Origin: Insolitispirillum peregrinum
GTDB lineage: Bacteria > Pseudomonadota > Alphaproteobacteria > Rhodospirillales > Rhodospirillaceae
DNA: 64,000 nucleotides
Reading direction: 5' to 3'
NCBI RefSeq assembly: GCF_900156605.1
Contig: NZ_FTOA01000004.1
Coordinates: forward strand, 1-64,000
The notes beneath the pieces are model-generated. The model searched no databases. It had not been told where the DNA came from and saw nothing but the letters and a program-made list of their open reading frames with translations. Shown here in pieces: positions 1 to 64,000 of this stretch. The first letter of the stretch is position 1; each line of letters starts with the position of its first letter. Made by a program: the position numbers and the translations under genes.

Positions 1-26
1 GATAACTAAGAATTATCGAAGATGGA
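1..26. repeat. Left arm of a perfect inverted repeat bounding the 1-5717 cassette
   Basis: Bases 1-26 (beginning GATAACTAAG, ending GAAGATGGA) are the exact reverse complement of 5692-5717. The ATG of the plus-strand gene (22-24) lies in the arm. The match stops at base 27. Outward extension cannot be judged because the window begins here, so 26 bp is a minimum length. Confidence 0.9.
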
Positions 27-3000
27 AGGTCGCATTTACAGTCCTCAGGACCTACTGGATATGCGGTGGGACTGTTTTGAGACGCTGGTCGTTGATACGG
101 TCCGTCAATTATACGGCCAATACCAGATTTCGACCGAGCAAACGTCGCTTAGCCATGATGGCGGCCGGGATGCAGAGTCCCATCATGTACTGGCGATCGG
201 ACTTGGTGAAGACCTTTCTGTAAGCGTAAGAGTATTTCTCGAGGTGAAGAAAAGAGCGACCGAAAATGTTGGTAAAGGTGATATTGGATCCCACCTTATA
301 GATGCCTTCGCCAACAACGTAACAAAGATAATTTTTGTCACTAACCGTGATTTTTCTGAGAATTTACCTTTATGGATTGGTGAGTTTTGCACCCCACTTA
401 ACATTCAATTCAGCTTGATTAATGGCAACCGTCTTATTCAGCTATTAAACAGCGAGCTTGGAAATCCACAAGTTCTAGATAGGACCGTCGATGATCAGAT
501 CATCGGCAAGGTGACCTTCTCGCTTTCTCCAACCGATGCGCTTCCGAGCAGTGCCAAATGCATGGTACGGCCTGATCGGCCAGTTTTTGCCATTATTGAT
601 GTCGCCATCGGTGAAGACGTGGCGCCGTTCTACGCCAAATTATCCATGAGGCTGATCGATGAGGACGCGGCCTCGATATTCGGTATAAATGACACGCAGT
701 CACAGCCAATTCTCCTGTCTCCGGGCACACGTCGGCGCTGGGTTTTCTCCATTTGGCCGGGCCGGGCCGGACACTGGAACGGCTGTGATTTCAACATCGA
801 CCAGGAAGGTTTCCCTGGCCCGTTACGGCTGTCGACCATCAATTCCTTCCAGGTCTCTGAAATCGGCCTTCAGCCGATGATGGTCGGTGGTCAGAAGACC
901 GCCTACAAACAGCTCAAATCCGCATTGAATACTTGGCGCAACACTGGTGGAAGCGCCCTTCGCGTATTGCTTTCCCCCGGCGGTTTAGGAAAATCGTTTC
1001 TGATCGGATGCCTGAGGCGGGATATCCAGTCATGGTGTATCAGGACGTTGATGCTTGATGGGGAAGCCATCGAGTCGGATACGGCACTGATAACGGCTAG
1101 CTTCACCGCGTTGTTTCCGTTTGCACGCAACTCTTTCGAGCCTGGGCTGAAACCAGCCCTGCTCCGCTGGCTGGAATGCTTGGATCTGTCGCCGCAGCTA
1201 CGCCGGCTCGTTGCCGATGATCTGTGTGATTCCGGCAGGTTATGTGCCGATAATTATAATCCGGCTATTCGAGCTCAATTATTGGCGGCACTTCTCGCCG
1301 AGGCCGGAGCTGCACGGGGCTTGGTTTTCATTTTCGAAGACCTTCACAAGGCTCCTCCCTCTGTTTTGTCCCTGCTGGCGGACACGCTACGCCAACTCCG
1401 CTCAACCGGAATGGGCAGCATCTTCCTTTTACTGACATCGCGTCCATTCTCTGACAGCAGCACCCACGATCTTGCTCGCGACTGGCTAAAGCGGCTTCAA
1501 AAAATCTCGGCTCTAGCCGAGGATGCGCTGCTGCATTTGTCCCCCCTTCAAGACGATGAAGCCCGGCAGCTTCTGCGCAGCACGGTGCCCACTCTGTCGG
1601 AGGCGCAGACTGAAAGCATTCTCCAGCAAGTGGGGACATCGCCGTTCAATCTTCGAGAAACGGTTCTTTATCTGAAGCTGTTGGGGCTTTTGGGATATGT
1701 CGGAACCGGGCAGATTCCGGTTCTTTTGCGACCGGACAAGTTAAACGCGCTGCTTGGTCATGACGGGTTGAAAACCACCACGCAGAAAAGACTACAGGTG
1801 TTCTTTAAGAACCAACCCTCATGGCTGCAAAGGATGGTTGAGGCAGGCGCTTGTTATGGTCGTCAGTTTCCATTCCGGCAGACCGCCGCCGTCGCTCTCA
1901 TGCCGGACAGCGAAGACGCACTGGACGCTTTGGATGAATGCGCTCGTTGGAGCATCGTCCTTCCGGTGCCTGGCTGCGCTGAGCTGATCGAATTCGACCA
2001 TGATCTGGTCCGCGCAGCCCTGCTGAGCGGATTGGCTCCGCCCAAGCATCAACGACTGGCCAGTGGATTGCTGACCGAGTTGGAAGCTGACGCTGGCGCT
2101 TTGCTGCTGTCGTCGCTTGCTTATCAGGCAGGTCAGGCGGAAAAGGCCTTCACCTTCGCCAGAACGGCTGCCAAGGCTGGCAGCGAACGGGGGCGTCCTG
2201 CGGATGCATTGCGCGCCAACTACATTGCACTACTGACACTCGATCCGGCATGGGCGGGCCAGAATGAGGGGGATGACAGCTGGATTGATCTCGCGATTCA
2301 GGTCGCAACTCCGGCTCGCCGCGACTTCGACAATTGGCAGGTACGCGACCGTGAGGCGCTGGCAATCTTGCTGGATAATCTTCAAAGCCTGGGAAGCGTC
2401 TCGTCGGGAAGTGGACGATTGAGCGATGCCATCCTCAGCGAAGCGAGAATGGTCGCCGAACGGCTGCAAGACCATGGAAGCATTGCCGCTCTCATGGCCA
2501 TGCAGGGGCGAATGCTGTTCGAGCAAAATGACGTCGCCAAGGCCTTGGCTCACCATGAAGAGGCCGAGCGGATTTTCAACGAACAGGGGCTGATGCGAAA
2601 TATTGAGCGTGCTGAAAATCTGATCCGATTGGCGATCTGCCTTCGACAGAACGGGCGCACGGAGGATTCCTTGAACGCCCTTGGCCAGGCAATCAGTCAT
2701 CGGCCGAAAGCCGCCTGGTCGCTGCTGAACAAGGTCCGCTCGAACCTGGGAGCCATTTATCTGCGATCAGACTGGACCGTCGTACGCTATCACTGGGAAC
2801 GGCAGTTCCGCTCTGCCAGGGTCCACGGCCTGCTGTCGCGCCAAGCTCATGCCCTTGCCAGCCTATCCTTTATCAACCTGTTTGACGGGCGTTTAGCCGA
2901 AGGCCGCCGGCAGGCAGAGGAAAGTCTTCTGATCGCCCGCCGACACGAGATGGAAAACACCGCGCTGCGGTGTGATCTCAACCTTTCGGTCGCCTGGCTG

Positions 3001-3435
3001 ATGGAGGGCAATGCCGAAGCGGCACTGCAATGCTTGGGCGAAGCGGAAACCATTGCTTTGCGGCATAATGTCGGTCGCCGTCTCTGGCGGGTATATGCCA
3101 ATCTTGCCACCACCTGGGAGATACTGGGTGATGACGCCAAGGCGGTCGCGCATGACATCCAGACACTGACCTGCCTGGATGCGACCAATTGGGAAGCGGA
3201 CAGGCTTGCCCGTCAGGGGCGCGAGCTTCTGGCATTGATCAATCTTGCGTCCCGCACTCAAGCAAACCCCGACACTTATGGGGCTGCATTGGCGCTGATG
3301 AATCCCGCATGCCGTGACGAGTTGCTTCTGCTGGCGCAAAACCTGGAAGATGGTCAGGCCACCGTCTTATCCCCCGTCAATCTGAAGTATCGTGTCCCGA
3401 TCTATGGGCGTCACCGTTTCCTAATCACCGAATGA
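22..3435 (+). CDS. Mrr-like nuclease / STAND-type P-loop ATPase / TPR protein (putative defence protein)
   Basis: 1137 aa. Residues 1-150 resemble an Mrr-type PD-(D/E)xK nuclease: SHDGGRD at about 44-50 and LEVKK at about 73-77 supply the D and ExK residues. A P-loop NTPase follows, with Walker A SPGGLGKS at about 318-325 and Walker B-like VFIFEDLHKAPP near 435-446, the style of AAA_16/MalT-like STAND proteins. From about residue 690 to the end it is helical and TPR-like. Nuclease-STAND-repeat architecture is known in anti-phage NTPases, so the repeats may sense a ligand and the nuclease act as effector. That role is inferred from architecture. The start codon lies in the left inverted-repeat arm, and the 3' end overlaps the opposing gene by 11 bp. 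Confidence 0.75.
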   Translation: MEGRIYSPQDLLDMRWDCFETLVVDTVRQLYGQYQISTEQTSLSHDGGRDAESHHVLAIGLGEDLSVSVRVFLEVKKRATENVGKGDIGSHLIDAFANNVTKIIFVTNRDFSENLPLWIGEFCTPLNIQFSLINGNRLIQLLNSELGNPQVLDRTVDDQIIGKVTFSLSPTDALPSSAKCMVRPDRPVFAIIDVAIGEDVAPFYAKLSMRLIDEDAASIFGINDTQSQPILLSPGTRRRWVFSIWPGRAGHWNGCDFNIDQEGFPGPLRLSTINSFQVSEIGLQPMMVGGQKTAYKQLKSALNTWRNTGGSALRVLLSPGGLGKSFLIGCLRRDIQSWCIRTLMLDGEAIESDTALITASFTALFPFARNSFEPGLKPALLRWLECLDLSPQLRRLVADDLCDSGRLCADNYNPAIRAQLLAALLAEAGAARGLVFIFEDLHKAPPSVLSLLADTLRQLRSTGMGSIFLLLTSRPFSDSSTHDLARDWLKRLQKISALAEDALLHLSPLQDDEARQLLRSTVPTLSEAQTESILQQVGTSPFNLRETVLYLKLLGLLGYVGTGQIPVLLRPDKLNALLGHDGLKTTTQKRLQVFFKNQPSWLQRMVEAGACYGRQFPFRQTAAVALMPDSEDALDALDECARWSIVLPVPGCAELIEFDHDLVRAALLSGLAPPKHQRLASGLLTELEADAGALLLSSLAYQAGQAEKAFTFARTAAKAGSERGRPADALRANYIALLTLDPAWAGQNEGDDSWIDLAIQVATPARRDFDNWQVRDREALAILLDNLQSLGSVSSGSGRLSDAILSEARMVAERLQDHGSIAALMAMQGRMLFEQNDVAKALAHHEEAERIFNEQGLMRNIERAENLIRLAICLRQNGRTEDSLNALGQAISHRPKAAWSLLNKVRSNLGAIYLRSDWTVVRYHWERQFRSARVHGLLSRQAHALASLSFINLFDGRLAEGRRQAEESLLIARRHEMENTALRCDLNLSVAWLMEGNAEAALQCLGEAETIALRHNVGRRLWRVYANLATTWEILGDDAKAVAHDIQTLTCLDATNWEADRLARQGRELLALINLASRTQANPDTYGAALALMNPACRDELLLLAQNLEDGQATVLSPVNLKYRVPIYGRHRFLITE

Positions 3436-5152
3436 CGACTTTGCAGAAAGCCTCTTGGTAGCTGGCGAGCAGTTGCATATCCCATGACCGGATACGCCAA
3501 TCCCCGCGGGCAAACCGCCATTGAGCGTTGAACAAGGGAAAAATCGCCATCCACAGAGCCCCCAGGAACAGGTCCTCATCGCTTTTCGCCAATTCGGCCA
3601 AGCGGCAAAGCATGGCATAGGGGGATGGGGATGACTGGTGGGCATGCTGGTCGTGGAACCAATGCGCAAGATCGTGCGGCCCTGCATAGAAACCGGCATG
3701 ATCAAGATCGCAAACAGCCGGACTGCCATCAAGACGACGCATCAGATGTTCGCGTTTCATGCTGCCGTGCTGGAGACGTGGCAAGACACGCGACAATGCC
3801 CGGCAATGGGCAAGAAAGCGCACAAGCCCCTTCGCGCGCAGGGCGAACTCGGGCGGAAACGACCACGCATCCCGCTTCAATGTTTCCTCAAGGCGGAATA
3901 ATTCCACCTGCGGATGGCATTTGCGCAAGCGCAGCCGCACCCCTTTTAAGCATTGAGCACTTAACTGTGCGGCTGCCCGGTCGAACTGCTGCACGGCCTC
4001 CTGCATATCGCTGGCTACCGACATGTTGTCCAGGGCGGACAGGTAAGCCGTTGCCTGATCATCCTTCACCACGAACAGAGTCTGGAACTGCCGGGAAGCG
4101 GCCATCATGAGTTCCTCGGCTACAGCCGGGTCTGATTCATGATCTTCCAGCAGTTTTTCCTGGACCAGCAAACCTGCTTCCTCATCCGCGGCGACAACAC
4201 GTGGAGCAACCGGCACTGCCGTCAGAAGGCAAGCCATCTTCACCCGCTCCGGAGCGATGGGGGGGGCATCCATCTCAAGCGGGCTGGGCACCAGACAGGT
4301 CAGGGAGGGAGGGCGCTCTTGATGAATCTTGAGGAAGAATTCGCCTTTCTGCGATGAGATGAGGAAACTGGGCGTCGGACTGGACGAGACATCTTTCCAA
4401 CTCTCGATCCGCCCTCCCAACAATCTCTCCACTAAAGGCCGGCGAGCCTCTATCAGGTTATCATTGATGGATAAGGTTGCCCCGGGAAGCGAGGGATCGC
4501 TGTTCGACGGCGCCAGAAGTTCCCCGTAAAGCCCGAGATAGCGTTCCGCCACCGCATCGAGAGAAAAACGATCCCGACTCCACAGCGCGGCGTTGTTTCC
4601 CATCCAGCGGCCCAAACGGTCGTTTCTGACAAACTGTGCTAGGGCGGCAGCAAGTCCTGGCGCATTCAGCCGATCCACCAAGTAACCGTTCACGTCATGG
4701 GCAATGATGTCCTGAAGCCCTCCCGTCCTAGTGGCGACCACGGGTGTTCCGCACATCATCGCCTCAACGGCGACCATTCCAAACTGTTCGCGCAAGGAGG
4801 GAAGGCAGACGACGGTACTGCGGCTGTAGATTTCGGGCAGGGAATAACCATCGATCCGGCTCCATATCTCAAATCGGCCGGCTTCGATGGCATAACGTAT
4901 ATTTTCCGTAGAACGCAGCAAGGTGATCTCAAGATTGGCCGCCTCTTCTGCCGTTCCGCCGACAATGCGCACGCGGAATGGCGGAAGATCCACCGATAGC
5001 AAAAGCTCCATCGCATCAATGAAAACATTCAAGCCCTTACGGGAATCTGCCAGTCGTCCGACGTATGAAATCGTCGGCACTTTCCGGACGACGGCTGAAT
5101 ATCTGGGAGTCGATTCCGTAGGGGATGATTGAAACTGATTGTGGTCTGACAT
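3425..5152 (-). CDS. C-terminal part of a frameshifted GT4 glycosyltransferase with APH-like C-terminal domain
   Basis: 575-codon frame holding the GT-B C-terminal domain: TISYVGRLADSRKGLNVF, then SLREQFGMVAVEAMMCGTPVVAT, the usual EX7E-type sugar-nucleotide region. Beyond about residue 230 is a second domain resembling aminoglycoside-phosphotransferase/kinase folds, with HGSMKREH and CDLDHAG where active members have HGDxxxxN and IDxE. The catalytic Asp and Asn are thus replaced, suggesting a binding or inactive domain. The N-terminal half of the glycosyltransferase is in another frame (5037-5696), so the ATG at 5152 is probably not a natural start. Joined by one frameshift near 5077-5118, the product would be about 756 aa. 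Confidence 0.65.
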   Translation of the reverse strand: MSDHNQFQSSPTESTPRYSAVVRKVPTISYVGRLADSRKGLNVFIDAMELLLSVDLPPFRVRIVGGTAEEAANLEITLLRSTENIRYAIEAGRFEIWSRIDGYSLPEIYSRSTVVCLPSLREQFGMVAVEAMMCGTPVVATRTGGLQDIIAHDVNGYLVDRLNAPGLAAALAQFVRNDRLGRWMGNNAALWSRDRFSLDAVAERYLGLYGELLAPSNSDPSLPGATLSINDNLIEARRPLVERLLGGRIESWKDVSSSPTPSFLISSQKGEFFLKIHQERPPSLTCLVPSPLEMDAPPIAPERVKMACLLTAVPVAPRVVAADEEAGLLVQEKLLEDHESDPAVAEELMMAASRQFQTLFVVKDDQATAYLSALDNMSVASDMQEAVQQFDRAAAQLSAQCLKGVRLRLRKCHPQVELFRLEETLKRDAWSFPPEFALRAKGLVRFLAHCRALSRVLPRLQHGSMKREHLMRRLDGSPAVCDLDHAGFYAGPHDLAHWFHDQHAHQSSPSPYAMLCRLAELAKSDEDLFLGALWMAIFPLFNAQWRFARGDWRIRSWDMQLLASYQEAFCKVVIR

Positions 5153-5696
5153 CAGGATACAGCCTCTCTAACGCATCTTTCTCGTTACTGCTCACGCATA
5201 TGAGGGTGTCGGCCTCGTTGAAAACACGCCGCTCCCAAACATCCCTGACGTCATCGAAACAAGAGGCTTCCTCTCCCAGCTCGATGCGGGTCCGCCCCAG
5301 TGAAAGCAAGTGGTGGACATGGCGTCGCGCAATAACGGGGACCAGTCCGATGCCAACAGCACCAGACAGCCAGTTGCTGGTTTGAACGATATCGAAGGTC
5401 TTCCCTGAAAGCAGACCGGTAAGCGCATCGGCAAGTTCGTCCCGCAAATTTCCCATTGAATGGTGGTCCATTTCCGTCGGGCTGCCCACTTCCAGCCGAT
5501 ATAGACGGCAAAGGGGGCCTAGCTCCTGTATCCGCGGCTTACACGAGCTATTCAACCGAGTGACAATGGTCAGGTCATGACCGCGCCGCACGAATTGCCG
5601 AGATAGGTCGAAAAAGAAGGCATGTGAGCCTCCGAATCGCCCTGCACCTGGTGGGTCGAAAGGGTCATCAGTAAGGGTAAGTAGCAAAATATCCAT
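5037..5696 (-). CDS. N-terminal part of a frameshifted GT4 glycosyltransferase
   Basis: 219 codons. It begins MDILLLTLTDDPFDPPGAGRF, a typical GT4 N-terminal Rossmann domain, and runs through SIIPYGIDSQIF, where the family's linker to the C-terminal domain begins, then drifts off-family and stops. The rest of the enzyme continues in the overlapping frame (3425-5152). From 5696 to 3425 is 2272 nt, one more than a multiple of three, consistent with a single extra base. It could be a mutation, a sequencing error or +1 recoding; no clear slippery motif is seen. The start codon lies in the right inverted-repeat arm. Confidence 0.65.
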   Translation of the reverse strand: MDILLLTLTDDPFDPPGAGRFGGSHAFFFDLSRQFVRRGHDLTIVTRLNSSCKPRIQELGPLCRLYRLEVGSPTEMDHHSMGNLRDELADALTGLLSGKTFDIVQTSNWLSGAVGIGLVPVIARRHVHHLLSLGRTRIELGEEASCFDDVRDVWERRVFNEADTLICVSSNEKDALERLYPDVRPQSVSIIPYGIDSQIFSRRPESADDFIRRTTGRFP

Positions 5697-5717
5697 CTTC
5701 GATAATTCTTAGTTATC
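5692..5717. repeat. Right arm of the cassette's inverted repeat
   Basis: Exact reverse complement of bases 1-26. It contains the ATG of the minus-strand glycosyltransferase (5694-5696). Both genes therefore share the same leader sequence and first four or five coding bases (ATGGA) before diverging. Confidence 0.9.
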
Positions 5718-5747
5718 TCTCGAGTGAATGGGAAAATTGAATGCAAC

Positions 5748-5776
5748 AAAATACAATTATTAATATACATTTGCAA
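5748..5776 (-). promoter_or_regulatory. Candidate sigma-70 promoter for the minus-strand cassette gene
   Basis: On the minus strand, TTGCAA (5771-5776) is followed after 17 bp by TATTTT (5748-5753). The predicted start near 5741 gives a leader of about 45 nt running through the right inverted-repeat arm to the ATG at 5696. It lies just outside the arm, so any segment placed next to the arm would be transcribed. No strong Shine-Dalgarno is seen. Confidence 0.45.
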
Positions 5777-6140
5777 CATAAAAAAACACTCTTGAAGGTA
5801 TTCCATAGCCAAATTTCCAAAACGACCTCAAGGCGCATACATGGCCTCAGAAAACCCTCTACAGTAATTAAGATACACGCAAAATCACTCTCATGAAGAG
5901 AAAAATACCAAACAAGACACACAATAGCATGTACTTATGCATATTTCACACTTATAAACACGCACTAGAGGACCTGCCTCCCCCCAAGCGGCAAGCCTTC
6001 TGGCGAAAAAATTAAAGCACACCTCCCCAAGAAGGGGGCTCCCCCCCCCCTGTTTCTGTTTGAAACAACCCGCGTCTCGGGCACACTGGGCAGAGGTCGG
6101 CACAGACCGACGCACCATCCTCATCAGGGAGGCCCCTTTC
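5777..6140. other. AT-rich then GC-rich intergenic region with a C10 tract
   Basis: Bases 5718-5960 are markedly AT-rich compared with the surrounding genome and look like island-edge DNA. Toward acetoacetyl-CoA synthetase there is GGGGGCT followed by ten consecutive C (6041-6050), about 90 bp before its start codon. No convincing ORF is present; the two small minus-strand ORFs here have no ribosome site or family resemblance. Confidence 0.5.
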
Positions 6141-8102
<1,962 letters not shown>

Positions 8103-8108
8103 CAGACC

Positions 8109-8398
8109 AGAGCAGCGTGCGTTAAACCGGACGCCAGAGTACACGACAGTAAGGAAACAAGAGCGGGCTACCGCCCGAGCCCGTTTGGGGCCTGAGGCCC
8201 CAAGCCCCCATTTTTTCTTTTATGATCAAAGGAATGGGGTCCGGGGCCTAAAGGCCCCGGCGAGGTTTGGAGCAGCGCTCCATGATCTTTTTGTTTTGTG
8301 TCGTGTCCTATGACCTGACGCAGGCACGCTGCTCTAATCTTTTGTTCTGTCGCATTGTTTTTGCGAAAACCGGTGCCCACTTTTCGCACAATGCTCTA
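8109..8398 (+). repeat. Composite dispersed repeat, copy A
   Basis: Full-length copy. The left end AGAGCAGCGTGCG is mirrored by CGCTGCTCT ending at 8335; each end continues into the shared GTACACGACA/TGTCGTGT block. Inside are hairpins TTGGGGCCTGAGGCCCCAA, CCGGGGCCTAAAGGCCCCGG and GGAGCAGCGCTCC. A second module (8336-8398) contains GCGAAAACC...TTTTCGC and ends ATGCTCTA. The hairpin followed by a T-rich tract may end transcription of the upstream gene. Confidence 0.85.
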
Positions 8399-8455
8399 AA
8401 AAACGGCCAAAGCCCGCACCTGGGGCTCTGGCCCGGAATTGCGGAGTTTTACACC

Positions 8456-9076
8456 ATGACCTTCACCACCCTGCTATCACTGGCGGTTGCCATGGCCCTG
8501 TTCGGAGCCTCGCCGGGGCCGGGCATCTTCGCCGTGGTCAGCCGCGCCCTGTCAACCGGCTTTGGCAGCGCCATGCTGCTGACCGTCGGTCTGGTGGCCG
8601 GTGACTTGCTATGGCTGACGCTGGCTGCCTCCGGGCTGGGGATGGTGGCCGAGATGATGGGCGACTTCTTTATCGTGCTGAAAATCGGCGGTGGCCTGTA
8701 TCTGGCATGGATGGGGGTGAAGGCCTGGCGTGCCCCGGCAGTTGGCCTGTCCGATGACGAGGTCAGCGCCCTGCAACGGCCCAGCGCCCTCGGGACGCTG
8801 GCCAGCGGGCTGGCGGTCACCCTCAGCAACCCGAAAGCGATCCTGTTTTACATGGCGATCCTGCCGACCCTGCTTGACCTCGACACCATCACCCCCACCG
8901 GGCTGGTGCTGGCCGGGGCGGTGGTGGCGGTGGTGCTGACGCTGGTCTGCGCCGCCTATGCCTTTCTGGCCAGCCGGGCGCGGCGGGTGTTGCAGTCGCC
9001 GCAGGCCATGCGACGGCTGAATCGGGCCTCGGGGGCGTTGCTGGTCGGGGTTGGTGCGTGGGTGGCCAGCCGGTAG
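8456..9076 (+). CDS. LysE/RhtB-family amino acid exporter
   Basis: 206 aa from the ATG at 8456, with GGAG about 9 bp upstream; this gives the usual RhtB length. It is an inner-membrane protein with about six hydrophobic segments. The N-terminal ALFGASPGPGIFAVVSRAL matches the family's conserved GxxPGP motif, and GLAVTLSNPKAILFYMAI is the second signature. It likely exports small amino acids such as threonine or homoserine; the substrate cannot be told from sequence. It is monocistronic, between a dispersed repeat and a strong terminator. Confidence 0.88.
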   Translation: MTFTTLLSLAVAMALFGASPGPGIFAVVSRALSTGFGSAMLLTVGLVAGDLLWLTLAASGLGMVAEMMGDFFIVLKIGGGLYLAWMGVKAWRAPAVGLSDDEVSALQRPSALGTLASGLAVTLSNPKAILFYMAILPTLLDLDTITPTGLVLAGAVVAVVLTLVCAAYAFLASRARRVLQSPQAMRRLNRASGALLVGVGAWVASR

Positions 9077-9107
9077 GGATAATACCCCCCAGACAGGACA
9101 AACATCA

Positions 9108-9143
9108 GCGGCCATCCCGGGCGACTCGGGATGGCCGCTTTTT
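9108..9143 (+). terminator. Rho-independent terminator of the LysE-family gene
   Basis: GCGGCCATCCC (9108-9118) pairs perfectly with GGGATGGCCGC (9128-9138), with a 9-nt loop and then TTTTT. Confidence 0.9.
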
Positions 9144-9672
9144 CATGTCCTGATGGCCGTGTTCATGACCTTTGAGCCACATCTTCAGGCGCACGGATGA
9201 CAGGCTGCACGAAACCCGATAACACTACCTATAAGGGATATTATCAGAGATATATCCTTTTTATATATCCTCTCTCGTCCTGATCCTGCGTGAGGGGCCG
9301 CTGGAGATGCCCTGTCGTCCTCGATAACGTTTGTCTGGATATGCCCGGACGAACAGGGCTGGCTATGGCGGAACACGACATGCTGATGAAATAAAACAAA
9401 GCCACAAAAACAGAACTTGAAATAACGACCATACAAAAAATAAACTCATGGCGTGCATAAGGGGCAGGAACAAAACAATGCCCTGCAACACCCGCGACAG
9501 ATGAGCTGAAACACAACATCAGCTCCCCTGAAATCCTTCCATTCAACGCCGTCTGCGTGACATGCGGCCCATTGCATCTTTCCGGACCAAAGATGCAAGC
9601 ACCCTTGTCTTGTCGATTGCCGGGGATGACAGGCACGCGGTTCACCCTCGTCTTTCCGCTTCTGGAGGCATC
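9144..9672. promoter_or_regulatory. Long AT-rich leader region before the DUF1842 genes, with candidate promoter
   Basis: About 530 bp without a supported gene. TTGAAA (9417-9422), an 18-bp spacer and TAAACT (9441-9446) form a possible plus-strand promoter, implying a 5' leader of roughly 220 nt. An AT-rich hairpin (GGATAT...ATATCC followed by TTTTT) lies near 9236-9265. In-frame codons run upstream to 9562, but the ribosome site supports the start at 9673. Confidence 0.4.
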
Positions 9673-10251
9673 ATGACTGTTTCTTCCGTTGGGCTGTTCC
9701 CTCTGGCCCTGACCATCGGCACCGGTGCCGATGGGGCGCAAACCCTGGCCCTGACTCTGGCTGTTGCCACACCGACCAGCACCGTTACCGGGATGGCCCA
9801 TCTGACCCAGGCCATTTCGCCGCCGCTGAATGAAACCGTGGCGGTGGCGGGCAGCTATACCCAGCTGACAATCATTCCCGTTTCGGCCAGCCATCTGCTG
9901 ATGACCCTGCACAGCGTCGCTGGCATGCCGCTGACCGTGCGGATTCTGTTCGCGCTGGACTGGACGCCGATCAGCGCCTCGTACCAGTACGAGATCGACG
10001 GGGTGTGGCATTCCGTTGACAACGCCCCGGTCCACCTGACCCTGCCGCTGGAACCCGGTCCGGTCATCCCGCCGGCCCTGCGCACCGGCCCGGTGGTCCT
10101 GTACGGTGGCGCCATGCAGCAGGCCCAGAGCAGCGGCGATCTGGCGGCCATGAAGGTTCTGGCCAGCGAAGCCGAAACCCAGCTGGCAAAGAAAAACGAC
10201 CTGAGCACCGCCCTGCAGGCTGCCAAGGCCGCGCTCGGTCCGCAGGGCTGA
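9673..10251 (+). CDS. DUF1842/DUF1843-type protein, possible substrate of the adjacent radical SAM enzyme
   Basis: 192 aa from the ATG at 9673, preceded by TCTGGAGG. The N-terminal two-thirds (about 1-125) is beta-rich and Thr/Ala-rich, resembling DUF1842. The C-terminal 60 residues resemble DUF1843, with LYGGAMQQAQSSGDLAAMK and a helical, Ala/Glu-rich end. The GDL tripeptide is shared with short peptides that, as I recall, are linked to radical SAM/SPASM maturases. It has no signal peptide or membrane segment. A paralogue follows 69 bp downstream and the radical SAM gene comes next. Molecular function is unknown; a modified-peptide role is inference. Confidence 0.75.
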   Translation: MTVSSVGLFPLALTIGTGADGAQTLALTLAVATPTSTVTGMAHLTQAISPPLNETVAVAGSYTQLTIIPVSASHLLMTLHSVAGMPLTVRILFALDWTPISASYQYEIDGVWHSVDNAPVHLTLPLEPGPVIPPALRTGPVVLYGGAMQQAQSSGDLAAMKVLASEAETQLAKKNDLSTALQAAKAALGPQG

Positions 10252-10320
10252 GCAGACAGCCAACCATCATGGTGCTCCGGCACCCTTTTCGCCCAGACAT
10301 TGACAAAAGGACTACACAGC

Positions 10321-10887
10321 ATGGTCGGCTTGTTTCTTCTCGATTTGACCGTCGCTCCGCAGGAACTCGGAGCCTATGTCGTCAACCTGCACCTGACGGT
10401 CAACGTGGTTTCCAAACACCTTTCCGGTGTTGCCATCATCAGCCAGCCCGGCATCTGGGGCAGTCCCACCGAGACCATCCCGGTGTGGGGCAGCTATGGC
10501 ACGGTCACCGTTGGCGGCAAGCAGGTGAACACCCTGCATCTGGTCGGCAGCCCGGCTGGCCCGGACAGCACGCTGGCGCCGACGTTCTATCTGGTCGCAG
10601 TCCTTGACGGCTGGACCAGCGGCACCGCCAGCTTCCGCTATGACAGCGCCAGCTATGTCGACTGCAAGGTCTTCCAGAGCAGTGCCCCGGTCGAACAGGC
10701 TGCGGTCAAGTATCAGCCGATCCACGCGCTGTATGCCGTCGCCCTGCAGGATGCCCAGGTCAGCGGTGACACTGCCCGCCTCAGCGCCACCATCAGCGCC
10801 GCCGAAGAGCAGCTGAAGGCGTTCGAGGCCGTCGAAGCGGCCCTGCCCGCCCTGAAGGCCGAAATTGCCCGGCTGGAAGCGAAGTAA
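10321..10887 (+). CDS. DUF1842/DUF1843-type protein, paralogue
   Basis: 188 aa from the ATG at 10321; AAAAGGA lies about 11 bp upstream. It has the same two-part plan as the preceding gene: a beta-rich N-terminal region containing a GIWGSPTETIPVWGSYG segment, then a DUF1843-like tail with LYAVALQDAQVSGDTARL aligning to the LYGGAMQQAQSSGDLAAM stretch of its neighbour. The GDL motif is GDT here. The end (LPALKAEIARLEAK) is a short amphipathic helix typical of DUF1843 tails. A strong hairpin terminator follows before the radical SAM gene, so this gene may be expressed in excess of it. Confidence 0.75.
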   Translation: MVGLFLLDLTVAPQELGAYVVNLHLTVNVVSKHLSGVAIISQPGIWGSPTETIPVWGSYGTVTVGGKQVNTLHLVGSPAGPDSTLAPTFYLVAVLDGWTSGTASFRYDSASYVDCKVFQSSAPVEQAAVKYQPIHALYAVALQDAQVSGDTARLSATISAAEEQLKAFEAVEAALPALKAEIARLEAK

Positions 10888-10898
10888 AAGCCTGTGAC

Positions 10899-10935
10899 AT
10901 GGCAAGGGCGGCCTGCCTGCCCTTGCCATCTTTTT
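10899..10935 (+). terminator. Intrinsic terminator/attenuator between the DUF1842 gene and the radical SAM gene
   Basis: ATGGCAAGGGC (10899-10909) pairs perfectly with GCCCTTGCCAT (10919-10929), with a 9-nt loop and then CTTTTT. It sits only 30 bp before the next start codon, so read-through may set the ratio of the two products. Confidence 0.85.
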
Positions 10936-10965
10936 CCCCTCTGCGCCCCACCACGAGGTTTCCCG

Positions 10966-12444
10966 ATGCAGGATCAGCCCTCCACCGTTCCGGCACGCTA
11001 TCTGCGCGAGACGGACTTTCGCTCTTATGTGCCTGTGCATGTGGTGTGGGAGATCACCCTTGCCTGCGACCAGAAATGCCTGCACTGCGGCTCGCGGGCC
11101 GGACACCGGCGACAGGATGAACTCAGCACCGACGAATGTCTGGAGGTAATCCGCACGTTGGCGGGCATGGGCACCCGCGAAGTCACCCTGATCGGCGGCG
11201 AAGCCTATATGCGCAAGGACTGGACCACCCTGATCCGGGCGATCACCGACCACGGCATGATCTGTTCGATCCAGAGCGGTGGCCGCACCCTGACCCGCGA
11301 GCGCCTGCAAGCGGCCATTGATGCCGGGCTGCGCGGCATCGGGGTGTCGCTGGACGGACTGGCTCCGTTGCACGACCGCCTGCGCAATGTCCCCGGCTCG
11401 TTTGAACTGGGCAGCGCGGCCCTGGTGCGGGCAAAAGAGGCCGGGCTGAAAATCAGCGTCAACACCCAGATCGGGGCAGAAACGCTGGCCGACCTGCCTG
11501 CCCTGATGGAGCACGTTCTGGCGCTGGGGGCCAGCCACTGGCAGATCCAGTTGACGGTGGCGATGGGCAACGCGGTCGATAACCCCGAGCTTCTGCTGCA
11601 ACCGTGGCAACTGGCCGAGGTGATGCCGGTGCTGGCCGACCTGTACCGTAAAGGTCTGGACCAAGGGCTGTTGATGACGGTAGGGAATAATATTGGCTAC
11701 TTCGGTCCCTACGAAGCTCTGTGGCGCGGCTTTGGCGATGAGCGGATTCACTGGGCGGGCTGCGGGGCGGGCCGCACGGTGATGGCGCTGGAAGCCGACG
11801 GCACGGTCAAGGGCTGTCCGTCGCTGGCAACGCAGGGGTTCTCCGGCGGCTCGGTGCGTGATCACTCCCTGCCCGAGCTGTGGCAGACCAGCCCGGAAAT
11901 CCATTTTGGCCGCCTGCGCTCGGTCGCAGACCTGTGGGGCTTCTGCCGCACCTGCTATTACAACGACACCTGCCGGGCGGGCTGCACCTGGACCGCCCAT
12001 TCGCTGTTTGGCAAGCCGGGTAACAACCCCTATTGCCACCACCGGGTGCTGACCCTGCAACAGCAGGGCCTGCGCGAGCGGATCGTCAAGGTCAAGGACG
12101 CCCCGCCGGAGTCCTTTGCCATCGGGCAGTTCGACCTGCTGCTGGAACGGATCGACGATGGCACGGTGATCCACTCGGTGATCACCAGCGACGAAGACCT
12201 GTCGCTGCACCTGCCCGGTCCTCACAGCGCCGCCGATGGTCCCGGCCAGACACCACAGCAGTTGTCGCTGTGCCGCCATTGTTCACATTACATCCACCCC
12301 GATGAAGTCGCCTGCCCGTTCTGTGGCGGCGACGTGGCCAGCGGCGAAGCCCGCCACCGCCAGCAACAGGCCCACCGCCAACAGGTAATCTCTGCCCTGC
12401 AAGCGGCGATGCGGCAGGCGGGATATCAGGGGGATTTCTCCTGA
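10966..12444 (+). CDS. Radical SAM/SPASM maturase (GDL-peptide-associated type) with C-terminal zinc ribbon
   Basis: 492 aa from the ATG at 10966 (ACGAGG upstream). The radical SAM CxxxCxxC motif is CDQKCLHC near residue 30. A GGEAYMR strand and a SPASM-type auxiliary cluster region follow, with CGAGRTVMALEADGTVKGC and then CRTCYYNDTCRAGC and CHH. The last 75 residues add LCRHCSHYIHPDEVACPFCGG, two CxxC pairs forming a probable zinc ribbon. Such enzymes modify ribosomal peptides or proteins by radical chemistry. The two DUF1842/1843 proteins upstream are the obvious candidate substrates. The specific reaction is unknown. Confidence 0.85.
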   Translation: MQDQPSTVPARYLRETDFRSYVPVHVVWEITLACDQKCLHCGSRAGHRRQDELSTDECLEVIRTLAGMGTREVTLIGGEAYMRKDWTTLIRAITDHGMICSIQSGGRTLTRERLQAAIDAGLRGIGVSLDGLAPLHDRLRNVPGSFELGSAALVRAKEAGLKISVNTQIGAETLADLPALMEHVLALGASHWQIQLTVAMGNAVDNPELLLQPWQLAEVMPVLADLYRKGLDQGLLMTVGNNIGYFGPYEALWRGFGDERIHWAGCGAGRTVMALEADGTVKGCPSLATQGFSGGSVRDHSLPELWQTSPEIHFGRLRSVADLWGFCRTCYYNDTCRAGCTWTAHSLFGKPGNNPYCHHRVLTLQQQGLRERIVKVKDAPPESFAIGQFDLLLERIDDGTVIHSVITSDEDLSLHLPGPHSAADGPGQTPQQLSLCRHCSHYIHPDEVACPFCGGDVASGEARHRQQQAHRQQVISALQAAMRQAGYQGDFS

Positions 12445-12615
12445 ACCCCCACACTTTGGTTATGGGAGGTCGGCAAGTCATTCCGCCAAAGAATGATCTG
12501 TTGAGCAACTGTCGTTTGTGAGACAAGAAAAAACCCGGCACTTTGAAGGCGATCCCGCGTCCCCTCAAAAGCCTCTCGCATCCGTCTTTCGACAGAATAC
12601 AGGAACTCCCCTCCC

Positions 12616-14160
12616 ATGACCGCTGCCACTCCCCTCAGCCTTGCTGCCGAAGCCTCGTCGCTGCTGTCCTCTCTGGGCGTTGCTCCCGAACGCCTGAGCG
12701 GCGGGACGCTGGCGGCGCGCAGCCCGATCACCGGTGAAACCCTCGCCCTGCTGCCGGAACACACTGCGGAACAGGCCACCTCCCTGATCGCTGACGCCCA
12801 CACCGCCTTCCGCGCCTGGCGCTCGGTTCCGGCACCGCAGCGCGGCGAACTGATCCGCCTGTTTGGCGAAGACCTGCGGGCGGCCAAGGCCGATCTGGGT
12901 CGTCTGGTGTCGATCGAAGCCGGGAAGATCCTGTCCGAAGGCCTCGGCGAAGTGCAGGAAATGATCGACATCTGCGATTTCGCCGTCGGTCTGTCCCGCC
13001 AGCTGTACGGCCTGACCATCGCCACCGAACGCGGCGAGCACCGGATGATGGAAACCTGGCACCCGCTGGGGGTGACCGGCATCATTTCCGCCTTCAACTT
13101 CCCGGTGGCGGTGTGGGCGTGGAACGCCGCGCTGGCGCTGGTGTGCGGCAACAGCATCGTCTGGAAGCCGTCGGAAAAGACCCCGCTGACCGCGCTGGCC
13201 ACCGAAGCCCTGTTCCAGCGCTCGCTGGACCGCTTCATCGCGGCCGGTGGCAAGGCTCCGGCCAACCTGTCGGCGGTGCTGATCGGTGGGCGTGCACTGG
13301 GCGAAGCACTGGTTGACAACCCGCTGGTCCCGCTGGTGTCGGCCACCGGCTCGACCGTCATGGGCCGCGCCGTCGGGCCGCGTGTGGCGCAGCGTTTTGG
13401 CCGTTCGATCCTCGAACTGGGTGGCAACAACGCTGCCATCATCTGCCCGACCGCCGACCTTGACCTGACCCTGCGGGGCGTGGCCTTTGCCGCCATGGGC
13501 ACCGCCGGTCAGCGTTGCACCACCCTGCGCCGCCTGTTCGTCCATGACAGCGTCTATGACACGCTGGTGCCGCGCCTGATCAAGGCCTATGGCTCGGTCA
13601 GCATCGGCAGCCCGCTGCAGCCGTCCACCCTGATCGGTCCGCTGATTGATCAGGCCGCCTTTGACGCCATGCAGTCGTCGCTGGCCGCTGCCAAGGCCGC
13701 CGGTGGGGTGATCCACGGTGGCGACCGGACCGAAGTGGCCGAGGCCCCCAACGGCTATTACGTCCGTCCGGCGCTGGTGGAAATGCCCGCCCAGACCGGC
13801 CCGGTCGAACACGAAACCTTTGCCCCGATCCTGTACGTGATGAAGTACAGCGACTTTGAACAGGTGCTGGAGCTGCACAACGCCGTGCCGCAGGGCCTGT
13901 CGTCGTCGATCTTCACCAACGACCTGCGCGAAGCCGAACTGTTCCTGTCGGCCCGAGGCTCGGATTGCGGCATTGCCAACGTCAACATCGGCCCGTCGGG
14001 TGCCGAAATCGGCGGCGCCTTTGGCGGTGAAAAGGAAACCGGCGGTGGCCGTGAGTCCGGCTCGGACTCGTGGAAGGCCTACATGCGCCGCGCGACCAAC
14101 ACCATCAACTATGGCCGCAGCCTGCCGCTGGCACAGGGTGTGAAGTTCGACATCGAGTAA
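12616..14160 (+). CDS. amaB: ALDH7-family aldehyde dehydrogenase (aminoadipate semialdehyde/piperideine-6-carboxylate dehydrogenase-like)
   Basis: 514 aa; AGGAA lies upstream of the ATG at 12616. It shows ISAFNFPVAVWAWNAALALV (cofactor site), ELGGNNAAI (catalytic Glu region) and GTAGQRCTTLRRLF (catalytic Cys), the last being characteristic of the ALDH7/antiquitin group. The expected reaction is NAD-dependent oxidation of 2-aminoadipate 6-semialdehyde in lysine catabolism. No lysine-degradation partner lies next to it, so the substrate rests on family resemblance. Its PSGAEIGGAFGGEKETGGGRESGSDS stretch near the C-terminus matches the subfamily. Confidence 0.88.
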   Translation: MTAATPLSLAAEASSLLSSLGVAPERLSGGTLAARSPITGETLALLPEHTAEQATSLIADAHTAFRAWRSVPAPQRGELIRLFGEDLRAAKADLGRLVSIEAGKILSEGLGEVQEMIDICDFAVGLSRQLYGLTIATERGEHRMMETWHPLGVTGIISAFNFPVAVWAWNAALALVCGNSIVWKPSEKTPLTALATEALFQRSLDRFIAAGGKAPANLSAVLIGGRALGEALVDNPLVPLVSATGSTVMGRAVGPRVAQRFGRSILELGGNNAAIICPTADLDLTLRGVAFAAMGTAGQRCTTLRRLFVHDSVYDTLVPRLIKAYGSVSIGSPLQPSTLIGPLIDQAAFDAMQSSLAAAKAAGGVIHGGDRTEVAEAPNGYYVRPALVEMPAQTGPVEHETFAPILYVMKYSDFEQVLELHNAVPQGLSSSIFTNDLREAELFLSARGSDCGIANVNIGPSGAEIGGAFGGEKETGGGRESGSDSWKAYMRRATNTINYGRSLPLAQGVKFDIE

Positions 14161-14283
14161 CATCGCCTGACCCGCATCCCCGCATCAACGGCGCGGCTGG
14201 CGTGGGGATGCTTGGCGAAAGGGGGACGATACCGCTACACTCCGGCGGTCGCGTCTCCCTTTCGTTTTTCTGCGAGTACAGCA

Positions 14284-15261
14284 ATGGTTTTTTCTGTGGT
14301 GCGCCGCGTTGCCATTCCCTGCCTGCTGGCCGGGCTTGTGGCCGTTACATCCACCGCAACAGCCCAGCAAATCCAGTGGGGCGGTGACGCCACCACCTCG
14401 GGCCTGCAGGAACTGGCCCGCTTTGCCGCCAGCCAGTACCAGCGCATCGAGTCCGGTTCGCGGGCGGCACTGGCCAACGAACGCGGCTATGGCACCTGCG
14501 ACATGCGCGCCGAAGCCCTGCAACTGGCCCTGCCCGATGCCGCCCGTCTGGCCGACCTCAACCGCGATCTGTACTTTCATTCCTTTGATGGCCAGATGTG
14601 GCAAAAGGGGGTGACCATCGACAGCGCCGAGATTCAGCCCGGCCTGCGCATCACCGTCTACCGTGATCCGGCCTCGGATGGTTATGCCGAGCTGTATCCG
14701 CCGCTGAACGGCCATGCGGCGGTGCTGATCTTTCGCGGCACCCAGATCACCTCAGCCAATGACATCATGGCCAACATCGCCCAGTTCACCGGCTCGATCC
14801 CGCCGAAATACATCTGGGCGGCGTCGCTGGCAGCACAGGCGGCCCGCGAGCTGAACGGCGCACCGCTGATCCTGTCCGGCCATTCGCTCGGCGGCGGTCT
14901 GGCGATGTATGCCGGGCTGAAAAACCGCCTGCCCGCCGTCACCTTCAACCCCGCCGGTTTGTCACGCGCCGCCTTTAACGGCCTGTCGGACAGCGACATC
15001 ATTCAGGCGGGCGAGCGCACCACCACCTACATTTCCCGCAGCGGATCAAATGTTGACCCGGTGGCGGCGCTGTCGCTGGCCGGGGACAGCATCATTCTCG
15101 GCCAACGCTATGTGATCGACCTCGGCAGCCTCGCCAGCCCGTTGCAGATCCACGATGTCGGGGTGCTGGCCAACCAGCTGCAAAAGATGGAAAAAAGCGC
15201 CGCCTCACTCCCGCCGGACCAGTTGTGCGAGCTTGATCTCGGGGCCCGCCCGGTGCAGTAA
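14284..15261 (+). CDS. Secreted lipase/esterase-like alpha/beta hydrolase
   Basis: 325 aa from the ATG at 14284. The N-terminus MVFSVVRRVAIPCLLAGLVA with a following TATAQQ is a signal peptide with a plausible cleavage site after AQA/TAQ. The nucleophile elbow GHSLGGG (Ser near residue 201) follows LILS, the layout of class 3 lipase/Mbeg1-like proteins. The HAAVLIFRGTQITSANDIMAN segment corresponds to the conserved strand with the oxyanion region. The expected location is the periplasm or outside; the substrate is unknown. It stands alone between the dehydrogenase and a universal stress gene. Confidence 0.8.
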   Translation: MVFSVVRRVAIPCLLAGLVAVTSTATAQQIQWGGDATTSGLQELARFAASQYQRIESGSRAALANERGYGTCDMRAEALQLALPDAARLADLNRDLYFHSFDGQMWQKGVTIDSAEIQPGLRITVYRDPASDGYAELYPPLNGHAAVLIFRGTQITSANDIMANIAQFTGSIPPKYIWAASLAAQAARELNGAPLILSGHSLGGGLAMYAGLKNRLPAVTFNPAGLSRAAFNGLSDSDIIQAGERTTTYISRSGSNVDPVAALSLAGDSIILGQRYVIDLGSLASPLQIHDVGVLANQLQKMEKSAASLPPDQLCELDLGARPVQ

Positions 15262-15363
15262 GTCTGCAAAAAAGAGGGAGCCCCCCAGACGACAAAGGGG
15301 GTTTCCCCACGACTAAAAGGGGTTCATACTTCAACAAAGACAAACAGTTAGGGAACTCCAGCA

Positions 15364-16239
15364 ATGACCGGCGTCAAAACCCTCCTGGCGGTCGTCCCCG
15401 ATGTCGAAGGCGGTCTGCCGACCCTGGAAACCGCCTGCATCATTGGCCGCGACCTGGCCTGTCATGTGCGCGTTCTGCACGTTCGTCCCGACCCGTCCAG
15501 CGCCCTGCCGCTGATGGGCGAAGCGATGTCCGGCGCGATGATCGACCAGATGATGGCCACCTGTGAAAAGGAAGGCACCGCCCGAGCGGTGCGCGTGCGC
15601 GGCATCTTTGACCAGTTGATCGCCCGCTATGACATTCCGCAGACCGACGAACCGCCGGGCCCGAGCGAAATGTCTGCCGCCTATATCGAATTGATCGGGC
15701 AGGAAGACGAAGCCGCTGTCTCCTATGGCCGGATGGCCGACGTGGTGGTGATTGGCCGCCCGCAGGATGGCGACGACGAACCGGCCCTGCAGGCAACCCT
15801 GAACGCGGTGCTGATGGAAACCGGCCGTCCGGTGATCGTTGCCCCGCGCCAACAGGTCTCCAACGTCCTGTCCGCCGCCGTCATCGCCTGGAACGGCAGC
15901 ATCGAGGCGGTGCGCGCCGTTGCCGGTGCCATCCCGTTGCTGCTGAAGTCGTCGCGGGTGGTGATCGCTGTCGCCGGATCGGCAGAAAACCTGCAGGTTT
16001 CGGCCAGCGAACTGCAAAGCTACCTCGCCTGGCATGGTATTGATGCCGAGCTGCGCACCCTGACTGTCAGCGGTGCGGGCGATGTCGGGCCGGCCCTGCT
16101 GCGCACCTGTGATGATGTCCAGGCGTCGCTGCTGGTGATGGGGGCCTACACCCATTCCCGCCTGCGCCAGTTGATCATCGGCGGCGTCACCCGCCATGTG
16201 CTGGACAACGCCCATCTGCCGGTGCTGCTGGCGCATTAA
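15364..16239 (+). CDS. Universal stress protein family protein (tandem-domain length)
   Basis: 291 aa, with TAGGGAA 8 bp before the ATG. The length allows two Usp-like alpha/beta domains. The C-terminal one is clearest, ending LLVMGAYTHSRLRQLIIGGVTRHVLDN, close to the G-2x-G-9x-G-(S/T) nucleotide-binding motif. The N-terminal domain is divergent. The protein is cytoplasmic; stress or energy-status binding is the usual role. It is followed by a terminator and is probably monocistronic. Confidence 0.85.
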   Translation: MTGVKTLLAVVPDVEGGLPTLETACIIGRDLACHVRVLHVRPDPSSALPLMGEAMSGAMIDQMMATCEKEGTARAVRVRGIFDQLIARYDIPQTDEPPGPSEMSAAYIELIGQEDEAAVSYGRMADVVVIGRPQDGDDEPALQATLNAVLMETGRPVIVAPRQQVSNVLSAAVIAWNGSIEAVRAVAGAIPLLLKSSRVVIAVAGSAENLQVSASELQSYLAWHGIDAELRTLTVSGAGDVGPALLRTCDDVQASLLVMGAYTHSRLRQLIIGGVTRHVLDNAHLPVLLAH

Positions 16240-16265
16240 GCCCGTACCTGTCAATCGCCTGCACA

Positions 16266-16303
16266 CCCCGCCGCTGTCCACCGACAGAGGCGGGGTTTGT
16301 GTT
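16266..16303 (+). terminator. Intrinsic terminator of the universal stress gene
   Basis: CCCCGCC (16266-16272) pairs with GGCGGGG (16289-16295), followed by TTTGTGTTT. Confidence 0.8.
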
Positions 16304-16368
16304 TGCACAACAGTCCGGCCTGTGGTCTTCTGCACTCGTATAAAGTGTTCTGAAAACGCGGGCCATTC

Positions 16369-17874
16369 ATGAAACTCCTGCTCTGCATCCCCCATCAGCA
16401 GATCCAGTTCGCGGGCGTCAATGCGCGGGCGCAAATCAGCCTGCCGCTCGGTATTTTGTCGATGGCCGCCTATCTGCGGGAGCAGAACTGGCCGGGCGAG
16501 ATCGACATTTACGACGCCCGCCTGAGTGCGACCATCCACGAGCAGCACACCCCCGATGGCCCGATCACCGTGTTCGGCGATGACGAACAGACGATGGCCG
16601 AGCGCATTCGCGCCGCCCAGCCGGATGTGGTCGGCATTTCCAACATGTTTTCCGCCCAGTTCAGTCGCTCGGAACGACTGGCCGAAATCGTCCGCGAGGT
16701 CTGTCCGCAGGCGATCACCGTGGTCGGCGGGCCGCATGTGTCGGTGTTCCCGGAACAGACACTGGCCCATCCGGCCTTTGATTACGTGGTGGTCGGCGAA
16801 GGTGAAGAACGTCTGTACGCCCTGCTGCAAAGCATCGAACAGGGGGAAGTGCCGGAAATCCCCGGTGTGCTGGGCCGCCCGGAAGACACCCGCCTGCTGC
16901 GCCAGCACGCCAAAGTCAAAGTGGACTTCATCAAGTCGGTCGATGACCTGCCGTTGCCCGCCTATGACATGGTGGACGTGGATCGCTATTTCGCCTTGCA
17001 GGCCGCAGGCTTTTCTCCGCGTACTCGCGAATGGGGCAAGCGGGCGGTGACGGTGATCACCAGCCGGGGCTGTCCGCACCGCTGCACCTTCTGCTCGATC
17101 CACGCCACCATGGGCTATCGCTGGCGCGCCCATTCGCCGGACTATGTGCGCCGTCATCTCGACCTGCTGCGCACCACCTATCGCGTCGATTACCTGCACT
17201 TTGAAGACGACAACCTGACCCACGACCCGGCGCGCTTTGACGAATTGCTCGACATGCTGCTGGAACAGTCGCCCCGCCTGCCGTGGGACACCCCCAACGG
17301 CGTGCGCGGCGACACCTGGACGCTGGAGCGGGTCCGCCGGGCCAGGGAGTCCGGTTGTCAGTATCTGGCCGTCGCCATCGAGTCCGCCGTCCAGCGGGTG
17401 CTGGACCATGTGGTGCGCAAACGGCTGGACCTGTCGCAGGTTGACAACCTGATGGACTACGCCAACACCGTCGGCCTGCGCCTGATGGCCTTTTACGTCG
17501 TCGGCCTGCCGGGCGAGACGCTGAAAGAGATCGAGACCACCTTTGAGTTCGCCATCAGCCGCTATCGCCGCTTTGGCGTCTGGCCGGGGATGAACCTCGC
17601 CACCGCCCTGCCCGGCACCGAACTGCACGACATCACCGTGCGCGAGCAGTTGCGCGACCCGTCGCTGCCCTATGCCGCCAACCAGATCACCACCGACGAG
17701 TTCAGCCCGCAGGACATCGCCGTGCGCTATCGCCAGTTCCAGCGGCAAAAGCTGAAAGTGTTCGTCTGGCGCAGCCTGACCCACTGGCGGGATTTCCGCG
17801 AGAACCTGAAGCTGGTGTGGTATTACCGTGGCGTGGCGATGCGTGAGCTGAAGAAAGCCCTTGCCCGGGGGTGA
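16369..17874 (+). CDS. B12-binding-domain radical SAM protein
   Basis: 501 aa. The N-terminal about 160 residues form a cobalamin-binding-like Rossmann domain (VVGISNMFSAQ, ITVVGGPHVSVFPEQTL, DYVVVGEGEE) without the DxHxxG base-off motif. A radical SAM core follows with CPHRCTFCSIHATMGYRWR (CxxxCxxC) near residue 235 and an HFEDDNLT strand. This class includes methyltransferases and ring-forming enzymes; the substrate cannot be assigned. The downstream neighbour is a small hypothetical gene, and no biosynthetic cluster surrounds it. Confidence 0.85.
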   Translation: MKLLLCIPHQQIQFAGVNARAQISLPLGILSMAAYLREQNWPGEIDIYDARLSATIHEQHTPDGPITVFGDDEQTMAERIRAAQPDVVGISNMFSAQFSRSERLAEIVREVCPQAITVVGGPHVSVFPEQTLAHPAFDYVVVGEGEERLYALLQSIEQGEVPEIPGVLGRPEDTRLLRQHAKVKVDFIKSVDDLPLPAYDMVDVDRYFALQAAGFSPRTREWGKRAVTVITSRGCPHRCTFCSIHATMGYRWRAHSPDYVRRHLDLLRTTYRVDYLHFEDDNLTHDPARFDELLDMLLEQSPRLPWDTPNGVRGDTWTLERVRRARESGCQYLAVAIESAVQRVLDHVVRKRLDLSQVDNLMDYANTVGLRLMAFYVVGLPGETLKEIETTFEFAISRYRRFGVWPGMNLATALPGTELHDITVREQLRDPSLPYAANQITTDEFSPQDIAVRYRQFQRQKLKVFVWRSLTHWRDFRENLKLVWYYRGVAMRELKKALARG

Positions 17875-18014
17875 TCCTTCCCAGCAGGGTTGCCCTCCGC
17901 CCCTCGGACCCTTACCATAAGGCGACAGACAGCAGACTGTTGCCGCAAGGCCCCGGTTACAGGTGAGATCACCTGCAAGGGGTTTGCGCTCGTTCAGAAG
18001 GAAGACAGAACCCC
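17875..18014. other. Short intergenic with a perfect palindrome
   Basis: Contains CAGGTGAGATCACCTG (17961-17976), two 6-bp arms. It might be a protein-binding site or mRNA hairpin ahead of the small ORF at 18015. No further support is seen. Confidence 0.3.
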
Positions 18015-18242
18015 ATGGCCGGGTCTTCGATTTCAGGCGTTGGCTCGTCACGCACCAGCCCCACATCGGTTTCCGGTGTCAGTGGCCAGACCAACCGCCC
18101 AACCTCGCAGGCGGTGGAACCAGTGCGGGAAAAAACCGGCGTCGGCCCGCGCGATCCCAACGAACGCAATTACGTTCGCTGGGAAGGCCGGGCCTTTGAC
18201 CTTGATGCGCCGCGCGGGACCTATCTCAACATTCTGGTGTAA
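18015..18242 (+). CDS. Small hypothetical protein
   Basis: 75 aa. The ATG at 18015 is preceded by AGAAGGAAG at good spacing. The first half is Ser/Thr/Gly/Pro-rich and low in complexity (SGVGSSRTSPTSVSGVSGQT). The second half is ordered-looking and charged (DPNERNYVRWEGRAFDLD). It ends three bases before the convergent malate synthase stop. I do not recognise a family; it is called on ribosome site, composition and tight fit. Confidence 0.5.
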   Translation: MAGSSISGVGSSRTSPTSVSGVSGQTNRPTSQAVEPVREKTGVGPRDPNERNYVRWEGRAFDLDAPRGTYLNILV

Positions 18243-18244
18243 GC

Positions 18245-20416
18245 TCAGCCAGCCGCCGCCTTCACCCGCCGCCGCCAGGCGTGCATCAACGGCTCAGTGT
18301 AGCCATTCGGCTGGGCGCGGCCCTCGAAAATCAGGGCGCGGGCGGTCGCCACCGCCGCGTTGTCGGCAAAGGTGGGCAGCATCGGGCGATAGGCCGGGTC
18401 GTCGCTGTTCTGCTGGTCAACCACTCCGGCCATCCGCTGCAACACCTGCTCCACCTGTTCCGCCGAACAGACCCCATGATACAGCCAGTTGGCGACATGC
18501 TGGCTGGAAATGCGCAGGGTGGCACGGTCTTCCATCATGCCGATGCCGTTGATGTCCGGCACCTTGGAACAGCCGATACCCTGATCAATCCAGCGCACCA
18601 CATAGCCAAGGATGCCTTGCAGATTGTTTTCCAGCTCGCGCTCGATCTGCTCGGGCGTCCAGGCCGGAGAGTCGGCCAGCGGCGGGGTCAGGATATCGTC
18701 CAGCGACGCACAGGGCCGCTCGCTCAGCGCCGCCTGCCGGGCGGGCACATCGACCTGATGGTAATGGGTGGCGTGCAGCACGGCGGCGGTCGGTGACGGC
18801 ACCCAGGCGGTGGAGGCCCCGGCCTGCGGATGGCCGACCTTGGCCGCCAGCATGTCGGCCATCCGGTCAGGCATCGCCCACATCCCTTTCCCGATCTGCG
18901 CCCGTCCGGCCAGACCACAGCGCAGCCCGAGATCAACGTTCTGGTCTTCGTAGGCGGCAATCCAGCGGGTGCCCTTGATCTCGGCCTTCGGCAGCATCGG
19001 CCCGGCTTCCATCGAGGTGTGCATTTCGTCGCCGGTGCGGTCGAGGAAGCCGGTGTTGATGAACACCACCCGATCAGCGGCGGCGGCAATACAGGCGGCC
19101 AGAGTGACGGTGGTCCGCCGTTCCTCGTCCATGATCCCCATCTTCAGGGTATGGGCAGGCAAACCGAGCACCGTTTCAATGCGGCTGAACAGGGTATTGG
19201 CAAAGGCCACCTCCGCCGGGCCGTGCATCTTCGGCTTGACGATGTACACCGAGCCGGTGCGACTGTTGCGCCCGGCCGACGGGCCGCGCAGGTCGGCCAG
19301 CGCGATGGCTGCCGACACAAAGCCATCCAGCATCCCCTCGTAAATCGGGCTGCCATCGGGCAACAGCACCGCGTCACTGGTCATCAGGTGGCCAACGTTG
19401 CGCACCAGCATCAGCGACCGCCCCGGCAGGGTCAGCACACCACCGCCCACCGCCTGATACTGGCGATCGGGGTTCAGGCCGCGTTCGACGGTATGCCCGC
19501 CCTTGTCAAAGCGGGCGGTCAGGTTCCCCTGCATCAAGCCCAGCCAGTTGGCGTAACAGGCGACCTTGTCTTCGGCATCGACTGCCGCCACCGAGTCTTC
19601 AAAGTCAACGATGGTGGTCAGCGCCGCTTCCAGCAGCAGATCATTGACCCCGGCGGGGTCGGAGGCTCCAATCAGACCGGCGCGGTCGATGTGCAGTTCC
19701 ACATGCAGGCCATGATGACAGAACAGCAGGCAGCCCGGTGCCCCGGCCTCGCCCTGCCAGCCACGCAGCAGGGCCGGGGTTGCCAGCCCGACCACCCGGC
19801 CATCGTTCAGGGTCGCCTGCAATGCGCCATCGGCCACCACATAGGCCACCACCGCACTGTGCGAGGCATCGGCAAGCGGCGCAATCCGGTCGAGGAACTG
19901 CCGCCCCCACGCAATCACCTGCGCCCCGCGCTGCGGGTTATAACCGCGCCCGCGCTCTGCGCCATCGCGTTCAGGGATGGCATCGGTGCCATAGAGCGCA
20001 TCATACAGGCTGCCCCAGCGGGCATTGGCGGCATTCAGGGCATAGCGGGCATTGCTGACCGGCACCACCAGTTGCGGCCCGCACAGGGTACTGATTTCAG
20101 CATCAACGGCAGCGGTGCGGATGGCCTCCTGCGGCCCGTCCGGCAACAGATAGCCAATCTGGCGCAGAAAGGCCTGATAGGCCACCGCATCCCACGGCTG
20201 ACCGCGCCGCTGGCGGTGCCAGTCATCCAGTTCGGCCTGCAAACGGTCGCGTTCGGCCAGCAGGGCGCGGTTGAGCGGGGTCAATTCGACCGCCACCTGT
20301 TCCAGTCCACGCCAGAAGGCCGCGGCCTCCAGCTCGACCGCCGGGAACACCTGCGTTTCCAGAAAGGCGGCCAGCACCTCGGCCACCTGCAACCCACCCA
20401 TCGAACGATAGCTCAT
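18245..20416 (-). CDS. glcB: Malate synthase G
   Basis: 723 aa from the ATG at 20416 (AAGGA upstream), the usual length of the monomeric G isoform. It condenses glyoxylate with acetyl-CoA to malate. Family segments include [44 protein letters not shown] and [16 protein letters not shown]. It lies 14 bp downstream of an ABC transporter ATPase gene and is the last gene of that operon. With allantoicase and ureidoglycolate lyase encoded divergently, it would consume the glyoxylate released from ureide breakdown. Confidence 0.95.
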
Positions 20417-20430
20417 GCTGTCCTTTTTCC

Positions 20431-21159
20431 TCACCCGATCCCGCCGAGAAACTGGCGGAGTTCTTCTGTTTGCGGTGCCGAGAACACCTGCTCCGGCGGA
20501 CCGCTTTCATGGATGCGGCCCTGATGCATGAACACCAACTGGTCACAAACCTCGCGGGCGAACCGCATTTCGTGCGTCACCATGATCAGGGTCATGCCGT
20601 CGTCCGCCAGCTTGCGTACCACGGCCAGCACCTCGGCGACCAGTTCCGGGTCAAGGGCCGAGGTGACTTCATCGCACAACAGCACCCGAGGCCGCATCGC
20701 CAGCGAACGGGCAATCGCCACCCGCTGTTGCTGGCCACCGGAAAGCTGGTCCGGGTAGTGGTCGAGGCGGTCACCCAGCCCGACCTTTTCCAGCATCTCG
20801 ACGGCCAGCGCCCGCAGCTCGGCCTGCGGTGCCTTTTTGACCACCTTCGGGGCCAGCATGACGTTTTCCGCCGCCGTCAGGTGCGGGAACAGGTTGAACT
20901 GCTGGAACACCATCCCGACCTTCAGCCGCAGGGCGCGCAGATCGGTGTCACGGGCATCAATCTTTTCGCCATCGACCGAGATCACCCCGTCGTCGATGTG
21001 CTCAAGGCCGTTGATGGTGCGCAGCAGGGTGCTTTTCCCCGAGCCGCTGCGCCCGATCAGCGCCACCACCTGGCCTTCGTGAACCGACAGGTCGATGCCG
21101 CGCAGCACCGGGTTGGTGCCGAAACTCTTGTGAATGCCGATAAGGTCAACGAGCGGCAT
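20431..21159 (-). CDS. Polar amino-acid-type ABC transporter ATPase
   Basis: 242 aa from the ATG at 21159 (AGGAAG upstream; a longer frame upstream lacks homology). Walker A is GRSGSGKST, the signature [16 protein letters not shown], Walker [16 protein letters not shown], and the H-loop [12 protein letters not shown], a match to GlnQ/HisP-type ATPases. It energises the two permeases upstream, overlaps the second permease by 14 bp, and precedes malate synthase. The substrate may be a ureide or glycolate-type compound rather than an amino acid, inferred from neighbours. Confidence 0.92.
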
Positions 21160-21796
21160 GGAACTTCCTTTCCAGGCTTTTGGCGCACAGCGACAGCGGG
21201 AAACACAGCAGGAAATAGAACAGCGCCACCAGCCCATAGACGAGGAACGGCTGGAAGGTGGCGTTGGTGATCATCGTCCCGGCCTTGGTCAGTTCGACAA
21301 AACCGATGATCGAGGTGACGGCGGTTCCCTTGACCACCTGCACCGAAAAGCCGATCGTCGGTGCCACCGCCAGCCGCAGGGCCTGCGGCAGGATCACCCA
21401 GCGCATTTGCTCAAGGTAGGTCAGCGCCAGACTGCTGGAGGCTTCCCACTGACCACGCGGCACCGCTTCGACGCAGCCGCGCCAGATTTCAGCCAGAAAG
21501 GCACTGGTGAACAGGGTCAGCGCCAGCCCGGCGGCCAGCCAGGCCGGGACATCCAGCCCCACCAGCGACAGGCCAAAGAAGGTCAGGAACAACTGCATCA
21601 ACAGTGGCGTACCCTGAAAGACCTCGATGTAGCCCCGGGTCAGACGGCGCAGCCACCGCCGCGACGACAGGCGGGCCAGCAGCACCAGCAAGCCCACCGC
21701 TCCGCCACCAATAAAAGCGACCACCGACAGCAGGGCGGTCCAGCGCAGGGCCAGCAGCAGGTTCCACACGATGTCGGAAAATGCGAACTCAACCAT
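21146..21796 (-). CDS. ABC transporter permease (HisM/GlnP type)
   Basis: 216 aa from the ATG at 21796, chosen over 21811 for its GAAAGG site; it overlaps the preceding permease stop by 8 bp. It has several membrane segments (NLLLALRWTALLSVVAFIGG). The EAA loop is EAASSLALTYLEQMRWVILPQALRLAV, which docks onto the ATPase. The TPLLMQLFLTFFGL segment is typical of His/Glu/Gln/Arg uptake permeases. Confidence 0.9.
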   Translation of the reverse strand: MVEFAFSDIVWNLLLALRWTALLSVVAFIGGGAVGLLVLLARLSSRRWLRRLTRGYIEVFQGTPLLMQLFLTFFGLSLVGLDVPAWLAAGLALTLFTSAFLAEIWRGCVEAVPRGQWEASSSLALTYLEQMRWVILPQALRLAVAPTIGFSVQVVKGTAVTSIIGFVELTKAGTMITNATFQPFLVYGLVALFYFLLCFPLSLCAKSLERKFHAAR

Positions 21797-22460
21797 GGCG
21801 ACGCCTTTCAAACAAAGCCTGCCCCAGACGGCTCAACAGCCAGCGCAACAGGATTGACAACGCCAGATACAGCGCCGTCACCACGAAATAGACTTCAAAG
21901 GCGCGGAAGTTGCGCGACTGGATGAAGTTGGCGGCAAAGGTCAGTTCTTCGGCGGCAATCTGCGAACAGACCGACGAACCCAGCATCACGATCACCACCT
22001 GACTGGACAGCGCCGGCCAGATTTTTTTCAGCGCCGGGATCAGCACCACATGGCGGAAAATCTGCAACGGCGTCATCGCCAGGCTCATCGCCGCCTCGAT
22101 CTGGCCGCGCGGGATGGATTGCACCCCGGCGCGGATGATCTCGGTCGAATAGGCCCCCAGATTGACCACCATCGCCAGTGCGGCGGCCTGAAACTCGCCC
22201 AGCTTGATCCCCAGCGCGGGCAGGCCGAAAAACAGAAAGAACAACTGCACCAGAAACGGCGTATTGCGGATGACTTCCACATAGGCCGCCACCACCGGCG
22301 CCAGAACCGGCACCGGGCGGGAGCGTGCCCACGCCCCGGCAATGCCGATGGCCACACCGGCCAGCCCGCCAACCACGGTCAGCGAAACCGTCAGCCCGGC
22401 ACCTTTGGCCAGCAGGTCGCCATAGCCGGACAAACTGCTGAAATCAAACTGATAGGCCAT
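21789..22460 (-). CDS. ABC transporter permease (HisQ/GlnP type)
   Basis: 223 aa from the ATG at 22460. Shows NTPFLVQLFFLFFGLPALG and the EAA loop EAAMSLAMTPLQIFRHVVLIPALK. It is paralogous to the next gene, so the pair forms a heterodimeric channel. A stable hairpin from a dispersed-repeat fragment separates it from the binding-protein gene upstream. Confidence 0.9.
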   Translation of the reverse strand: MAYQFDFSSLSGYGDLLAKGAGLTVSLTVVGGLAGVAIGIAGAWARSRPVPVLAPVVAAYVEVIRNTPFLVQLFFLFFGLPALGIKLGEFQAAALAMVVNLGAYSTEIIRAGVQSIPRGQIEAAMSLAMTPLQIFRHVVLIPALKKIWPALSSQVVIVMLGSSVCSQIAAEELTFAANFIQSRNFRAFEVYFVVTALYLALSILLRWLLSRLGQALFERRRHG

Positions 22461-22477
22461 CGACAGGGGTCCTGTAC

Positions 22478-22544
22478 AGAGCAGTGAGCGCAAAAGTGGG
22501 AACCGGTTTTGCGCAAAATCACTGCGACAAATCAAAAGATTAGA
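22478..22544 (-). repeat. Dispersed-repeat module-2 fragment inside the ABC operon (hairpin)
   Basis: On the minus strand it reads TTCTAATCTTTTG...GCGCAAAACCGGTTCCCAC...TTTTGCGC...CTGCTCTG, as in module 2 of copies A, F and G. GCGCAAAA and TTTTGCGC form an 8-bp stem. The stop codon (TAA) of the binding-protein gene lies in its first bases. Confidence 0.75.
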
Positions 22545-23334
22545 ACGAGGCAGGCAGCGGAGCCCCCAGCCATGTCTTCGAGATGGCATCCAGCGAGCCA
22601 TCGGCACGGGCGGCGGTGATGATCGCATTGACCTTTTCGGTCAGCGCCGTTTCACCCTTGTTGATGCCGACATAGTTCGGCGAGTTCTTGATCAGGAACT
22701 TCAGCAGCGGCTTCTTCGGCGGATTCTTTTCCAGAATGGCGGCGGCAACGACGTTGCCGGTGGCGACCAGTTCGACCTGCCCGGACAGGAAGGCCGAGAT
22801 GGTGCCGTTGTTGTCTTCATAGCGTTTGACGTCTGCGGTGGCCGGGGCGACCTTGGTCAGCTCCAGGTCTTCGATTGACCCGCGCGTCACCCCGACCACC
22901 TTGCCCGCCAGTTGCTCGGGGCCAGAGATCGAGAGGCCCTCGGGGCCGAACACGCCGTTGTAGAACGGGGCGTAGGGCAACGAGAAGTCGATCACCTTTT
23001 CACGGTCGGGGTTCTTGCCCAGGCTGGAAATCACCAGATCGACCTTGCCGGTGGTCAGGTACGGAATGCGGTTGGCGCTGGTCACCGGCACCAGTTCGGT
23101 TTTCACGCCCAGCCCTTTGGCGATCAGTTCGGCCATGTCGATGTCATAGCCGCGCGGCTTCATGTCCGGGCCGACGCTGCCGAACGGCGGGAAGTCCTGC
23201 GGCACCGCCACCTTCAGCACCCCGGCCTTGGTGATCGACTCCAAGGCATCCTGCGCATGGGCAACCACCGGCAGGCAGAGCAGCGACAGGGCAACAACAG
23301 CAGATTTCAGCGCAGAGTTCAGCATCGTCTTCAT
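22540..23334 (-). CDS. Periplasmic solute-binding protein, amino-acid ABC family 3
   Basis: 264 aa. The N-terminus MKTMLNSALKSAVVALSLL...AHA is a signal peptide. Mature family motifs are GVLKVAVPQDFPPFGSVGPD, RGYDIDMAELIAKGLG, LVISSLGKNPDREKVIDFS and a C-terminal LDAISKTWLG. It delivers the ligand to the two permeases downstream. It is first in the operon and divergent from the FadR-type regulator. The ligand is unknown; linkage to allantoicase, ureidoglycolate lyase and malate synthase suggests a ureide or related nitrogen compound. Confidence 0.9.
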   Translation of the reverse strand: MKTMLNSALKSAVVALSLLCLPVVAHAQDALESITKAGVLKVAVPQDFPPFGSVGPDMKPRGYDIDMAELIAKGLGVKTELVPVTSANRIPYLTTGKVDLVISSLGKNPDREKVIDFSLPYAPFYNGVFGPEGLSISGPEQLAGKVVGVTRGSIEDLELTKVAPATADVKRYEDNNGTISAFLSGQVELVATGNVVAAAILEKNPPKKPLLKFLIKNSPNYVGINKGETALTEKVNAIITAARADGSLDAISKTWLGAPLPASF

Positions 23335-23373
23335 CAGGGCTCTCCTGTGGGTGAGATGGGGGCGATCCGTTCC

Positions 23374-23387
23374 GATCAGACCAGATC
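23374..23387. promoter_or_regulatory. Candidate FadR/GntR-type operator, site 1
   Basis: GATCAGACCAGATC lies 40 bp upstream of the binding-protein ATG and shares TCAGACCAG with site 2. FCD-type GntR regulators often bind GGTCNGACC-like sequences. Confidence 0.4.
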
Positions 23388-23532
23388 TTTAATTCAGCCT
23401 CTTTTTAAGGCATGAACACTTTTTGAGCTTATGTCAAGCGACAGATGTTGACAGATGGCGCATAAAACGCCACTTTCTACGGGAAGATGCCCATTATCCT
23501 ACGAATTACCTTGCGAAATTCCCGGTCCGTCC

Positions 23533-23543
23533 GGTCAGACCAG
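23533..23543. promoter_or_regulatory. Candidate FadR/GntR-type operator, site 2
   Basis: GGTCAGACCAG contains the odd-centred palindrome GGTC-A-GACC and lies 10 bp before the regulator's start codon, a position suited to autoregulation. Confidence 0.45.
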
Positions 23544-23553
23544 TTAGGCCACC

Positions 23554-24243
23554 ATGACCCGTCAAACGTCCTCGATCCCCGACTATGCCGCCAAACAGAT
23601 CCAGACGATGATCCAGTCCGGCGAGTTTCCCCCCGGCTCGGCCCTGCCAGCCCAGCGGGAGCTGGCGGAGCGGCTGGGCGTCAGCCGGGCCAGCCTGCGC
23701 GAAGCCCTGATTGCGCTGGAAACGCTGGGCATGGTGCGGGTGCAGGCCGGAAAGGGCGTGTTCGTGCTCGATGGCCCGGAAGACCCGCGCGCCATTCCCG
23801 CCGCCGCCCTGCATGGCGGTACCGCCGGAGCGGCCTATCAGTTCCGTCTGGCCATCGAGCCGTTCGTTGCCGGGCTGGCCGCCCAGTACGCCAGCGCGCC
23901 GCAACTGGCGGCGCTGGCCGAGTCGGTCAACCAGATGCGGCAGGCGTTGACCGCTGGCGATCTGGTCGATGCCGCCCGTACCGATTTCGATTTCCATCAA
24001 AGCCTGCTGGTCGCCTCGGGCAACCCGCTGTTCGTCGAAGCCCTGCGTCCGGCTTCGGCCACCTTGCAGGAAAGCCGCATGCTGCCGTTTGCCAACCGCG
24101 CCAAGCTGTTCGAGCCGCTGCTGGAACACGAAGCGATCCTCGACCACATCCGCCGCCGGAACCCCTCTGGCGCCCATGATGCCATGCATCGCCACGTGCT
24201 GGGCGCCGCCCGCCGGGCGGGCGTCACCTTTTTGCGCCCCTGA
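23554..24243 (+). CDS. GntR-family (FadR/FCD type) transcriptional regulator
   Basis: 229 aa. A winged helix at about 1-75 (AAKQIQTMIQSGEFPPGSALP, ELAERLGVSRASLREALIAL) precedes an FCD ligand domain with metal-site-like residues (DFDFHQSLLVASGN, HDAMHRHVLGAARR). It is divergent from the ABC/malate synthase operon and upstream of allantoicase, so it is the likely local regulator of ureide uptake and breakdown. The effector is unknown but may be a small acid such as glyoxylate or a ureide. Confidence 0.9.
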   Translation: MTRQTSSIPDYAAKQIQTMIQSGEFPPGSALPAQRELAERLGVSRASLREALIALETLGMVRVQAGKGVFVLDGPEDPRAIPAAALHGGTAGAAYQFRLAIEPFVAGLAAQYASAPQLAALAESVNQMRQALTAGDLVDAARTDFDFHQSLLVASGNPLFVEALRPASATLQESRMLPFANRAKLFEPLLEHEAILDHIRRRNPSGAHDAMHRHVLGAARRAGVTFLRP

Positions 24244-24261
24244 CCGAAAGGGACTGTTGCC

Positions 24262-25266
24262 GTGATTGTCTATGACTCCGCCCTGAATGTTGCCTCTGCC
24301 GCCATGGGGGCCGTGGCCCTGTCTGCCAGTGATGAATTCTTTGGCAGCCGCGACCGCCTGCTGTCGCACATTGACCCGGTGTTCATCCCCGGCAAGTACG
24401 ACGACAACGGCAAATGGATGGATGGCTGGGAAAGCCGCCGCAAGCGTGGCCCCGGTCACGACTGGTGCATCGTCCGTCTGGCCTGCCCGGCCCGGCTCCA
24501 GCGGGCCGACATCGACACCAGCCACTTTACCGGCAATTACCCCAAGGCCGCTGGCCTCGAAGCCGCCTGCCTGAGCGGCGATCCCGACGAGGCAACGGTG
24601 TGGATGCCGCTGCTGCACCCGGTCGAGCTTACCGGTAACAGCCACAACATCCACAGCCTGCCCGATTGCGGTGTGGTGACCCATATCCGCCTGAACATCT
24701 ACCCCGATGGCGGCGTTGCCCGCCTGCGCCTGTTCGGGACTCCCCGGCCGGTGCGCAACGGTGGTGATGGCGTGGTTGATCTGGCCGCCGCCCTCAATGG
24801 CGGGCGGGCGCTGGTGTGCAACGATGCCCATTTTGGTGATGCCCGCAACCTGCTGCTGCCCGGCGTCGGTGCCCGCATGGAAGACGGCTGGGAAACCGCC
24901 CGCCGCCGCGAACCGGGCAACGACTGGGCGATCATCGCGCTGGGACAGGCCGGGATCATCGAGCGGATCGAGGTCGATACCCACCAGTTCAAGGGCAATT
25001 ACCCGGACTCCTGTTCGCTGCAAGCGGCCTTTGCCCCCGACCTGCCCGCCGCCGCACTGGTGCCGCAAAGCCTGTTCTGGCAGGAATTGCTGCCGTCACA
25101 AAAGCTGTCACCGCACAGCCTGCACAGCTTCAGCGACCAGATTGCCGCCCTCGGCCCAGTCAGCCATGTGCGCTTCAACGTCTTCCCCGATGGCGGGGTC
25201 AACCGCCTGCGCCTGTTTGGCCGTCCGTTGCCGCAGGTGGTGCCAGAGCAGGAACAGGGACAATGA
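24262..25266 (+). CDS. alc: Allantoicase
   Basis: 334 aa starting at GTG 24262 (AAAGGGAC upstream). It hydrolyses allantoate to ureidoglycolate and urea. Two tandem jelly-roll repeats are visible: the first has DGWESRRKRGPGHDWCIVRL and IDTSHFTGNYP, the second DGWETARRREPGNDWAIIAL and VDTHQFKGNYP, and each ends with a P-DGGV-RLRLFG motif. This duplication is characteristic of the family. Its stop overlaps the next start (ATGA), indicating translational coupling. Confidence 0.95.
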   Translation: MIVYDSALNVASAAMGAVALSASDEFFGSRDRLLSHIDPVFIPGKYDDNGKWMDGWESRRKRGPGHDWCIVRLACPARLQRADIDTSHFTGNYPKAAGLEAACLSGDPDEATVWMPLLHPVELTGNSHNIHSLPDCGVVTHIRLNIYPDGGVARLRLFGTPRPVRNGGDGVVDLAAALNGGRALVCNDAHFGDARNLLLPGVGARMEDGWETARRREPGNDWAIIALGQAGIIERIEVDTHQFKGNYPDSCSLQAAFAPDLPAAALVPQSLFWQELLPSQKLSPHSLHSFSDQIAALGPVSHVRFNVFPDGGVNRLRLFGRPLPQVVPEQEQGQ

Positions 25267-25754
25267 TCCGCCTGACCCCGCAGCCATTGACCGCTGCCGC
25301 CTTCGCCCCCTTTGGCGAGGTGATCGACGAACAGGCGGCTTCGGGCTTTGCGATCAATGGCGGCACCAGCCTGCGCCTGAACGACCTCGCCCGCCTTGAT
25401 CCCGGCGAGGATGGGCGGGTGCTGTTCAATCTGTTTGTCTGCCGCCAGAGCATCAGCCTGCCGCACCAGCCGACAGTGATGGAATGCCATCCGCTGGGCA
25501 GTCAGGCGTTCCTGCCGCGCCATTTCGCCCGTTTTCTGGTGCTGGTGGCCCCCCCAGCGCCGCAGCCGGACCTATCACAGCTACACTGCTTCCTCAGCGA
25601 TGGCCGTCAGGGGGTCAATTATGCCCGTGGCGTCTGGCATCTGCCGCTGAGCAGTCTGGATCTGGAGACCTTTGTGGTGGTCGATCGCGGCGGCAGTGGC
25701 AACAATTGCCACGAGGTCAGCGTTGCCGGACAGATCGAGGTTCTGGAGCAGTGA
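25263..25754 (+). CDS. allA: Ureidoglycolate lyase
   Basis: 163 aa. It converts ureidoglycolate to glyoxylate and urea. Family features are the N-terminal LTAAAFAPFGEVID, the cupin-like VMECHPLGSQAFLP and NYARGVWHLPLSSL. It overlaps allantoicase by 4 bp. The glyoxylate formed can be used by malate synthase G encoded on the other side of the regulator. No urease genes are in the window. Confidence 0.94.
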   Translation: MIRLTPQPLTAAAFAPFGEVIDEQAASGFAINGGTSLRLNDLARLDPGEDGRVLFNLFVCRQSISLPHQPTVMECHPLGSQAFLPRHFARFLVLVAPPAPQPDLSQLHCFLSDGRQGVNYARGVWHLPLSSLDLETFVVVDRGGSGNNCHEVSVAGQIEVLEQ

Positions 25755-25756
25755 GG

Positions 25757-25973
25757 GGAAAACCAAAAAATCATGGAGCGCTGCTCCAAACCTCGCTGGG
25801 GCCAGTCGGCCCCAGACCCCATTGATTTGATATTCAAAGAAAAAATGGGGGTTCGGGGCCGGAGGCACAAGTGAACGTTCGGGGCCGGAGGCCCCGGGCG
25901 GTCCAGGCAGCAGCCTGCACCTTACTTCCCAACTGTTGTGTACTATGGCGTCAGGTTTACCGCACGCTGGTCT
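25757..25973 (-). repeat. Composite dispersed repeat, copy B (rearranged)
   Basis: Minus-strand orientation, between two convergent genes. The outer end CGCACGCTGGTCT stops at 25973, and the GGAGCGCTGCTCC and CTGGGGCCAGTCGGCCCCAG hairpins are present. The opposite terminal inverted repeat is missing, and a GTTCGGGGCCGGAGGC segment is duplicated, so this copy is decayed or rearranged. Confidence 0.75.
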
Positions 25974-25986
25974 GGAACCGTAAGCC

Positions 25987-26448
25987 CTACTTGCCGGATT
26001 TGGCTGCCGTGGCCGGGGCAGATTTGGGAATCCAGATGGTCTGGCGGTCGGTCAGGGTCATCTGGTCGCTTTTGATCCACGGGTTCAGCGCCCGGATCAC
26101 CTCGACCGACACCCCTTCACGGGCGGCAAAGCTCTTCAGGGTGTCCCCCGGTCGGGCCATGCCGCGCAGCACCGGAAAGTCCACCGCGCCGCCGACTTCG
26201 ACCGCCGCATAGGTGCTGTCCAGTTGGCGGCGGCTGTTGCCCAGTTCGACCTGCAACTGCTCGATCTGTTTGGCCAGCCCCTGGCCTTCTTCGTCCAGAC
26301 GCTGGGCATCCCGCTGGGCGGCGATCTGCTGGGCGGTCAGGGTTTCAATCAGCGACTGACGGCTGTAGACACCAATCACCGCCCCGGTTGCCACCATTGC
26401 CGCCGACGCAATCGCCATGATTGCCACCGTTCGCAGGCCAAACGTCAT
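25987..26448 (-). CDS. Membrane-anchored LysM-domain protein
   Basis: 153 aa from the ATG at 26448. One N-terminal membrane segment (TVAIMAIASAAMVATGAVIGV) is followed by a coiled coil (about 35-70, QRLDEEGQGLAKQIEQLQVEL) and a C-terminal LysM-like domain (ARPGDTLKSFAAREGVSVEVI...NPWI...IWIPK). It probably binds peptidoglycan from the periplasmic face. No strong ribosome site is visible; an upstream extension in frame lacks family character. Confidence 0.75.
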   Translation of the reverse strand: MTFGLRTVAIMAIASAAMVATGAVIGVYSRQSLIETLTAQQIAAQRDAQRLDEEGQGLAKQIEQLQVELGNSRRQLDSTYAAVEVGGAVDFPVLRGMARPGDTLKSFAAREGVSVEVIRALNPWIKSDQMTLTDRQTIWIPKSAPATAAKSGK

Positions 26449-26588
26449 CACTCTACACCTTGCTTCTGTCAGAATCGCAGCTCGCCCCACGGGTGGGCAG
26501 AGTCTGCTCGGGCAAGGCATACAATAGATAAAAAGGATGAACCAGCCTTGAACGCCAGTCGGGGCAAGAATTTAATCTGACAGCTCCC

Positions 26589-27055
26589 TCAACCGTGTGG
26601 GCGCACCAGCAGGGTGTTGCCGTCCACACCGTCGATCACCACCGTTGCCCCGGCAGGCAGGTCGCCGCCGTCAACACAGCGGGCCGACCATTCGCCATCG
26701 CCCACCTGCACCCGCCCCTGACCATGGAGCAAGGGCGTCACCAGCACCACCGTCAGACCAATCACCGCATCACTGCGGCGGTTAAGACCATTGGCGGCAG
26801 CAGCGGCGGCATCCTGCCGTCGCGCCACCAGCGGACGCCCGACCAGCAGAGCCAGCACCGACACCACCGAGAACACGGTGATCTGCAGGCTCAGGCCGCC
26901 GGGCAGCACTGCGGCGACTCCGGCGGTCAACAAAGCCCCGATGGCAAACCACAGCAGGAAAAAGCCCGAAACGGCGGCTTCCAGTGCCAGCAGGGCGACG
27001 CCCAGCGCCAGCCAGCCCCATGGGCCAAAGCCCGTTGACCACAGGCCGTCCCAGC

Positions 27056-27059
<4 letters not shown>
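26589..27059 (-). CDS. NfeD-family membrane protein
   Basis: 156 aa from the ATG at 27059, which overlaps the stop of the SPFH gene (ATGA). Three or so membrane segments (GWLALGVALLALEAAVSGFFLLW, GLSLQITVFSVVSVLALLVG) precede a short OB-like domain (GQGRVQVGDGEWSARC, ATVVIDGVDGNTLLVRP). This is the short NfeD form always paired with an SPFH protein and thought to act in membrane microdomain or membrane-protein quality control. Confidence 0.9.
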
Positions 27060-28114
<1,055 letters not shown>

Positions 28115-28291
28115 TCGACCACTCCCACGGGGTAATTCTGCTTGCTTTCAGTTTAGCCGTGTTTGTTTTCACGCCATACCCCTATTTCCCCGCGCAGCCA
28201 TATCCCGTTTGTCCAAGTGGGTTTTCCTTGCCAAGCGACCGGAACAGGAGAACCATGGACAATGACAGACAACCGGAAAAAGGGGTAAGTC

Positions 28292-30349
28292 ATGGGCGGA
28301 AACATTGCTACGTCCAGGGCCGTTGCTCTGGTTGGCCCGTACACCACGGGCAAAACCACCTTGCTTGAATCGTTGCTGTTTACGGCGGGGACGCTGCACC
28401 GCCGGGGTGCGGTTGCCGACCAGTCTTCACTGGGCGATGGCAGCCCGGAAGCCCGCTCCCGCCTGATGGGAGTCGAGGTCAACATTGCCAGTACCACCTT
28501 TCTCGACGAAGCCTGGACCATCCTCGACTGTCCCGGCTCGGTCGAATTCCAGCAGGACACCCGCGACGCGCTGATGGTCGCCGATGTGGCGGTGGTGGTG
28601 GTCGATCCCGAACCGGAGCGGGCGGTGATGGCCGCACCGCTGCTGAAATTCCTCAACACCCACGCCATCCCGCACATGATCTTCATCAACAAGGTCGATC
28701 GGGACGGCACCGGCATTTCCATCCGCGCCTGCCTCGAAGCCCTGCAGCTTTATTCTGACCGGCCACTGATCCTGCGCGAAGTCCCGATCCGGGACAGCGG
28801 CCAGATCACCGGCTATGTCGATCTGGTGTCCGAGCGGGCCTATCACTACAAGGCCGGGCAGGCGTCGGACCTGATCGAGATTCCGCCCCCCCTGATCGAA
28901 CGCGAAAGCGAAGCCCGGCAGGGCCTGCTGGAGCATCTGGCCGACTATGACGACCAGTTGCTGGAAGACCTGCTGAACGATCTGTCCCCGCCGAAGGATG
29001 CCGTCTATCAGGACCTGAAACGCGATCTGGCCGCCGACCTGCTGGTGCCGGTGTTCTTTGGCGCGGCGGAAAAGGACGAAGGCGTGCGCCGCCTGTGGAA
29101 AGCCCTGCGCCACGAGGCCCCCACCCACGACATCACCGCTGCCCGTCTGGGCATCGCCGACAGCGGCGTGCGGGCCAGTGTGTTCAAAAGCTGGCATGGC
29201 CGCCACACCGGCAAGCTGAGCCTGCTGCGCCTGTGGTCCGGCGAACTGAAGGACGGCACCAGCCTGAAGGCCTCGAATGGCGAGAGTGGCAAGGTGTCGG
29301 GCCTGTATGCCATTCAGGGGCAGGAGGTCAGCAAGATCACCAGCCTGCCCGCCGGCGGCATCGGCGCTGCCGGACGACTGGAAGACATTCCCACCGGCAC
29401 CCTGATCGGCACCCCGGTCGGTTTTGCTGCCAGCAACGCCCCGGACTGGCCGACGCCGCTGCCACCGCTGTTTGCCCTCGCCCTGCGTCCCACCCGGCAG
29501 GGCGATGATGTCAAGCTGACCACCGCCCTCGCCCGCCTGTGCGAAGAAGACCCGTCGCTCAGTGTCGAGCACAACGCTGACACCAGCGAACTGCGCCTGT
29601 GGGGTCAGGGTGACATTCACCTGCAAGTCTCCCTCGCCCGCCTCGAACGGTTGTTTCATATCGACGTGCAGGCGGAACAGCCGCTGGTCGCCTATAAGGA
29701 AACCATCCGCAAGGGCACCGTGGTTCAGGGCCGTTTCAAACGCCAGAGCGGCGGCCACGGCCAGTTTGGCGATGTCCACCTGACCATTGCCCCCCTGCCG
29801 CGCGGATCGGGCGTGCGTTTTGAAGACCAGATCACCGGCGGCGTCATTCCCCGCCAGTACATTCCCGCCGTCGAGGCCGGGGTGTACGAGTGGGCCCAAC
29901 GCGGACCACTGGGCTTTCCGGTGGTTGATTTCGCGGTGGCACTGACCGATGGCTCGTATCATGTGGTTGACAGCTCGGAAGCGGCCTTCAAGTCCGCCGC
30001 CGGAGTGGCCCTGCGCGACGGGGTGGCACAATGCGATCCGGTTCTGCTGGAGCCGATCCTGTGGGTCGAAGCCTGTGTTCCCGCCGATGCCACCAGCAAG
30101 GCCCAGCGGGCGCTGAGCGGGCGGCGCGGGCAGATTCTCGGCTTCCTGCCCCGCGATGGCTGGCACGGCTGGGACTGCGTGCAGGCCCATGTTCCTCAGG
30201 CCGAAATGCACGACCTGATCACTGAACTGCGGTCGCTCACCATGGGGGTTGGCACCTTCTCGTGGCGCTTTGACCACCTGCGTGAAGTCACCGGCAAGAC
30301 CGCCGACAAAGTGGTCGAGCTGCGGGCCAAGGCTCTGGCTCCGGCCTGA
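28292..30349 (+). CDS. Elongation factor G-like translational GTPase (EF-G2-type)
   Basis: 685 aa with EF-G domains I-V. G1 is GPYTTGKTT and G4 is INKVD. G3 reads DCPGSVEF instead of DTPGHVDF, so the catalytic His is Ser. Domain II appears as GKLSLLRLWSGELKDG, domain IV as KRQSGGHGQFGDVHLTI, and domain V near the end. It resembles EF-G-like paralogues that do not replace EF-G in translocation; no ribosomal-protein genes are adjacent. AAAGGGG precedes the ATG. The exact role is unknown; slow or absent GTP hydrolysis is inference from G3. Confidence 0.85.
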   Translation: MGGNIATSRAVALVGPYTTGKTTLLESLLFTAGTLHRRGAVADQSSLGDGSPEARSRLMGVEVNIASTTFLDEAWTILDCPGSVEFQQDTRDALMVADVAVVVVDPEPERAVMAAPLLKFLNTHAIPHMIFINKVDRDGTGISIRACLEALQLYSDRPLILREVPIRDSGQITGYVDLVSERAYHYKAGQASDLIEIPPPLIERESEARQGLLEHLADYDDQLLEDLLNDLSPPKDAVYQDLKRDLAADLLVPVFFGAAEKDEGVRRLWKALRHEAPTHDITAARLGIADSGVRASVFKSWHGRHTGKLSLLRLWSGELKDGTSLKASNGESGKVSGLYAIQGQEVSKITSLPAGGIGAAGRLEDIPTGTLIGTPVGFAASNAPDWPTPLPPLFALALRPTRQGDDVKLTTALARLCEEDPSLSVEHNADTSELRLWGQGDIHLQVSLARLERLFHIDVQAEQPLVAYKETIRKGTVVQGRFKRQSGGHGQFGDVHLTIAPLPRGSGVRFEDQITGGVIPRQYIPAVEAGVYEWAQRGPLGFPVVDFAVALTDGSYHVVDSSEAAFKSAAGVALRDGVAQCDPVLLEPILWVEACVPADATSKAQRALSGRRGQILGFLPRDGWHGWDCVQAHVPQAEMHDLITELRSLTMGVGTFSWRFDHLREVTGKTADKVVELRAKALAPA

Positions 30350-30374
30350 GCCTGCCCGGCATCCCCTGACGCTT

Positions 30375-30418
30375 CGGCCCCCCTGTCCTGTCACGGATCG
30401 GGGGGCCGTTTCGTTTTC
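30375..30418 (+). terminator. Intrinsic terminator of the EF-G-like gene
   Basis: CGGCCCCCC (30375-30383) pairs with GGGGGGCCG (30400-30408), followed by TTTCGTTTTC. Confidence 0.85.
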
Positions 30419-30510
30419 GCTTTACCATCTCACGCAAACGTCACCTGCCCGCCGGGATAAACCTGATAGGCTGCATACACGGACATACCGCCAAATACCA
30501 AGGACCGATC

Positions 30511-31962
30511 ATGGCCTCTCCCCTGCATCCCGTCATCCGCCGCCTGCATGTCGTGCCGCTGGTCGCGCTGGTGTTCCTGTACCTGTATGACCGGTTGGTC
30601 TGTCCGTTCATGGACCAGACCGCCCCGCTGCGCCTGCTGATCGGACTGGGCTACGTGGCGGTCTTTCACATCCTGCTGCGCGAAGCCCTGCTGCGCTGGC
30701 TGCCGCACTCGCCCACCCGCAGTCTCAGCCGTCATGGGTACCGCATCGCGGTGGCAAGCTGGCTGGGGGCCGGTCTGTTTGGCGTGGCACTGCACCTGCT
30801 GCGCTACCCCGATTTCCACATCTCCAGCCCGCTGAAGCTGTTGCTCGGCTATTGGGTGCTGGGGGCGGGGATTCTGGCGCAACTGGAATATTCGCTGATC
30901 GAACGCAGCCTGCGGCACAGTGATTGCCTGCTGGAGCAGGCGCAGGCAATGCGCGACCGGCTGGGGCGGCGCTTGCTGGAAAGCTTTGCCGCCTTTACCG
31001 TTGCTCCGGCGCTGGCGCTGATCCTGCTGACCCTGCGCTTTGAGCAGGAAGGCTATATCATCCCCGGTGTGGCCGGTGAGCTGGCCTTCATCATCCTGAC
31101 CTTCACCGGCGGGGCGATCTATGTCGCCTGGCACTATGGCCACCTGCTGCATGCCGACGCCGAAACCATCGTCAACAGTCTGGAGAAAATCACCGTCGGC
31201 AGCCTCGATGTGTCCCCGGCGGTGCCGCGCCCGGATGAAATGGGCCGGATTGCTCTGGGCATCCGAGAGATGGCCGCCGGGCTGCGCCAGCGCGAGCAGA
31301 TGCGCGACCTGTTCGGGCGGATGGTCAGCCCCGACGTGGCCCGCACCCTGCTGGAAGAATGGGAAAACAGCCAGCAGGATCGCGTTCTGCAAGGGCAACA
31401 GCGGGATGTGACCGTGCTGATGGCCGACTTGCGCGGCTTTACCCCGCTGTCGGAAACGCTGGCTCCGGCGGAGTTGACCACGCTGCTGAATGACTGGCTC
31501 AGCCGGGCGGTGCGGGTGATCGAACAGCACGGCGGACTGGTGGACAAATTCATCGGTGATGCGGTGATGGTGGTGTTTGGCCTCTATGACCGCCCAAATG
31601 CCGACACGGCGGGATCACCCGCCGAACAGGCCATTCGCTGCGGGCAGGCGTTGCTGGATGAAATGACCCGTTTCAATCAGGACCACCCGATGTTGGCCGC
31701 GCCGCTGGCGCTGGGGGTTGGCATCCACAGCGGCCCGGTGGTCGCCGGAACCATCGGCAGCGCCCAGCGGATGGAATTCACCGTCATCGGGTCCACCGTC
31801 AACACCGCCGCCCGACTGGAGTCCGCCGCCCGCACGCCCCTGCCGGCCCTGCTGTGCAGCGCCGAAACGGTCGCTGCTGCCGGGACCGGGATTGCCTGCC
31901 GCGAAGTCGGCACCATCGCCCTGAAAGGGATCAGCACCCCGTTGCCGGTGTTCACCGCCTGA
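30511..31962 (+). CDS. Membrane-bound class III adenylate/guanylate cyclase
   Basis: 483 aa. The N-terminal about 215 residues contain around six membrane segments (VVPLVALVFLYLYDRL, LASWLGAGLFGVALHL and others). A HAMP-like linker (SLEKITVGSLDVSPAVPRPDEMGRI) leads to a class III catalytic domain with VTVLMADLRGFTPLSE (metal Asp), DKFIGDAVMVVFG (second metal Asp) and VIGSTVNTAARLES. It makes cAMP, or less likely cGMP. It converges on the EmrB gene. Confidence 0.88.
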   Translation: MASPLHPVIRRLHVVPLVALVFLYLYDRLVCPFMDQTAPLRLLIGLGYVAVFHILLREALLRWLPHSPTRSLSRHGYRIAVASWLGAGLFGVALHLLRYPDFHISSPLKLLLGYWVLGAGILAQLEYSLIERSLRHSDCLLEQAQAMRDRLGRRLLESFAAFTVAPALALILLTLRFEQEGYIIPGVAGELAFIILTFTGGAIYVAWHYGHLLHADAETIVNSLEKITVGSLDVSPAVPRPDEMGRIALGIREMAAGLRQREQMRDLFGRMVSPDVARTLLEEWENSQQDRVLQGQQRDVTVLMADLRGFTPLSETLAPAELTTLLNDWLSRAVRVIEQHGGLVDKFIGDAVMVVFGLYDRPNADTAGSPAEQAIRCGQALLDEMTRFNQDHPMLAAPLALGVGIHSGPVVAGTIGSAQRMEFTVIGSTVNTAARLESAARTPLPALLCSAETVAAAGTGIACREVGTIALKGISTPLPVFTA

Positions 31963-31980
31963 AGGAACCGGCGGGCGAGC

Positions 31981-33702
31981 TTAATGCGCGTCCCCGCCAC
32001 CACCGCCCGGATTGACCTTGCGCATCAGCGGCATGAACAGGAAGCCGAACAAAAAGACGCTGGCCATCATCACCAGCACATCGGAAAAGGCCAGCACCGT
32101 CGCCTGTTGATAGACCATCGCCCCCAGCTTTGACAGCGCCGCCTTTTCGGCCAGCGGCCCCATCGCCGGAGTCAGCGCCGCTGTCAGGCCCTGAATCTCG
32201 TTCAGCACCCCCAGCCGGGCCAGCGTCACCGATTCCTTCAGGTACAGCAGGTGACGGTTCAGCTCGTCGGACAGCTGGGTATTGATCACCGCCAGACCGA
32301 TGGCTCCGCCCAGATTGCGCATCAGGTTGTACAGCCCTGATCCGCCTTTCAGCATTTCCGGCGGCAGGGTTCCCAGCGCCAGCGCATTGACCGGGATGAA
32401 CAGGAACATCAGCGAAATGCCGCGAATGGCCTGAGGCAGGAAAAAGTCCCACCAGCCCCAGTCGGCGGTCAGCGACGAGTTCAGGTACAGCCCCAGAGCA
32501 AAGCAGACCAGCCCGACCGCCAGCATCAGCCGCAGGTCCATCTTTTTCGACAGTGCCCCGGCCAGCGGCGCCGAGCAGAACTGAAACACCCCGGTGACCA
32601 TGATCAGCTCGCCGATCTGCAGCGAGTTATAACCCTTCACCTGCCCCAGAAACTGCGGGATGACATAGACCGACCCATACAGCCCGATCCCGATGATGAA
32701 GCTGTACACACAGCCCAGCGTAAAGTTGCGGTTGCCAAAGGCGCGCAGATTGATGATCGGGGCAGCGGTGGTCAGTTCGTGCCACAGGAACAACACCCCG
32801 GACACCGAACACAAGGCAAACAGGGCGCTGATGGTGCGGTCATCGAACCAGTCATCACGCGGGCCTTCTTCCAGCACGTATTCCATGCTGCCCAGAAACA
32901 GCGCCACCAGAATGACGCCTTTCAGGTCAAAGCCCTTCAGCAAGGCAAAGTTTGGCCGGTCAACGTTGACCGCCAGAAAGACCGTCGCCGCCACCAGCGC
33001 CCCCGGCAGCACGTTGATCAGGAACAGCCAGTGCCACGACAGGCTGGCAGTCAGATAGCCGCCCAGCGTCGGCCCCAGCGTCGGGGCCATGGTCGCCACC
33101 AGACCGATCACCACTGTCACCCCGGCCTGTTTCGAGCGCGGGAACATGGAATACGAGGTGGCAAAGACGGTGGGAATCATCGCCCCGCCCAGAAACCCCT
33201 GCAACGCACGGAACACGATCATGCTTTCCAGATTCCACGCAAAGGCACAGGCCGCCGAGGCGATGGTAAAGGTGGTGGCGGAAATGAAGAACAGGATGCG
33301 GGTGGACAAAAGGTGCGACAGCCAGCCCGAAATCGGGATCATGATCACTTCGGCAATCAGATAGCTGGTCTGCACCCATGAAATTTCATCGTGCGAGGCC
33401 GACAGGCCGGCCTGCAATTCTCCCAGCGAACTGGAGACGATCTGAATGTCGAGGATCGCCATGAACATGCCGATGATCATCGCCAGAAAGCCGATCTTGT
33501 CGAGCATGTCATAGGACCGCCCCTCGCTGAGAGCGGGGCGACCTGGATTGAAGAACGACACCGGCTGTTCGCCATCGTCCGGCAATTCGTCGGCAACCTC
33601 GGACTCATGGGCGGGCACGACGATTTCGTCCGGGGCATACTCTGCCATGGCGGGGAGCGGCTCGGCAGGAGAAGACTCCCCGTCCTCACGCCGCGAGGTC
33701 AT
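31981..33702 (-). CDS. emrB: DHA2-family MFS drug efflux permease (EmrB type)
   Basis: 573 aa. A hydrophilic N-terminal tail of about 65 residues, rich in Glu/Asp/Pro, precedes 14 predicted membrane segments. Motifs are DIQIVSSSLGELQAG, the motif A region WLSHLLSTRILF and motif C-like GPTLGGYLTASLSWHWLFLINV. It pairs with the HlyD-type adaptor, whose stop overlaps its start by 4 bp, to expel drugs through an outer-membrane channel not encoded here. The long acidic N-terminal tail is unusual for the family. Confidence 0.92.
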   Translation of the reverse strand: MTSRREDGESSPAEPLPAMAEYAPDEIVVPAHESEVADELPDDGEQPVSFFNPGRPALSEGRSYDMLDKIGFLAMIIGMFMAILDIQIVSSSLGELQAGLSASHDEISWVQTSYLIAEVIMIPISGWLSHLLSTRILFFISATTFTIASAACAFAWNLESMIVFRALQGFLGGAMIPTVFATSYSMFPRSKQAGVTVVIGLVATMAPTLGPTLGGYLTASLSWHWLFLINVLPGALVAATVFLAVNVDRPNFALLKGFDLKGVILVALFLGSMEYVLEEGPRDDWFDDRTISALFALCSVSGVLFLWHELTTAAPIINLRAFGNRNFTLGCVYSFIIGIGLYGSVYVIPQFLGQVKGYNSLQIGELIMVTGVFQFCSAPLAGALSKKMDLRLMLAVGLVCFALGLYLNSSLTADWGWWDFFLPQAIRGISLMFLFIPVNALALGTLPPEMLKGGSGLYNLMRNLGGAIGLAVINTQLSDELNRHLLYLKESVTLARLGVLNEIQGLTAALTPAMGPLAEKAALSKLGAMVYQQATVLAFSDVLVMMASVFLFGFLFMPLMRKVNPGGGGGDAH

Positions 33703-34736
33703 TCCTTATCCCCCTGCGAGGCGGTATCGACATCGACAACCACCGACAATCCGGGCCGCAGACGTCCGGCCAGCGGCGAGTCATCGGGAATGTTGATCCG
33801 CACCGGCACCCGCTGCACGATCTTGGTGAAGTTGCCGGTGGCATTTTCCGGCGGCAACAGGCTGAACTGCGCCCCTGACGCTGGTGACAGGCTGGATACG
33901 CTGACGGCCAGCGGCTGGTCGGGGAAGGCATCGACCACCAGCCGCACCGGCTGCCCGACATGCATGCGGGTGATCTGGGTTTCCTTGTAATTGGCCTCGA
34001 CCCACAGCCCTTGCAGCGGCACCACCACCATCATCTGGCTGCCCGGTGCGACATATTCCCCCAGACGCACGGCGCTGTTGCCAATCACGCCGTCGCGGGG
34101 GGCGGTGATCACCGTGTGCTCAAGGTCCAGTTGGGCCAGATCACGGGCCGCCCGCGCCTGCGCCAGCGAGGCTTCGCTGGCGGTGCGGTTGGCCTGCAGA
34201 ACCGCCACCTGACTTTCAGCCGACTGCACCCTGGCTTCGGCCTGCTTCATCCCGGCGTCGGCCTTGTCCGAGTCCGCCCGTGCGGTATCAAGGCTCTGGC
34301 GCGAGGCAAAATCGTTGTGTACCAACGAAGAGGTGCGGCCCAGCTCGCGCCCGGCCCGTGCCCGTTCGGCCTTCCAGGTATCAATTCCGGCCCGCGCTTC
34401 GGTGATGCTGGCCCGTTGCGCTTCGACCTGTCGGTCAATCACCTGCAAGGCCGCCTCGGCAGCCTGCACAGCGGCATTCGCTTGCTCCAGACGGGCGCGA
34501 TAATCGCGGTCATCCAGCCGGACCAGCACCTCCCCGGCCTTGACCACCACGTTGTTGCTGACCAGCACCTCGCTGACATAGCCGGAAATTTTTGGCGCAA
34601 TCGCAGTCAGATCACCATGGACATAGGCGTTGTCGGTGCTTTGTTCAAAGCGATGATCGTACCAGTGCATGCCACCCGCAACGGCACCAGCAGCGACAAC
34701 GGCGAGGATCGCACCACGGAGAATCTTCTTTTTCAT
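33699..34736 (-). CDS. emrA: HlyD-family periplasmic adaptor (EmrA type)
   Basis: 345 aa. One N-terminal membrane helix (ILRGAILAVVAAGAVAGGMHW), the lipoyl-like half DNAYVHGDLTAIAPKISGYV, an alpha-hairpin (about 95-200, Ala/Gln/Arg-rich), the second lipoyl half (ITAPRDGVIGNSAVRLGEYV) and a beta-barrel. It bridges EmrB to an outer-membrane exit duct. Its promoter and a palindromic operator lie in the 34737-34948 intergenic region shared with a TetR gene. Confidence 0.92.
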   Translation of the reverse strand: MKKKILRGAILAVVAAGAVAGGMHWYDHRFEQSTDNAYVHGDLTAIAPKISGYVSEVLVSNNVVVKAGEVLVRLDDRDYRARLEQANAAVQAAEAALQVIDRQVEAQRASITEARAGIDTWKAERARAGRELGRTSSLVHNDFASRQSLDTARADSDKADAGMKQAEARVQSAESQVAVLQANRTASEASLAQARAARDLAQLDLEHTVITAPRDGVIGNSAVRLGEYVAPGSQMMVVVPLQGLWVEANYKETQITRMHVGQPVRLVVDAFPDQPLAVSVSSLSPASGAQFSLLPPENATGNFTKIVQRVPVRINIPDDSPLAGRLRPGLSVVVDVDTASQGDKE

Positions 34737-34778
34737 AATCCTTGCCTTATGTATCGCTTTGGACGTAGGCTACGCTAA

Positions 34779-34793
34779 ACTGAACCGTTCAGT
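34779..34793. promoter_or_regulatory. Palindromic operator, probably for the TetR-family regulator
   Basis: ACTGAACCGTTCAGT is a perfect odd-centred palindrome (7-bp arms) lying just downstream of the emrA -10 box, where a bound repressor would block emrAB. A further half-site GTTCAG follows. Confidence 0.65.
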
Positions 34794-34801
34794 TCAGAAA
34801 T

Positions 34802-34830
34802 GAACTATGCTCATTAGCACCGACCGTCAA
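34802..34830 (-). promoter_or_regulatory. Candidate emrAB promoter
   Basis: Minus strand: TTGACG (34825-34830), 17-bp spacer, TAGTTC (34802-34807). The operator palindrome begins within about 10 bp downstream. Confidence 0.5.
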
Positions 34831-34948
34831 GCGCAAAACCAGACTCACAAGTTTAATTTTTTGTACTGTACAGCGACGGTCCCGGCGTGCGACTGACCTT
34901 CCCGAGAAAGTTTATCCTCTCTGTGGGCTACTTTATGGTTACGGACTT

Positions 34949-35608
34949 ATGATGGACCCTGTCGAGACTTCTGCCTGCCCTGCACCGCGCCGCTCGAAAA
35001 AGCGCGAGGCCATTCTGGCCAGTGCCCGCACCCTGTTCTGTCAGGAAGGCTTTGTCAGCACCAGCATGGACGCCATCGCCGCCCACGCCCAGGTTTCCAA
35101 GGCCACCGTCTATGCGCACTTTTCTTCCAAACAGCATCTGTTCTGCGAAGTCGTGTCGCATGTCACCGACGCCTACATCAAACTGTCCGAGGATTTGCTG
35201 GATGCCCCCCTGCGCGAAGGCCTGACCACCATCGCCCTGCGCTTTCTGGAAATGGTCACCAAGCCAGAGTCGGTCACCATTTACCGCACCCTGATCAATC
35301 AGGGGCAGGATTTTCCCGAAATGGTCGAAGCCTTCCGCGATGCCGGCCCGCGGCGGATCATCCCGGCCATCGCCCATTATTTCCGCGTGCAGAGCGAGCG
35401 GGGGCGGCTGAAAATTGCCGACCCGCTGCTGATGGCCACCATCTTTCTGCATACGGTCAAGGGCGAAGGACAGGGACGGGCTCTGGGAACCTGCATCAGC
35501 AACTATCCCGACCGGGTGATCATCGACGAACTGGTGACGATGATCCTCACCACCTACGCCCCCGACCGGCCACAGGCCGACCCGGCGCGTCAGGCCATCT
35601 CCACCTGA
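34949..35608 (+). CDS. TetR/AcrR-family transcriptional regulator
   Basis: 219 aa. N-terminal helix-turn-helix SKKREAILASARTLFCQEGF with STSMDAIAAHAQVSKATVYAHF, ending in the HFSSKQHLF extension common in AcrR-type regulators. The C-terminal ligand domain is divergent. It is transcribed away from emrAB and probably represses it through the palindrome at 34779-34793. The start could be either of two adjacent ATGs (34949 or 34952). The 3' end overlaps the convergent GGDEF gene by 19 bp. Confidence 0.9.
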   Translation: MMDPVETSACPAPRRSKKREAILASARTLFCQEGFVSTSMDAIAAHAQVSKATVYAHFSSKQHLFCEVVSHVTDAYIKLSEDLLDAPLREGLTTIALRFLEMVTKPESVTIYRTLINQGQDFPEMVEAFRDAGPRRIIPAIAHYFRVQSERGRLKIADPLLMATIFLHTVKGEGQGRALGTCISNYPDRVIIDELVTMILTTYAPDRPQADPARQAIST

Positions 35609-36630
35609 CGGCGGGCCTGTTTGTCGCGGTACATCGCCGCATCGGCCTGCACCAACGCCTGTTCCGCCGAACAGGATGCGGGATCGACACACAGAATCCC
35701 GAAACTACCACCCGGATAGTGGAACGCCGCATGGCGCAGGGCATAGTCGCCCTGAATCAGCGGAGCCAGGCGGGCGCGGGTGGCGGCGGTGATGGCCTCA
35801 TGCGTCTGCTCGACGCCATCCACCAGCCCCACCACCACAAACTCATCACCGCCCAGTCGTCCGGCCACATCGCCCTGCCGAACACCCTGCCGCAACCGCT
35901 GGGCAATGGCCTGCAGGAACTCATCGCCCGCATCATGACCATAGGTGTCGTTGATCTTTTTAAAGCCGTCGAGGTCGATGAACGCCACCATCACCCGCTG
36001 GCCATGGCGTTGCCCCTGCGCAAACAAGCGGTCCAGCTCGGCCAGAATGAAGCGCCGGTTGGGCAGGCCGGTCAAGGCATCGGTGAAGGAATAATTTTCC
36101 AGCGTGGCATTGGCCATCTGCAACTGTTCGACCAGTCGTTCCCGCTGTAAATGCTGGGCAATCAGGCCGGCAAACAGTGTCAGCACCTGCAATCCCTGTT
36201 CGGAAACCGGCTGCTGACGGGTGCTGGCGCCACACAGGGTGCCAAACACTTCGCCACCGTCCAGCATCACCGGGGCGCTGAGATAGGTTCGAATCCCCAA
36301 CAGCCGGGCGGCATCGGATTCTCCCCAACAGACGTTGACCTCATCGGTGTAGAAGCGCTTTTCCTGCAAGGCCCGCTGACACAGGGTATCTTCCCACGGG
36401 AAAATACCGCCTTCCGGGATTTCCATCTGCTGGCTGTTGCGGGCATAGAGGATTTCCTGCACCCCTCCCGCCACATCGACGTGGGTGAGATAGGTACTTT
36501 CCAGACCGGTCACCAGCTCAAGCAACTCCAGCAGCGGCCGGGTCAGTTGCTCGACCGTGCGGGCCGTCAGCACAACGCTGGACATCTGGGCCAGCATGCC
36601 ATTGGGAAGCGGTCTCTCGGAACTCTGCAT
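35590..36630 (-). CDS. GAF-GGDEF diguanylate cyclase
   Basis: 346 aa. A GAF-like sensor domain (about 20-165, with GTLCGASTRQQPVSEQGLQVL) precedes a GGDEF domain with DALTGLPNRRF, FIDLDGFKKINDTYGHDAGD and the active-site RLGGDEF. RQGD five residues before the motif is an inhibitory I-site, so product feedback is likely. It is soluble and makes c-di-GMP. It overlaps the convergent TetR gene by 19 bp. Confidence 0.92.
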   Translation of the reverse strand: MQSSERPLPNGMLAQMSSVVLTARTVEQLTRPLLELLELVTGLESTYLTHVDVAGGVQEILYARNSQQMEIPEGGIFPWEDTLCQRALQEKRFYTDEVNVCWGESDAARLLGIRTYLSAPVMLDGGEVFGTLCGASTRQQPVSEQGLQVLTLFAGLIAQHLQRERLVEQLQMANATLENYSFTDALTGLPNRRFILAELDRLFAQGQRHGQRVMVAFIDLDGFKKINDTYGHDAGDEFLQAIAQRLRQGVRQGDVAGRLGGDEFVVVGLVDGVEQTHEAITAATRARLAPLIQGDYALRHAAFHYPGGSFGILCVDPASCSAEQALVQADAAMYRDKQARRQVEMA

Positions 36631-36729
36631 GGTCGGCTTTCTGCTCTGTCAGGTGTACGCCCGACGGTCATAGTACCGCACGACATCTGTGCAGAACATG
36701 TCCGATAGCGCCTTAATGACAGAAAAACG

Positions 36730-37536
36730 TTATCGTCCACACACCTCCGGCTGAATATCCTCACCCAAAGTCGTAATCGTCGGGTGATCTCCGCACAGCG
36801 GGCAGCCGGGATCACGCCGCGCCTTGATGGTGCGGAAGCTGGCCTCCAGCGCGTCATAAATCATCAGTCTTCCGACCATGCTGGTGCCGATTCCCAGCAG
36901 CTCCTTCACCACTTCGGTGGCCTGTAAGGTGCCCATCGTGCCTGCCACCGCCCCCAACACCCCGGCCTGGGCGCAGGTGGGAATCTGGCCGTCCGGCGGC
37001 GGGCCGTGGAAGATGCAGCGATAGCACGGGCCTCCGGCATGGGGCTTGTAGGTCGCCAACTGGCCGTCAAAGCGCAGAATGGCGGCGCTGACCAGAGTCT
37101 TTCTGGCAAAATAGCAGGCGTCGTTGATCAGGAAGCGGCTGCCAAAGCTGTCGGTTCCATCGGCCACCACATCGTACTGGCCGATGATCTCCAGTGCATT
37201 GGCAGCAGTCAGCCGTTGCCGGTAGGGGATCACCTGCACGTCGGGGTTCAGCGCCGTCAGACTGACCAGCGCACTGTCCACCTTCGGATGCCCGATGCGG
37301 TCGGTGGTATGGGCGATCTGCCGTTGCAGGTTGGACAGGTCCACCGTGTCATCATCAACGATCCCGATGGTGCCCACCCCGGCAGCGGCCAGATACAGGG
37401 CCAGCGGCGAGCCCAGCCCCCCCGCCCCGATGATCAGCACCCGCGCCTTCAGCAGTTTTTCCTGCCCGGTGCCCCCCACCTCGGGCAGCAGGATGTGGCG
37501 GGCATAGCGATGAATCTGGTCGTCGCGAAAGTCCAT
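36730..37536 (-). CDS. moeB: ThiF/MoeB/HesA-family adenylyltransferase
   Basis: 268 aa. ATP site GAGGLGSPLALYLAAAG, RYARHILLPEVGG at the N-terminus, the DGTDSFGSRFLINDAC segment, and zinc ligands CYRC and CPLC (DPGCPLCGDHP). It adenylates the C-terminal Gly of a ubiquitin-like sulfur carrier such as MoaD or ThiS. AGGAAG precedes the ATG. It starts 3 bp after cobH; the link to molybdopterin is by family only, as the molybdenum genes here are elsewhere. Confidence 0.85.
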   Translation of the reverse strand: MDFRDDQIHRYARHILLPEVGGTGQEKLLKARVLIIGAGGLGSPLALYLAAAGVGTIGIVDDDTVDLSNLQRQIAHTTDRIGHPKVDSALVSLTALNPDVQVIPYRQRLTAANALEIIGQYDVVADGTDSFGSRFLINDACYFARKTLVSAAILRFDGQLATYKPHAGGPCYRCIFHGPPPDGQIPTCAQAGVLGAVAGTMGTLQATEVVKELLGIGTSMVGRLMIYDALEASFRTIKARRDPGCPLCGDHPTITTLGEDIQPEVCGR

Positions 37537-37539
37537 CGG

Positions 37540-38184
37540 TTACGCTTCCTGTTCCTGTGCCAGCGCATTGACCACCGCAGCGGCCATGGCACTGCCGCCA
37601 CGCCGTCCGTGCAGGGCTATAAAGGGCACGCCACGGCTGTTGGCAATCAGCTCGTCCTTGGATTCCACCGCCCCGACATAGCCAACCGGAAAGCCGATGA
37701 TCAGCGCCGGACGCGGTCCCCCCTGATCAATCAGGCTCAACAGGTGAAACAGGCAGGTCGGGGCATTACCGATCACCACCACCGCGCCGTCCAGATGGGG
37801 CCGCCACAGTTCAACCGCCGCCGCCGAGCGGGTGGTATCCAGTCGGGCCGCCAACGGGCGGACCTGCGGATCATTCAGGGTACACAGCACCGGATTGGCC
37901 GCAGGCAGGCGGGCGCGGGTGATGCCGTGGCTGACCATCTCGCAATCACACAGCAGGGCCGCCCCCGCCGCCAGCGCTGCCCGCCCGGCGTTGCCCGCCG
38001 CCGGGGAAAAGCGCAGATCGTCAATCACGTCGGGCATGCCACAGGCATGGGCCACCCGCACCGCCACCTTTTCCAGATCGGCAGGAATGCGCGCCAGATC
38101 GGCCTCGGCACGAATAATGGCGAACGACTGGCGGTAAATATCGGCAGGGTCTCGGCTATAGGACTGCATCGGGGCGGTATCCAC
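37540..38184 (-). CDS. cobH: Precorrin-8X methylmutase
   Basis: 214 aa from the GTG at 38184 (an ATG at 38169 is an alternative). It moves the C-11 methyl to C-12 to give hydrogenobyrinate in aerobic cobalamin synthesis. The catalytic His lies in CEMVSHGITRARL, and GFPVGYVGAVESKDEL is the second family signature. Other cobalamin genes are not adjacent. It has 3-bp gaps to the Nudix gene upstream and moeB downstream. Confidence 0.92.
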   Translation of the reverse strand: MDTAPMQSYSRDPADIYRQSFAIIRAEADLARIPADLEKVAVRVAHACGMPDVIDDLRFSPAAGNAGRAALAAGAALLCDCEMVSHGITRARLPAANPVLCTLNDPQVRPLAARLDTTRSAAAVELWRPHLDGAVVVIGNAPTCLFHLLSLIDQGGPRPALIIGFPVGYVGAVESKDELIANSRGVPFIALHGRRGGSAMAAAVVNALAQEQEA

Positions 38185-38187
38185 ACG

Positions 38188-38775
38188 TCAAAGGGAGGCC
38201 TCGGCATCGGGCAGGCGGCGGTCTATGGCCAGCGCCATCCGGGCCAGATCCGCCACATGGGCGCTGGTCTGTCCGGCCTGATCAAGGGCAAGGATTTCGG
38301 GCAAGGTCCGCCAGGCACAGTCGGCGGCATCATCTCCGGCAACGCCATCGCCGCTTTGCCACTGACACAGCACCGCTGTCAGCACAAAGTGATAGCGAAC
38401 CGCCCCGACGATGTCGCGTTCGATGACGTCCAGACTGGCAAAGGCGGCGGGGAGTGTGCCATGGCGGGCCACCGCCTCGACGGCGGTTTCTTCGCGCAGT
38501 TCCCGCACCGCTCCGGCGGCCAGCGTCTCGCCCAGCATCAGGCGACCACCGGGAAAGCCCCAGCATCCGGCATCGGGGGGATTTTTGCGCTGAACCAGCA
38601 ACAGCCGTTCCTCACGCACCACCACCGCCAGAACCGCAGGCTGCGGTCCGCGCGGATAGCGGCTGACCGGCATTGACGGCACTGGGGCCGGGGAGGTGAC
38701 GGTTACACCGTCGTCTTCATCCCCAACCTCGTCGAGATCATCCTCGAAATCATCCTCATCGGGACGCCCGCTCAC
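38188..38775 (-). CDS. Nudix hydrolase with acidic N-terminal tail
   Basis: 195 aa. Nudix box GRLMLGETLAAGAVRELREE (G-x5-E-x7-REUxEE), preceded by CWGFPGG. Residues 1-25 are strongly acidic (DEDDFEDDLDEVGDEDDG) and probably disordered. The substrate is unknown; NDP-sugar, ADP-ribose or oxidised nucleotide are family options. Confidence 0.88.
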   Translation of the reverse strand: MSGRPDEDDFEDDLDEVGDEDDGVTVTSPAPVPSMPVSRYPRGPQPAVLAVVVREERLLLVQRKNPPDAGCWGFPGGRLMLGETLAAGAVRELREETAVEAVARHGTLPAAFASLDVIERDIVGAVRYHFVLTAVLCQWQSGDGVAGDDAADCAWRTLPEILALDQAGQTSAHVADLARMALAIDRRLPDAEASL

Positions 38776-38802
38776 CGGCCAGCCTCCCCCGGCGAACCGG
38801 CC

Positions 38803-40575
38803 TCAGGACAGGGGCGGAGCCACAGGACGGGGCGCGACATACTGGCCGACATCCACCGTATCGCACTGATCAGGCCGCAGGTACGACTGGGCATACTCGT
38901 CATGGACCCCCGAGGTCAGGAACAATTCAAACAGGTCGGCGTCAATGTGGCGATCCTTCTTCATGAAGTTCAGGATCTTGACGCACTCGGATACCTTCTT
39001 GGGGGTCTTATAGGGCCGGTCGGCGGCGGTCAAGGCCTCGAACACGTCGGCAATGGCCATGATCTTGTCCGACACCGTCATCTGGTCACCGGTCAGGCCA
39101 TGCGGATAGCCGGTGCCGTCGATCTTTTCGTGGTGGTTTCCCGCAATGGCCGGAATGCGCTTCAGGCTCTTGGGGAACGGCAACTGCCGCAGCATTTCCT
39201 GGGTCAGCACGATGTGATCGTTGATCACCTTGCGCTCTTCGTTGGTCAGCGTGCCGCGCTGGATGCACATGTTGTACAACTCGCCACGGTTATAGACGCC
39301 AACGATGTGTTCGGCGCGGTCTTCCAGCAGCTTTTCCACCGCAGGCGCGGGCGGCGGCGGTGCGGCCTGCAGACGCTGGGTTTCTTCCCACGACAGTCCG
39401 AGGGTGCGGTCAAAGTAACGGGTCCAGGTCCGCTCGGCGATCTGCTTGCAGCGCTCCACCTTGTCGGGGGCCATGAATTCGCCGCCAATATTGCTTTCGG
39501 CAATAAAGGCAAAGTCCGCTTCCAGCGCCGCCACCTGTTCGGCAAAATCCTGCTCGCACAGGGCGGCATCTTCGCCAGCCAACTGGCGGCGCAGCATGGC
39601 GATCTCGGCATCCCGGCGCATCACCTCGAACCGGGTCCGCACTTCGTGGATGCGGTCATAGATCGTTTCCAGCTTGGTCGCCTTGTCGACCACATATTCC
39701 GGCGTCGTCACCTTGCCGCAATCATGCAACCATGCCGCCAGATGCAGTTCATACCAGTCGTCTTCCGACAACTGATAGTCGGCAAACGGACCCTCGGTCT
39801 GCTCACACGCCGCCCTGGCCAGCATTTTGGCAATCACCGGCACCCGTTCGCAATGGCCGCCGGTGTAGGGGGACTTGGCGTCAATGGCCCGCGCCAGCAC
39901 CTTGATGAAGCTGTCCATCAGGTCGCGCTGCGCCTGCAGCAGGCGCTGGTTGTCAATGGCCACCGCCGCCTGACTGGCCAGAGCCTCGACCAGCGGCTGA
40001 ACGGTCGAAGAAAAGGCGATCACTTCGCCGCTGTCGTTCTGGGCATTGATCAGCTGCAGAACCCCGATCACTTCGTCGTGAGTATTCTTCAGCGGAATGG
40101 TCAGGAATGATTTGGAGCGATAGCCGGTGCCGGCATCAAACTTCTTGGTGCCCGAAAAGTCGAACCCCTGCGCGGTATAGGCATCCTCGATATTGATCGA
40201 CTGCCCGTTCAGCGCCACATGGGTCGCCACGTTGTTGTGGTTCGGTTCGCCGGTCTGTGGATTATAAAGCGGCAGGGCCGGAAAGGGGATCGCCGTGCCG
40301 GTGGTCCCGCCCATCGCCGTTTTCAGGGTGTCATTGCGCAGGATCTTGAACGCCAGCGACCGCCCGTCGTCGCTGACCAGATACAGCGTCCCGCCATCGG
40401 CGTTGGCAAAAGCTTTGGCTTCCAGCAAAATCAGCTCGGTCAGCCGGTCGTGGTTGCGTTCGGCTGACAGGGCAATGCCGACTTCGATCAGGCGCTGCAG
40501 GTCTGCCGAAGCGACTCCGGCTGCCGAGTGAACCTGAGAAGATGAATCTGTGTGTTCGGTCATGGTCGCATCCAC
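38803..40575 (-). CDS. GAF-HD-GYP c-di-GMP phosphodiesterase
   Basis: 590 aa. A GAF domain occupies about 25-190, and the HD-GYP domain about 215-560, with a long insertion between its motifs (about 315-415). Visible motifs are WLHDCGKVTTPEYV, HHEKIDGTGYPHGL (GYP) and VFEALTAADRPYK. It degrades c-di-GMP to pGpG or GMP. It is the first gene of a possible operon with the Nudix, cobH and moeB genes (27, 3 and 3 bp gaps). An in-frame ATG at 40563 is an alternative start. Confidence 0.92.
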   Translation of the reverse strand: MDATMTEHTDSSSQVHSAAGVASADLQRLIEVGIALSAERNHDRLTELILLEAKAFANADGGTLYLVSDDGRSLAFKILRNDTLKTAMGGTTGTAIPFPALPLYNPQTGEPNHNNVATHVALNGQSINIEDAYTAQGFDFSGTKKFDAGTGYRSKSFLTIPLKNTHDEVIGVLQLINAQNDSGEVIAFSSTVQPLVEALASQAAVAIDNQRLLQAQRDLMDSFIKVLARAIDAKSPYTGGHCERVPVIAKMLARAACEQTEGPFADYQLSEDDWYELHLAAWLHDCGKVTTPEYVVDKATKLETIYDRIHEVRTRFEVMRRDAEIAMLRRQLAGEDAALCEQDFAEQVAALEADFAFIAESNIGGEFMAPDKVERCKQIAERTWTRYFDRTLGLSWEETQRLQAAPPPPAPAVEKLLEDRAEHIVGVYNRGELYNMCIQRGTLTNEERKVINDHIVLTQEMLRQLPFPKSLKRIPAIAGNHHEKIDGTGYPHGLTGDQMTVSDKIMAIADVFEALTAADRPYKTPKKVSECVKILNFMKKDRHIDADLFELFLTSGVHDEYAQSYLRPDQCDTVDVGQYVAPRPVAPPLS

Positions 40576-40985
40576 GGTTGCATCCCCTCTGGCAAGCCTT
40601 GATACCGTTCCCGTTGGCCTACAGACAGACCCGGCCGGATGGGACAGACTTGGAGGCAGTCTAACACTCCCCCCTAAAAAGGGGACGCAAGAAATTGGTC
40701 ACGCCGATGAATATGTCCAGGATGTCACAAGTATCGGCCTCCCGCGACGTTCTACACTATTGGCAGAAGACCGCAAGACCAACCTGAATACTGGGATTGC
40801 ATAAAAAGACCCATATGCCTGTCACTCCCCCGCACTCCGGCGGGAAAAGCCGCTGGCGACAGCCCCGGGAAACAGCGTATGGTGCAGGGAAGTCGTCTCT
40901 TTTCCCGTCAGACAGATCCCCGGAGCAGTCCGCCCGGAGCAGTCCGCCCGGAGCAGTGCGCCCGGAGCAAGGAGCAAGGAGCATC
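40576..40985. repeat. Intergenic with a 14-bp tandem repeat ending in duplicated Shine-Dalgarno units
   Basis: From about 40918, CCCGGAGCAGTCCG-type units occur three times (the third with one change), followed by CCCGGAGCA and two AGGAGCA units immediately before the ATG at 40986. The region also has a small CCCCC...GGGG hairpin near 40672-40684. Tandem ribosome-site units here could change translation if the copy number varied. Confidence 0.75.
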
Positions 40986-41894
40986 ATGCCATCGTCAGCC
41001 TTTCTTCGCCGCCCTGACGGCCCCGGCCTGACCCTGCGCCCCTCGCTGGCCTCGCCAACGACATTGCCCGCCTATGCCAGCCTGTTCCGCACCTGCTTTC
41101 CCGGTGCCGCCATCGCCAATCCGGCCTATCTCAACTGGCTGTACGCGGAAAATCCCTCCGGCCCGGTGGTCGGCTTTGACGCCTGGGCCGGTGATACACT
41201 GGCCGCGCATTATGTGTGCGTGCCGGTGGAAACGATGCTGGCTGGCATCCCCTGCCGGTGCCTGCTGTCGCTGAACACCGCCACCCATCCGGCATGGCAG
41301 GGACAAGGGTTGTTCACCCGTCTGGCCCAGGCCACCTATGAGATGGCGACCGCCGATGGCTATGCCGCCGTCTATGGCGTTGCCAATGCCAACAGTACCC
41401 CCGGCTTTTTGCGCAAGCTGGCGTTTCAGGCCGTCGCCCCGCTGGAAGCCCGGATCGGCATCGGCGGTGTCTCGCACAAGCGCGCATGGCCCGACGTCTG
41501 CGCCAGCAGCATGTTCCGTCGCCGCTGGACAGCCGCGTCGTTGCGCTGGCGGATGAGCAATCCCCTCAACCCGGTACAGGCCCGCCACCTGAACGGACAG
41601 CAGTGGGGCTTTACCGCCCGCACTGGCCGCCCCGGCGTGGTCGCCTATGGTGAAAGCTGGCTGGAGCAGCCTGACCATGGTCCCGACCTGCCGTCCTCCC
41701 GCAGTCCGCTGGGCCTGCGGGTGTTTCTTGGGCTGATGCCTCCGGCGCTGGCGGCCTATGGTCGCTTTGTCCCCCTTCCGGCAGTCTTGAAACCATCGCC
41801 GCTGAATCTGATCTATCGCCGTCTGGGGGCTGGTCCCGAGACCCTGGACCCGGGGTCAACCCTGCTCGGTTTCCTTGATTTTGATGCGTTCTGA
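40986..41894 (+). CDS. GNAT-family N-acetyltransferase
   Basis: 302 aa from the ATG at 40986, chosen because AGGAGCAAGGAGC precedes it and homology begins after it. The acyl-CoA-binding region is THPAWQGQGLFTRLAQATYE (QGxG), followed by YAAVYGVANANSTPGFLRKL. The C-terminal about 140 residues form an additional region. The length and THPAWQGQGLF style fit GNATs seen in polysaccharide or glycolipid loci. The next gene is a PIG-L deacetylase, suggesting the two act on the same amino sugar. Confidence 0.75.
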   Translation: MPSSAFLRRPDGPGLTLRPSLASPTTLPAYASLFRTCFPGAAIANPAYLNWLYAENPSGPVVGFDAWAGDTLAAHYVCVPVETMLAGIPCRCLLSLNTATHPAWQGQGLFTRLAQATYEMATADGYAAVYGVANANSTPGFLRKLAFQAVAPLEARIGIGGVSHKRAWPDVCASSMFRRRWTAASLRWRMSNPLNPVQARHLNGQQWGFTARTGRPGVVAYGESWLEQPDHGPDLPSSRSPLGLRVFLGLMPPALAAYGRFVPLPAVLKPSPLNLIYRRLGAGPETLDPGSTLLGFLDFDAF

Positions 41895-41901
41895 GGCTGC
41901 C

Positions 41902-42699
41902 ATGCCCGTGCCACCCCTGGCCGTTTTTCTGTTTGCCCATCAGGATGATGAATTCGGCTGCTTTGCCGCCATCGAAGCCGCCCGCGCCGATGGACTGCGC
42001 CCGGTTTGCCTGTACCTGACCGATGGCGGCGGCGGACGCGCCAGCCCGCAGGCCCGCTGTGACGAAAGCCGCCGGGTGCTGCTGTCGCTGGGCGTCGCCG
42101 CAGAGGACATCCATTTCCCCGGCATCAGCGAGCGTCTGCCCGATGGTGGCCTTGCCGGGCACCTGCCCGCTGCCTTCGCCGCCGTACAGCAGTGCCTGCT
42201 GGCCTGTCAGGCTCCCGTTGCCCGCCTGCTGATCCACGCCTGGGAAGGCGGCCATCAGGATCATGATGCCGCCCACCTGCTGGGGCTGGCCGTCGCCCAC
42301 TCCCTCGACCTGCTGCCCCGGACCCGACAGTTTGCCCTCTATCATGGCGCAGGCCTGCGTCACGGGCTGTTCCGGGTGCTGGCCCCGCTGGCCGCCAACG
42401 GCCCTTGCGACCGGACCCGCCTGCCATGGGCCAGCCGCCTGCGCTATCTGCGCCTGTGCTGCGGTTATCCCTCGCAATGGAAAAGCTGGCTCGGGTTGCT
42501 GCCGTTTGTCGGCCTGCACCTGCTGGTTCAGGGAACGCAGGACCTGCAACCGGTCTCGCTGGAGCGGATTCAGGATCGCCCGCATCCCGGCCCCCTGCTG
42601 TATGAAGAGCGCGGAGCCGCCCGCTGGGCCGAGCTGGTCGCCGCGGTCACACCGTTTGCCGCAACCCACCTTGGCACCGCCCCGACCCCGGCGGTATAA
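41902..42699 (+). CDS. PIG-L/LmbE-family deacetylase
   Basis: 265 aa from the ATG at 41902 (GAGG upstream; the frame also opens at 41875, overlapping the GNAT gene). The zinc motif is AHQDDE in place of the usual AHPDDE, and the distal zinc His lies in HAWEGGHQDHD. It removes N-acetyl groups from GlcNAc-type substrates. It is coupled to the acetyltransferase upstream. Confidence 0.85.
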   Translation: MPVPPLAVFLFAHQDDEFGCFAAIEAARADGLRPVCLYLTDGGGGRASPQARCDESRRVLLSLGVAAEDIHFPGISERLPDGGLAGHLPAAFAAVQQCLLACQAPVARLLIHAWEGGHQDHDAAHLLGLAVAHSLDLLPRTRQFALYHGAGLRHGLFRVLAPLAANGPCDRTRLPWASRLRYLRLCCGYPSQWKSWLGLLPFVGLHLLVQGTQDLQPVSLERIQDRPHPGPLLYEERGAARWAELVAAVTPFAATHLGTAPTPAV

Positions 42700-42734
42700 C
42701 ACCGCCCATCATGATGCAATGAAGGTACTTTTCC

Positions 42735-44261
42735 ATGCCCTATGCTTCCCTGCGGGACTTTATGGAGCGACTGGAGCGCGAGGGCCGTCTGGTCCGCGTC
42801 AAGGAACCGGTCTGCACCGATCTGGAAATGACCGAAATCCAGACCCGCCTGCTGGCCGAAAAGGGTCCGGCAGTCCTGTTTGAAAACCCGGTCCGTGCCG
42901 ACGGGACGCCCTATGGCATGCCGGTGCTGGTCAACCTGTTCGGCACCGTCGAGCGGGTCGCCTGGGGGATGGACCGCGAACCGCACCAGTTGCGCGGCGT
43001 CGGCGAGACGCTGGCCTTCCTCAAGCAGCCCGAACCGCCAGCCGGTTTGCGCGATGCCTGGGAAATGCTGCCGCTGATCAAGACCGTGCTGTCGATGAAG
43101 CCCAAGACCATCAGCAGCGCCCCCTGTCAGGAAGTGGTGCTGACCGGTGACCAGATCGACCTGTCCCGCCTGCCGATCCAGCAATGCTGGCCGGGCGAAC
43201 CGGCACCGCTGATCACCTGGCCGCTGGTGGTGACCAAAGGCCCTGGCAAGGGCAAGGAAGACGGCTTCAACCTTGGCATCTACCGTATGCAGGTCACTGG
43301 CAGGAATACCACCCTGATGCGCTGGCTGAAGCATCGCGGCGGTGCCCAGCATTACCGCCGCTGGGCCAAAGACCACGGCACCGCCATGCCCGCCGCCGTG
43401 GTGCTGGGGGCCGATCCCGGCACGATTCTGGCTGCCGTCACTCCGGTTCCCGACACCTTGTCGGAATACCAGTTCGCCGGTTTGCTGCGCGGCAAGAAGG
43501 TCGAACTGGTCGATTGCAAGACCGTGCCGCTGAAGGTTCCGGCGCAGGCTGAAATCGTGCTGGAAGGCCACGTCATGCTCGACGAGTTCGGCGACGAAGG
43601 CCCCTATGGCGACCACACCGGCTATTACAATTCGGTCGAGCCGTTCCCGGTGTTCCGCATTTCCGCCATCACCATGCGCAAAAAGCCGATTTACCTGTCA
43701 ACCTTCACCGGCCGTCCGCCCGATGAGCCAAGCGTGCTGGGCGAGGGGCTGAACGAAGTGTTCATCCCGCTGCTGACCCAGCAGTTCCCCGAAATCGTTG
43801 ACTTCTGGCTGCCGCCCGAAGGCTGTTCCTATCGCATCGCGGTGGTCAGCATGAAGAAGGCCTACCCCGGCCACGCCAAGCGGGTGATGATGGGGGTGTG
43901 GTCGTTCCTGCGCCAGTTCATGTACACCAAGTTCGTGATCGTGGTGGATGACGACATCAACTGCCGCGACTGGAAAGACGTCATGTGGGCCGTTTCCACC
44001 CGCATGGACCCGGTGCGCGACATCACCATGATCGAAGGCACCCCGATTGATTACCTCGATTTTGCCAGCCCGGAAAGCGGTCTGGGCGGCAAGGTCGGGC
44101 TGGATGCCACCAACAAGTGGCCACCGGAGACTCACCGCGAATGGGGTGAAAAGCTGGCCATGGACCGCAGCGTGATCGAGACGGTCAATGCCAAATGGCA
44201 CAAGCTGGGCCTGCCGGGTTCCGGTAAATCCATCTGGCCGGAACCACCGACCGAATCCTGA
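42735..44261 (+). CDS. ubiD: UbiD-family decarboxylase
   Basis: 508 aa. The prenylated-FMN-dependent decarboxylase family is recognised by [43 protein letters not shown] and the E[11 protein letters not shown] segment with [20 protein letters not shown]. It likely decarboxylates 3-octaprenyl-4-hydroxybenzoate in ubiquinone synthesis; the partner ubiX is not in the window. GAAGG lies upstream. A composite repeat starts 24 bp after the stop. Confidence 0.92.
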
Positions 44262-44285
44262 AGACGGTGTTGCCGGAACCCGTTT

Positions 44286-44576
44286 AGACCAGCGTGCGTT
44301 AAATCTGACACCACAGTACACGACAGTTGGTGGAAAAGAATGGGCTATCGCCCAAACCCATTCGGGGCCTGAGGCCCCGAACCCCCATTTTTTCTTTCAA
44401 TATCAAGTCAATGGGGTCTGGGGCCTCAAGGCCCCAGCGAGGTTTGGAGCAGCGCTCCATGACCCTGTTTTCTGTTTGTCGTGTACTGTGATCGGACGCA
44501 GGCACGCTGGTCTGGCCTTTTGTTCTGCCGCATTGTTGTTGCGAAAACCGGTTCCCACTTTTCGCACAATGCTCTA
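44286..44576 (+). repeat. Composite dispersed repeat, copy C (best preserved)
   Basis: Module 1 (44286-44513) opens AGACCAGCGTGCG and closes CACGCTGGTCT; the inner TIR part is CACAGTACACGACAG against TGTCGTGTACTGTG. Internal hairpins are GAATGGG...CCCATTC, TTCGGGGCCTGAGGCCCCGAA, CTGGGGCCTCAAGGCCCCAG and GGAGCAGCGCTCC. Module 2 (44514-44576) holds GCGAAAACCGGTTCCCAC...TTTTCGC and ends in the stop codon of the convergent chemoreceptor gene. Confidence 0.9.
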
Positions 44577-46301
44577 CTGCGCCGCCAGCGTATTGGCGTC
44601 GGTCTTGTCGATCGAACGCGACAGCTCGTCCAGAATGCTCAGGACATTGCTGCTGGCTTCGTTCATTTCGCGCAGGTGGACCAGGGCACCATCCATATCC
44701 TGCCGGTAATAGGCATCCAGCGCCGCCTTTGCACTGGCATGCACCACCTCGTGCGGGACTTCCAGGCGACGGAAGTGCGGATTGCCGGTCAGGCGGGGAT
44801 CCTTGACCGTGTCGTACCATTTGCCCAACCGGCACTGATGGTCGTCGGGAACCTCGTGGGAATGCCATTCACCATCCCCCATCAGCACGTCAACCACCCG
44901 CTTTTTGAACAGCACATGGTCGATCTTTGCCAGTTCGCACAGGCCCCGGCTGGACCCGTCATGGAACCATTGGGTGGCACTGTTGGAGATGTGTGTGTTG
45001 CTGGTCTGGATGGCATGCGACACCGTGCGCACCAGCGTATTGTTTGCGCTCGCCATATCGGCCACCGAACCAATCCGCCCGGCGATCACTTCGCTGGCAT
45101 CCTGTTGTTGGTGCAGGATGTAGGAAATTTCCTGAATCTTGGCCGCGACGTTGGTAATCTGGCTCGACATCTGGTTGATTTTCTCAACCGTGGCATCAAT
45201 GGCCCGTTCGCCGCTTTGCACCGCGTCCTGCGAGCGGTTCATGGTCTGACGGATCGAGTCCATCCCGCGCCGCAGGGCGTCGATCTTTTGCGCAATGTCT
45301 TCGGTCGATTTGCTGGTCTGGTTGGCGAGGTTTTTCACCTCGTTGGCCACCACCGCAAAGCCCTTGCCGGCTTCCCCCGCCCGGGCGGCTTCGATGGTCG
45401 CATTCAGCGCCAGCAGGTTGGTCTGGTTGGCGATGTTCTCGATCACCGCCAGAATCTGGCCGATCTGCTCAGACGCCATCGCCAGATCATCAACGCTGCC
45501 TGCCGTATCAGCCACCGCGTCGGAAATCAGGGTGATCGCCTTGCGAGCCGCTTCGGCGTTGTTGGTGCCGTCGGTGACCACCATGTGGGCTTCTTCGGCA
45601 TCAACGGCAGCAGCCTGACTGTTGCGTGAAATGTCTTCGACCGCGTTGACCATCTCTTGCGCCGAGCGGGCAATCGAATCCCCTGATTCCGCCACCAGAT
45701 GGGAATTGCGCACCAGCTCGGCCAAACTGGCCGTGGCATCGTTCATGCTGATGATGGTTGCCGACAACTGCCGCAGATTGCCCACCGACTGTTCACGGTG
45801 ACGGATATCGGCGGTGATGCCGTCATGGTCGGTTTCATAGGCCGACAGGGCCAGCGCCATATCATTGAACACCAACCGGTTGAGGGTGCTCAGCAGGCCT
45901 TGCAGACGATTCGATTTCCACCAGTAGCGTTCGATCACCGCCTTGCTGAACCCGTTCAGGATCAGCGAATAGGTCGACAGGTACCACGCAGGCGACAGGC
46001 CGATCCGCGCATGGGCAGCCCCGACCCGCAACGCCCGTTGCTGATAGGCATCATTCGGGCCATCGCGCAGCAGGCCCAGCCAGTGAGAGGCCTGCGTCTT
46101 TTTCAGCTGCGGGATGCGGCTGCTGTCCCCCAGCACCTTGGCCAGCTCCGGGGTTTGCTGCAACGTCGCATAAAAGTGATCCACCAACGGCCCAAGGCAC
46201 CCTTCGGCAACCTTGTACAAGGGGGCAAGATTCGCCGCATCTTCCGGAGTCCACAGAAAATTACGGACCCGGTTCAGCTCGTTCAGCTCAAGATCGCTCA
46301 C
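44574..46301 (-). CDS. Globin-coupled methyl-accepting chemoreceptor with CZB domain
   Basis: 575 aa from the GTG at 46301 (AAAGG upstream); an ATG at 46376 gives 600 aa but has no ribosome site. The N-terminal protoglobin domain carries the proximal His in [20 protein letters not shown] signalling domain follows, with a conserved hairpin tip near [28 protein letters not shown]. The C-terminal chemoreceptor zinc-binding (CZB) domain shows [18 protein letters not shown] and [10 protein letters not shown], the H-C-H-H zinc ligands. It has no membrane segments, so it is a cytoplasmic oxygen-sensing receptor. The stop codon overlaps the dispersed repeat. Confidence 0.92.
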
Positions 46302-46666
46302 AACATCAGCCTTTGCTTTTTTGACATCCCTCGACACTGCCAGCGCAGCCAGATGCCCTTTGGTGCACGCATGCACTTTTGGTTATGTTTGCGGATAATC
46401 CCCTGAAACAAGAAGGGATGACAACATAAAACCGACACACTTCCCTTTCGGAATAGCAACCTTTCAGTCACAAACTAGACAAAGGTATAGGTCTGGGCAG
46501 AGATCGGACCCAAAAGTCCTCTGTTCAAAGGAGGCCAAATCACCGACAGGTTGGCCCCCCGCCGATGGCAATCACCATTGACCTCCGAAAGCCGCTTAAG
46601 TTTTGGCGGGAAATGCTTTAAGGTCTGCTCCCTTTTGTCTTTCGTTCTCAACCCACGAGTCCCATC

Positions 46667-48265
46667 ATGTCCGACGATCTGATTGCCTTCGCCCGCGAGT
46701 CCTCTGCCTGGCCCTTTCAGGAAGCCAAAGAGCTGCTGGACAAGCGCCTGAAAGGCAAAACGCCGGACAAGGGCTATGTGTTGTTTGAAACCGGCTATGG
46801 CCCGTCGGGCCTGCCGCACATCGGCACCTTTGGCGAAGTCGCCCGCACCAGCTGGGTGCGCCGGGCGCTGGAGCTGATTGCTCCGGACATTCCGACCCGC
46901 CTGTTTGCCTTTTCCGATGACATGGACGGCCTGCGCAAGGTGCCGGACAACATCCCGAACAAGGAGCTGGTCGGTGCCCACCTCGGCAAGCCGCTGACCC
47001 GCGTCCCCGACCCGTTCGGCACCCACAACAGCTTTGGCGAGCACAACAATGCCCGCCTGCAAGGCTTCCTTGACTCGTTCGGCTTCCAGTACGAATTCCG
47101 CTCGGCCACCGAGTGCTACACCAGCGGTGCCTTTGACAAGGCCCTGCTGCGCGTTCTGGAATGCTATGACGATGTTTGCAACGTCGTGCTCCCCACCCTG
47201 GGCGAAGAGCGCCGCCAGACCTATTCGCCGTTCATGCCGCTGTGTCCGCGCACCGGGCAGGTGCTGCAGGCCAAGGTCGTTGAGCGCGACCTCGCCAGCG
47301 GCTCGATCGTCTATGAAGACCCGGAAACCGGCGACTACATCACCGTGCCGGTCACCGGCGGGGCGTGCAAGCTGCAGTGGAAGGCCGACTGGGGCACCCG
47401 CTGGTATGCGCTGGGCGTCGATTACGAAATGTCCGGCAAGGACCTGATCCCGTCCGTCGAACTGTCGTCGAAGATCTGCCGGATTCTGGGCGGCACCCCG
47501 CCGATGAACCTGACCTATGAACTGTTTCTCGACAATCAGGGCCAGAAGATCAGCAAGTCGAAGGGCAACGGCCTGTCGGTCGAAGAGTGGCTGAAGTACG
47601 CCCCGGCCGAAAGCCTGGCCCTGTTCATGTACCAAAAGCCCAAGGCCGCCAAGCGCCTGTATTTTGACGTGATCCCCAAGGCCACCGACGAATACCTGTC
47701 GTTTGCCGAAAAGGGTGCCGAACAGACCGGCAAGGCGCTGTTCGACAATCCGGCCTGGCATATCCACGCGGGCAAGATTCCGGCGGAAAAGACTCCGCTG
47801 ACCTTCTCGATCCTGCTGAATCTGGTCGGTGTCTGCCATTCGGACGACCCGGCGGTGCTGTGGCATTACATCAGCCGCTATGCTCCGACCGCCACCCCCG
47901 AAGCCAACCCGATCCTCGACAAGCTGGTGCGCTACGCGATCGTCTACTACGAAGACTTCGTGAAGCCGTCAAAGGTGTTCCGTCCGGCCACCGAAGCCGA
48001 AAAGGTTGCCCTCGGCGAGCTGCGCGCCGAGCTGGCCAAGGCTGGCCCGGATGCCGACGCCGAAACCCTGCAGAACATCGTCTATGCCATCGGCAAGGCC
48101 CACGAAGCCACCTTCCCGTCGCTGCGCGACTGGTTCAAGGCGCAGTATGAAATCCTGCTGGGTCAGGAACAGGGGCCGCGCATGGGCAGCTTCTTTGCCC
48201 TGTTCGGGGTCACCGAATCCGTTGCCCTGCTGGACAAGGCCATCAACGGCGAAGCCCTCGCCTGA
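46667..48265 (+). CDS. lysK: Lysyl-tRNA synthetase, class I
   Basis: 532 aa. The class I Rossmann fold is shown by the HIGH-type motif [11 protein letters not shown] and the KMSKS-type [11 protein letters not shown]. This enzyme form replaces class II LysRS in archaea and many alphaproteobacteria. A two-cysteine pair near LPTLGE...MPLCPRTG is consistent with a zinc-binding insertion. It is followed by copy D of the dispersed repeat. Confidence 0.95.
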
Positions 48266-48312
48266 TCCTGAAGTCTTGCAATGAGGGCACCCTCCCTCAT
48301 TTGCTCCTCACC

Positions 48313-48568
48313 TGTCGTGTACTGTGGGTTCACATCACAGTACACGACACACAGAAAACAGGGCCGTGGAGCGCTGCTCCACACCTCGCTGGGGCCGTTA
48401 GGCCCCAGACCCCATTCATTTGATTATAAAAGAAAAGATGGGGGCCCGGGGGCATCGCCCCCAGGTGAATGGTCGGGGCCTCAGGCCCCGAATGGGTCTG
48501 GGCGATAGCCCATTCTTTTCCACCAACTGTCGTGTCCTGTGGCGTCAGGTTCAACGCACAATGCTCTA
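48313..48568 (-). repeat. Composite dispersed repeat, copy D
   Basis: Minus orientation, between lysK and the bactofilin gene, which converge. Its outer end is CTAGAGCATTGTGCG, and TAG there is the bactofilin stop codon. Hairpins GAATGGG...CCCATTC, TCGGGGCCTGAGGCCCCGA and CTGGGGCC...GGCCCCAG are present. At its left end TGTCGTGTACTGTG and CACAGTACACGACA (48313-48349) form a 14-bp inverted repeat. Confidence 0.85.
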
Positions 48569-49834
48569 GTCTCCCGCGCACTGACGAACGGAAACACACT
48601 TGTTGTTACCCGGCCCTTCGCACTGCAGGACCCAGGAACAACCGCCCTCAGAAGAGGCCGCAGCCGCATCTTTTTTGTTCGTACTGCGCTTCGCCGACTC
48701 CTTGGACTTTTCGCTCTCACCGTCCGTTGCCGAAGCCCCCTTGTGCCCTGTAGTCTCATCGCCCTCTGCCGTCGCCCGCGCCTTCTCGGCAGCTGCAGCG
48801 GCTTCGGCTTCGGCTTTGGCTTTGGCGGCGGCAGCCGCTTCGGCCTCGGCTATGGCTTTTGCTTCAGCTTTGGCAGCCGCTTCAGCTTTGGCCGCAGCTT
48901 CCAGCTCGGCTTTGGCCTTGGCAGCAGCGGCTTTCTCGGCAAGGGCATCGGCCTTTGCTTTTGCTTCTGCATCGGCCTTTATCCGGGCCGCTGCAGTCGC
49001 CTTTTCAGCGATTTCGGCATCGGCCTGCGCCTTTGCGCTGATCTGCTTCTCCGCAACAACGGGCTTGTCAACAGCAGGAGCCACCTTGGCGGGCTGGGCA
49101 TCCACCGGCGGTTCACCTGATGCGGCGACCGGCGGAACCGGAGCCCCCGCACCGGCTGTGCCGACAGGCTCATCTGCCACAGGGAGCTTGGCAGGGGCCG
49201 CGACCGGCGGTTCACTGCGGACCAGCGTCCACCACTGCACCACCCCCGGCGTACCGCCGACCAGAGCCGCCAGCCCCGCGCCCAACAGCACGCCCATCAG
49301 CGTCACAACCCACAGAATTGTCCGGCCCCGGGGGGATGCCCGTTCACGGCCCGCCCCCGCCTGCCCCTCTGCAGAGGCCGCACGCGCGGCGGGGGTGGTG
49401 GTAACATTCGGCATGCGCGACACCGGGCGTTCGACCGGCAGGATGGTTTGCCCGACATGATGACGGGCATTGCTGCCAACCACCGGCACCAACACCCCCT
49501 GCACGCTGGCTTCGGGCTCGACTCCCAGCGCCTCGTACTGGACTTCACCGTTGAAGTCACAGCCCTGCGCAAAGGTCACCGCCCGCGATTTCAGCACTCC
49601 ATCCACTTTGCCACCGACGACAGCCGTGTTGGCATCAATGGCAGCAGAAATCCGCCCTTGCGGCCCCACCACCAGCGTTTCGGCCTGAATGTCGCCCTGC
49701 ATGGCGCCATCGATCTCGACCACCCCCGAGCATTGAATCCGCCCACGCACCACCAGATCAGGCGCCAGATACGAGCCTCGACGGAAGGAAGACGGGACCG
49801 AAGCGGTGGGAGAAAGGGAGATTGCAGAGCTCAT
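48566..49834 (-). CDS. Bactofilin fused to a membrane anchor, Ala/Lys/Glu coiled coil and Cys-rich tail
   Basis: 422 aa from the ATG at 49834. A bactofilin beta-helix (about 25-118, VVRGRIQCSGVVEIDGAMQGDI) precedes a basic linker and one membrane segment (about 172-194, ILWVVTLMGVLLGAGLAAL). About 130 residues rich in AKAEAEAAAK follow, TolA-like, then a Ser/Lys linker and a tail with four cysteines (CSWVLQC, KCVSVRQC). The bactofilin domain would polymerise in the cytoplasm while the helix and tail reach into the periplasm. The OmpA lipoprotein gene is immediately upstream. Confidence 0.8.
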   Translation of the reverse strand: MSSAISLSPTASVPSSFRRGSYLAPDLVVRGRIQCSGVVEIDGAMQGDIQAETLVVGPQGRISAAIDANTAVVGGKVDGVLKSRAVTFAQGCDFNGEVQYEALGVEPEASVQGVLVPVVGSNARHHVGQTILPVERPVSRMPNVTTTPAARAASAEGQAGAGRERASPRGRTILWVVTLMGVLLGAGLAALVGGTPGVVQWWTLVRSEPPVAAPAKLPVADEPVGTAGAGAPVPPVAASGEPPVDAQPAKVAPAVDKPVVAEKQISAKAQADAEIAEKATAAARIKADAEAKAKADALAEKAAAAKAKAELEAAAKAEAAAKAEAKAIAEAEAAAAAKAKAEAEAAAAAEKARATAEGDETTGHKGASATDGESEKSKESAKRSTNKKDAAAASSEGGCSWVLQCEGPGNNKCVSVRQCAGD

Positions 49835-49871
49835 GAAGTACCTGATCAAGCGTTAAACCAGCACAAACGAC

Positions 49872-49910
49872 AAAGGCGGTCAGCCACAAACACGCAGCCC
49901 AACCGCCTTT
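49872..49910 (-). terminator. Hairpin between the OmpA and bactofilin genes
   Basis: AAAGGCGGT (49872-49880) pairs with ACCGCCTTT (49902-49910). On the minus strand the T-rich TTTGTCGTTTG follows, so it may end the OmpA transcript. Confidence 0.6.
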
Positions 49911-49987
49911 GCTGTTGCAGTCCCCCGTCAGACCGGAGCCGTTACCAAAGCCCCCGGCTCAGCCCTGAACGGAGTCCGGGAAACACC

Positions 49988-50833
49988 TTACTTGCCTTCC
50001 GGCTTGAAGGTGATTTCCACGCGGCGGTTCTGCGATTCCGGCCGGTCGTTAGGAGTACTCACCTTCAGCTTTTCCTCGCCATAGGCTTCCAGAGCCATGG
50101 CACTGGCCGAAACACCGAGCTTCGCCAGAGCGGTTGCCACAGCTTCGGCGCGCTTTTGCGACAGCAGGATGTTGGTGTTGGCATTGCCGGCGGTGTCGGT
50201 ATAGCCGGACACCACCACCACCACGTCCTTGTTGGACTTATAGGCGGTCGCCGCAGCCTGCAGGACGGACATCGCGGTTTCGTCCAGCTGGAACGAGCCG
50301 GTCTTGAAGTAGACAACGAACGGGCCGTTCACCGGCGCGACCGCTGCCTTGGGGGCCTTGCCCTTCAGGGCAGCCATCGCGGCATCGAAGGTCGCCTTGC
50401 AGGCGGCGATATCGTCGGGCTGATGGCCTTCTTCGGCTTCTTCGAGGAAGCAATCGAAACCGGCAGCCTGAGCACGGGCAGCCATCTGCGGCATCGTGGT
50501 GCGGGCACCGCTGTTCAGAACCTCCATCAGCTCGGCACGCATGGTGGTGGCTTCGCCGATGAAGCGGTCGTCCAGATCACGTTCTTCGAGGGCGGTCGGC
50601 AGGACGGTTTGACCGCTGGCGGCGGCGCGCGCCTTGCGGATGAAGTAAGCGGCATCACCCCAGTCATAGCGGCCCCGTTCAGCAGCAGCGAGGTCGGCAT
50701 ATTCTTTTTGCAGGGCTTGCTCGAAAGCGCCTCCGCCATTTGCCATCGAACGCGCACCGTCCACATCCCAGCGGTCAGCGCACGCAGACAAAAGACCGGC
50801 TGCTGCGGTCACGAGTAAAACCTTTTTAAGCAT
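49988..50833 (-). CDS. OmpA-family outer-membrane lipoprotein
   Basis: 281 aa. A signal peptide with lipobox LLSAC (acylated Cys at about 18) precedes an N-terminal helical region and the OmpA-like peptidoglycan-binding domain, seen as VVVVSGYTDTAGNANTNILLSQKRA and NDRPESQNRRVEITF. It is anchored in the outer membrane and binds peptidoglycan. AAGGACGG precedes the ATG. Confidence 0.9.
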   Translation of the reverse strand: MLKKVLLVTAAAGLLSACADRWDVDGARSMANGGGAFEQALQKEYADLAAAERGRYDWGDAAYFIRKARAAASGQTVLPTALEERDLDDRFIGEATTMRAELMEVLNSGARTTMPQMAARAQAAGFDCFLEEAEEGHQPDDIAACKATFDAAMAALKGKAPKAAVAPVNGPFVVYFKTGSFQLDETAMSVLQAAATAYKSNKDVVVVVSGYTDTAGNANTNILLSQKRAEAVATALAKLGVSASAMALEAYGEEKLKVSTPNDRPESQNRRVEITFKPEGK

Positions 50834-51674
50834 TGTGTTGCCGTCCTTTTTTTACAGAGTGGCGAAACTCAGTCCCGTTGCATGGGCCCACAGGTGTCTG
50901 TTCCTTGTTTTTCTGTACATGGCAGGCAGCCACCGCGCAAGGTCCAGCCCGAAGGCGACCTGCGAAAACCAGCCACCATGGCGCAAGCGACACACGGCAT
51001 GGACCGGTGCGTCATCGCCCCCGACGATCCAACTGTGCCCAAGGACATGCCCCCGGACCCATCATTCATTCTCCCAAGAGTACGATCCCCCCACCTTGCG
51101 CCTGACGCGCAAAAGAGGCCGCCTCCCTGATCCCGACCAAGCCCGGAAGATCCCCCCCTTATGGCTGCCCGCAGGCTCATCCGTTCAGAGACAGATCGCA
51201 CATCCCGAAACTCAATCATAGATTCTGGTTGCATAGTACCCGCTTCGCTTTTCAAAGCACAGCCTTTTTAAGCCGCACCGTCAAAAGGAAGCCCCTCGTT
51301 GACTGGTACTCCCGTCTATAGCGGGAAGGAATATTTCGCTCTGCACCAACATCGGGTAAGCACAGGAAAGAATACGATGGAATAAAATGATATCAAACTG
51401 CTTTAACAAGGCATCCATACCATCATCGTTCTTTAACGTAACGAAGAATGACGGTCTTCAACAAAAAAAGACCGCGCAGAATTGTCTTTGCGGAAAACTC
51501 ATGCATCTGTGGAAATACACAGCTCCCCATGCCGTTCGCTCGCGGGGAGGCAAAGCTCGTTCACCCGTAAGGCACATAGCCCCAGACAGCGCAAAACGGG
51601 CCAAATCAGGACGCTTTGGGCACACCCACAAGACCGCACCTCAGGAAAAGAGGAAGCGGCATCGGGAAGGACAA
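50834..51674. other. Long intergenic region without a supported gene
   Basis: About 840 bp upstream of the OmpA gene. Overlapping open frames exist on both strands but none has a ribosome site, a recognisable family or consistent codon use. The part from about 51220 to 51480 is AT-rich. It presumably carries the OmpA promoter, but no confident -35/-10 pair was found. Confidence 0.5.
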
Positions 51675-51714
51675 GAAAAAAGCGGGCAACATTGCTGTCC
51701 GCCCGCTTTTTCTT
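51675..51714 (-). terminator. Intrinsic terminator of the cold-shock gene
   Basis: AAAAAAGCGGGC (51676-51687) pairs with GCCCGCTTTTTC (51701 on) around a 13-nt loop. A/T runs on both sides allow it to work in either direction. Confidence 0.85.
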
Positions 51715-51722
51715 CAAGGTCG

Positions 51723-52208
51723 TTAGCCGATCAGTTCGACTTCTTCGGCCATCGGTCCTTTTTTGCCCATGCGCGTGTTCAGGCGCACACGCTGTCCGGT
51801 TTCCAGGGCGGCAATCCCGGAACGATTCAGTGAACCGATCCCGATGAAGACGTCCTTGCCACCACCATCGGGGGTGACAAAGCCGAAGCCCTTTTCGGCG
51901 CTGAAGAACTTCACCACGCCTTCGATCACCGCGTTCTCTTCTTCAGGAACAGAGTTTTCCTGATCGACCGAGAAAATCGCGGAAACCTGCGGGCCCTTGG
52001 GGCCGGCTTCCAGGTCACAGACGATCACCGCACCCTGCGCCACGGACTGCATGCCAAAGCGCTGCAGCACCGAGACGTGAAGGAAGGCATCCGAGGAGCC
52101 ATCCTGAGGAGCAACGAAGCCGAAACCCTTGGTGGCATTGAACCACTTAACGGTGGCGCTAATTCCCGACTGCGTCGGAGTCGAGGGCCGGTAAGTCCGG
52201 GTGTTCAT
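51723..52208 (-). CDS. Protein with two cold-shock domains
   Basis: 161 aa from the ATG at 52208 (52232 is an alternative; neither has a good ribosome site). Two CSDs in tandem: ATVKWFNATKGFGFVAPQDG (about 18-37) and GVVKFFSAEKGFGFVTPDGG (about 96-115), both with RNP-type aromatic residues. It is a single-stranded RNA/DNA-binding protein; double-CSD forms are common in alphaproteobacteria. A long AT-rich 5' region precedes it. Confidence 0.9.
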   Translation of the reverse strand: MNTRTYRPSTPTQSGISATVKWFNATKGFGFVAPQDGSSDAFLHVSVLQRFGMQSVAQGAVIVCDLEAGPKGPQVSAIFSVDQENSVPEEENAVIEGVVKFFSAEKGFGFVTPDGGGKDVFIGIGSLNRSGIAALETGQRVRLNTRMGKKGPMAEEVELIG

Positions 52209-52232
52209 AGCGGAAACAGAACCTTTGTGCAT

Positions 52233-52771
52233 GGTAGAAACCACAATAAGGAATACCTGATTCCGCACGCCCCTCCAAGGCCCATCCGTCATTTGCGGAC
52301 TCTTTTTGCATCTTTTCCTCCGGCCTCCACAGGCTGCCCATGAAAGGGGCAGTGAAATATCATGATCTTACAATTATCTATCCATATTTTGATCAAATAT
52401 TACCCATAAACCTGCCTGTGTCAGACCAGAACAATCCTACCCCTGCGTTTCCCAGCCGTTCCGACTCGCCGGAAAAACCGTGAAACAGAGGGCGTGTTTG
52501 CCTCCTCCAAACCGGGGGGGGGCTGCTTTGCGTTAGACCAGCGTGCGATAAATCTGACGCGGACATGCTGGTCTAACTTTTTGTTCTGTCGCATTGTTTT
52601 TGCGAAAACCGGTTCCCACTTTTCGTACAATGCTCTAGCGGAAAGAAAATGCTACATCTTTGCTCTGCCAACAGCGCTGCCAGGCACCCGGCCCCACAGC
52701 CGTGAGCCCCAGGCTCGAGGATTTTGTTTTGCCGCAGGGATGTTGCGCGCACTGCTCCAGGAGTTCCATCA
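52233..52771. other. Divergent intergenic region of the cold-shock and moeA genes
   Basis: Bases 52355-52415 are AT-rich and probably hold the cold-shock promoter and leader. The moeA side contains the deleted dispersed-repeat copy E (52535-52637). AGGAG near 52759 is the moeA ribosome site. No gene is seen. Confidence 0.5.
52535..52637 (+). repeat. Dispersed repeat copy E: fused terminal repeats plus module 2
   Basis: AGACCAGCGTGCG and CATGCTGGTCT are brought together in about 40 bp, with the whole hairpin core of module 1 missing. Module 2 (TTTTTGTTCTGTCGCATTG to ATGCTCTA) is intact. It looks like an internal-deletion derivative and shows that both modules can exist without the core. Confidence 0.8.
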
Positions 52772-54037
52772 ATGTCTGCCCCCCACGACTGCTTTGCCCA
52801 CGACCACGCCCTGCTGGCCCTGTCTGACGCCATCGCCCTGCTCCAGACTCGTCTGGGGCCGGTCTGTCAGACCGAAGACCTGTCCGTCTCCGAGGCTCTG
52901 GGGCGCGTTGTCGCGGCCGATGTGGTGGCGCAGGTCACGGTCCCGCCGCACGACAATTCGGCAATGGATGGCTATGCCTATCGCGCTGCCGATATTCAGA
53001 CCGGACAGGCCACCGTCCCGGTCGCCCGCCGCATTGCTGCTGGCGACCCGCCGGGTGCCGCGCTGGAGGCCGGAACCGCGATCCGGATTTTCACCGGCGC
53101 CCCGATGCCGCCCGGCGCCGATACGGTCGCCATGCAGGAAGACTGCCAGACCAGCGTCGGCCCGAACGGAAAAACGCTGGTCACCCTGCCTACCCATCAA
53201 AAGGCCGGAGCCAACCGTCGTCTGGCCGGGGAAGATGTCGCCGCAGGCACCGTGGTTCTGTCGGCTGGCCGCCGCCTGCGCGGCCCTGATCTGGCAATGG
53301 CGGCCTCGGTTGGTCATCGGACCCTGAGCGTTTACCGCCCGCTGAAGGTGGCGCTGTTTTCGACCGGCAACGAGCTGAAGGCCCCCGGCGAAGCACTGGA
53401 ACCCGGCCAGATTTATGATTCCAACCGCTTTGGGGTCGCAGGCTGCCTGCAAATGCTGGGCTGCGCAGTCACCGATCTGGGCTCTCTGCCGGACAATGCC
53501 GAGCGCATCACCGCCGCACTGGAGCTGGCGGCCCGCGACCATCAGCTGGTGGTGACCTCGGGCGGGGTGTCGATGGGCGATGAAGACCACGTCAAAAAAG
53601 CCATCGAGCGCATTGGAACGCTGCATTTCTGGCGACTGGCGGTCAAACCCGGTCGCCCGCTGGCCCTCGGCAGTCTGGGAAACACCGTGTTCCTCGGCCT
53701 GCCCGGCAATCCGGTGGCCGCGCTGGTCTCCCTGATGCTGATCGGGCGGGCGGTGATTCACCGCCTGCAGGGACGCACCGCCGCGCCGATGCGCCGGTAC
53801 CGCCTGCCGTCCGCCTTTGCCTTCAGCAAAAAGGCCGGGCGACAGGAATTCATCCGCTGCTGGCTGGAAGACGATGCCAGCGGACAGGTCAGCGTGCAAC
53901 GCTTTGCCTCGCAAGGCTCGGGCGTCCTGTCGTCGATGGTCAAGGCCGACGGGCTGGTCGATATCACCATCGATACCACCGAGGTGCATCCCGGCGATAT
54001 GGTCGATTTCCTGCCGTTTGCCGAGGCCCTGTGGTAA
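52772..54037 (+). CDS. moeA: Molybdopterin molybdotransferase
   Basis: 421 aa from the ATG at 52772 (AGGAG upstream). It inserts molybdate into adenylated molybdopterin. Motifs are PPHDNSAMDGYA, IFTGAPMPPGADTV, FSTGNEL, YDSNRF and TSGGVSMGDEDHVK. The moeA start is about 80 bp after repeat copy E. No other molybdenum genes adjoin; modD is 7 kb further on. Confidence 0.95.
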   Translation: MSAPHDCFAHDHALLALSDAIALLQTRLGPVCQTEDLSVSEALGRVVAADVVAQVTVPPHDNSAMDGYAYRAADIQTGQATVPVARRIAAGDPPGAALEAGTAIRIFTGAPMPPGADTVAMQEDCQTSVGPNGKTLVTLPTHQKAGANRRLAGEDVAAGTVVLSAGRRLRGPDLAMAASVGHRTLSVYRPLKVALFSTGNELKAPGEALEPGQIYDSNRFGVAGCLQMLGCAVTDLGSLPDNAERITAALELAARDHQLVVTSGGVSMGDEDHVKKAIERIGTLHFWRLAVKPGRPLALGSLGNTVFLGLPGNPVAALVSLMLIGRAVIHRLQGRTAAPMRRYRLPSAFAFSKKAGRQEFIRCWLEDDASGQVSVQRFASQGSGVLSSMVKADGLVDITIDTTEVHPGDMVDFLPFAEALW

Positions 54038-54047
54038 GGCCAATCGG

Positions 54048-54084
54048 GCACGGGGAGTTTTTTTTCACTCCCCGTGCATTTTTC
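54048..54084 (+). terminator. Intrinsic terminator of moeA
   Basis: GCACGGGGAG (54048-54057) pairs with CTCCCCGTGC (54068-54077), followed by ATTTTTC. Confidence 0.85.
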
Positions 54085-54175
54085 TCTTGCCAACCGTCAA
54101 AACAGCCACTAGAAACACGCTCCTCGGCGGGACACACCGCTGAGACAAAAAAGTCACTCACTGGTGACGCCCTCT

Positions 54176-54252
54176 GCGCCCGTAGCTCAACTGGATAGAG
54201 CACTTGACTACGAATCAAGAGGTTGGAGGTTCGAGTCCTTCCGGGCGCACCA
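54176..54252 (+). tRNA. tRNA-Arg(ACG), copy 1
   Basis: 77 nt with encoded CCA. The acceptor stem GCGCCCG pairs with CGGGCGC; the anticodon loop CUACGAA gives ACG; the T-arm contains GGTTCGAGTCC. A34 is expected to be edited to inosine to read CGU/CGC/CGA. Confidence 0.97.
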
Positions 54253-54258
54253 GTGTTA

Positions 54259-54286
54259 AACCCCAGGTCAAAAGCCTGGGGTTTTT
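54259..54286 (+). terminator. Terminator of tRNA-Arg copy 1
   Basis: AACCCCAGG pairs with CCTGGGGTT, followed by a T run. Confidence 0.9.
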
Positions 54287-54464
54287 CTTTTTGGCTTTGA
54301 TCTGACACAGATTTTCGCCTTTCGCCCTGCAAAAGCGCCCGCCTGAAAAAAGTTTTGATCCTGTGCATTTTTCCCTTGCCAAAGGTCAAAACAGCCTATA
54401 GAAACACGCTCCTCGGCGGGACACACCGCTGAGACAAAAAAGTCACTCACTGGTGACGCCCTCC

Positions 54465-54541
54465 GCGCCCGTAGCTCAACTGGATAGAGCACTTGACTAC
54501 GAATCAAGAGGTTGGAGGTTCGAGTCCTTCCGGGCGCACCA
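54465..54541 (+). tRNA. tRNA-Arg(ACG), copy 2
   Basis: Identical in all 77 nt to copy 1, 289 bp downstream. Confidence 0.97.
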
Positions 54542-54547
54542 GTGTTA

Positions 54548-54575
54548 AACCCCAGGTCAAAAGCCTGGGGTTTTT
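54548..54575 (+). terminator. Terminator of tRNA-Arg copy 2
   Basis: Same hairpin as after copy 1. It overlaps the last codons of the convergent DUF2786 gene, whose final residues (KRKTPGF) are encoded by the hairpin. Confidence 0.85.
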
Positions 54576-55303
54576 CTTTTGCCCTTTTTCCTCGGCGGGG
54601 ATCGTTCCTCAAACAACGCCTCCTGCCCCGGCAAAGCCATACCGACCTGATCGGCAGCCTGTTGCCCCTGAGTGAACAAAGCCCCATCGAAACGCCGCCC
54701 CGAACCATCGCTTTCGCGCAGGGTCAGCCCCAGATCACCAAACGCCTGATCGACCAGCGATCGCCGCACCACCACCAGCGCCCGCCCATCAGCCAGCGCC
54801 GGAGCCGCTTGTTCCCGTTCAGCCACCACCGCAAGAATCCGCTCTGCCAGCGACGCTGCCATGCCGAACTGGAACGATGCCTTGGCATCATCGCCCTGCC
54901 GGATGAATCGCTGGCTGGCCCGGAATTGTTCCCAGCCCTCGGCCAGCGCCTGCCGGATCACCTGTTCGAGGGTCGCTACCACCTCCAGGCTTTCGGGCAG
55001 ACCCAGAATGACGTGGGTGATTTTGCGGCTGGCATCGCGTTCCATCCACACCCGGCAATCGAACAGGGCGGCGATGGCAGGCAGGCACAGGCCAATCGGT
55101 TGGCGTTGCTTTTTATTGGTTGCCAGCTCCAGCCGCTGGCAGGCCGAGGTCTCGACCAGCGCCTGCGGAAAATCGGCATGGTAACGATCGAGTAATTCCA
55201 CCAGCTTCCCTGCCGCCGCCACCGCTTCGGCTTCGGTGCACCCGTTGGCGACGGTCCGCGCCCGCAAGGCAGCCACCAGACTGCGCAACTTGTCAGCATT
55301 CAT
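54557..55303 (-). CDS. DUF2786-domain protein
   Basis: 248 aa from the ATG at 55303 (AAAGGG upstream). The N-terminal 45 residues (LRSLVAALRARTVANGCTEAEAVAAAGKLVELLDRY) fit DUF2786, a helical domain seen in phage and plasmid proteins. The middle contains a conserved-looking ADGRALVVVRRSLVDQAF. Function is unknown. The C-terminal end runs into the tRNA terminator, so the final residues may have been acquired when the tRNA unit duplicated next to it. Confidence 0.75.
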   Translation of the reverse strand: MNADKLRSLVAALRARTVANGCTEAEAVAAAGKLVELLDRYHADFPQALVETSACQRLELATNKKQRQPIGLCLPAIAALFDCRVWMERDASRKITHVILGLPESLEVVATLEQVIRQALAEGWEQFRASQRFIRQGDDAKASFQFGMAASLAERILAVVAEREQAAPALADGRALVVVRRSLVDQAFGDLGLTLRESDGSGRRFDGALFTQGQQAADQVGMALPGQEALFEERSPPRKKGKRKTPGF

Positions 55304-55623
55304 TCTAAAGTACCCTTTGCAGTCCTTGATCTGGCAGGCATCTTTTCTTGCCATTTACAGGGGCGGCCATATGCCGGGCCGGAAAACCTTACTCTTTATA
55401 TTGAAAAGGATATTGACCAACCGGAAAGGCCTGTGGTTGTGTCCTGTTCAGCGGAAGCAACCTGCATTTTCTCCGTTGGGAACACCGCACAGACACAAAA
55501 ATACGGCCTGTGCGCCCAAAGGGCTATCCCCCATCGCCAAACATGGCATGGCCGGAGGATACAAGCAGGGGTTTTTCGCCACAGGGGCCAATCGTCGCGT
55601 TTGGATCAGGGACAGGGAACACC

Positions 55624-57489
55624 ATGAGTCTAAGCACAAAGATTTCCATCGTTTTCGGGGCCATCGCCGTGTGCCTGGTTTCCATGCTGGTGGTGATCAA
55701 CCTGTATGCGTTCCGGTCATTTTCCATCAATGCGTCGACCGAGCACATCCGGACGGCTGCCGAAATCGTGCGCGTCCATCTGACCGAAGCGATGATCAAC
55801 GGGGTGATCGACAAGCGTGAAAGCTTCCTCACCCGCCTGATGGAAGTGCAGGGTCTGTCTTCGGCCCGCGTCATCCGTGGTCCGCAGGTGGTCAAACAGT
55901 TCGGCCCAGGCCTTGGTGGCCGTGAAACCGCATTTGACACCATTGAAGAATCCGTCCTGCAAAACGGTCAGCCGCAGTACGAAGTCATCGAAAGCGACGA
56001 CGGCACGACCTTTCGCGGCACCATTCCCTTTGTCGCCACCGCCAGGGGAACCCCCAACTGCCTGCAGTGCCACGAAGTCCCCGAAGGGGCCGTACTGGGG
56101 GCCGTCACCATGTCAATGTCGGTGGACAACCTGAAATTCCAGGCGGTAATCACCGTGTTTGCCATCGTCGGCATCGTGATGGTGTTTTCCTCGCTGGCGT
56201 TCTTTGTCATTCGCCGCATGATCCGTCCGGTGACCGCCACCGCCCAGAATGTCGAGGAGGCCGTTCAGCGGGCCTTGCGCGGCGATTTCAAGGCCGTTGT
56301 CCGCAAGACCACCAACGATGAACTGGGGCAGATTGCCACCGACATGAACCGCCTGCTGGTCTTTCTGGACGCGGGCCTGACCCGGATCGGCAAGAATGTC
56401 GCCCACCTGACCAACCGCACCACCAGCAGCGACGACAACCTGCTGGAAGCCACCATCGACATGGTTGATGGTCTGACCCGTGCCGCCCATTTCAAGCAGG
56501 CGATCGAAGAAGACGAAACCAAGAGCGAAATTCACCACCGTCTGGCCGAAGTGATGCGGGAAGAATTCCAGTTGCAGGAATATTCCCTCTACGAAATCAT
56601 CCAGAACAAGAACCAGATGGTCCCGGTCTATGTCGATGGCGAGGCGGAAGGTGCCTGCCGCTGGTGTGACCCGCAGATCATGGTCCGCAGCGAAGCCTGT
56701 CGCGCCCGTCGTACCGGCCATCCCGTCGATGGCATCAGCAACCCGGGCATCTGTTACGCCTTCAAGGCTGGCGACCACAACAACGACCGGGTCCATGTCT
56801 GCCTGCCGATCATGCAATCCGGCGCGGTTGGCAACGTCCTGCAACTGGTTGCCCGCCCCGAAGACGAGGAGGACCTGCGCAGCAAGATTCCGCTGATCAA
56901 CGTCTATCTGCGGGAAACCGCCCCGGTGCTGGAAACCAAACGCCTGATGGACTCGCTGCGCGAGTCCAGCCTGCGCGACCCGATGACCGGCCTGAACAAC
57001 CGTCGCTTCCTCGAGGAATATGTCGAAACCCTGGTGGCCAACAGCCAGCGCAACCAGATGGGCCTGACGGTGATGATGCTCGACCTTGACCATTTCAAGA
57101 TGGTCAACGACACCTACGGCCACGACGCGGGCGATGCGGTGCTGAAATCGCTGGCCAAAGTGTTGCGGCAGGCGGTGCGGGCGTCGGACATGGTCATTCG
57201 CTATGGCGGCGAAGAATTCATGATCATTCTGGTGAATACGGTCGGAGACCCCGCCGATCAGGTCGCCGAGAAAATTCGCGCCTCGGTCGAAGCGATGGAA
57301 ACCCATGTCGGGGCCACCACCCTGCGAAAGACCATCTCGATCGGTGTCGCCGATTTCCCCAGCGACAGTGATACCTTCTGGCAGGCGGTCAAATTTGCTG
57401 ACGTTGCGCTGTATCAGGCCAAGGAAAGCGGACGCAACCGCGTGGTCCGCTTTGTCTCGGACATGTGGCAGAACAAGAAAGAGTATTAG
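55624..57489 (+). CDS. Diguanylate cyclase with periplasmic c-type haem sensor
   Basis: 621 aa from the ATG at 55624 (AGGGAA upstream). Order: membrane helix (ISIVFGAIAVCLVSMLVVINL), periplasmic domain (about 35-165) with the haem-attachment motif NCLQCHE, a second membrane helix, HAMP-like linker, a cytoplasmic GAF-like domain with a Cys cluster (CRWCD, EACRARRTG, NPGICYAF), then GGDEF with LDHFKMVNDTYGHDAGD and RYGGEEF. RASD is an I-site. The haem domain resembles DUF3365/Tll0287-like sensors and may sense redox or gas. The stop codon is the first base triplet of repeat copy F. Confidence 0.88.
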   Translation: MSLSTKISIVFGAIAVCLVSMLVVINLYAFRSFSINASTEHIRTAAEIVRVHLTEAMINGVIDKRESFLTRLMEVQGLSSARVIRGPQVVKQFGPGLGGRETAFDTIEESVLQNGQPQYEVIESDDGTTFRGTIPFVATARGTPNCLQCHEVPEGAVLGAVTMSMSVDNLKFQAVITVFAIVGIVMVFSSLAFFVIRRMIRPVTATAQNVEEAVQRALRGDFKAVVRKTTNDELGQIATDMNRLLVFLDAGLTRIGKNVAHLTNRTTSSDDNLLEATIDMVDGLTRAAHFKQAIEEDETKSEIHHRLAEVMREEFQLQEYSLYEIIQNKNQMVPVYVDGEAEGACRWCDPQIMVRSEACRARRTGHPVDGISNPGICYAFKAGDHNNDRVHVCLPIMQSGAVGNVLQLVARPEDEEDLRSKIPLINVYLRETAPVLETKRLMDSLRESSLRDPMTGLNNRRFLEEYVETLVANSQRNQMGLTVMMLDLDHFKMVNDTYGHDAGDAVLKSLAKVLRQAVRASDMVIRYGGEEFMIILVNTVGDPADQVAEKIRASVEAMETHVGATTLRKTISIGVADFPSDSDTFWQAVKFADVALYQAKESGRNRVVRFVSDMWQNKKEY

Positions 57490-57790
57490 ACCAGTGTGCG
57501 TTAAACCTGACGCCACGGTACACGACAGTTTGAAAACAAGAGCGGGCTGCCGCCCGAACCTGCCCGGGGCCTGAGGCCCCGAACCCCCATTTTTCTTTGA
57601 CTATCAAAGTAATGGGGTCTGGGGCCGACCAGCCCCAGCGAGGTGTGGAGCAGCGCTCCATGATCTTGTTTTCTGTTTGTCGTGTACTGTCATCTGACGC
57701 AGGAACGCTGGTCTGATCTTTTGTTTTGTCGCAGTGATTTTGCGCAAAACCGGAACCACTTTTGCGCTCACGGCTCCAGACCAGTGTGCG
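57488..57790 (+). repeat. Composite dispersed repeat, copy F
   Basis: Starts AGACCAGTGTGCG inside the stop codon of the diguanylate cyclase gene. Module 1 closes with AACGCTGGTCT (57704-57714); module 2 has GCGCAAAACCGG...TTTTGCGC. A further AGACCAGTGTGCG (57778-57790) follows, so a second element end abuts it. Hairpin 3 has a changed loop (CTGGGGCCGACCAGCCCCAG). Confidence 0.85.
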
Positions 57791-58266
57791 CAGGCAGCCT
57801 TCCTCCCCCTTTTTGACGCTCACGACCCTTGCGGCCTGGCAGAAAACAAGGCCACCGAAAGGAAGCATCCGGTTCGGGAGTCGCCTTTGGGCACCCGGTC
57901 CGAACCGGTCGCGCGACACGACCCAAACGTATTACACCTACAGGAACAAAGACCACAAAACAAAAGTGTCGATGACCACACCAAGGGTTTGCATAAAATA
58001 GTATATACAGCCGCACTATACCTATGCCCCATCAGGATCGTGCACTCTGCCGCATAAAAGGGATTGATCAACGTTCACCTGCTACCTATTCTCAATGGGA
58101 CAGAGGGTTGCCCCATCGCTACAGAGGTGGCGGGCACGGGGATCAACCCTTCCGTAACAGTTCGCAAACACCTGCGGCCTCATACAAAAGGCTGACTCCA
58201 GTTTTACTGCGTCAGACCCGTTGTCTATTCGATGCAGGTGCTTTGCCCCAGTGCGAGGGCTTGACC
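57791..58266. other. Upstream region of the XRE regulator
   Basis: About 475 bp without a supported gene. The segment 57985-58030 is AT-rich (ATAAAATAGTATATACAG) and likely promoter-bearing. In-frame codons extend upstream of the chosen regulator start, but without family resemblance. Confidence 0.4.
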
Positions 58267-58908
58267 GTGCAAGAACGGCTTATCCGACATATTCGAGAAT
58301 CCCTTGGGTTCACCCAGCAGGAATTCGCTGCCAGCTTGGGGATCAGCCAGGCCACCGTCTCGCGCTGGGAAGCTGGCCGTGTCAGCCCGGACATCGAAAT
58401 GCGCCGCCGCATTCATGATCTGGCGCGCAAGGACCGCGGGATGGTCGATGCGCCGCTGTTCGCCCTGATCCGTCGTTCGCCGAGCTATATGGCCCTGCTG
58501 GACATGGACATGCGGGTGATGGCCCTGTCCGACACCGCCGCCGCCCTGCACCGCCTGTCGGCCCGCGAGGCCTGTGGTGTCAACTATCGCCCGTTCTTCA
58601 GCGAAGACCTGGAAGAAGCCTATAACCAGTCGCTGGCCGCCGGTTTCTTTACCGGCAACACCCTGAACGTTGACCTGTGCTGCCGCATGCTGACCCTGCA
58701 GGGTGAGACTGTGTACATGCGCGGGACCTGGCACATCGTGCACCGCCCGTCCAACGGCCACCCGCTGTTGATCTGGCAGGGCGAGCAGATCAGCGAAGCC
58801 GAATACCTGTCGACCTCGGCCGAACAGGGTGTGGTCCGTGTCGTTGGCCTGCACGAATGGCTGGAAGACGGCATGCCGAACGGCTCACAGATCGAGGCTG
58901 TTGCCTGA
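58267..58908 (+). CDS. XRE-family helix-turn-helix regulator with PAS-like domain
   Basis: 213 aa from the GTG at 58267 (GAGGG 7 bp upstream); the ORF is open from an ATG at 58024 but that extension has no homology. HTH: LGFTQQEFAASLGISQATVSRWEAGR. The remaining 140 residues look like a PAS fold (MALLDMDMRVMALSDTAAAL, GTWHIVHRPSNGHPLLIW). It is 2 bp from the KefB-like gene, so they are translationally coupled and the regulator probably controls the antiporter. Confidence 0.8.
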   Translation: MQERLIRHIRESLGFTQQEFAASLGISQATVSRWEAGRVSPDIEMRRRIHDLARKDRGMVDAPLFALIRRSPSYMALLDMDMRVMALSDTAAALHRLSAREACGVNYRPFFSEDLEEAYNQSLAAGFFTGNTLNVDLCCRMLTLQGETVYMRGTWHIVHRPSNGHPLLIWQGEQISEAEYLSTSAEQGVVRVVGLHEWLEDGMPNGSQIEAVA

Positions 58909-58910
58909 CA

Positions 58911-60650
58911 ATGCCTGAACACGCCATTGGCGGTTTTGAAGCGGCGCTGATCCTGTTGATCAGCGCCGTCGTCTTTGTACCGCTTGCTGTCCGTTTCAAC
59001 ATCGGCTCCATTCTTGGCTATCTGGGGGCTGGCGCGCTGGTCGGGCCCTCGGGGCTGGGGCTGATCCAGAATGTCGATGCCGTGCGCCACCTCGCCGAAT
59101 TCGGGGTGGTGTTTCTGTTGTTCGTCATCGGCATCGAGATGAAACCATCCCGCCTGTGGCTGATGCGACGGCAGGTTTTCGGTCTGGGCGGCAGTCAGGT
59201 CCTGATCACCGGTGCGGTGCTGGCCTCAGCCATTGTCTTTCTGCCCCTGTTTCCCTCGCCGCTGAATGTGGGACAGGCGTCCCTGATCGGGCTGGGGCTG
59301 GCCCTGTCATCGACCGCGATGGGGTTGCAAATCCTGGCGGAACGGCGCGAGCTATCGGCTCCCCATGGCCGCAGCGCCTTTGCCATCCTGCTGCTGCAGG
59401 ACCTGATGGTGCCGGTCTTGCTGGCGATGGTGCCGATGATGGCCAACAAAACCGATGAATTCGGGGATGAACTGGCCTTTGCCGCCATCGAAGCCTTCGG
59501 GATGATCTTTGCCGCCTTGCTGATTGGCCGCCTGATGCTGCGCCGGGTTCTGCGGGTGGTCGCCCAAAGCCGCAGCTCGGAAATCTTTACCGCCGTCGCC
59601 CTGCTGATTGTCCTCAGCATGGCGTGGATCAGCGAACAGGCCGGGCTGTCGCAGGCTCTGGGGGCCTTTCTGGCCGGTTTGTTGCTGGCCGACTCTGAAT
59701 ACCGCCACCAGATTGAAGGCGACATCCAGCCGTTCCGCGGCCTGCTGCTGGGCCTGTTTTTCATCGGCGTCGGCATGAGCATCGACTTGCGGCTGCTGCT
59801 GACCGACTGGCCGCTGATTCTCGCCCTGCTGGTCGGACTGATGGCCATCAAGACACTGGTCCTGATCCCGTTGTGTGGCCTGTTCGGACAGGACTGGCGC
59901 GACGGTACCCGCGTCGGCCTGCTGTTGTCGCAGGGTGGCGAGTTTGCCTTTGTGCTGTTTGGCATCGCCATCAGCCAGAACGTTCTGTCGCCCCAGATCG
60001 GCAGCATGCTGGTGCTGCTGGTTTCCCTGTCAATGGCGCTGACCCCGCTGGTCGTTCTGGCTGCTGAACGTCTGCACCACCGGTTGTCGCCAGTCACCAC
60101 CACGTTGCGAGCAGATACCCCGCCCGAGCCCCGCACCAACGAAGCCCACGTCATCATTGCCGGGTTCGGTCGGGTCGGTCGTACGGTGGCCGTTCTGCTG
60201 AAAGCGGCGGGCAAACCCTATCTCGCCTTTGACAAGGATCTGGAGCGGGTCGCACGCGGGCGGGCTGCGGGCTTTGAGGTCTTTTACGGCGATTCCAGCA
60301 GGCCCGAGGTGCTGCGCGCCGGTCACGCCGCCCGTGCGGCGTTGCTGGTGGTCACCCTTGATGATCCCGGAACCACCACCCGGCTGGTGGCCTGCATCCA
60401 CCAGCAGTTCCCGGATTTGCCGATCCATGCCCGTGCCCGCGATCTGGTGCATTCGCAATCCCTGCATTCCAGCGGTGCCTTGCAGGTGGTACCGGAAACC
60501 CTCGAAGCCAGCCTGATTCTGGGGGACAAGGTTCTGACCGCCCTTGGCATGGCCAGTTCGGACGTTTCAGCCGTCATCCACGCCCAGCGCGAGAATGGCT
60601 ATGCCCTGCTGATGCAATCAGGTCTGGCGCAGGACCCTGCCGGGAATTAG
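58911..60650 (+). CDS. KefB-like monovalent cation:proton antiporter with TrkA-N domain
   Basis: 579 aa. About 11-12 membrane helices of the CPA2 family (NIGSILGYLGAGALVGPSGLG near the N-terminus) precede a cytosolic RCK/TrkA-N domain (HVIIAGFGRVGRTVAVLL) that binds NAD(H) and gates transport. It expels K+ or exchanges Na+/K+ for H+. Three Glu/Asp/Arg-rich segments after the RCK domain are regular. The stop codon TAG lies in the first bases of repeat copy G. Confidence 0.92.
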   Translation: MPEHAIGGFEAALILLISAVVFVPLAVRFNIGSILGYLGAGALVGPSGLGLIQNVDAVRHLAEFGVVFLLFVIGIEMKPSRLWLMRRQVFGLGGSQVLITGAVLASAIVFLPLFPSPLNVGQASLIGLGLALSSTAMGLQILAERRELSAPHGRSAFAILLLQDLMVPVLLAMVPMMANKTDEFGDELAFAAIEAFGMIFAALLIGRLMLRRVLRVVAQSRSSEIFTAVALLIVLSMAWISEQAGLSQALGAFLAGLLLADSEYRHQIEGDIQPFRGLLLGLFFIGVGMSIDLRLLLTDWPLILALLVGLMAIKTLVLIPLCGLFGQDWRDGTRVGLLLSQGGEFAFVLFGIAISQNVLSPQIGSMLVLLVSLSMALTPLVVLAAERLHHRLSPVTTTLRADTPPEPRTNEAHVIIAGFGRVGRTVAVLLKAAGKPYLAFDKDLERVARGRAAGFEVFYGDSSRPEVLRAGHAARAALLVVTLDDPGTTTRLVACIHQQFPDLPIHARARDLVHSQSLHSSGALQVVPETLEASLILGDKVLTALGMASSDVSAVIHAQRENGYALLMQSGLAQDPAGN

Positions 60651-60918
60651 AGTATTGTGCGTGAAATCTGACGCCACAGGACACGACAGTTTCTGAAAAA
60701 GAATGAGCTACCGCCCAGACCCGTTTGGGACCTGAGGCCCCAAGCCCCTTTTTTCTTTCAATATCAAATCAATGGGGTCCGGGGCCTCAAGGCCCCGGCG
60801 AGGTGTGGAGCAGCGCTCCACGTTACTGTCGTGTACTGTGAGGCACACTGGTCTAACCTTTTGGTGTGCCACAGTGATGGTGCGCAAAACCGGTTCCCGC
60901 TTTTGCGCACGATGCTTT
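60649..60918 (+). repeat. Composite dispersed repeat, copy G
   Basis: Starts AGAGTATTGTGCG in the stop codon of the antiporter gene. Hairpins CCGGGGCCTCAAGGCCCCGG and GGAGCAGCGCTCC are present; TTGGGACCTGAGGCCCCAA carries one mismatch. Module 1 closes CACACTGGTCT at 60854, and module 2 (GTGCGCAAAACCGGTTCCCG...TTTTGCGCAC) ends near 60918. Confidence 0.8.
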
Positions 60919-60970
60919 ATGCTTCAGACAGGCTCCCCCATCGGCCTTTCCTCTGATAGCAGGGCATCCC

Positions 60971-61843
60971 ATGACTCTTGCGCACATCAGCCTGTCTTCC
61001 CGCGCCCTTTCCGATCACGATCTGACCCGCCTGTTGCACGAAGACGCCCCGCACGGCGATCTGACCACCAGCAGCCTCGGCATCAGCGGCCACCCCGGCC
61101 AGATGACCTTCCGCGCCCGTGGCCCGCAACGGCTATCCTGTAGTGAAGACGCCGCCCGCCTGATCGAACTCGCCGGAGCAACCATCCTGTCCGTTCGCCC
61201 CTCTGGCAGCACTCTGGCCGATCAGGACGAAATCCTGCATGCCGAAGGCCCGGCAGGAGCCTTGCTGCTGGCGTGGAAAGTGGCCCAGACCTTGCTGGAA
61301 TACACCGCTGGCATCGCCAGCACCACGGCGGCACTGGTTGCGGCCAGCCGTCGCCCGGATGGCAGTGGCCCGCTGATTGCCTGCACCCGCAAGACCTTCC
61401 CCGGCACCCGTGCCCTTGCTGCCCGCGCGGTCCGCGATGGCGGAGGGATCATGCATCGCCTCGGCCTGTCGGAAACGATCCTGCTGTTTCCCGAACACAC
61501 CCCTTTTACCGACCTGATCACCGCCATCAGCCATCTGCGCGCCGCAGCGCCGGAAAAACGGGTGGTGGTCGAAGTTGGTTCCCTTGCTTCCGCCCAGCAG
61601 GCGGTCCATGCCGGAGCCGATGTCTTGCAACTGGAGAAGTTTTCTCCCCCCAATGTGGCGGAGGTCACCCAGTGGGTCAGCACCCATGCCCCCCAGTGCA
61701 TCGTCGCCGCTGCCGGGGGCATAACCCCTGACAACGCAGCAGCCTATGCGGCAGCAGGGGCCGATGTGCTGGTCACATCCTGGCCATACTTTGCCCCGCC
61801 ACGGGATGTCAGCGTCAGCATTACCGCCAAGGCATCGGCCTGA
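60971..61843 (+). CDS. modD: ModD protein (quinolinate phosphoribosyltransferase homologue)
   Basis: 290 aa. NadC-like fold: the N-terminal LTRLLHEDAPHGDLTTSSLGI, CTRKTFPGTRALAARAVRDGG and VVVEVGSLASAQQAVHAGADVLQLEKF. The TRKTFPGTR form is typical of ModD rather than NadC, which usually has TRKTTPGLR. ModD is associated with molybdate transport genes, but none lie beside it here. Catalytic activity in the family is not established. Confidence 0.85.
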   Translation: MTLAHISLSSRALSDHDLTRLLHEDAPHGDLTTSSLGISGHPGQMTFRARGPQRLSCSEDAARLIELAGATILSVRPSGSTLADQDEILHAEGPAGALLLAWKVAQTLLEYTAGIASTTAALVAASRRPDGSGPLIACTRKTFPGTRALAARAVRDGGGIMHRLGLSETILLFPEHTPFTDLITAISHLRAAAPEKRVVVEVGSLASAQQAVHAGADVLQLEKFSPPNVAEVTQWVSTHAPQCIVAAAGGITPDNAAAYAAAGADVLVTSWPYFAPPRDVSVSITAKASA

Positions 61844-61852
61844 AAGCAATCA

Positions 61853-61912
61853 GTGCAAAAAAGGGCCGCAAGACACGACAGCAGTAAGCAAGGTCATGGA
61901 GCACGGCTCTAG
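61853..61912 (-). repeat. Remnant of the dispersed repeat (fragment H)
   Basis: GACACGACAG and CATGGAGCACGGCTCTAG resemble the TIR core and the GGAGC-containing end of the element. It is too decayed for boundaries to be fixed. It lies between modD and the convergent permease gene, 0-3 bp from the latter's stop. Confidence 0.4.
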
Positions 61913-61914
61913 CC

Positions 61915-63711
61915 TCAGAACGGCCAGAACAGCGGGATGACCAACACCGCCACGATACCGACAATGATGTTCATCGGAATCCCGACCCGCAGGAAGTCAG
62001 AGAAGCGATAACCACCGGCAGAGTAAACCATGGTGTTGGTCTGATAGCCGATCGGGGTGGCAAAACTGGCCGACGCTCCGAACATCACCGCCACCACGAA
62101 CGGACGCGGGTCCACCCCCAACTGATGGGCCAACCCCACGACCACCGGGGTCATGATCACCCCGACCGCATTGTTGCTGACGATTTCGGTCAGGAAGGAG
62201 GTCAGAACATAAATGGCCGCCAGCATCACCCATGGCGACAAGCCATCGAACAGCGGCACCAGCCCGCTGACCACCATCTCGACCGAACCGGCTTTTTCCA
62301 TCGCCGTCCCGACACCCAGCATGGCAAAAATCAGGATCAGGATACGCCAGTCAACCGAACGATAGGCCTCATCGGCATCCACACAGCGCGTCAGCAGGAC
62401 GACTGCTACGCCGATCACCGCCAGACCGGCAATCGGAACCCACTCAAGGGCGGCAATCACCATGATCGCCAGCACCACGACCATCACGATCGGGGCCTTG
62501 GACCGGCGCAGCGGCTGTTCTTCCGGCTCGGCCAGATTGATCAGGCGTTCAGCGGTTGCCAGACGGCGCATGTCATCGGGCGTCCCTTCCAGTAACAGGG
62601 CGTCGCCGACCTCCAGCACCACGTCATCCATGTTGCCGCGCAGGTTTTCCCCCGCCCGGTGAACAGCCAGCGGATAGACGCCATAGCGACGGCGAATGCG
62701 GACCGAGCCCAGCCGGTTGCCGACCAGCGGCGACGATGGCCCCACCAGACCTTCGGCGATCACTGTTTCGCGGGCAGCCATCGGCTCCAGGGCGTTGCCC
62801 TTGGGGAAATCCACCTGCCCTTCATCGCGCAGACTCATCACCTCGGCCACGCGGGTTTTCAGGATCACCCGGTCGCCGCCCTGCAATTCGACGCTGTCCA
62901 TCACCCGCCGCATGGATTCTTCGCCGCGCAGAACGTCAATCACCCGGCCATTGGCCCGCTTGAACAGCGCCACCTCCAGCGGCTTGCGTCCGATCAGGGG
63001 GGAACTGATCGGAATCAGGACTTCGGTCAGGAAATTGCTGCGCCGCCCGTCACCCAACAGTGAAGTCACGGTATCCCGCTCGGGCAACAGCCGCTGCCCC
63101 ACCAGCAACAGGTACAACAGGCCCACCGTTCCCATCACAATGCCGGGCAGGGTGATTTCAAACATCCCGAACGGTTCCAGCCCCTGCGCCCGCGCCACCC
63201 CGTCCACCAGCAGGTTGGTTGAGGTGCCGATCATGGTACAGGTGCCCCCCAGAATGGTGGCATAGCTGAGCGGGATCAGCATTTTCGACGGAGCCTGATT
63301 CAGGGTGCGGCACAGCCCCATCACCACCGGCATCATCACGATCACCACCGGCGTGTTGTTGATGAAGGCCGAGGCCAGCATCACCAGCACCAGCATCACG
63401 ATCATCGCCAGCGCCGGCCGTCCAGCCGCCACCGCACTCATCATTTTACCAAGGGCTTCGATGGCCCCGGTACGCATCAAGACTCCGGACAAAACGAACA
63501 TTGCCCCGATGGTTGCCGGAGCACTGTTGGAAAAAACCTTCAGCAGGTCATTGGTATCAAGCAACCCCAGTGTCAGCAGCAAGGCCACACAGGCGACCGC
63601 GATGGTATCAGGCGGATATTTTTCCCACACGAATGCGGCAAACAACAGCGCGATGACGACAAGGACGACAACACCCGCATAGGGTTGCAGCCCCAGCAAT
63701 TGCATCAGCAT
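61915..63711 (-). CDS. SLC13/DASS-family permease with TrkA-C domains
   Basis: 598 aa from the ATG at 63711 (AAAGGGG upstream). About 11-12 membrane helices with NNTPVVIVMMPVVMG, GTSTNLLVDGVA and, in the second half, VSNNAVGVIMTPVVVGLA and IGYQTNTMVYSAGGYRF. Two TrkA-C (RCK_C) regulatory domains lie between the halves (about residues 205-290 and 295-380). It likely imports dicarboxylate, sulfate or similar anions with Na+. Confidence 0.9.
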   Translation of the reverse strand: MLMQLLGLQPYAGVVVLVVIALLFAAFVWEKYPPDTIAVACVALLLTLGLLDTNDLLKVFSNSAPATIGAMFVLSGVLMRTGAIEALGKMMSAVAAGRPALAMIVMLVLVMLASAFINNTPVVIVMMPVVMGLCRTLNQAPSKMLIPLSYATILGGTCTMIGTSTNLLVDGVARAQGLEPFGMFEITLPGIVMGTVGLLYLLLVGQRLLPERDTVTSLLGDGRRSNFLTEVLIPISSPLIGRKPLEVALFKRANGRVIDVLRGEESMRRVMDSVELQGGDRVILKTRVAEVMSLRDEGQVDFPKGNALEPMAARETVIAEGLVGPSSPLVGNRLGSVRIRRRYGVYPLAVHRAGENLRGNMDDVVLEVGDALLLEGTPDDMRRLATAERLINLAEPEEQPLRRSKAPIVMVVVLAIMVIAALEWVPIAGLAVIGVAVVLLTRCVDADEAYRSVDWRILILIFAMLGVGTAMEKAGSVEMVVSGLVPLFDGLSPWVMLAAIYVLTSFLTEIVSNNAVGVIMTPVVVGLAHQLGVDPRPFVVAVMFGASASFATPIGYQTNTMVYSAGGYRFSDFLRVGIPMNIIVGIVAVLVIPLFWPF

Positions 63712-63752
63712 GATCCGCGACCCCTTTGGCAGACTGTGAAAGTCTTTTGCAC

Positions 63753-63785
63753 CCCGGCCCCCCGGTTGCTCACCGGGGGGCCGGG
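63753..63785. other. Perfect 14-bp GC hairpin
   Basis: CCCGGCCCCCCGGT (63753-63766) and ACCGGGGGGCCGGG (63772-63785) with a 5-nt loop. Neither strand shows a T run, so it is not a standard terminator. It lies between the end of the epimerase gene and the start of the permease gene, both minus strand, and may separate their transcripts. Confidence 0.7.
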
Positions 63786-63864
63786 CATTGGGCAGGCACA
63801 ATATCCAGATTCATCTTTTTTAAAAGGTATTATTCTGCGCAAACAACACTTACGGGTCGTTATT

Positions 63865-64000
63865 TTAAACCTGATAGTACGAACGATACCAGTCAACAAA
63901 GGCCCCGACCCCGTGTTCAACGGTGGTGGTCGGGCGGTACCCGGTATCCCGCTCCAGTGCCGAGGTATCAGCAAAGGTCGCCGACACGTCGCCGGGCTGC
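63865..64000 (-). CDS. C-terminal end of an NAD-dependent nucleotide-sugar epimerase (partial)
   Basis: 45 codons run to the TAA at 63865-63867. The frame reads QPGDVSATFADTSALERDTG, then YRPTTTVEHGVGAFVDWYRSY. This is the usual C-terminal signature of UDP-glucuronate/UDP-glucose 4-epimerase-type SDR enzymes. The N-terminal part lies beyond the window edge. Confidence 0.85.
   Translation of the reverse strand, partial: QPGDVSATFADTSALERDTGYRPTTTVEHGVGAFVDWYRSYYQV

Follow-up and report, generated by a model that had tools for sequence, protein, structure and literature searches.

Bacterial MITEs such as Correia/NEMIS, RUP and ERIC are, as outlined in PMC2229807 and PMC10969869, short non-coding elements with inverted ends, a target duplication, an intergenic location and a structured sequence. 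The pneumococcal BOX, RUP and SPRITE repeats are modular hairpin repeats that are over-represented between convergent genes (as summarized in PMC3049150) and that are reported to insert into one another (in the overview of PMC10969869). REP, BIME and REPIN sequences, with the REP-associated Y1 transposase RAYT, are inverted pairs of short extragenic palindromes present in high copy (according to the accounts in PMC2817692, PMC3116915, PMC8266576 and PMC3733652). Insertion sequences that target REPs illustrate how a mobile element can repeatedly insert in a palindromic repeat (as sketched in PMC1525189). Among the Alphaproteobacteria, the CIR repeats of Caulobacter and Brucella are intergenic, have conserved folds and are built from a pair of inverted-repeat arms (as described in PMC2229807).

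We analyzed a 64,000-nt stretch of the Insolitispirillum peregrinum genome (the window) and found that positions 44286–44513 are one copy of a nested high-copy repeat, whose core is a MITE, a small non-coding mobile element with many copies. The original prediction had treated this unit as a single element, module 1, when it is a composite of a MITE and the two halves of a host repeat. The features named above for Correia/NEMIS, RUP and ERIC are all shared by our element, but its interior doublet is free-standing in other genera, its target duplication is 9 bp long and searches with PF01609 and PF00872 found no partner transposase. Its likeness to the pneumococcal repeats is one of description. 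Unlike the REP-targeting insertion sequences, the insert is a MITE and does not carry its own transposase. CIR repeats are set apart by their description (in PMC2229807), which includes a GANTC methylation motif and no terminal inverted repeats. We give a probability of about 0.7 to the reading that the locus is a nested repeat, a MITE with an inverted doublet lying in a host hairpin, whose pairing is kept on both strands alike.

Architecture and mobility of the nested repeat

The copy at 44286–44513 (copy C, with all parts on the plus strand) begins with the left half of the host hairpin repeat (44286–44302), recognizable from empty sites. It is followed by the left 9-bp target duplication ATCTGACAC (44303–44311), which matches its right counterpart ATCGGACGC (44491–44499) at 7 of 9 bases. 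Between the two lies the non-coding core of about 180 bp (44312–44490), bounded by the inverted ends CACAGTACACGACA at 44312–44325 and 44477–44490. The right half of the host repeat (44500–44576; family D5, with the palindrome ..GCGAAAACCGGTTCCCACTTTTCGC..) continues beyond position 44513, where the unit had originally been ended. Because the core has inverted ends, a target duplication and empty sites, we classify it as a MITE; it is placed in the loop of the second, host hairpin repeat in either orientation. On the minus strand, the right part of the host repeat (44529–44574) is similar to a portion of BASRCI408, the Rfam entry for a Brucella sRNA (E 5.5e-5, 26 bits, far below the gathering score of 398).

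The letters previously given to the copies were assigned to coordinates by inference. On the plus strand, they are copy A (unit 8109–8335, MITE 8135–8312), copy C, copy F (unit 57488–57714, MITE 57514–57691) and copy G (unit 60649–60841, MITE 60675–60840). On the minus strand are copy B, which has one decayed end (unit about 25760–25973, MITE 25760–25946), and copy D, which has one extra hairpin unit (unit 48334–48568, MITE 48336–48541). The host hairpin repeat is also present without a MITE, as an empty site, at 52539–52637 (plus strand). Eight copies in the genome, including the one at 48336–48541, have a left half with one hairpin unit more, so that whole hairpin units are gained or lost. 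At 48313–48349, two MITE ends are arranged back to back (48313–48326 and 48336–48349, 9 bp apart), with no recognizable core behind the left one. Elsewhere in the window, a 228-bp direct duplication (54071–54298 and 54360–54587, 96% identical) holds a tRNA gene in each copy.

Each of the six window copies has an exact match to the 15-mer TGGAGCAGCGCTCCA, of which the 4.64-Mb assembly contains 224, while the reversed pattern, used as a control, does not occur. A BLAST search with the 228-bp unit returned at least 47 matches, with 40 of 406 candidates scored. We collected 410 kb of the genome in 105 segments, mostly fetched because they hold a copy, and identified 149 core-matching places, 81 of them near full length; each place was counted on one strand, as the palindrome matches the reverse strand too. 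The analysis of covariation rests on many more copies than could be seen in the window.

Several measurements bear on the element's mobility. The CACAGTACACGACA ends, with at most one mismatch, occur 221 times in the genome (control 0). The 9-bp duplication agrees at 8 or 9 of its 9 bases in 22 of 47 two-ended copies, a count that none of 5000 shuffles reached (mean 5.5, maximum 14); the other 25 copies have fewer than 8 matching bases, and 13 of these have 5 or fewer. Across 82 copies examined, host arms flank the core in one orientation in 22 and in the opposite orientation in 9, while 12 have neither arm. The host repeat without an insert, allowing up to 3 mismatches, occurs 96 times in the genome (control 0), these empty sites being other loci rather than the same locus in another strain. 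One MITE copy is itself nested within the hairpin of another, with GGGGCCGGG on both sides (C4:561446). The host hairpin also shows matched arm changes (GACCAGC..GCTGGTC versus GAGCAGC..GCTGCTC, for example at loci L001 and L016), and this matching is kept even when a MITE lies between the arms. Carriage by plasmids or phages was rejected or at least made less likely, as a blastn search (E 1e-5) of 72,556 plasmid records and 50,697 phage records returned nothing.

An inverted doublet of small palindromes, extragenic and in high copy, is what a REPIN moved by a RAYT would look like. We consider this origin very improbable. The RAYT domain PF01797 was found in 13 of 41 genomes searched and in neither the source genome nor the genomes G003, G007, G013 and G014, and the absence from the source genome led us to reject or at least weaken this candidate. 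Compared to REP, BIME and REPIN sequences as they are described, the element has transposon-like ends, and by inspection its palindromes have no GTAG or CGTC tag beside them, the units beginning with GGGGTY. A 9-bp duplication with inverted ends does not fit Y1 transposition. The distribution of the repeats suggests a different origin, in which a REP-like doublet would have been captured between transposon ends and then amplified in trans by a transposase. Our search for a transposase gene with CACAGTACACGACA ends returned three fragments with PF01609, in two places and with no such ends nearby, and no match to PF00872.

Matched base changes in the hairpin stems

The core of copy C contains five hairpins, and the base-pair changes quoted in the original prediction are all present in the window copies. 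Three hairpins covary. H1 (44341–44354, plus strand) has CGGG..CCCG in copy A and TGGG..CCCA in copies C and D, with a closing pair that is CG 60 times and TA 32 times in the genome. H2 (44362–44380, plus strand) has TTGGGGCCTGAGGCCCCAA in copy A and TCGGGGCCTGAGGCCCCGA in copies C and D. H4 (44418–44437, plus strand) has CCGGGG..CCCCGG in copies A and G and CTGGGG..CCCCAG in copies B, C, D and F (TA 57 and CG 47 in the genome). The central stem H3 (44383–44416, plus strand), which has a T-rich loop side, is paired with little or no covariation. In H5 (44444–44460, plus strand) the outermost pair varies and the core GGAGCAGCGCTCC is nearly invariant. The claim that GGAGCAGCGCTCC is invariant holds within the window and fails genome-wide, where we found GGGGCAGCGCCCC (C23:104598), CGGAGC..GCTCCG (C3:301696) and single changes. 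Many copies were fetched by the exact 15-mer, and this hides variation in H5.

We compared these changes with shuffled alignments of 47 copies. The covariation score was 0.154, compared to 0.082 when shuffled, and none of 500 shuffles was as high. Pairs changed on both sides numbered 9 rather than 5.9 (reached in 3 of 500 shuffles), and the count by cells was 81 rather than 27.3. The number of further pair types did not rise (23 versus 22.8 shuffled).

We then counted events on a tree of the 94 longer copies from the genome, using the stem pairs of H1 to H5 with at least two changes per side. Coincident changes on the same branch numbered 45 in stem pairs, compared to 12.1 expected, and 34 of the 45 went from one Watson-Crick pair to another. 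The same calculation for 2751 non-stem pairs (4 to 35 columns apart) gave 1853 coincident changes and 2049.9 expected. There was little excess in H3 (3 versus 1.7) or in the MITE ends (9 versus 6.8). The ends of the MITE thus change independently while the inner hairpins of the same copies change in matched pairs, which argues that age and copying alone are insufficient to explain the pairing. The copies are mosaics, with 42 hairpin-type combinations in 83, so that one tree is inadequate for them; our guard against this effect is the flat result obtained with non-stem pairs.

A stricter, R-scape-like test (G statistic with background correction and 60 tree-based nulls) retained one pair at E < 0.05, columns 29–42 in H1 (E 0.033). 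As this test is blind to whether changes compensate, we relied on event counts as well. When all 15,418 column pairs of the 94 copies were ranked by the background-corrected G, 7 of the top 16 fell in H1, H2, H4 or H5, a count that takes in the loop-closing columns 114–117, and H1 ranked first. The remaining 9 are unpaired, mostly within the loops of H2 and H3.

The hairpin plan recurs in other genera. The right half of the MITE has the plan GGGGTY-hairpin-GCGAGGT-hairpin and the left half has the same plan inverted, so the interior is a two-hairpin unit, GGGGTY-hairpin-GCGRGGT-hairpin, present twice in inverted arrangement. The plan is shared by other genera of the order, where the stems differ and the MITE ends and host repeat are missing; neither was found in 60 other-genera loci (fetched for their match to the unit) or in 80 named Rhodospirillales loci around ubiD. 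The one-unit pattern is present in 19 of 297 genomes of the order, including the source genome, where it has 181 matches (control 0). A stricter pattern, one base more demanding and missing the source genome, matched 7 of the 73 family genomes and none of the 385 from the class, the latter figure being valid only for this pattern. In a descriptor search, 24 loci fetched for the unit yielded 21 units, the 80 named loci yielded 1 and reversed sequence yielded none. The UbiD protein encoded by the source genome shares 90% identity with its counterparts in Novispirillum itersonii and Rhodospirillaceae bacterium BRH_c57; just downstream of ubiD, we saw by eye no element in N. itersonii and one unit, of different sequence, in BRH_c57. 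Our literature search, which covered few subscription journals, found no description of the Rhodospirillales unit, and one may still be published.

In other genera, two of the closing pairs alternate between T-A and C-G. Across 62 units, from loci obtained by searches that fix part of the motif, the inner closing pair is TA 35 times, CG 20, TG 2, CA 0 and others 5, and the next pair is CG 34 times, TA 20, TG 5, CA 1 and others 2. Both T-A and C-G are found at the inner closing pair in 4 of 9 genera. Two other-genera loci have a distinctive layout: one (L236, genome G010, 1500–2075) is a regular array of four GGGGTTTGGGGCCAATGGCYCCAAGCGGG units about 182 bp apart, and the other (L046, genome G014, approximately 1388–1550) is a doublet with a strong T-tailed central hairpin (GGGCCCCCGCAAGGGAGGCCCTTTTTT), so that the two inverted units look as though they enclose a terminator.

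The hairpins H1, H2, H4 and partly H5 keep their pairing through matched changes beyond what shared descent would give. The proposal that these changes exceed phylogeny stands by the event counts (45 observed and 12.1 expected, as above) and by recurrence in other genera; under the strict test it stands for one pair. A constraint on hairpin pairing looks real.

Strand symmetry, folded RNA and template switching

The original prediction held that such covariation implies selection on a folded RNA. Under this reading, a small RNA or riboregulator is made from a fixed strand and its fold is what is selected. The stems do covary, and the predicted fold is very stable on the plus and minus strands (z-scores of −8.3 and −9.3), as expected for any palindrome. 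Single-change intermediates also lean toward T.G, with T.G 9 and C.A 2 at columns 107–124 and T.G to C.A at 9:1 at columns 51–67, single-pair counts that share ancestry. An RNA read from one strand is expected to tolerate G-U pairs more than A-C mismatches. Over all stems, however, events that leave a Watson-Crick pair went 58 times to G-U and 66 times to A-C (P = 0.53), and the excess of T.G over C.A at single pairs was not borne out by event counts. The element's orientation is likewise unbiased: next to tandem genes it has the direction of the genes in 24 cases and the opposite one in 18, and the split in other genera is 13 and 12. We found no promoter-like site at 44240–44640. At Rfam gathering cut-offs, the window contains two tRNAs only and the element has only below-cut-off matches, so a known Rfam family was rejected or at least made less likely. 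The folded RNA is thus one of several readings and not the favored one, and we regard it as unlikely.

Together, the losses of pairing and the orientation data favor a feature whose function or repair is the same for the two strands. Pairing would then be kept equally on the two strands and not as one specific RNA; its form may be a hairpin or cruciform in DNA, or the 3′ ends of RNAs transcribed from either side.

Another reading supposes no selection for pairing. The arms of a selfish MITE could be re-copied from each other by template switching during replication, which would produce compensatory changes in one step. The mechanism is described in PMC8794818, where template switching in DNA can give both changes at once. 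It fits the strand symmetry of the pairing losses and the coincident changes at columns 107–124 (13) and 51–67 (8), all of which went from Watson-Crick to Watson-Crick. Against it, the stems are still paired in other genera that have diverged widely, and the single intermediates at columns 107–124 exist. Loop inversions, a trace that template switching might leave, are almost absent as well (TCAA 53 versus TTGA 1, TGA 49 versus TCA 1 and AGC 124 versus GCT 1), which is a weak point against template switching because inversions are rare under this mechanism in the findings outlined in PMC8794818. We consider template switching without selection possible, though somewhat doubtful.

Placement at gene ends

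We called genes with a simple codon-usage script and placed 137 of the 149 core matches: 90 are between convergent genes, 42 between tandem genes and 5 between divergent genes, and none is in a predicted gene. The expected numbers, 16, 89 and 32, were derived from the lengths of intergenic sequence in six regions, each 15 kb or longer; these contain 17, 49 and 19 convergent, tandem and divergent gaps and hold only 10 of the placed matches (6 convergent and 4 tandem). When neighboring matches are merged, the counts become 73, 42 and 4. The convergent copies are located a median of 56 bp from the stop codon. In other genera, 22 elements are convergent, 25 tandem and 4 divergent, compared to 47, 180 and 91 gaps, with 1 in a gene and 18 of 70 not placeable; 4 of the 22 convergent elements belong to one tandem array.

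This placement is what would be expected if the host selected a bidirectional gene-end element, whose hairpins terminate transcripts from convergent genes or protect them, and the tendency is similar in other genera. When elements are viewed from gene ends, 101 of 178 views contain a terminator-like site, compared to 12 to 20 in five shuffles, and a minus-strand hairpin (H1) has a T-rich tail. H2 and H5 are separated from the T-tracts by some bases. Nor are other terminators in short supply at gene ends facing an element, with 24 observed and 25.6 expected after length matching. An apparent deficit (24 of 178 versus 33 of 85), which had suggested that elements replace terminators, was gone after this correction. 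Pneumococcal repeats and insertion sequences have the same placement, which PMC3049150 reads as tolerance. A hairpin beside a T-rich tract may, as suggested, end transcription; the H1 tail and the terminator-like views are sequence signs of such a role, and are not matched by any shortage of other terminators. Selection of the element by the host for gene ends is a tentative proposal, toward which we remain skeptical. In the reading we favor, copies would persist between convergent genes because insertions are tolerated there, and perhaps also because the hairpins help to end or protect both transcripts.

A broader version of the gene-end proposal is one we hold to be less probable still. It supposes that the doublet is an old, symmetric gene-end element of several genera, with pairing selected on both strands, that was here captured between transposon ends and spread to very many gene ends. 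If true, the repeat would be a mobile, ready-made bidirectional 3′ signal.

Covariation in a repeat is, by itself, no proof of a functional RNA. The pairing of the stems could be kept by DNA hairpins, by RNA hairpins or by template switching, and the hundreds of paralogues, the empty sites and the free-standing relatives in other genera together constitute a natural experiment on stem pairing.
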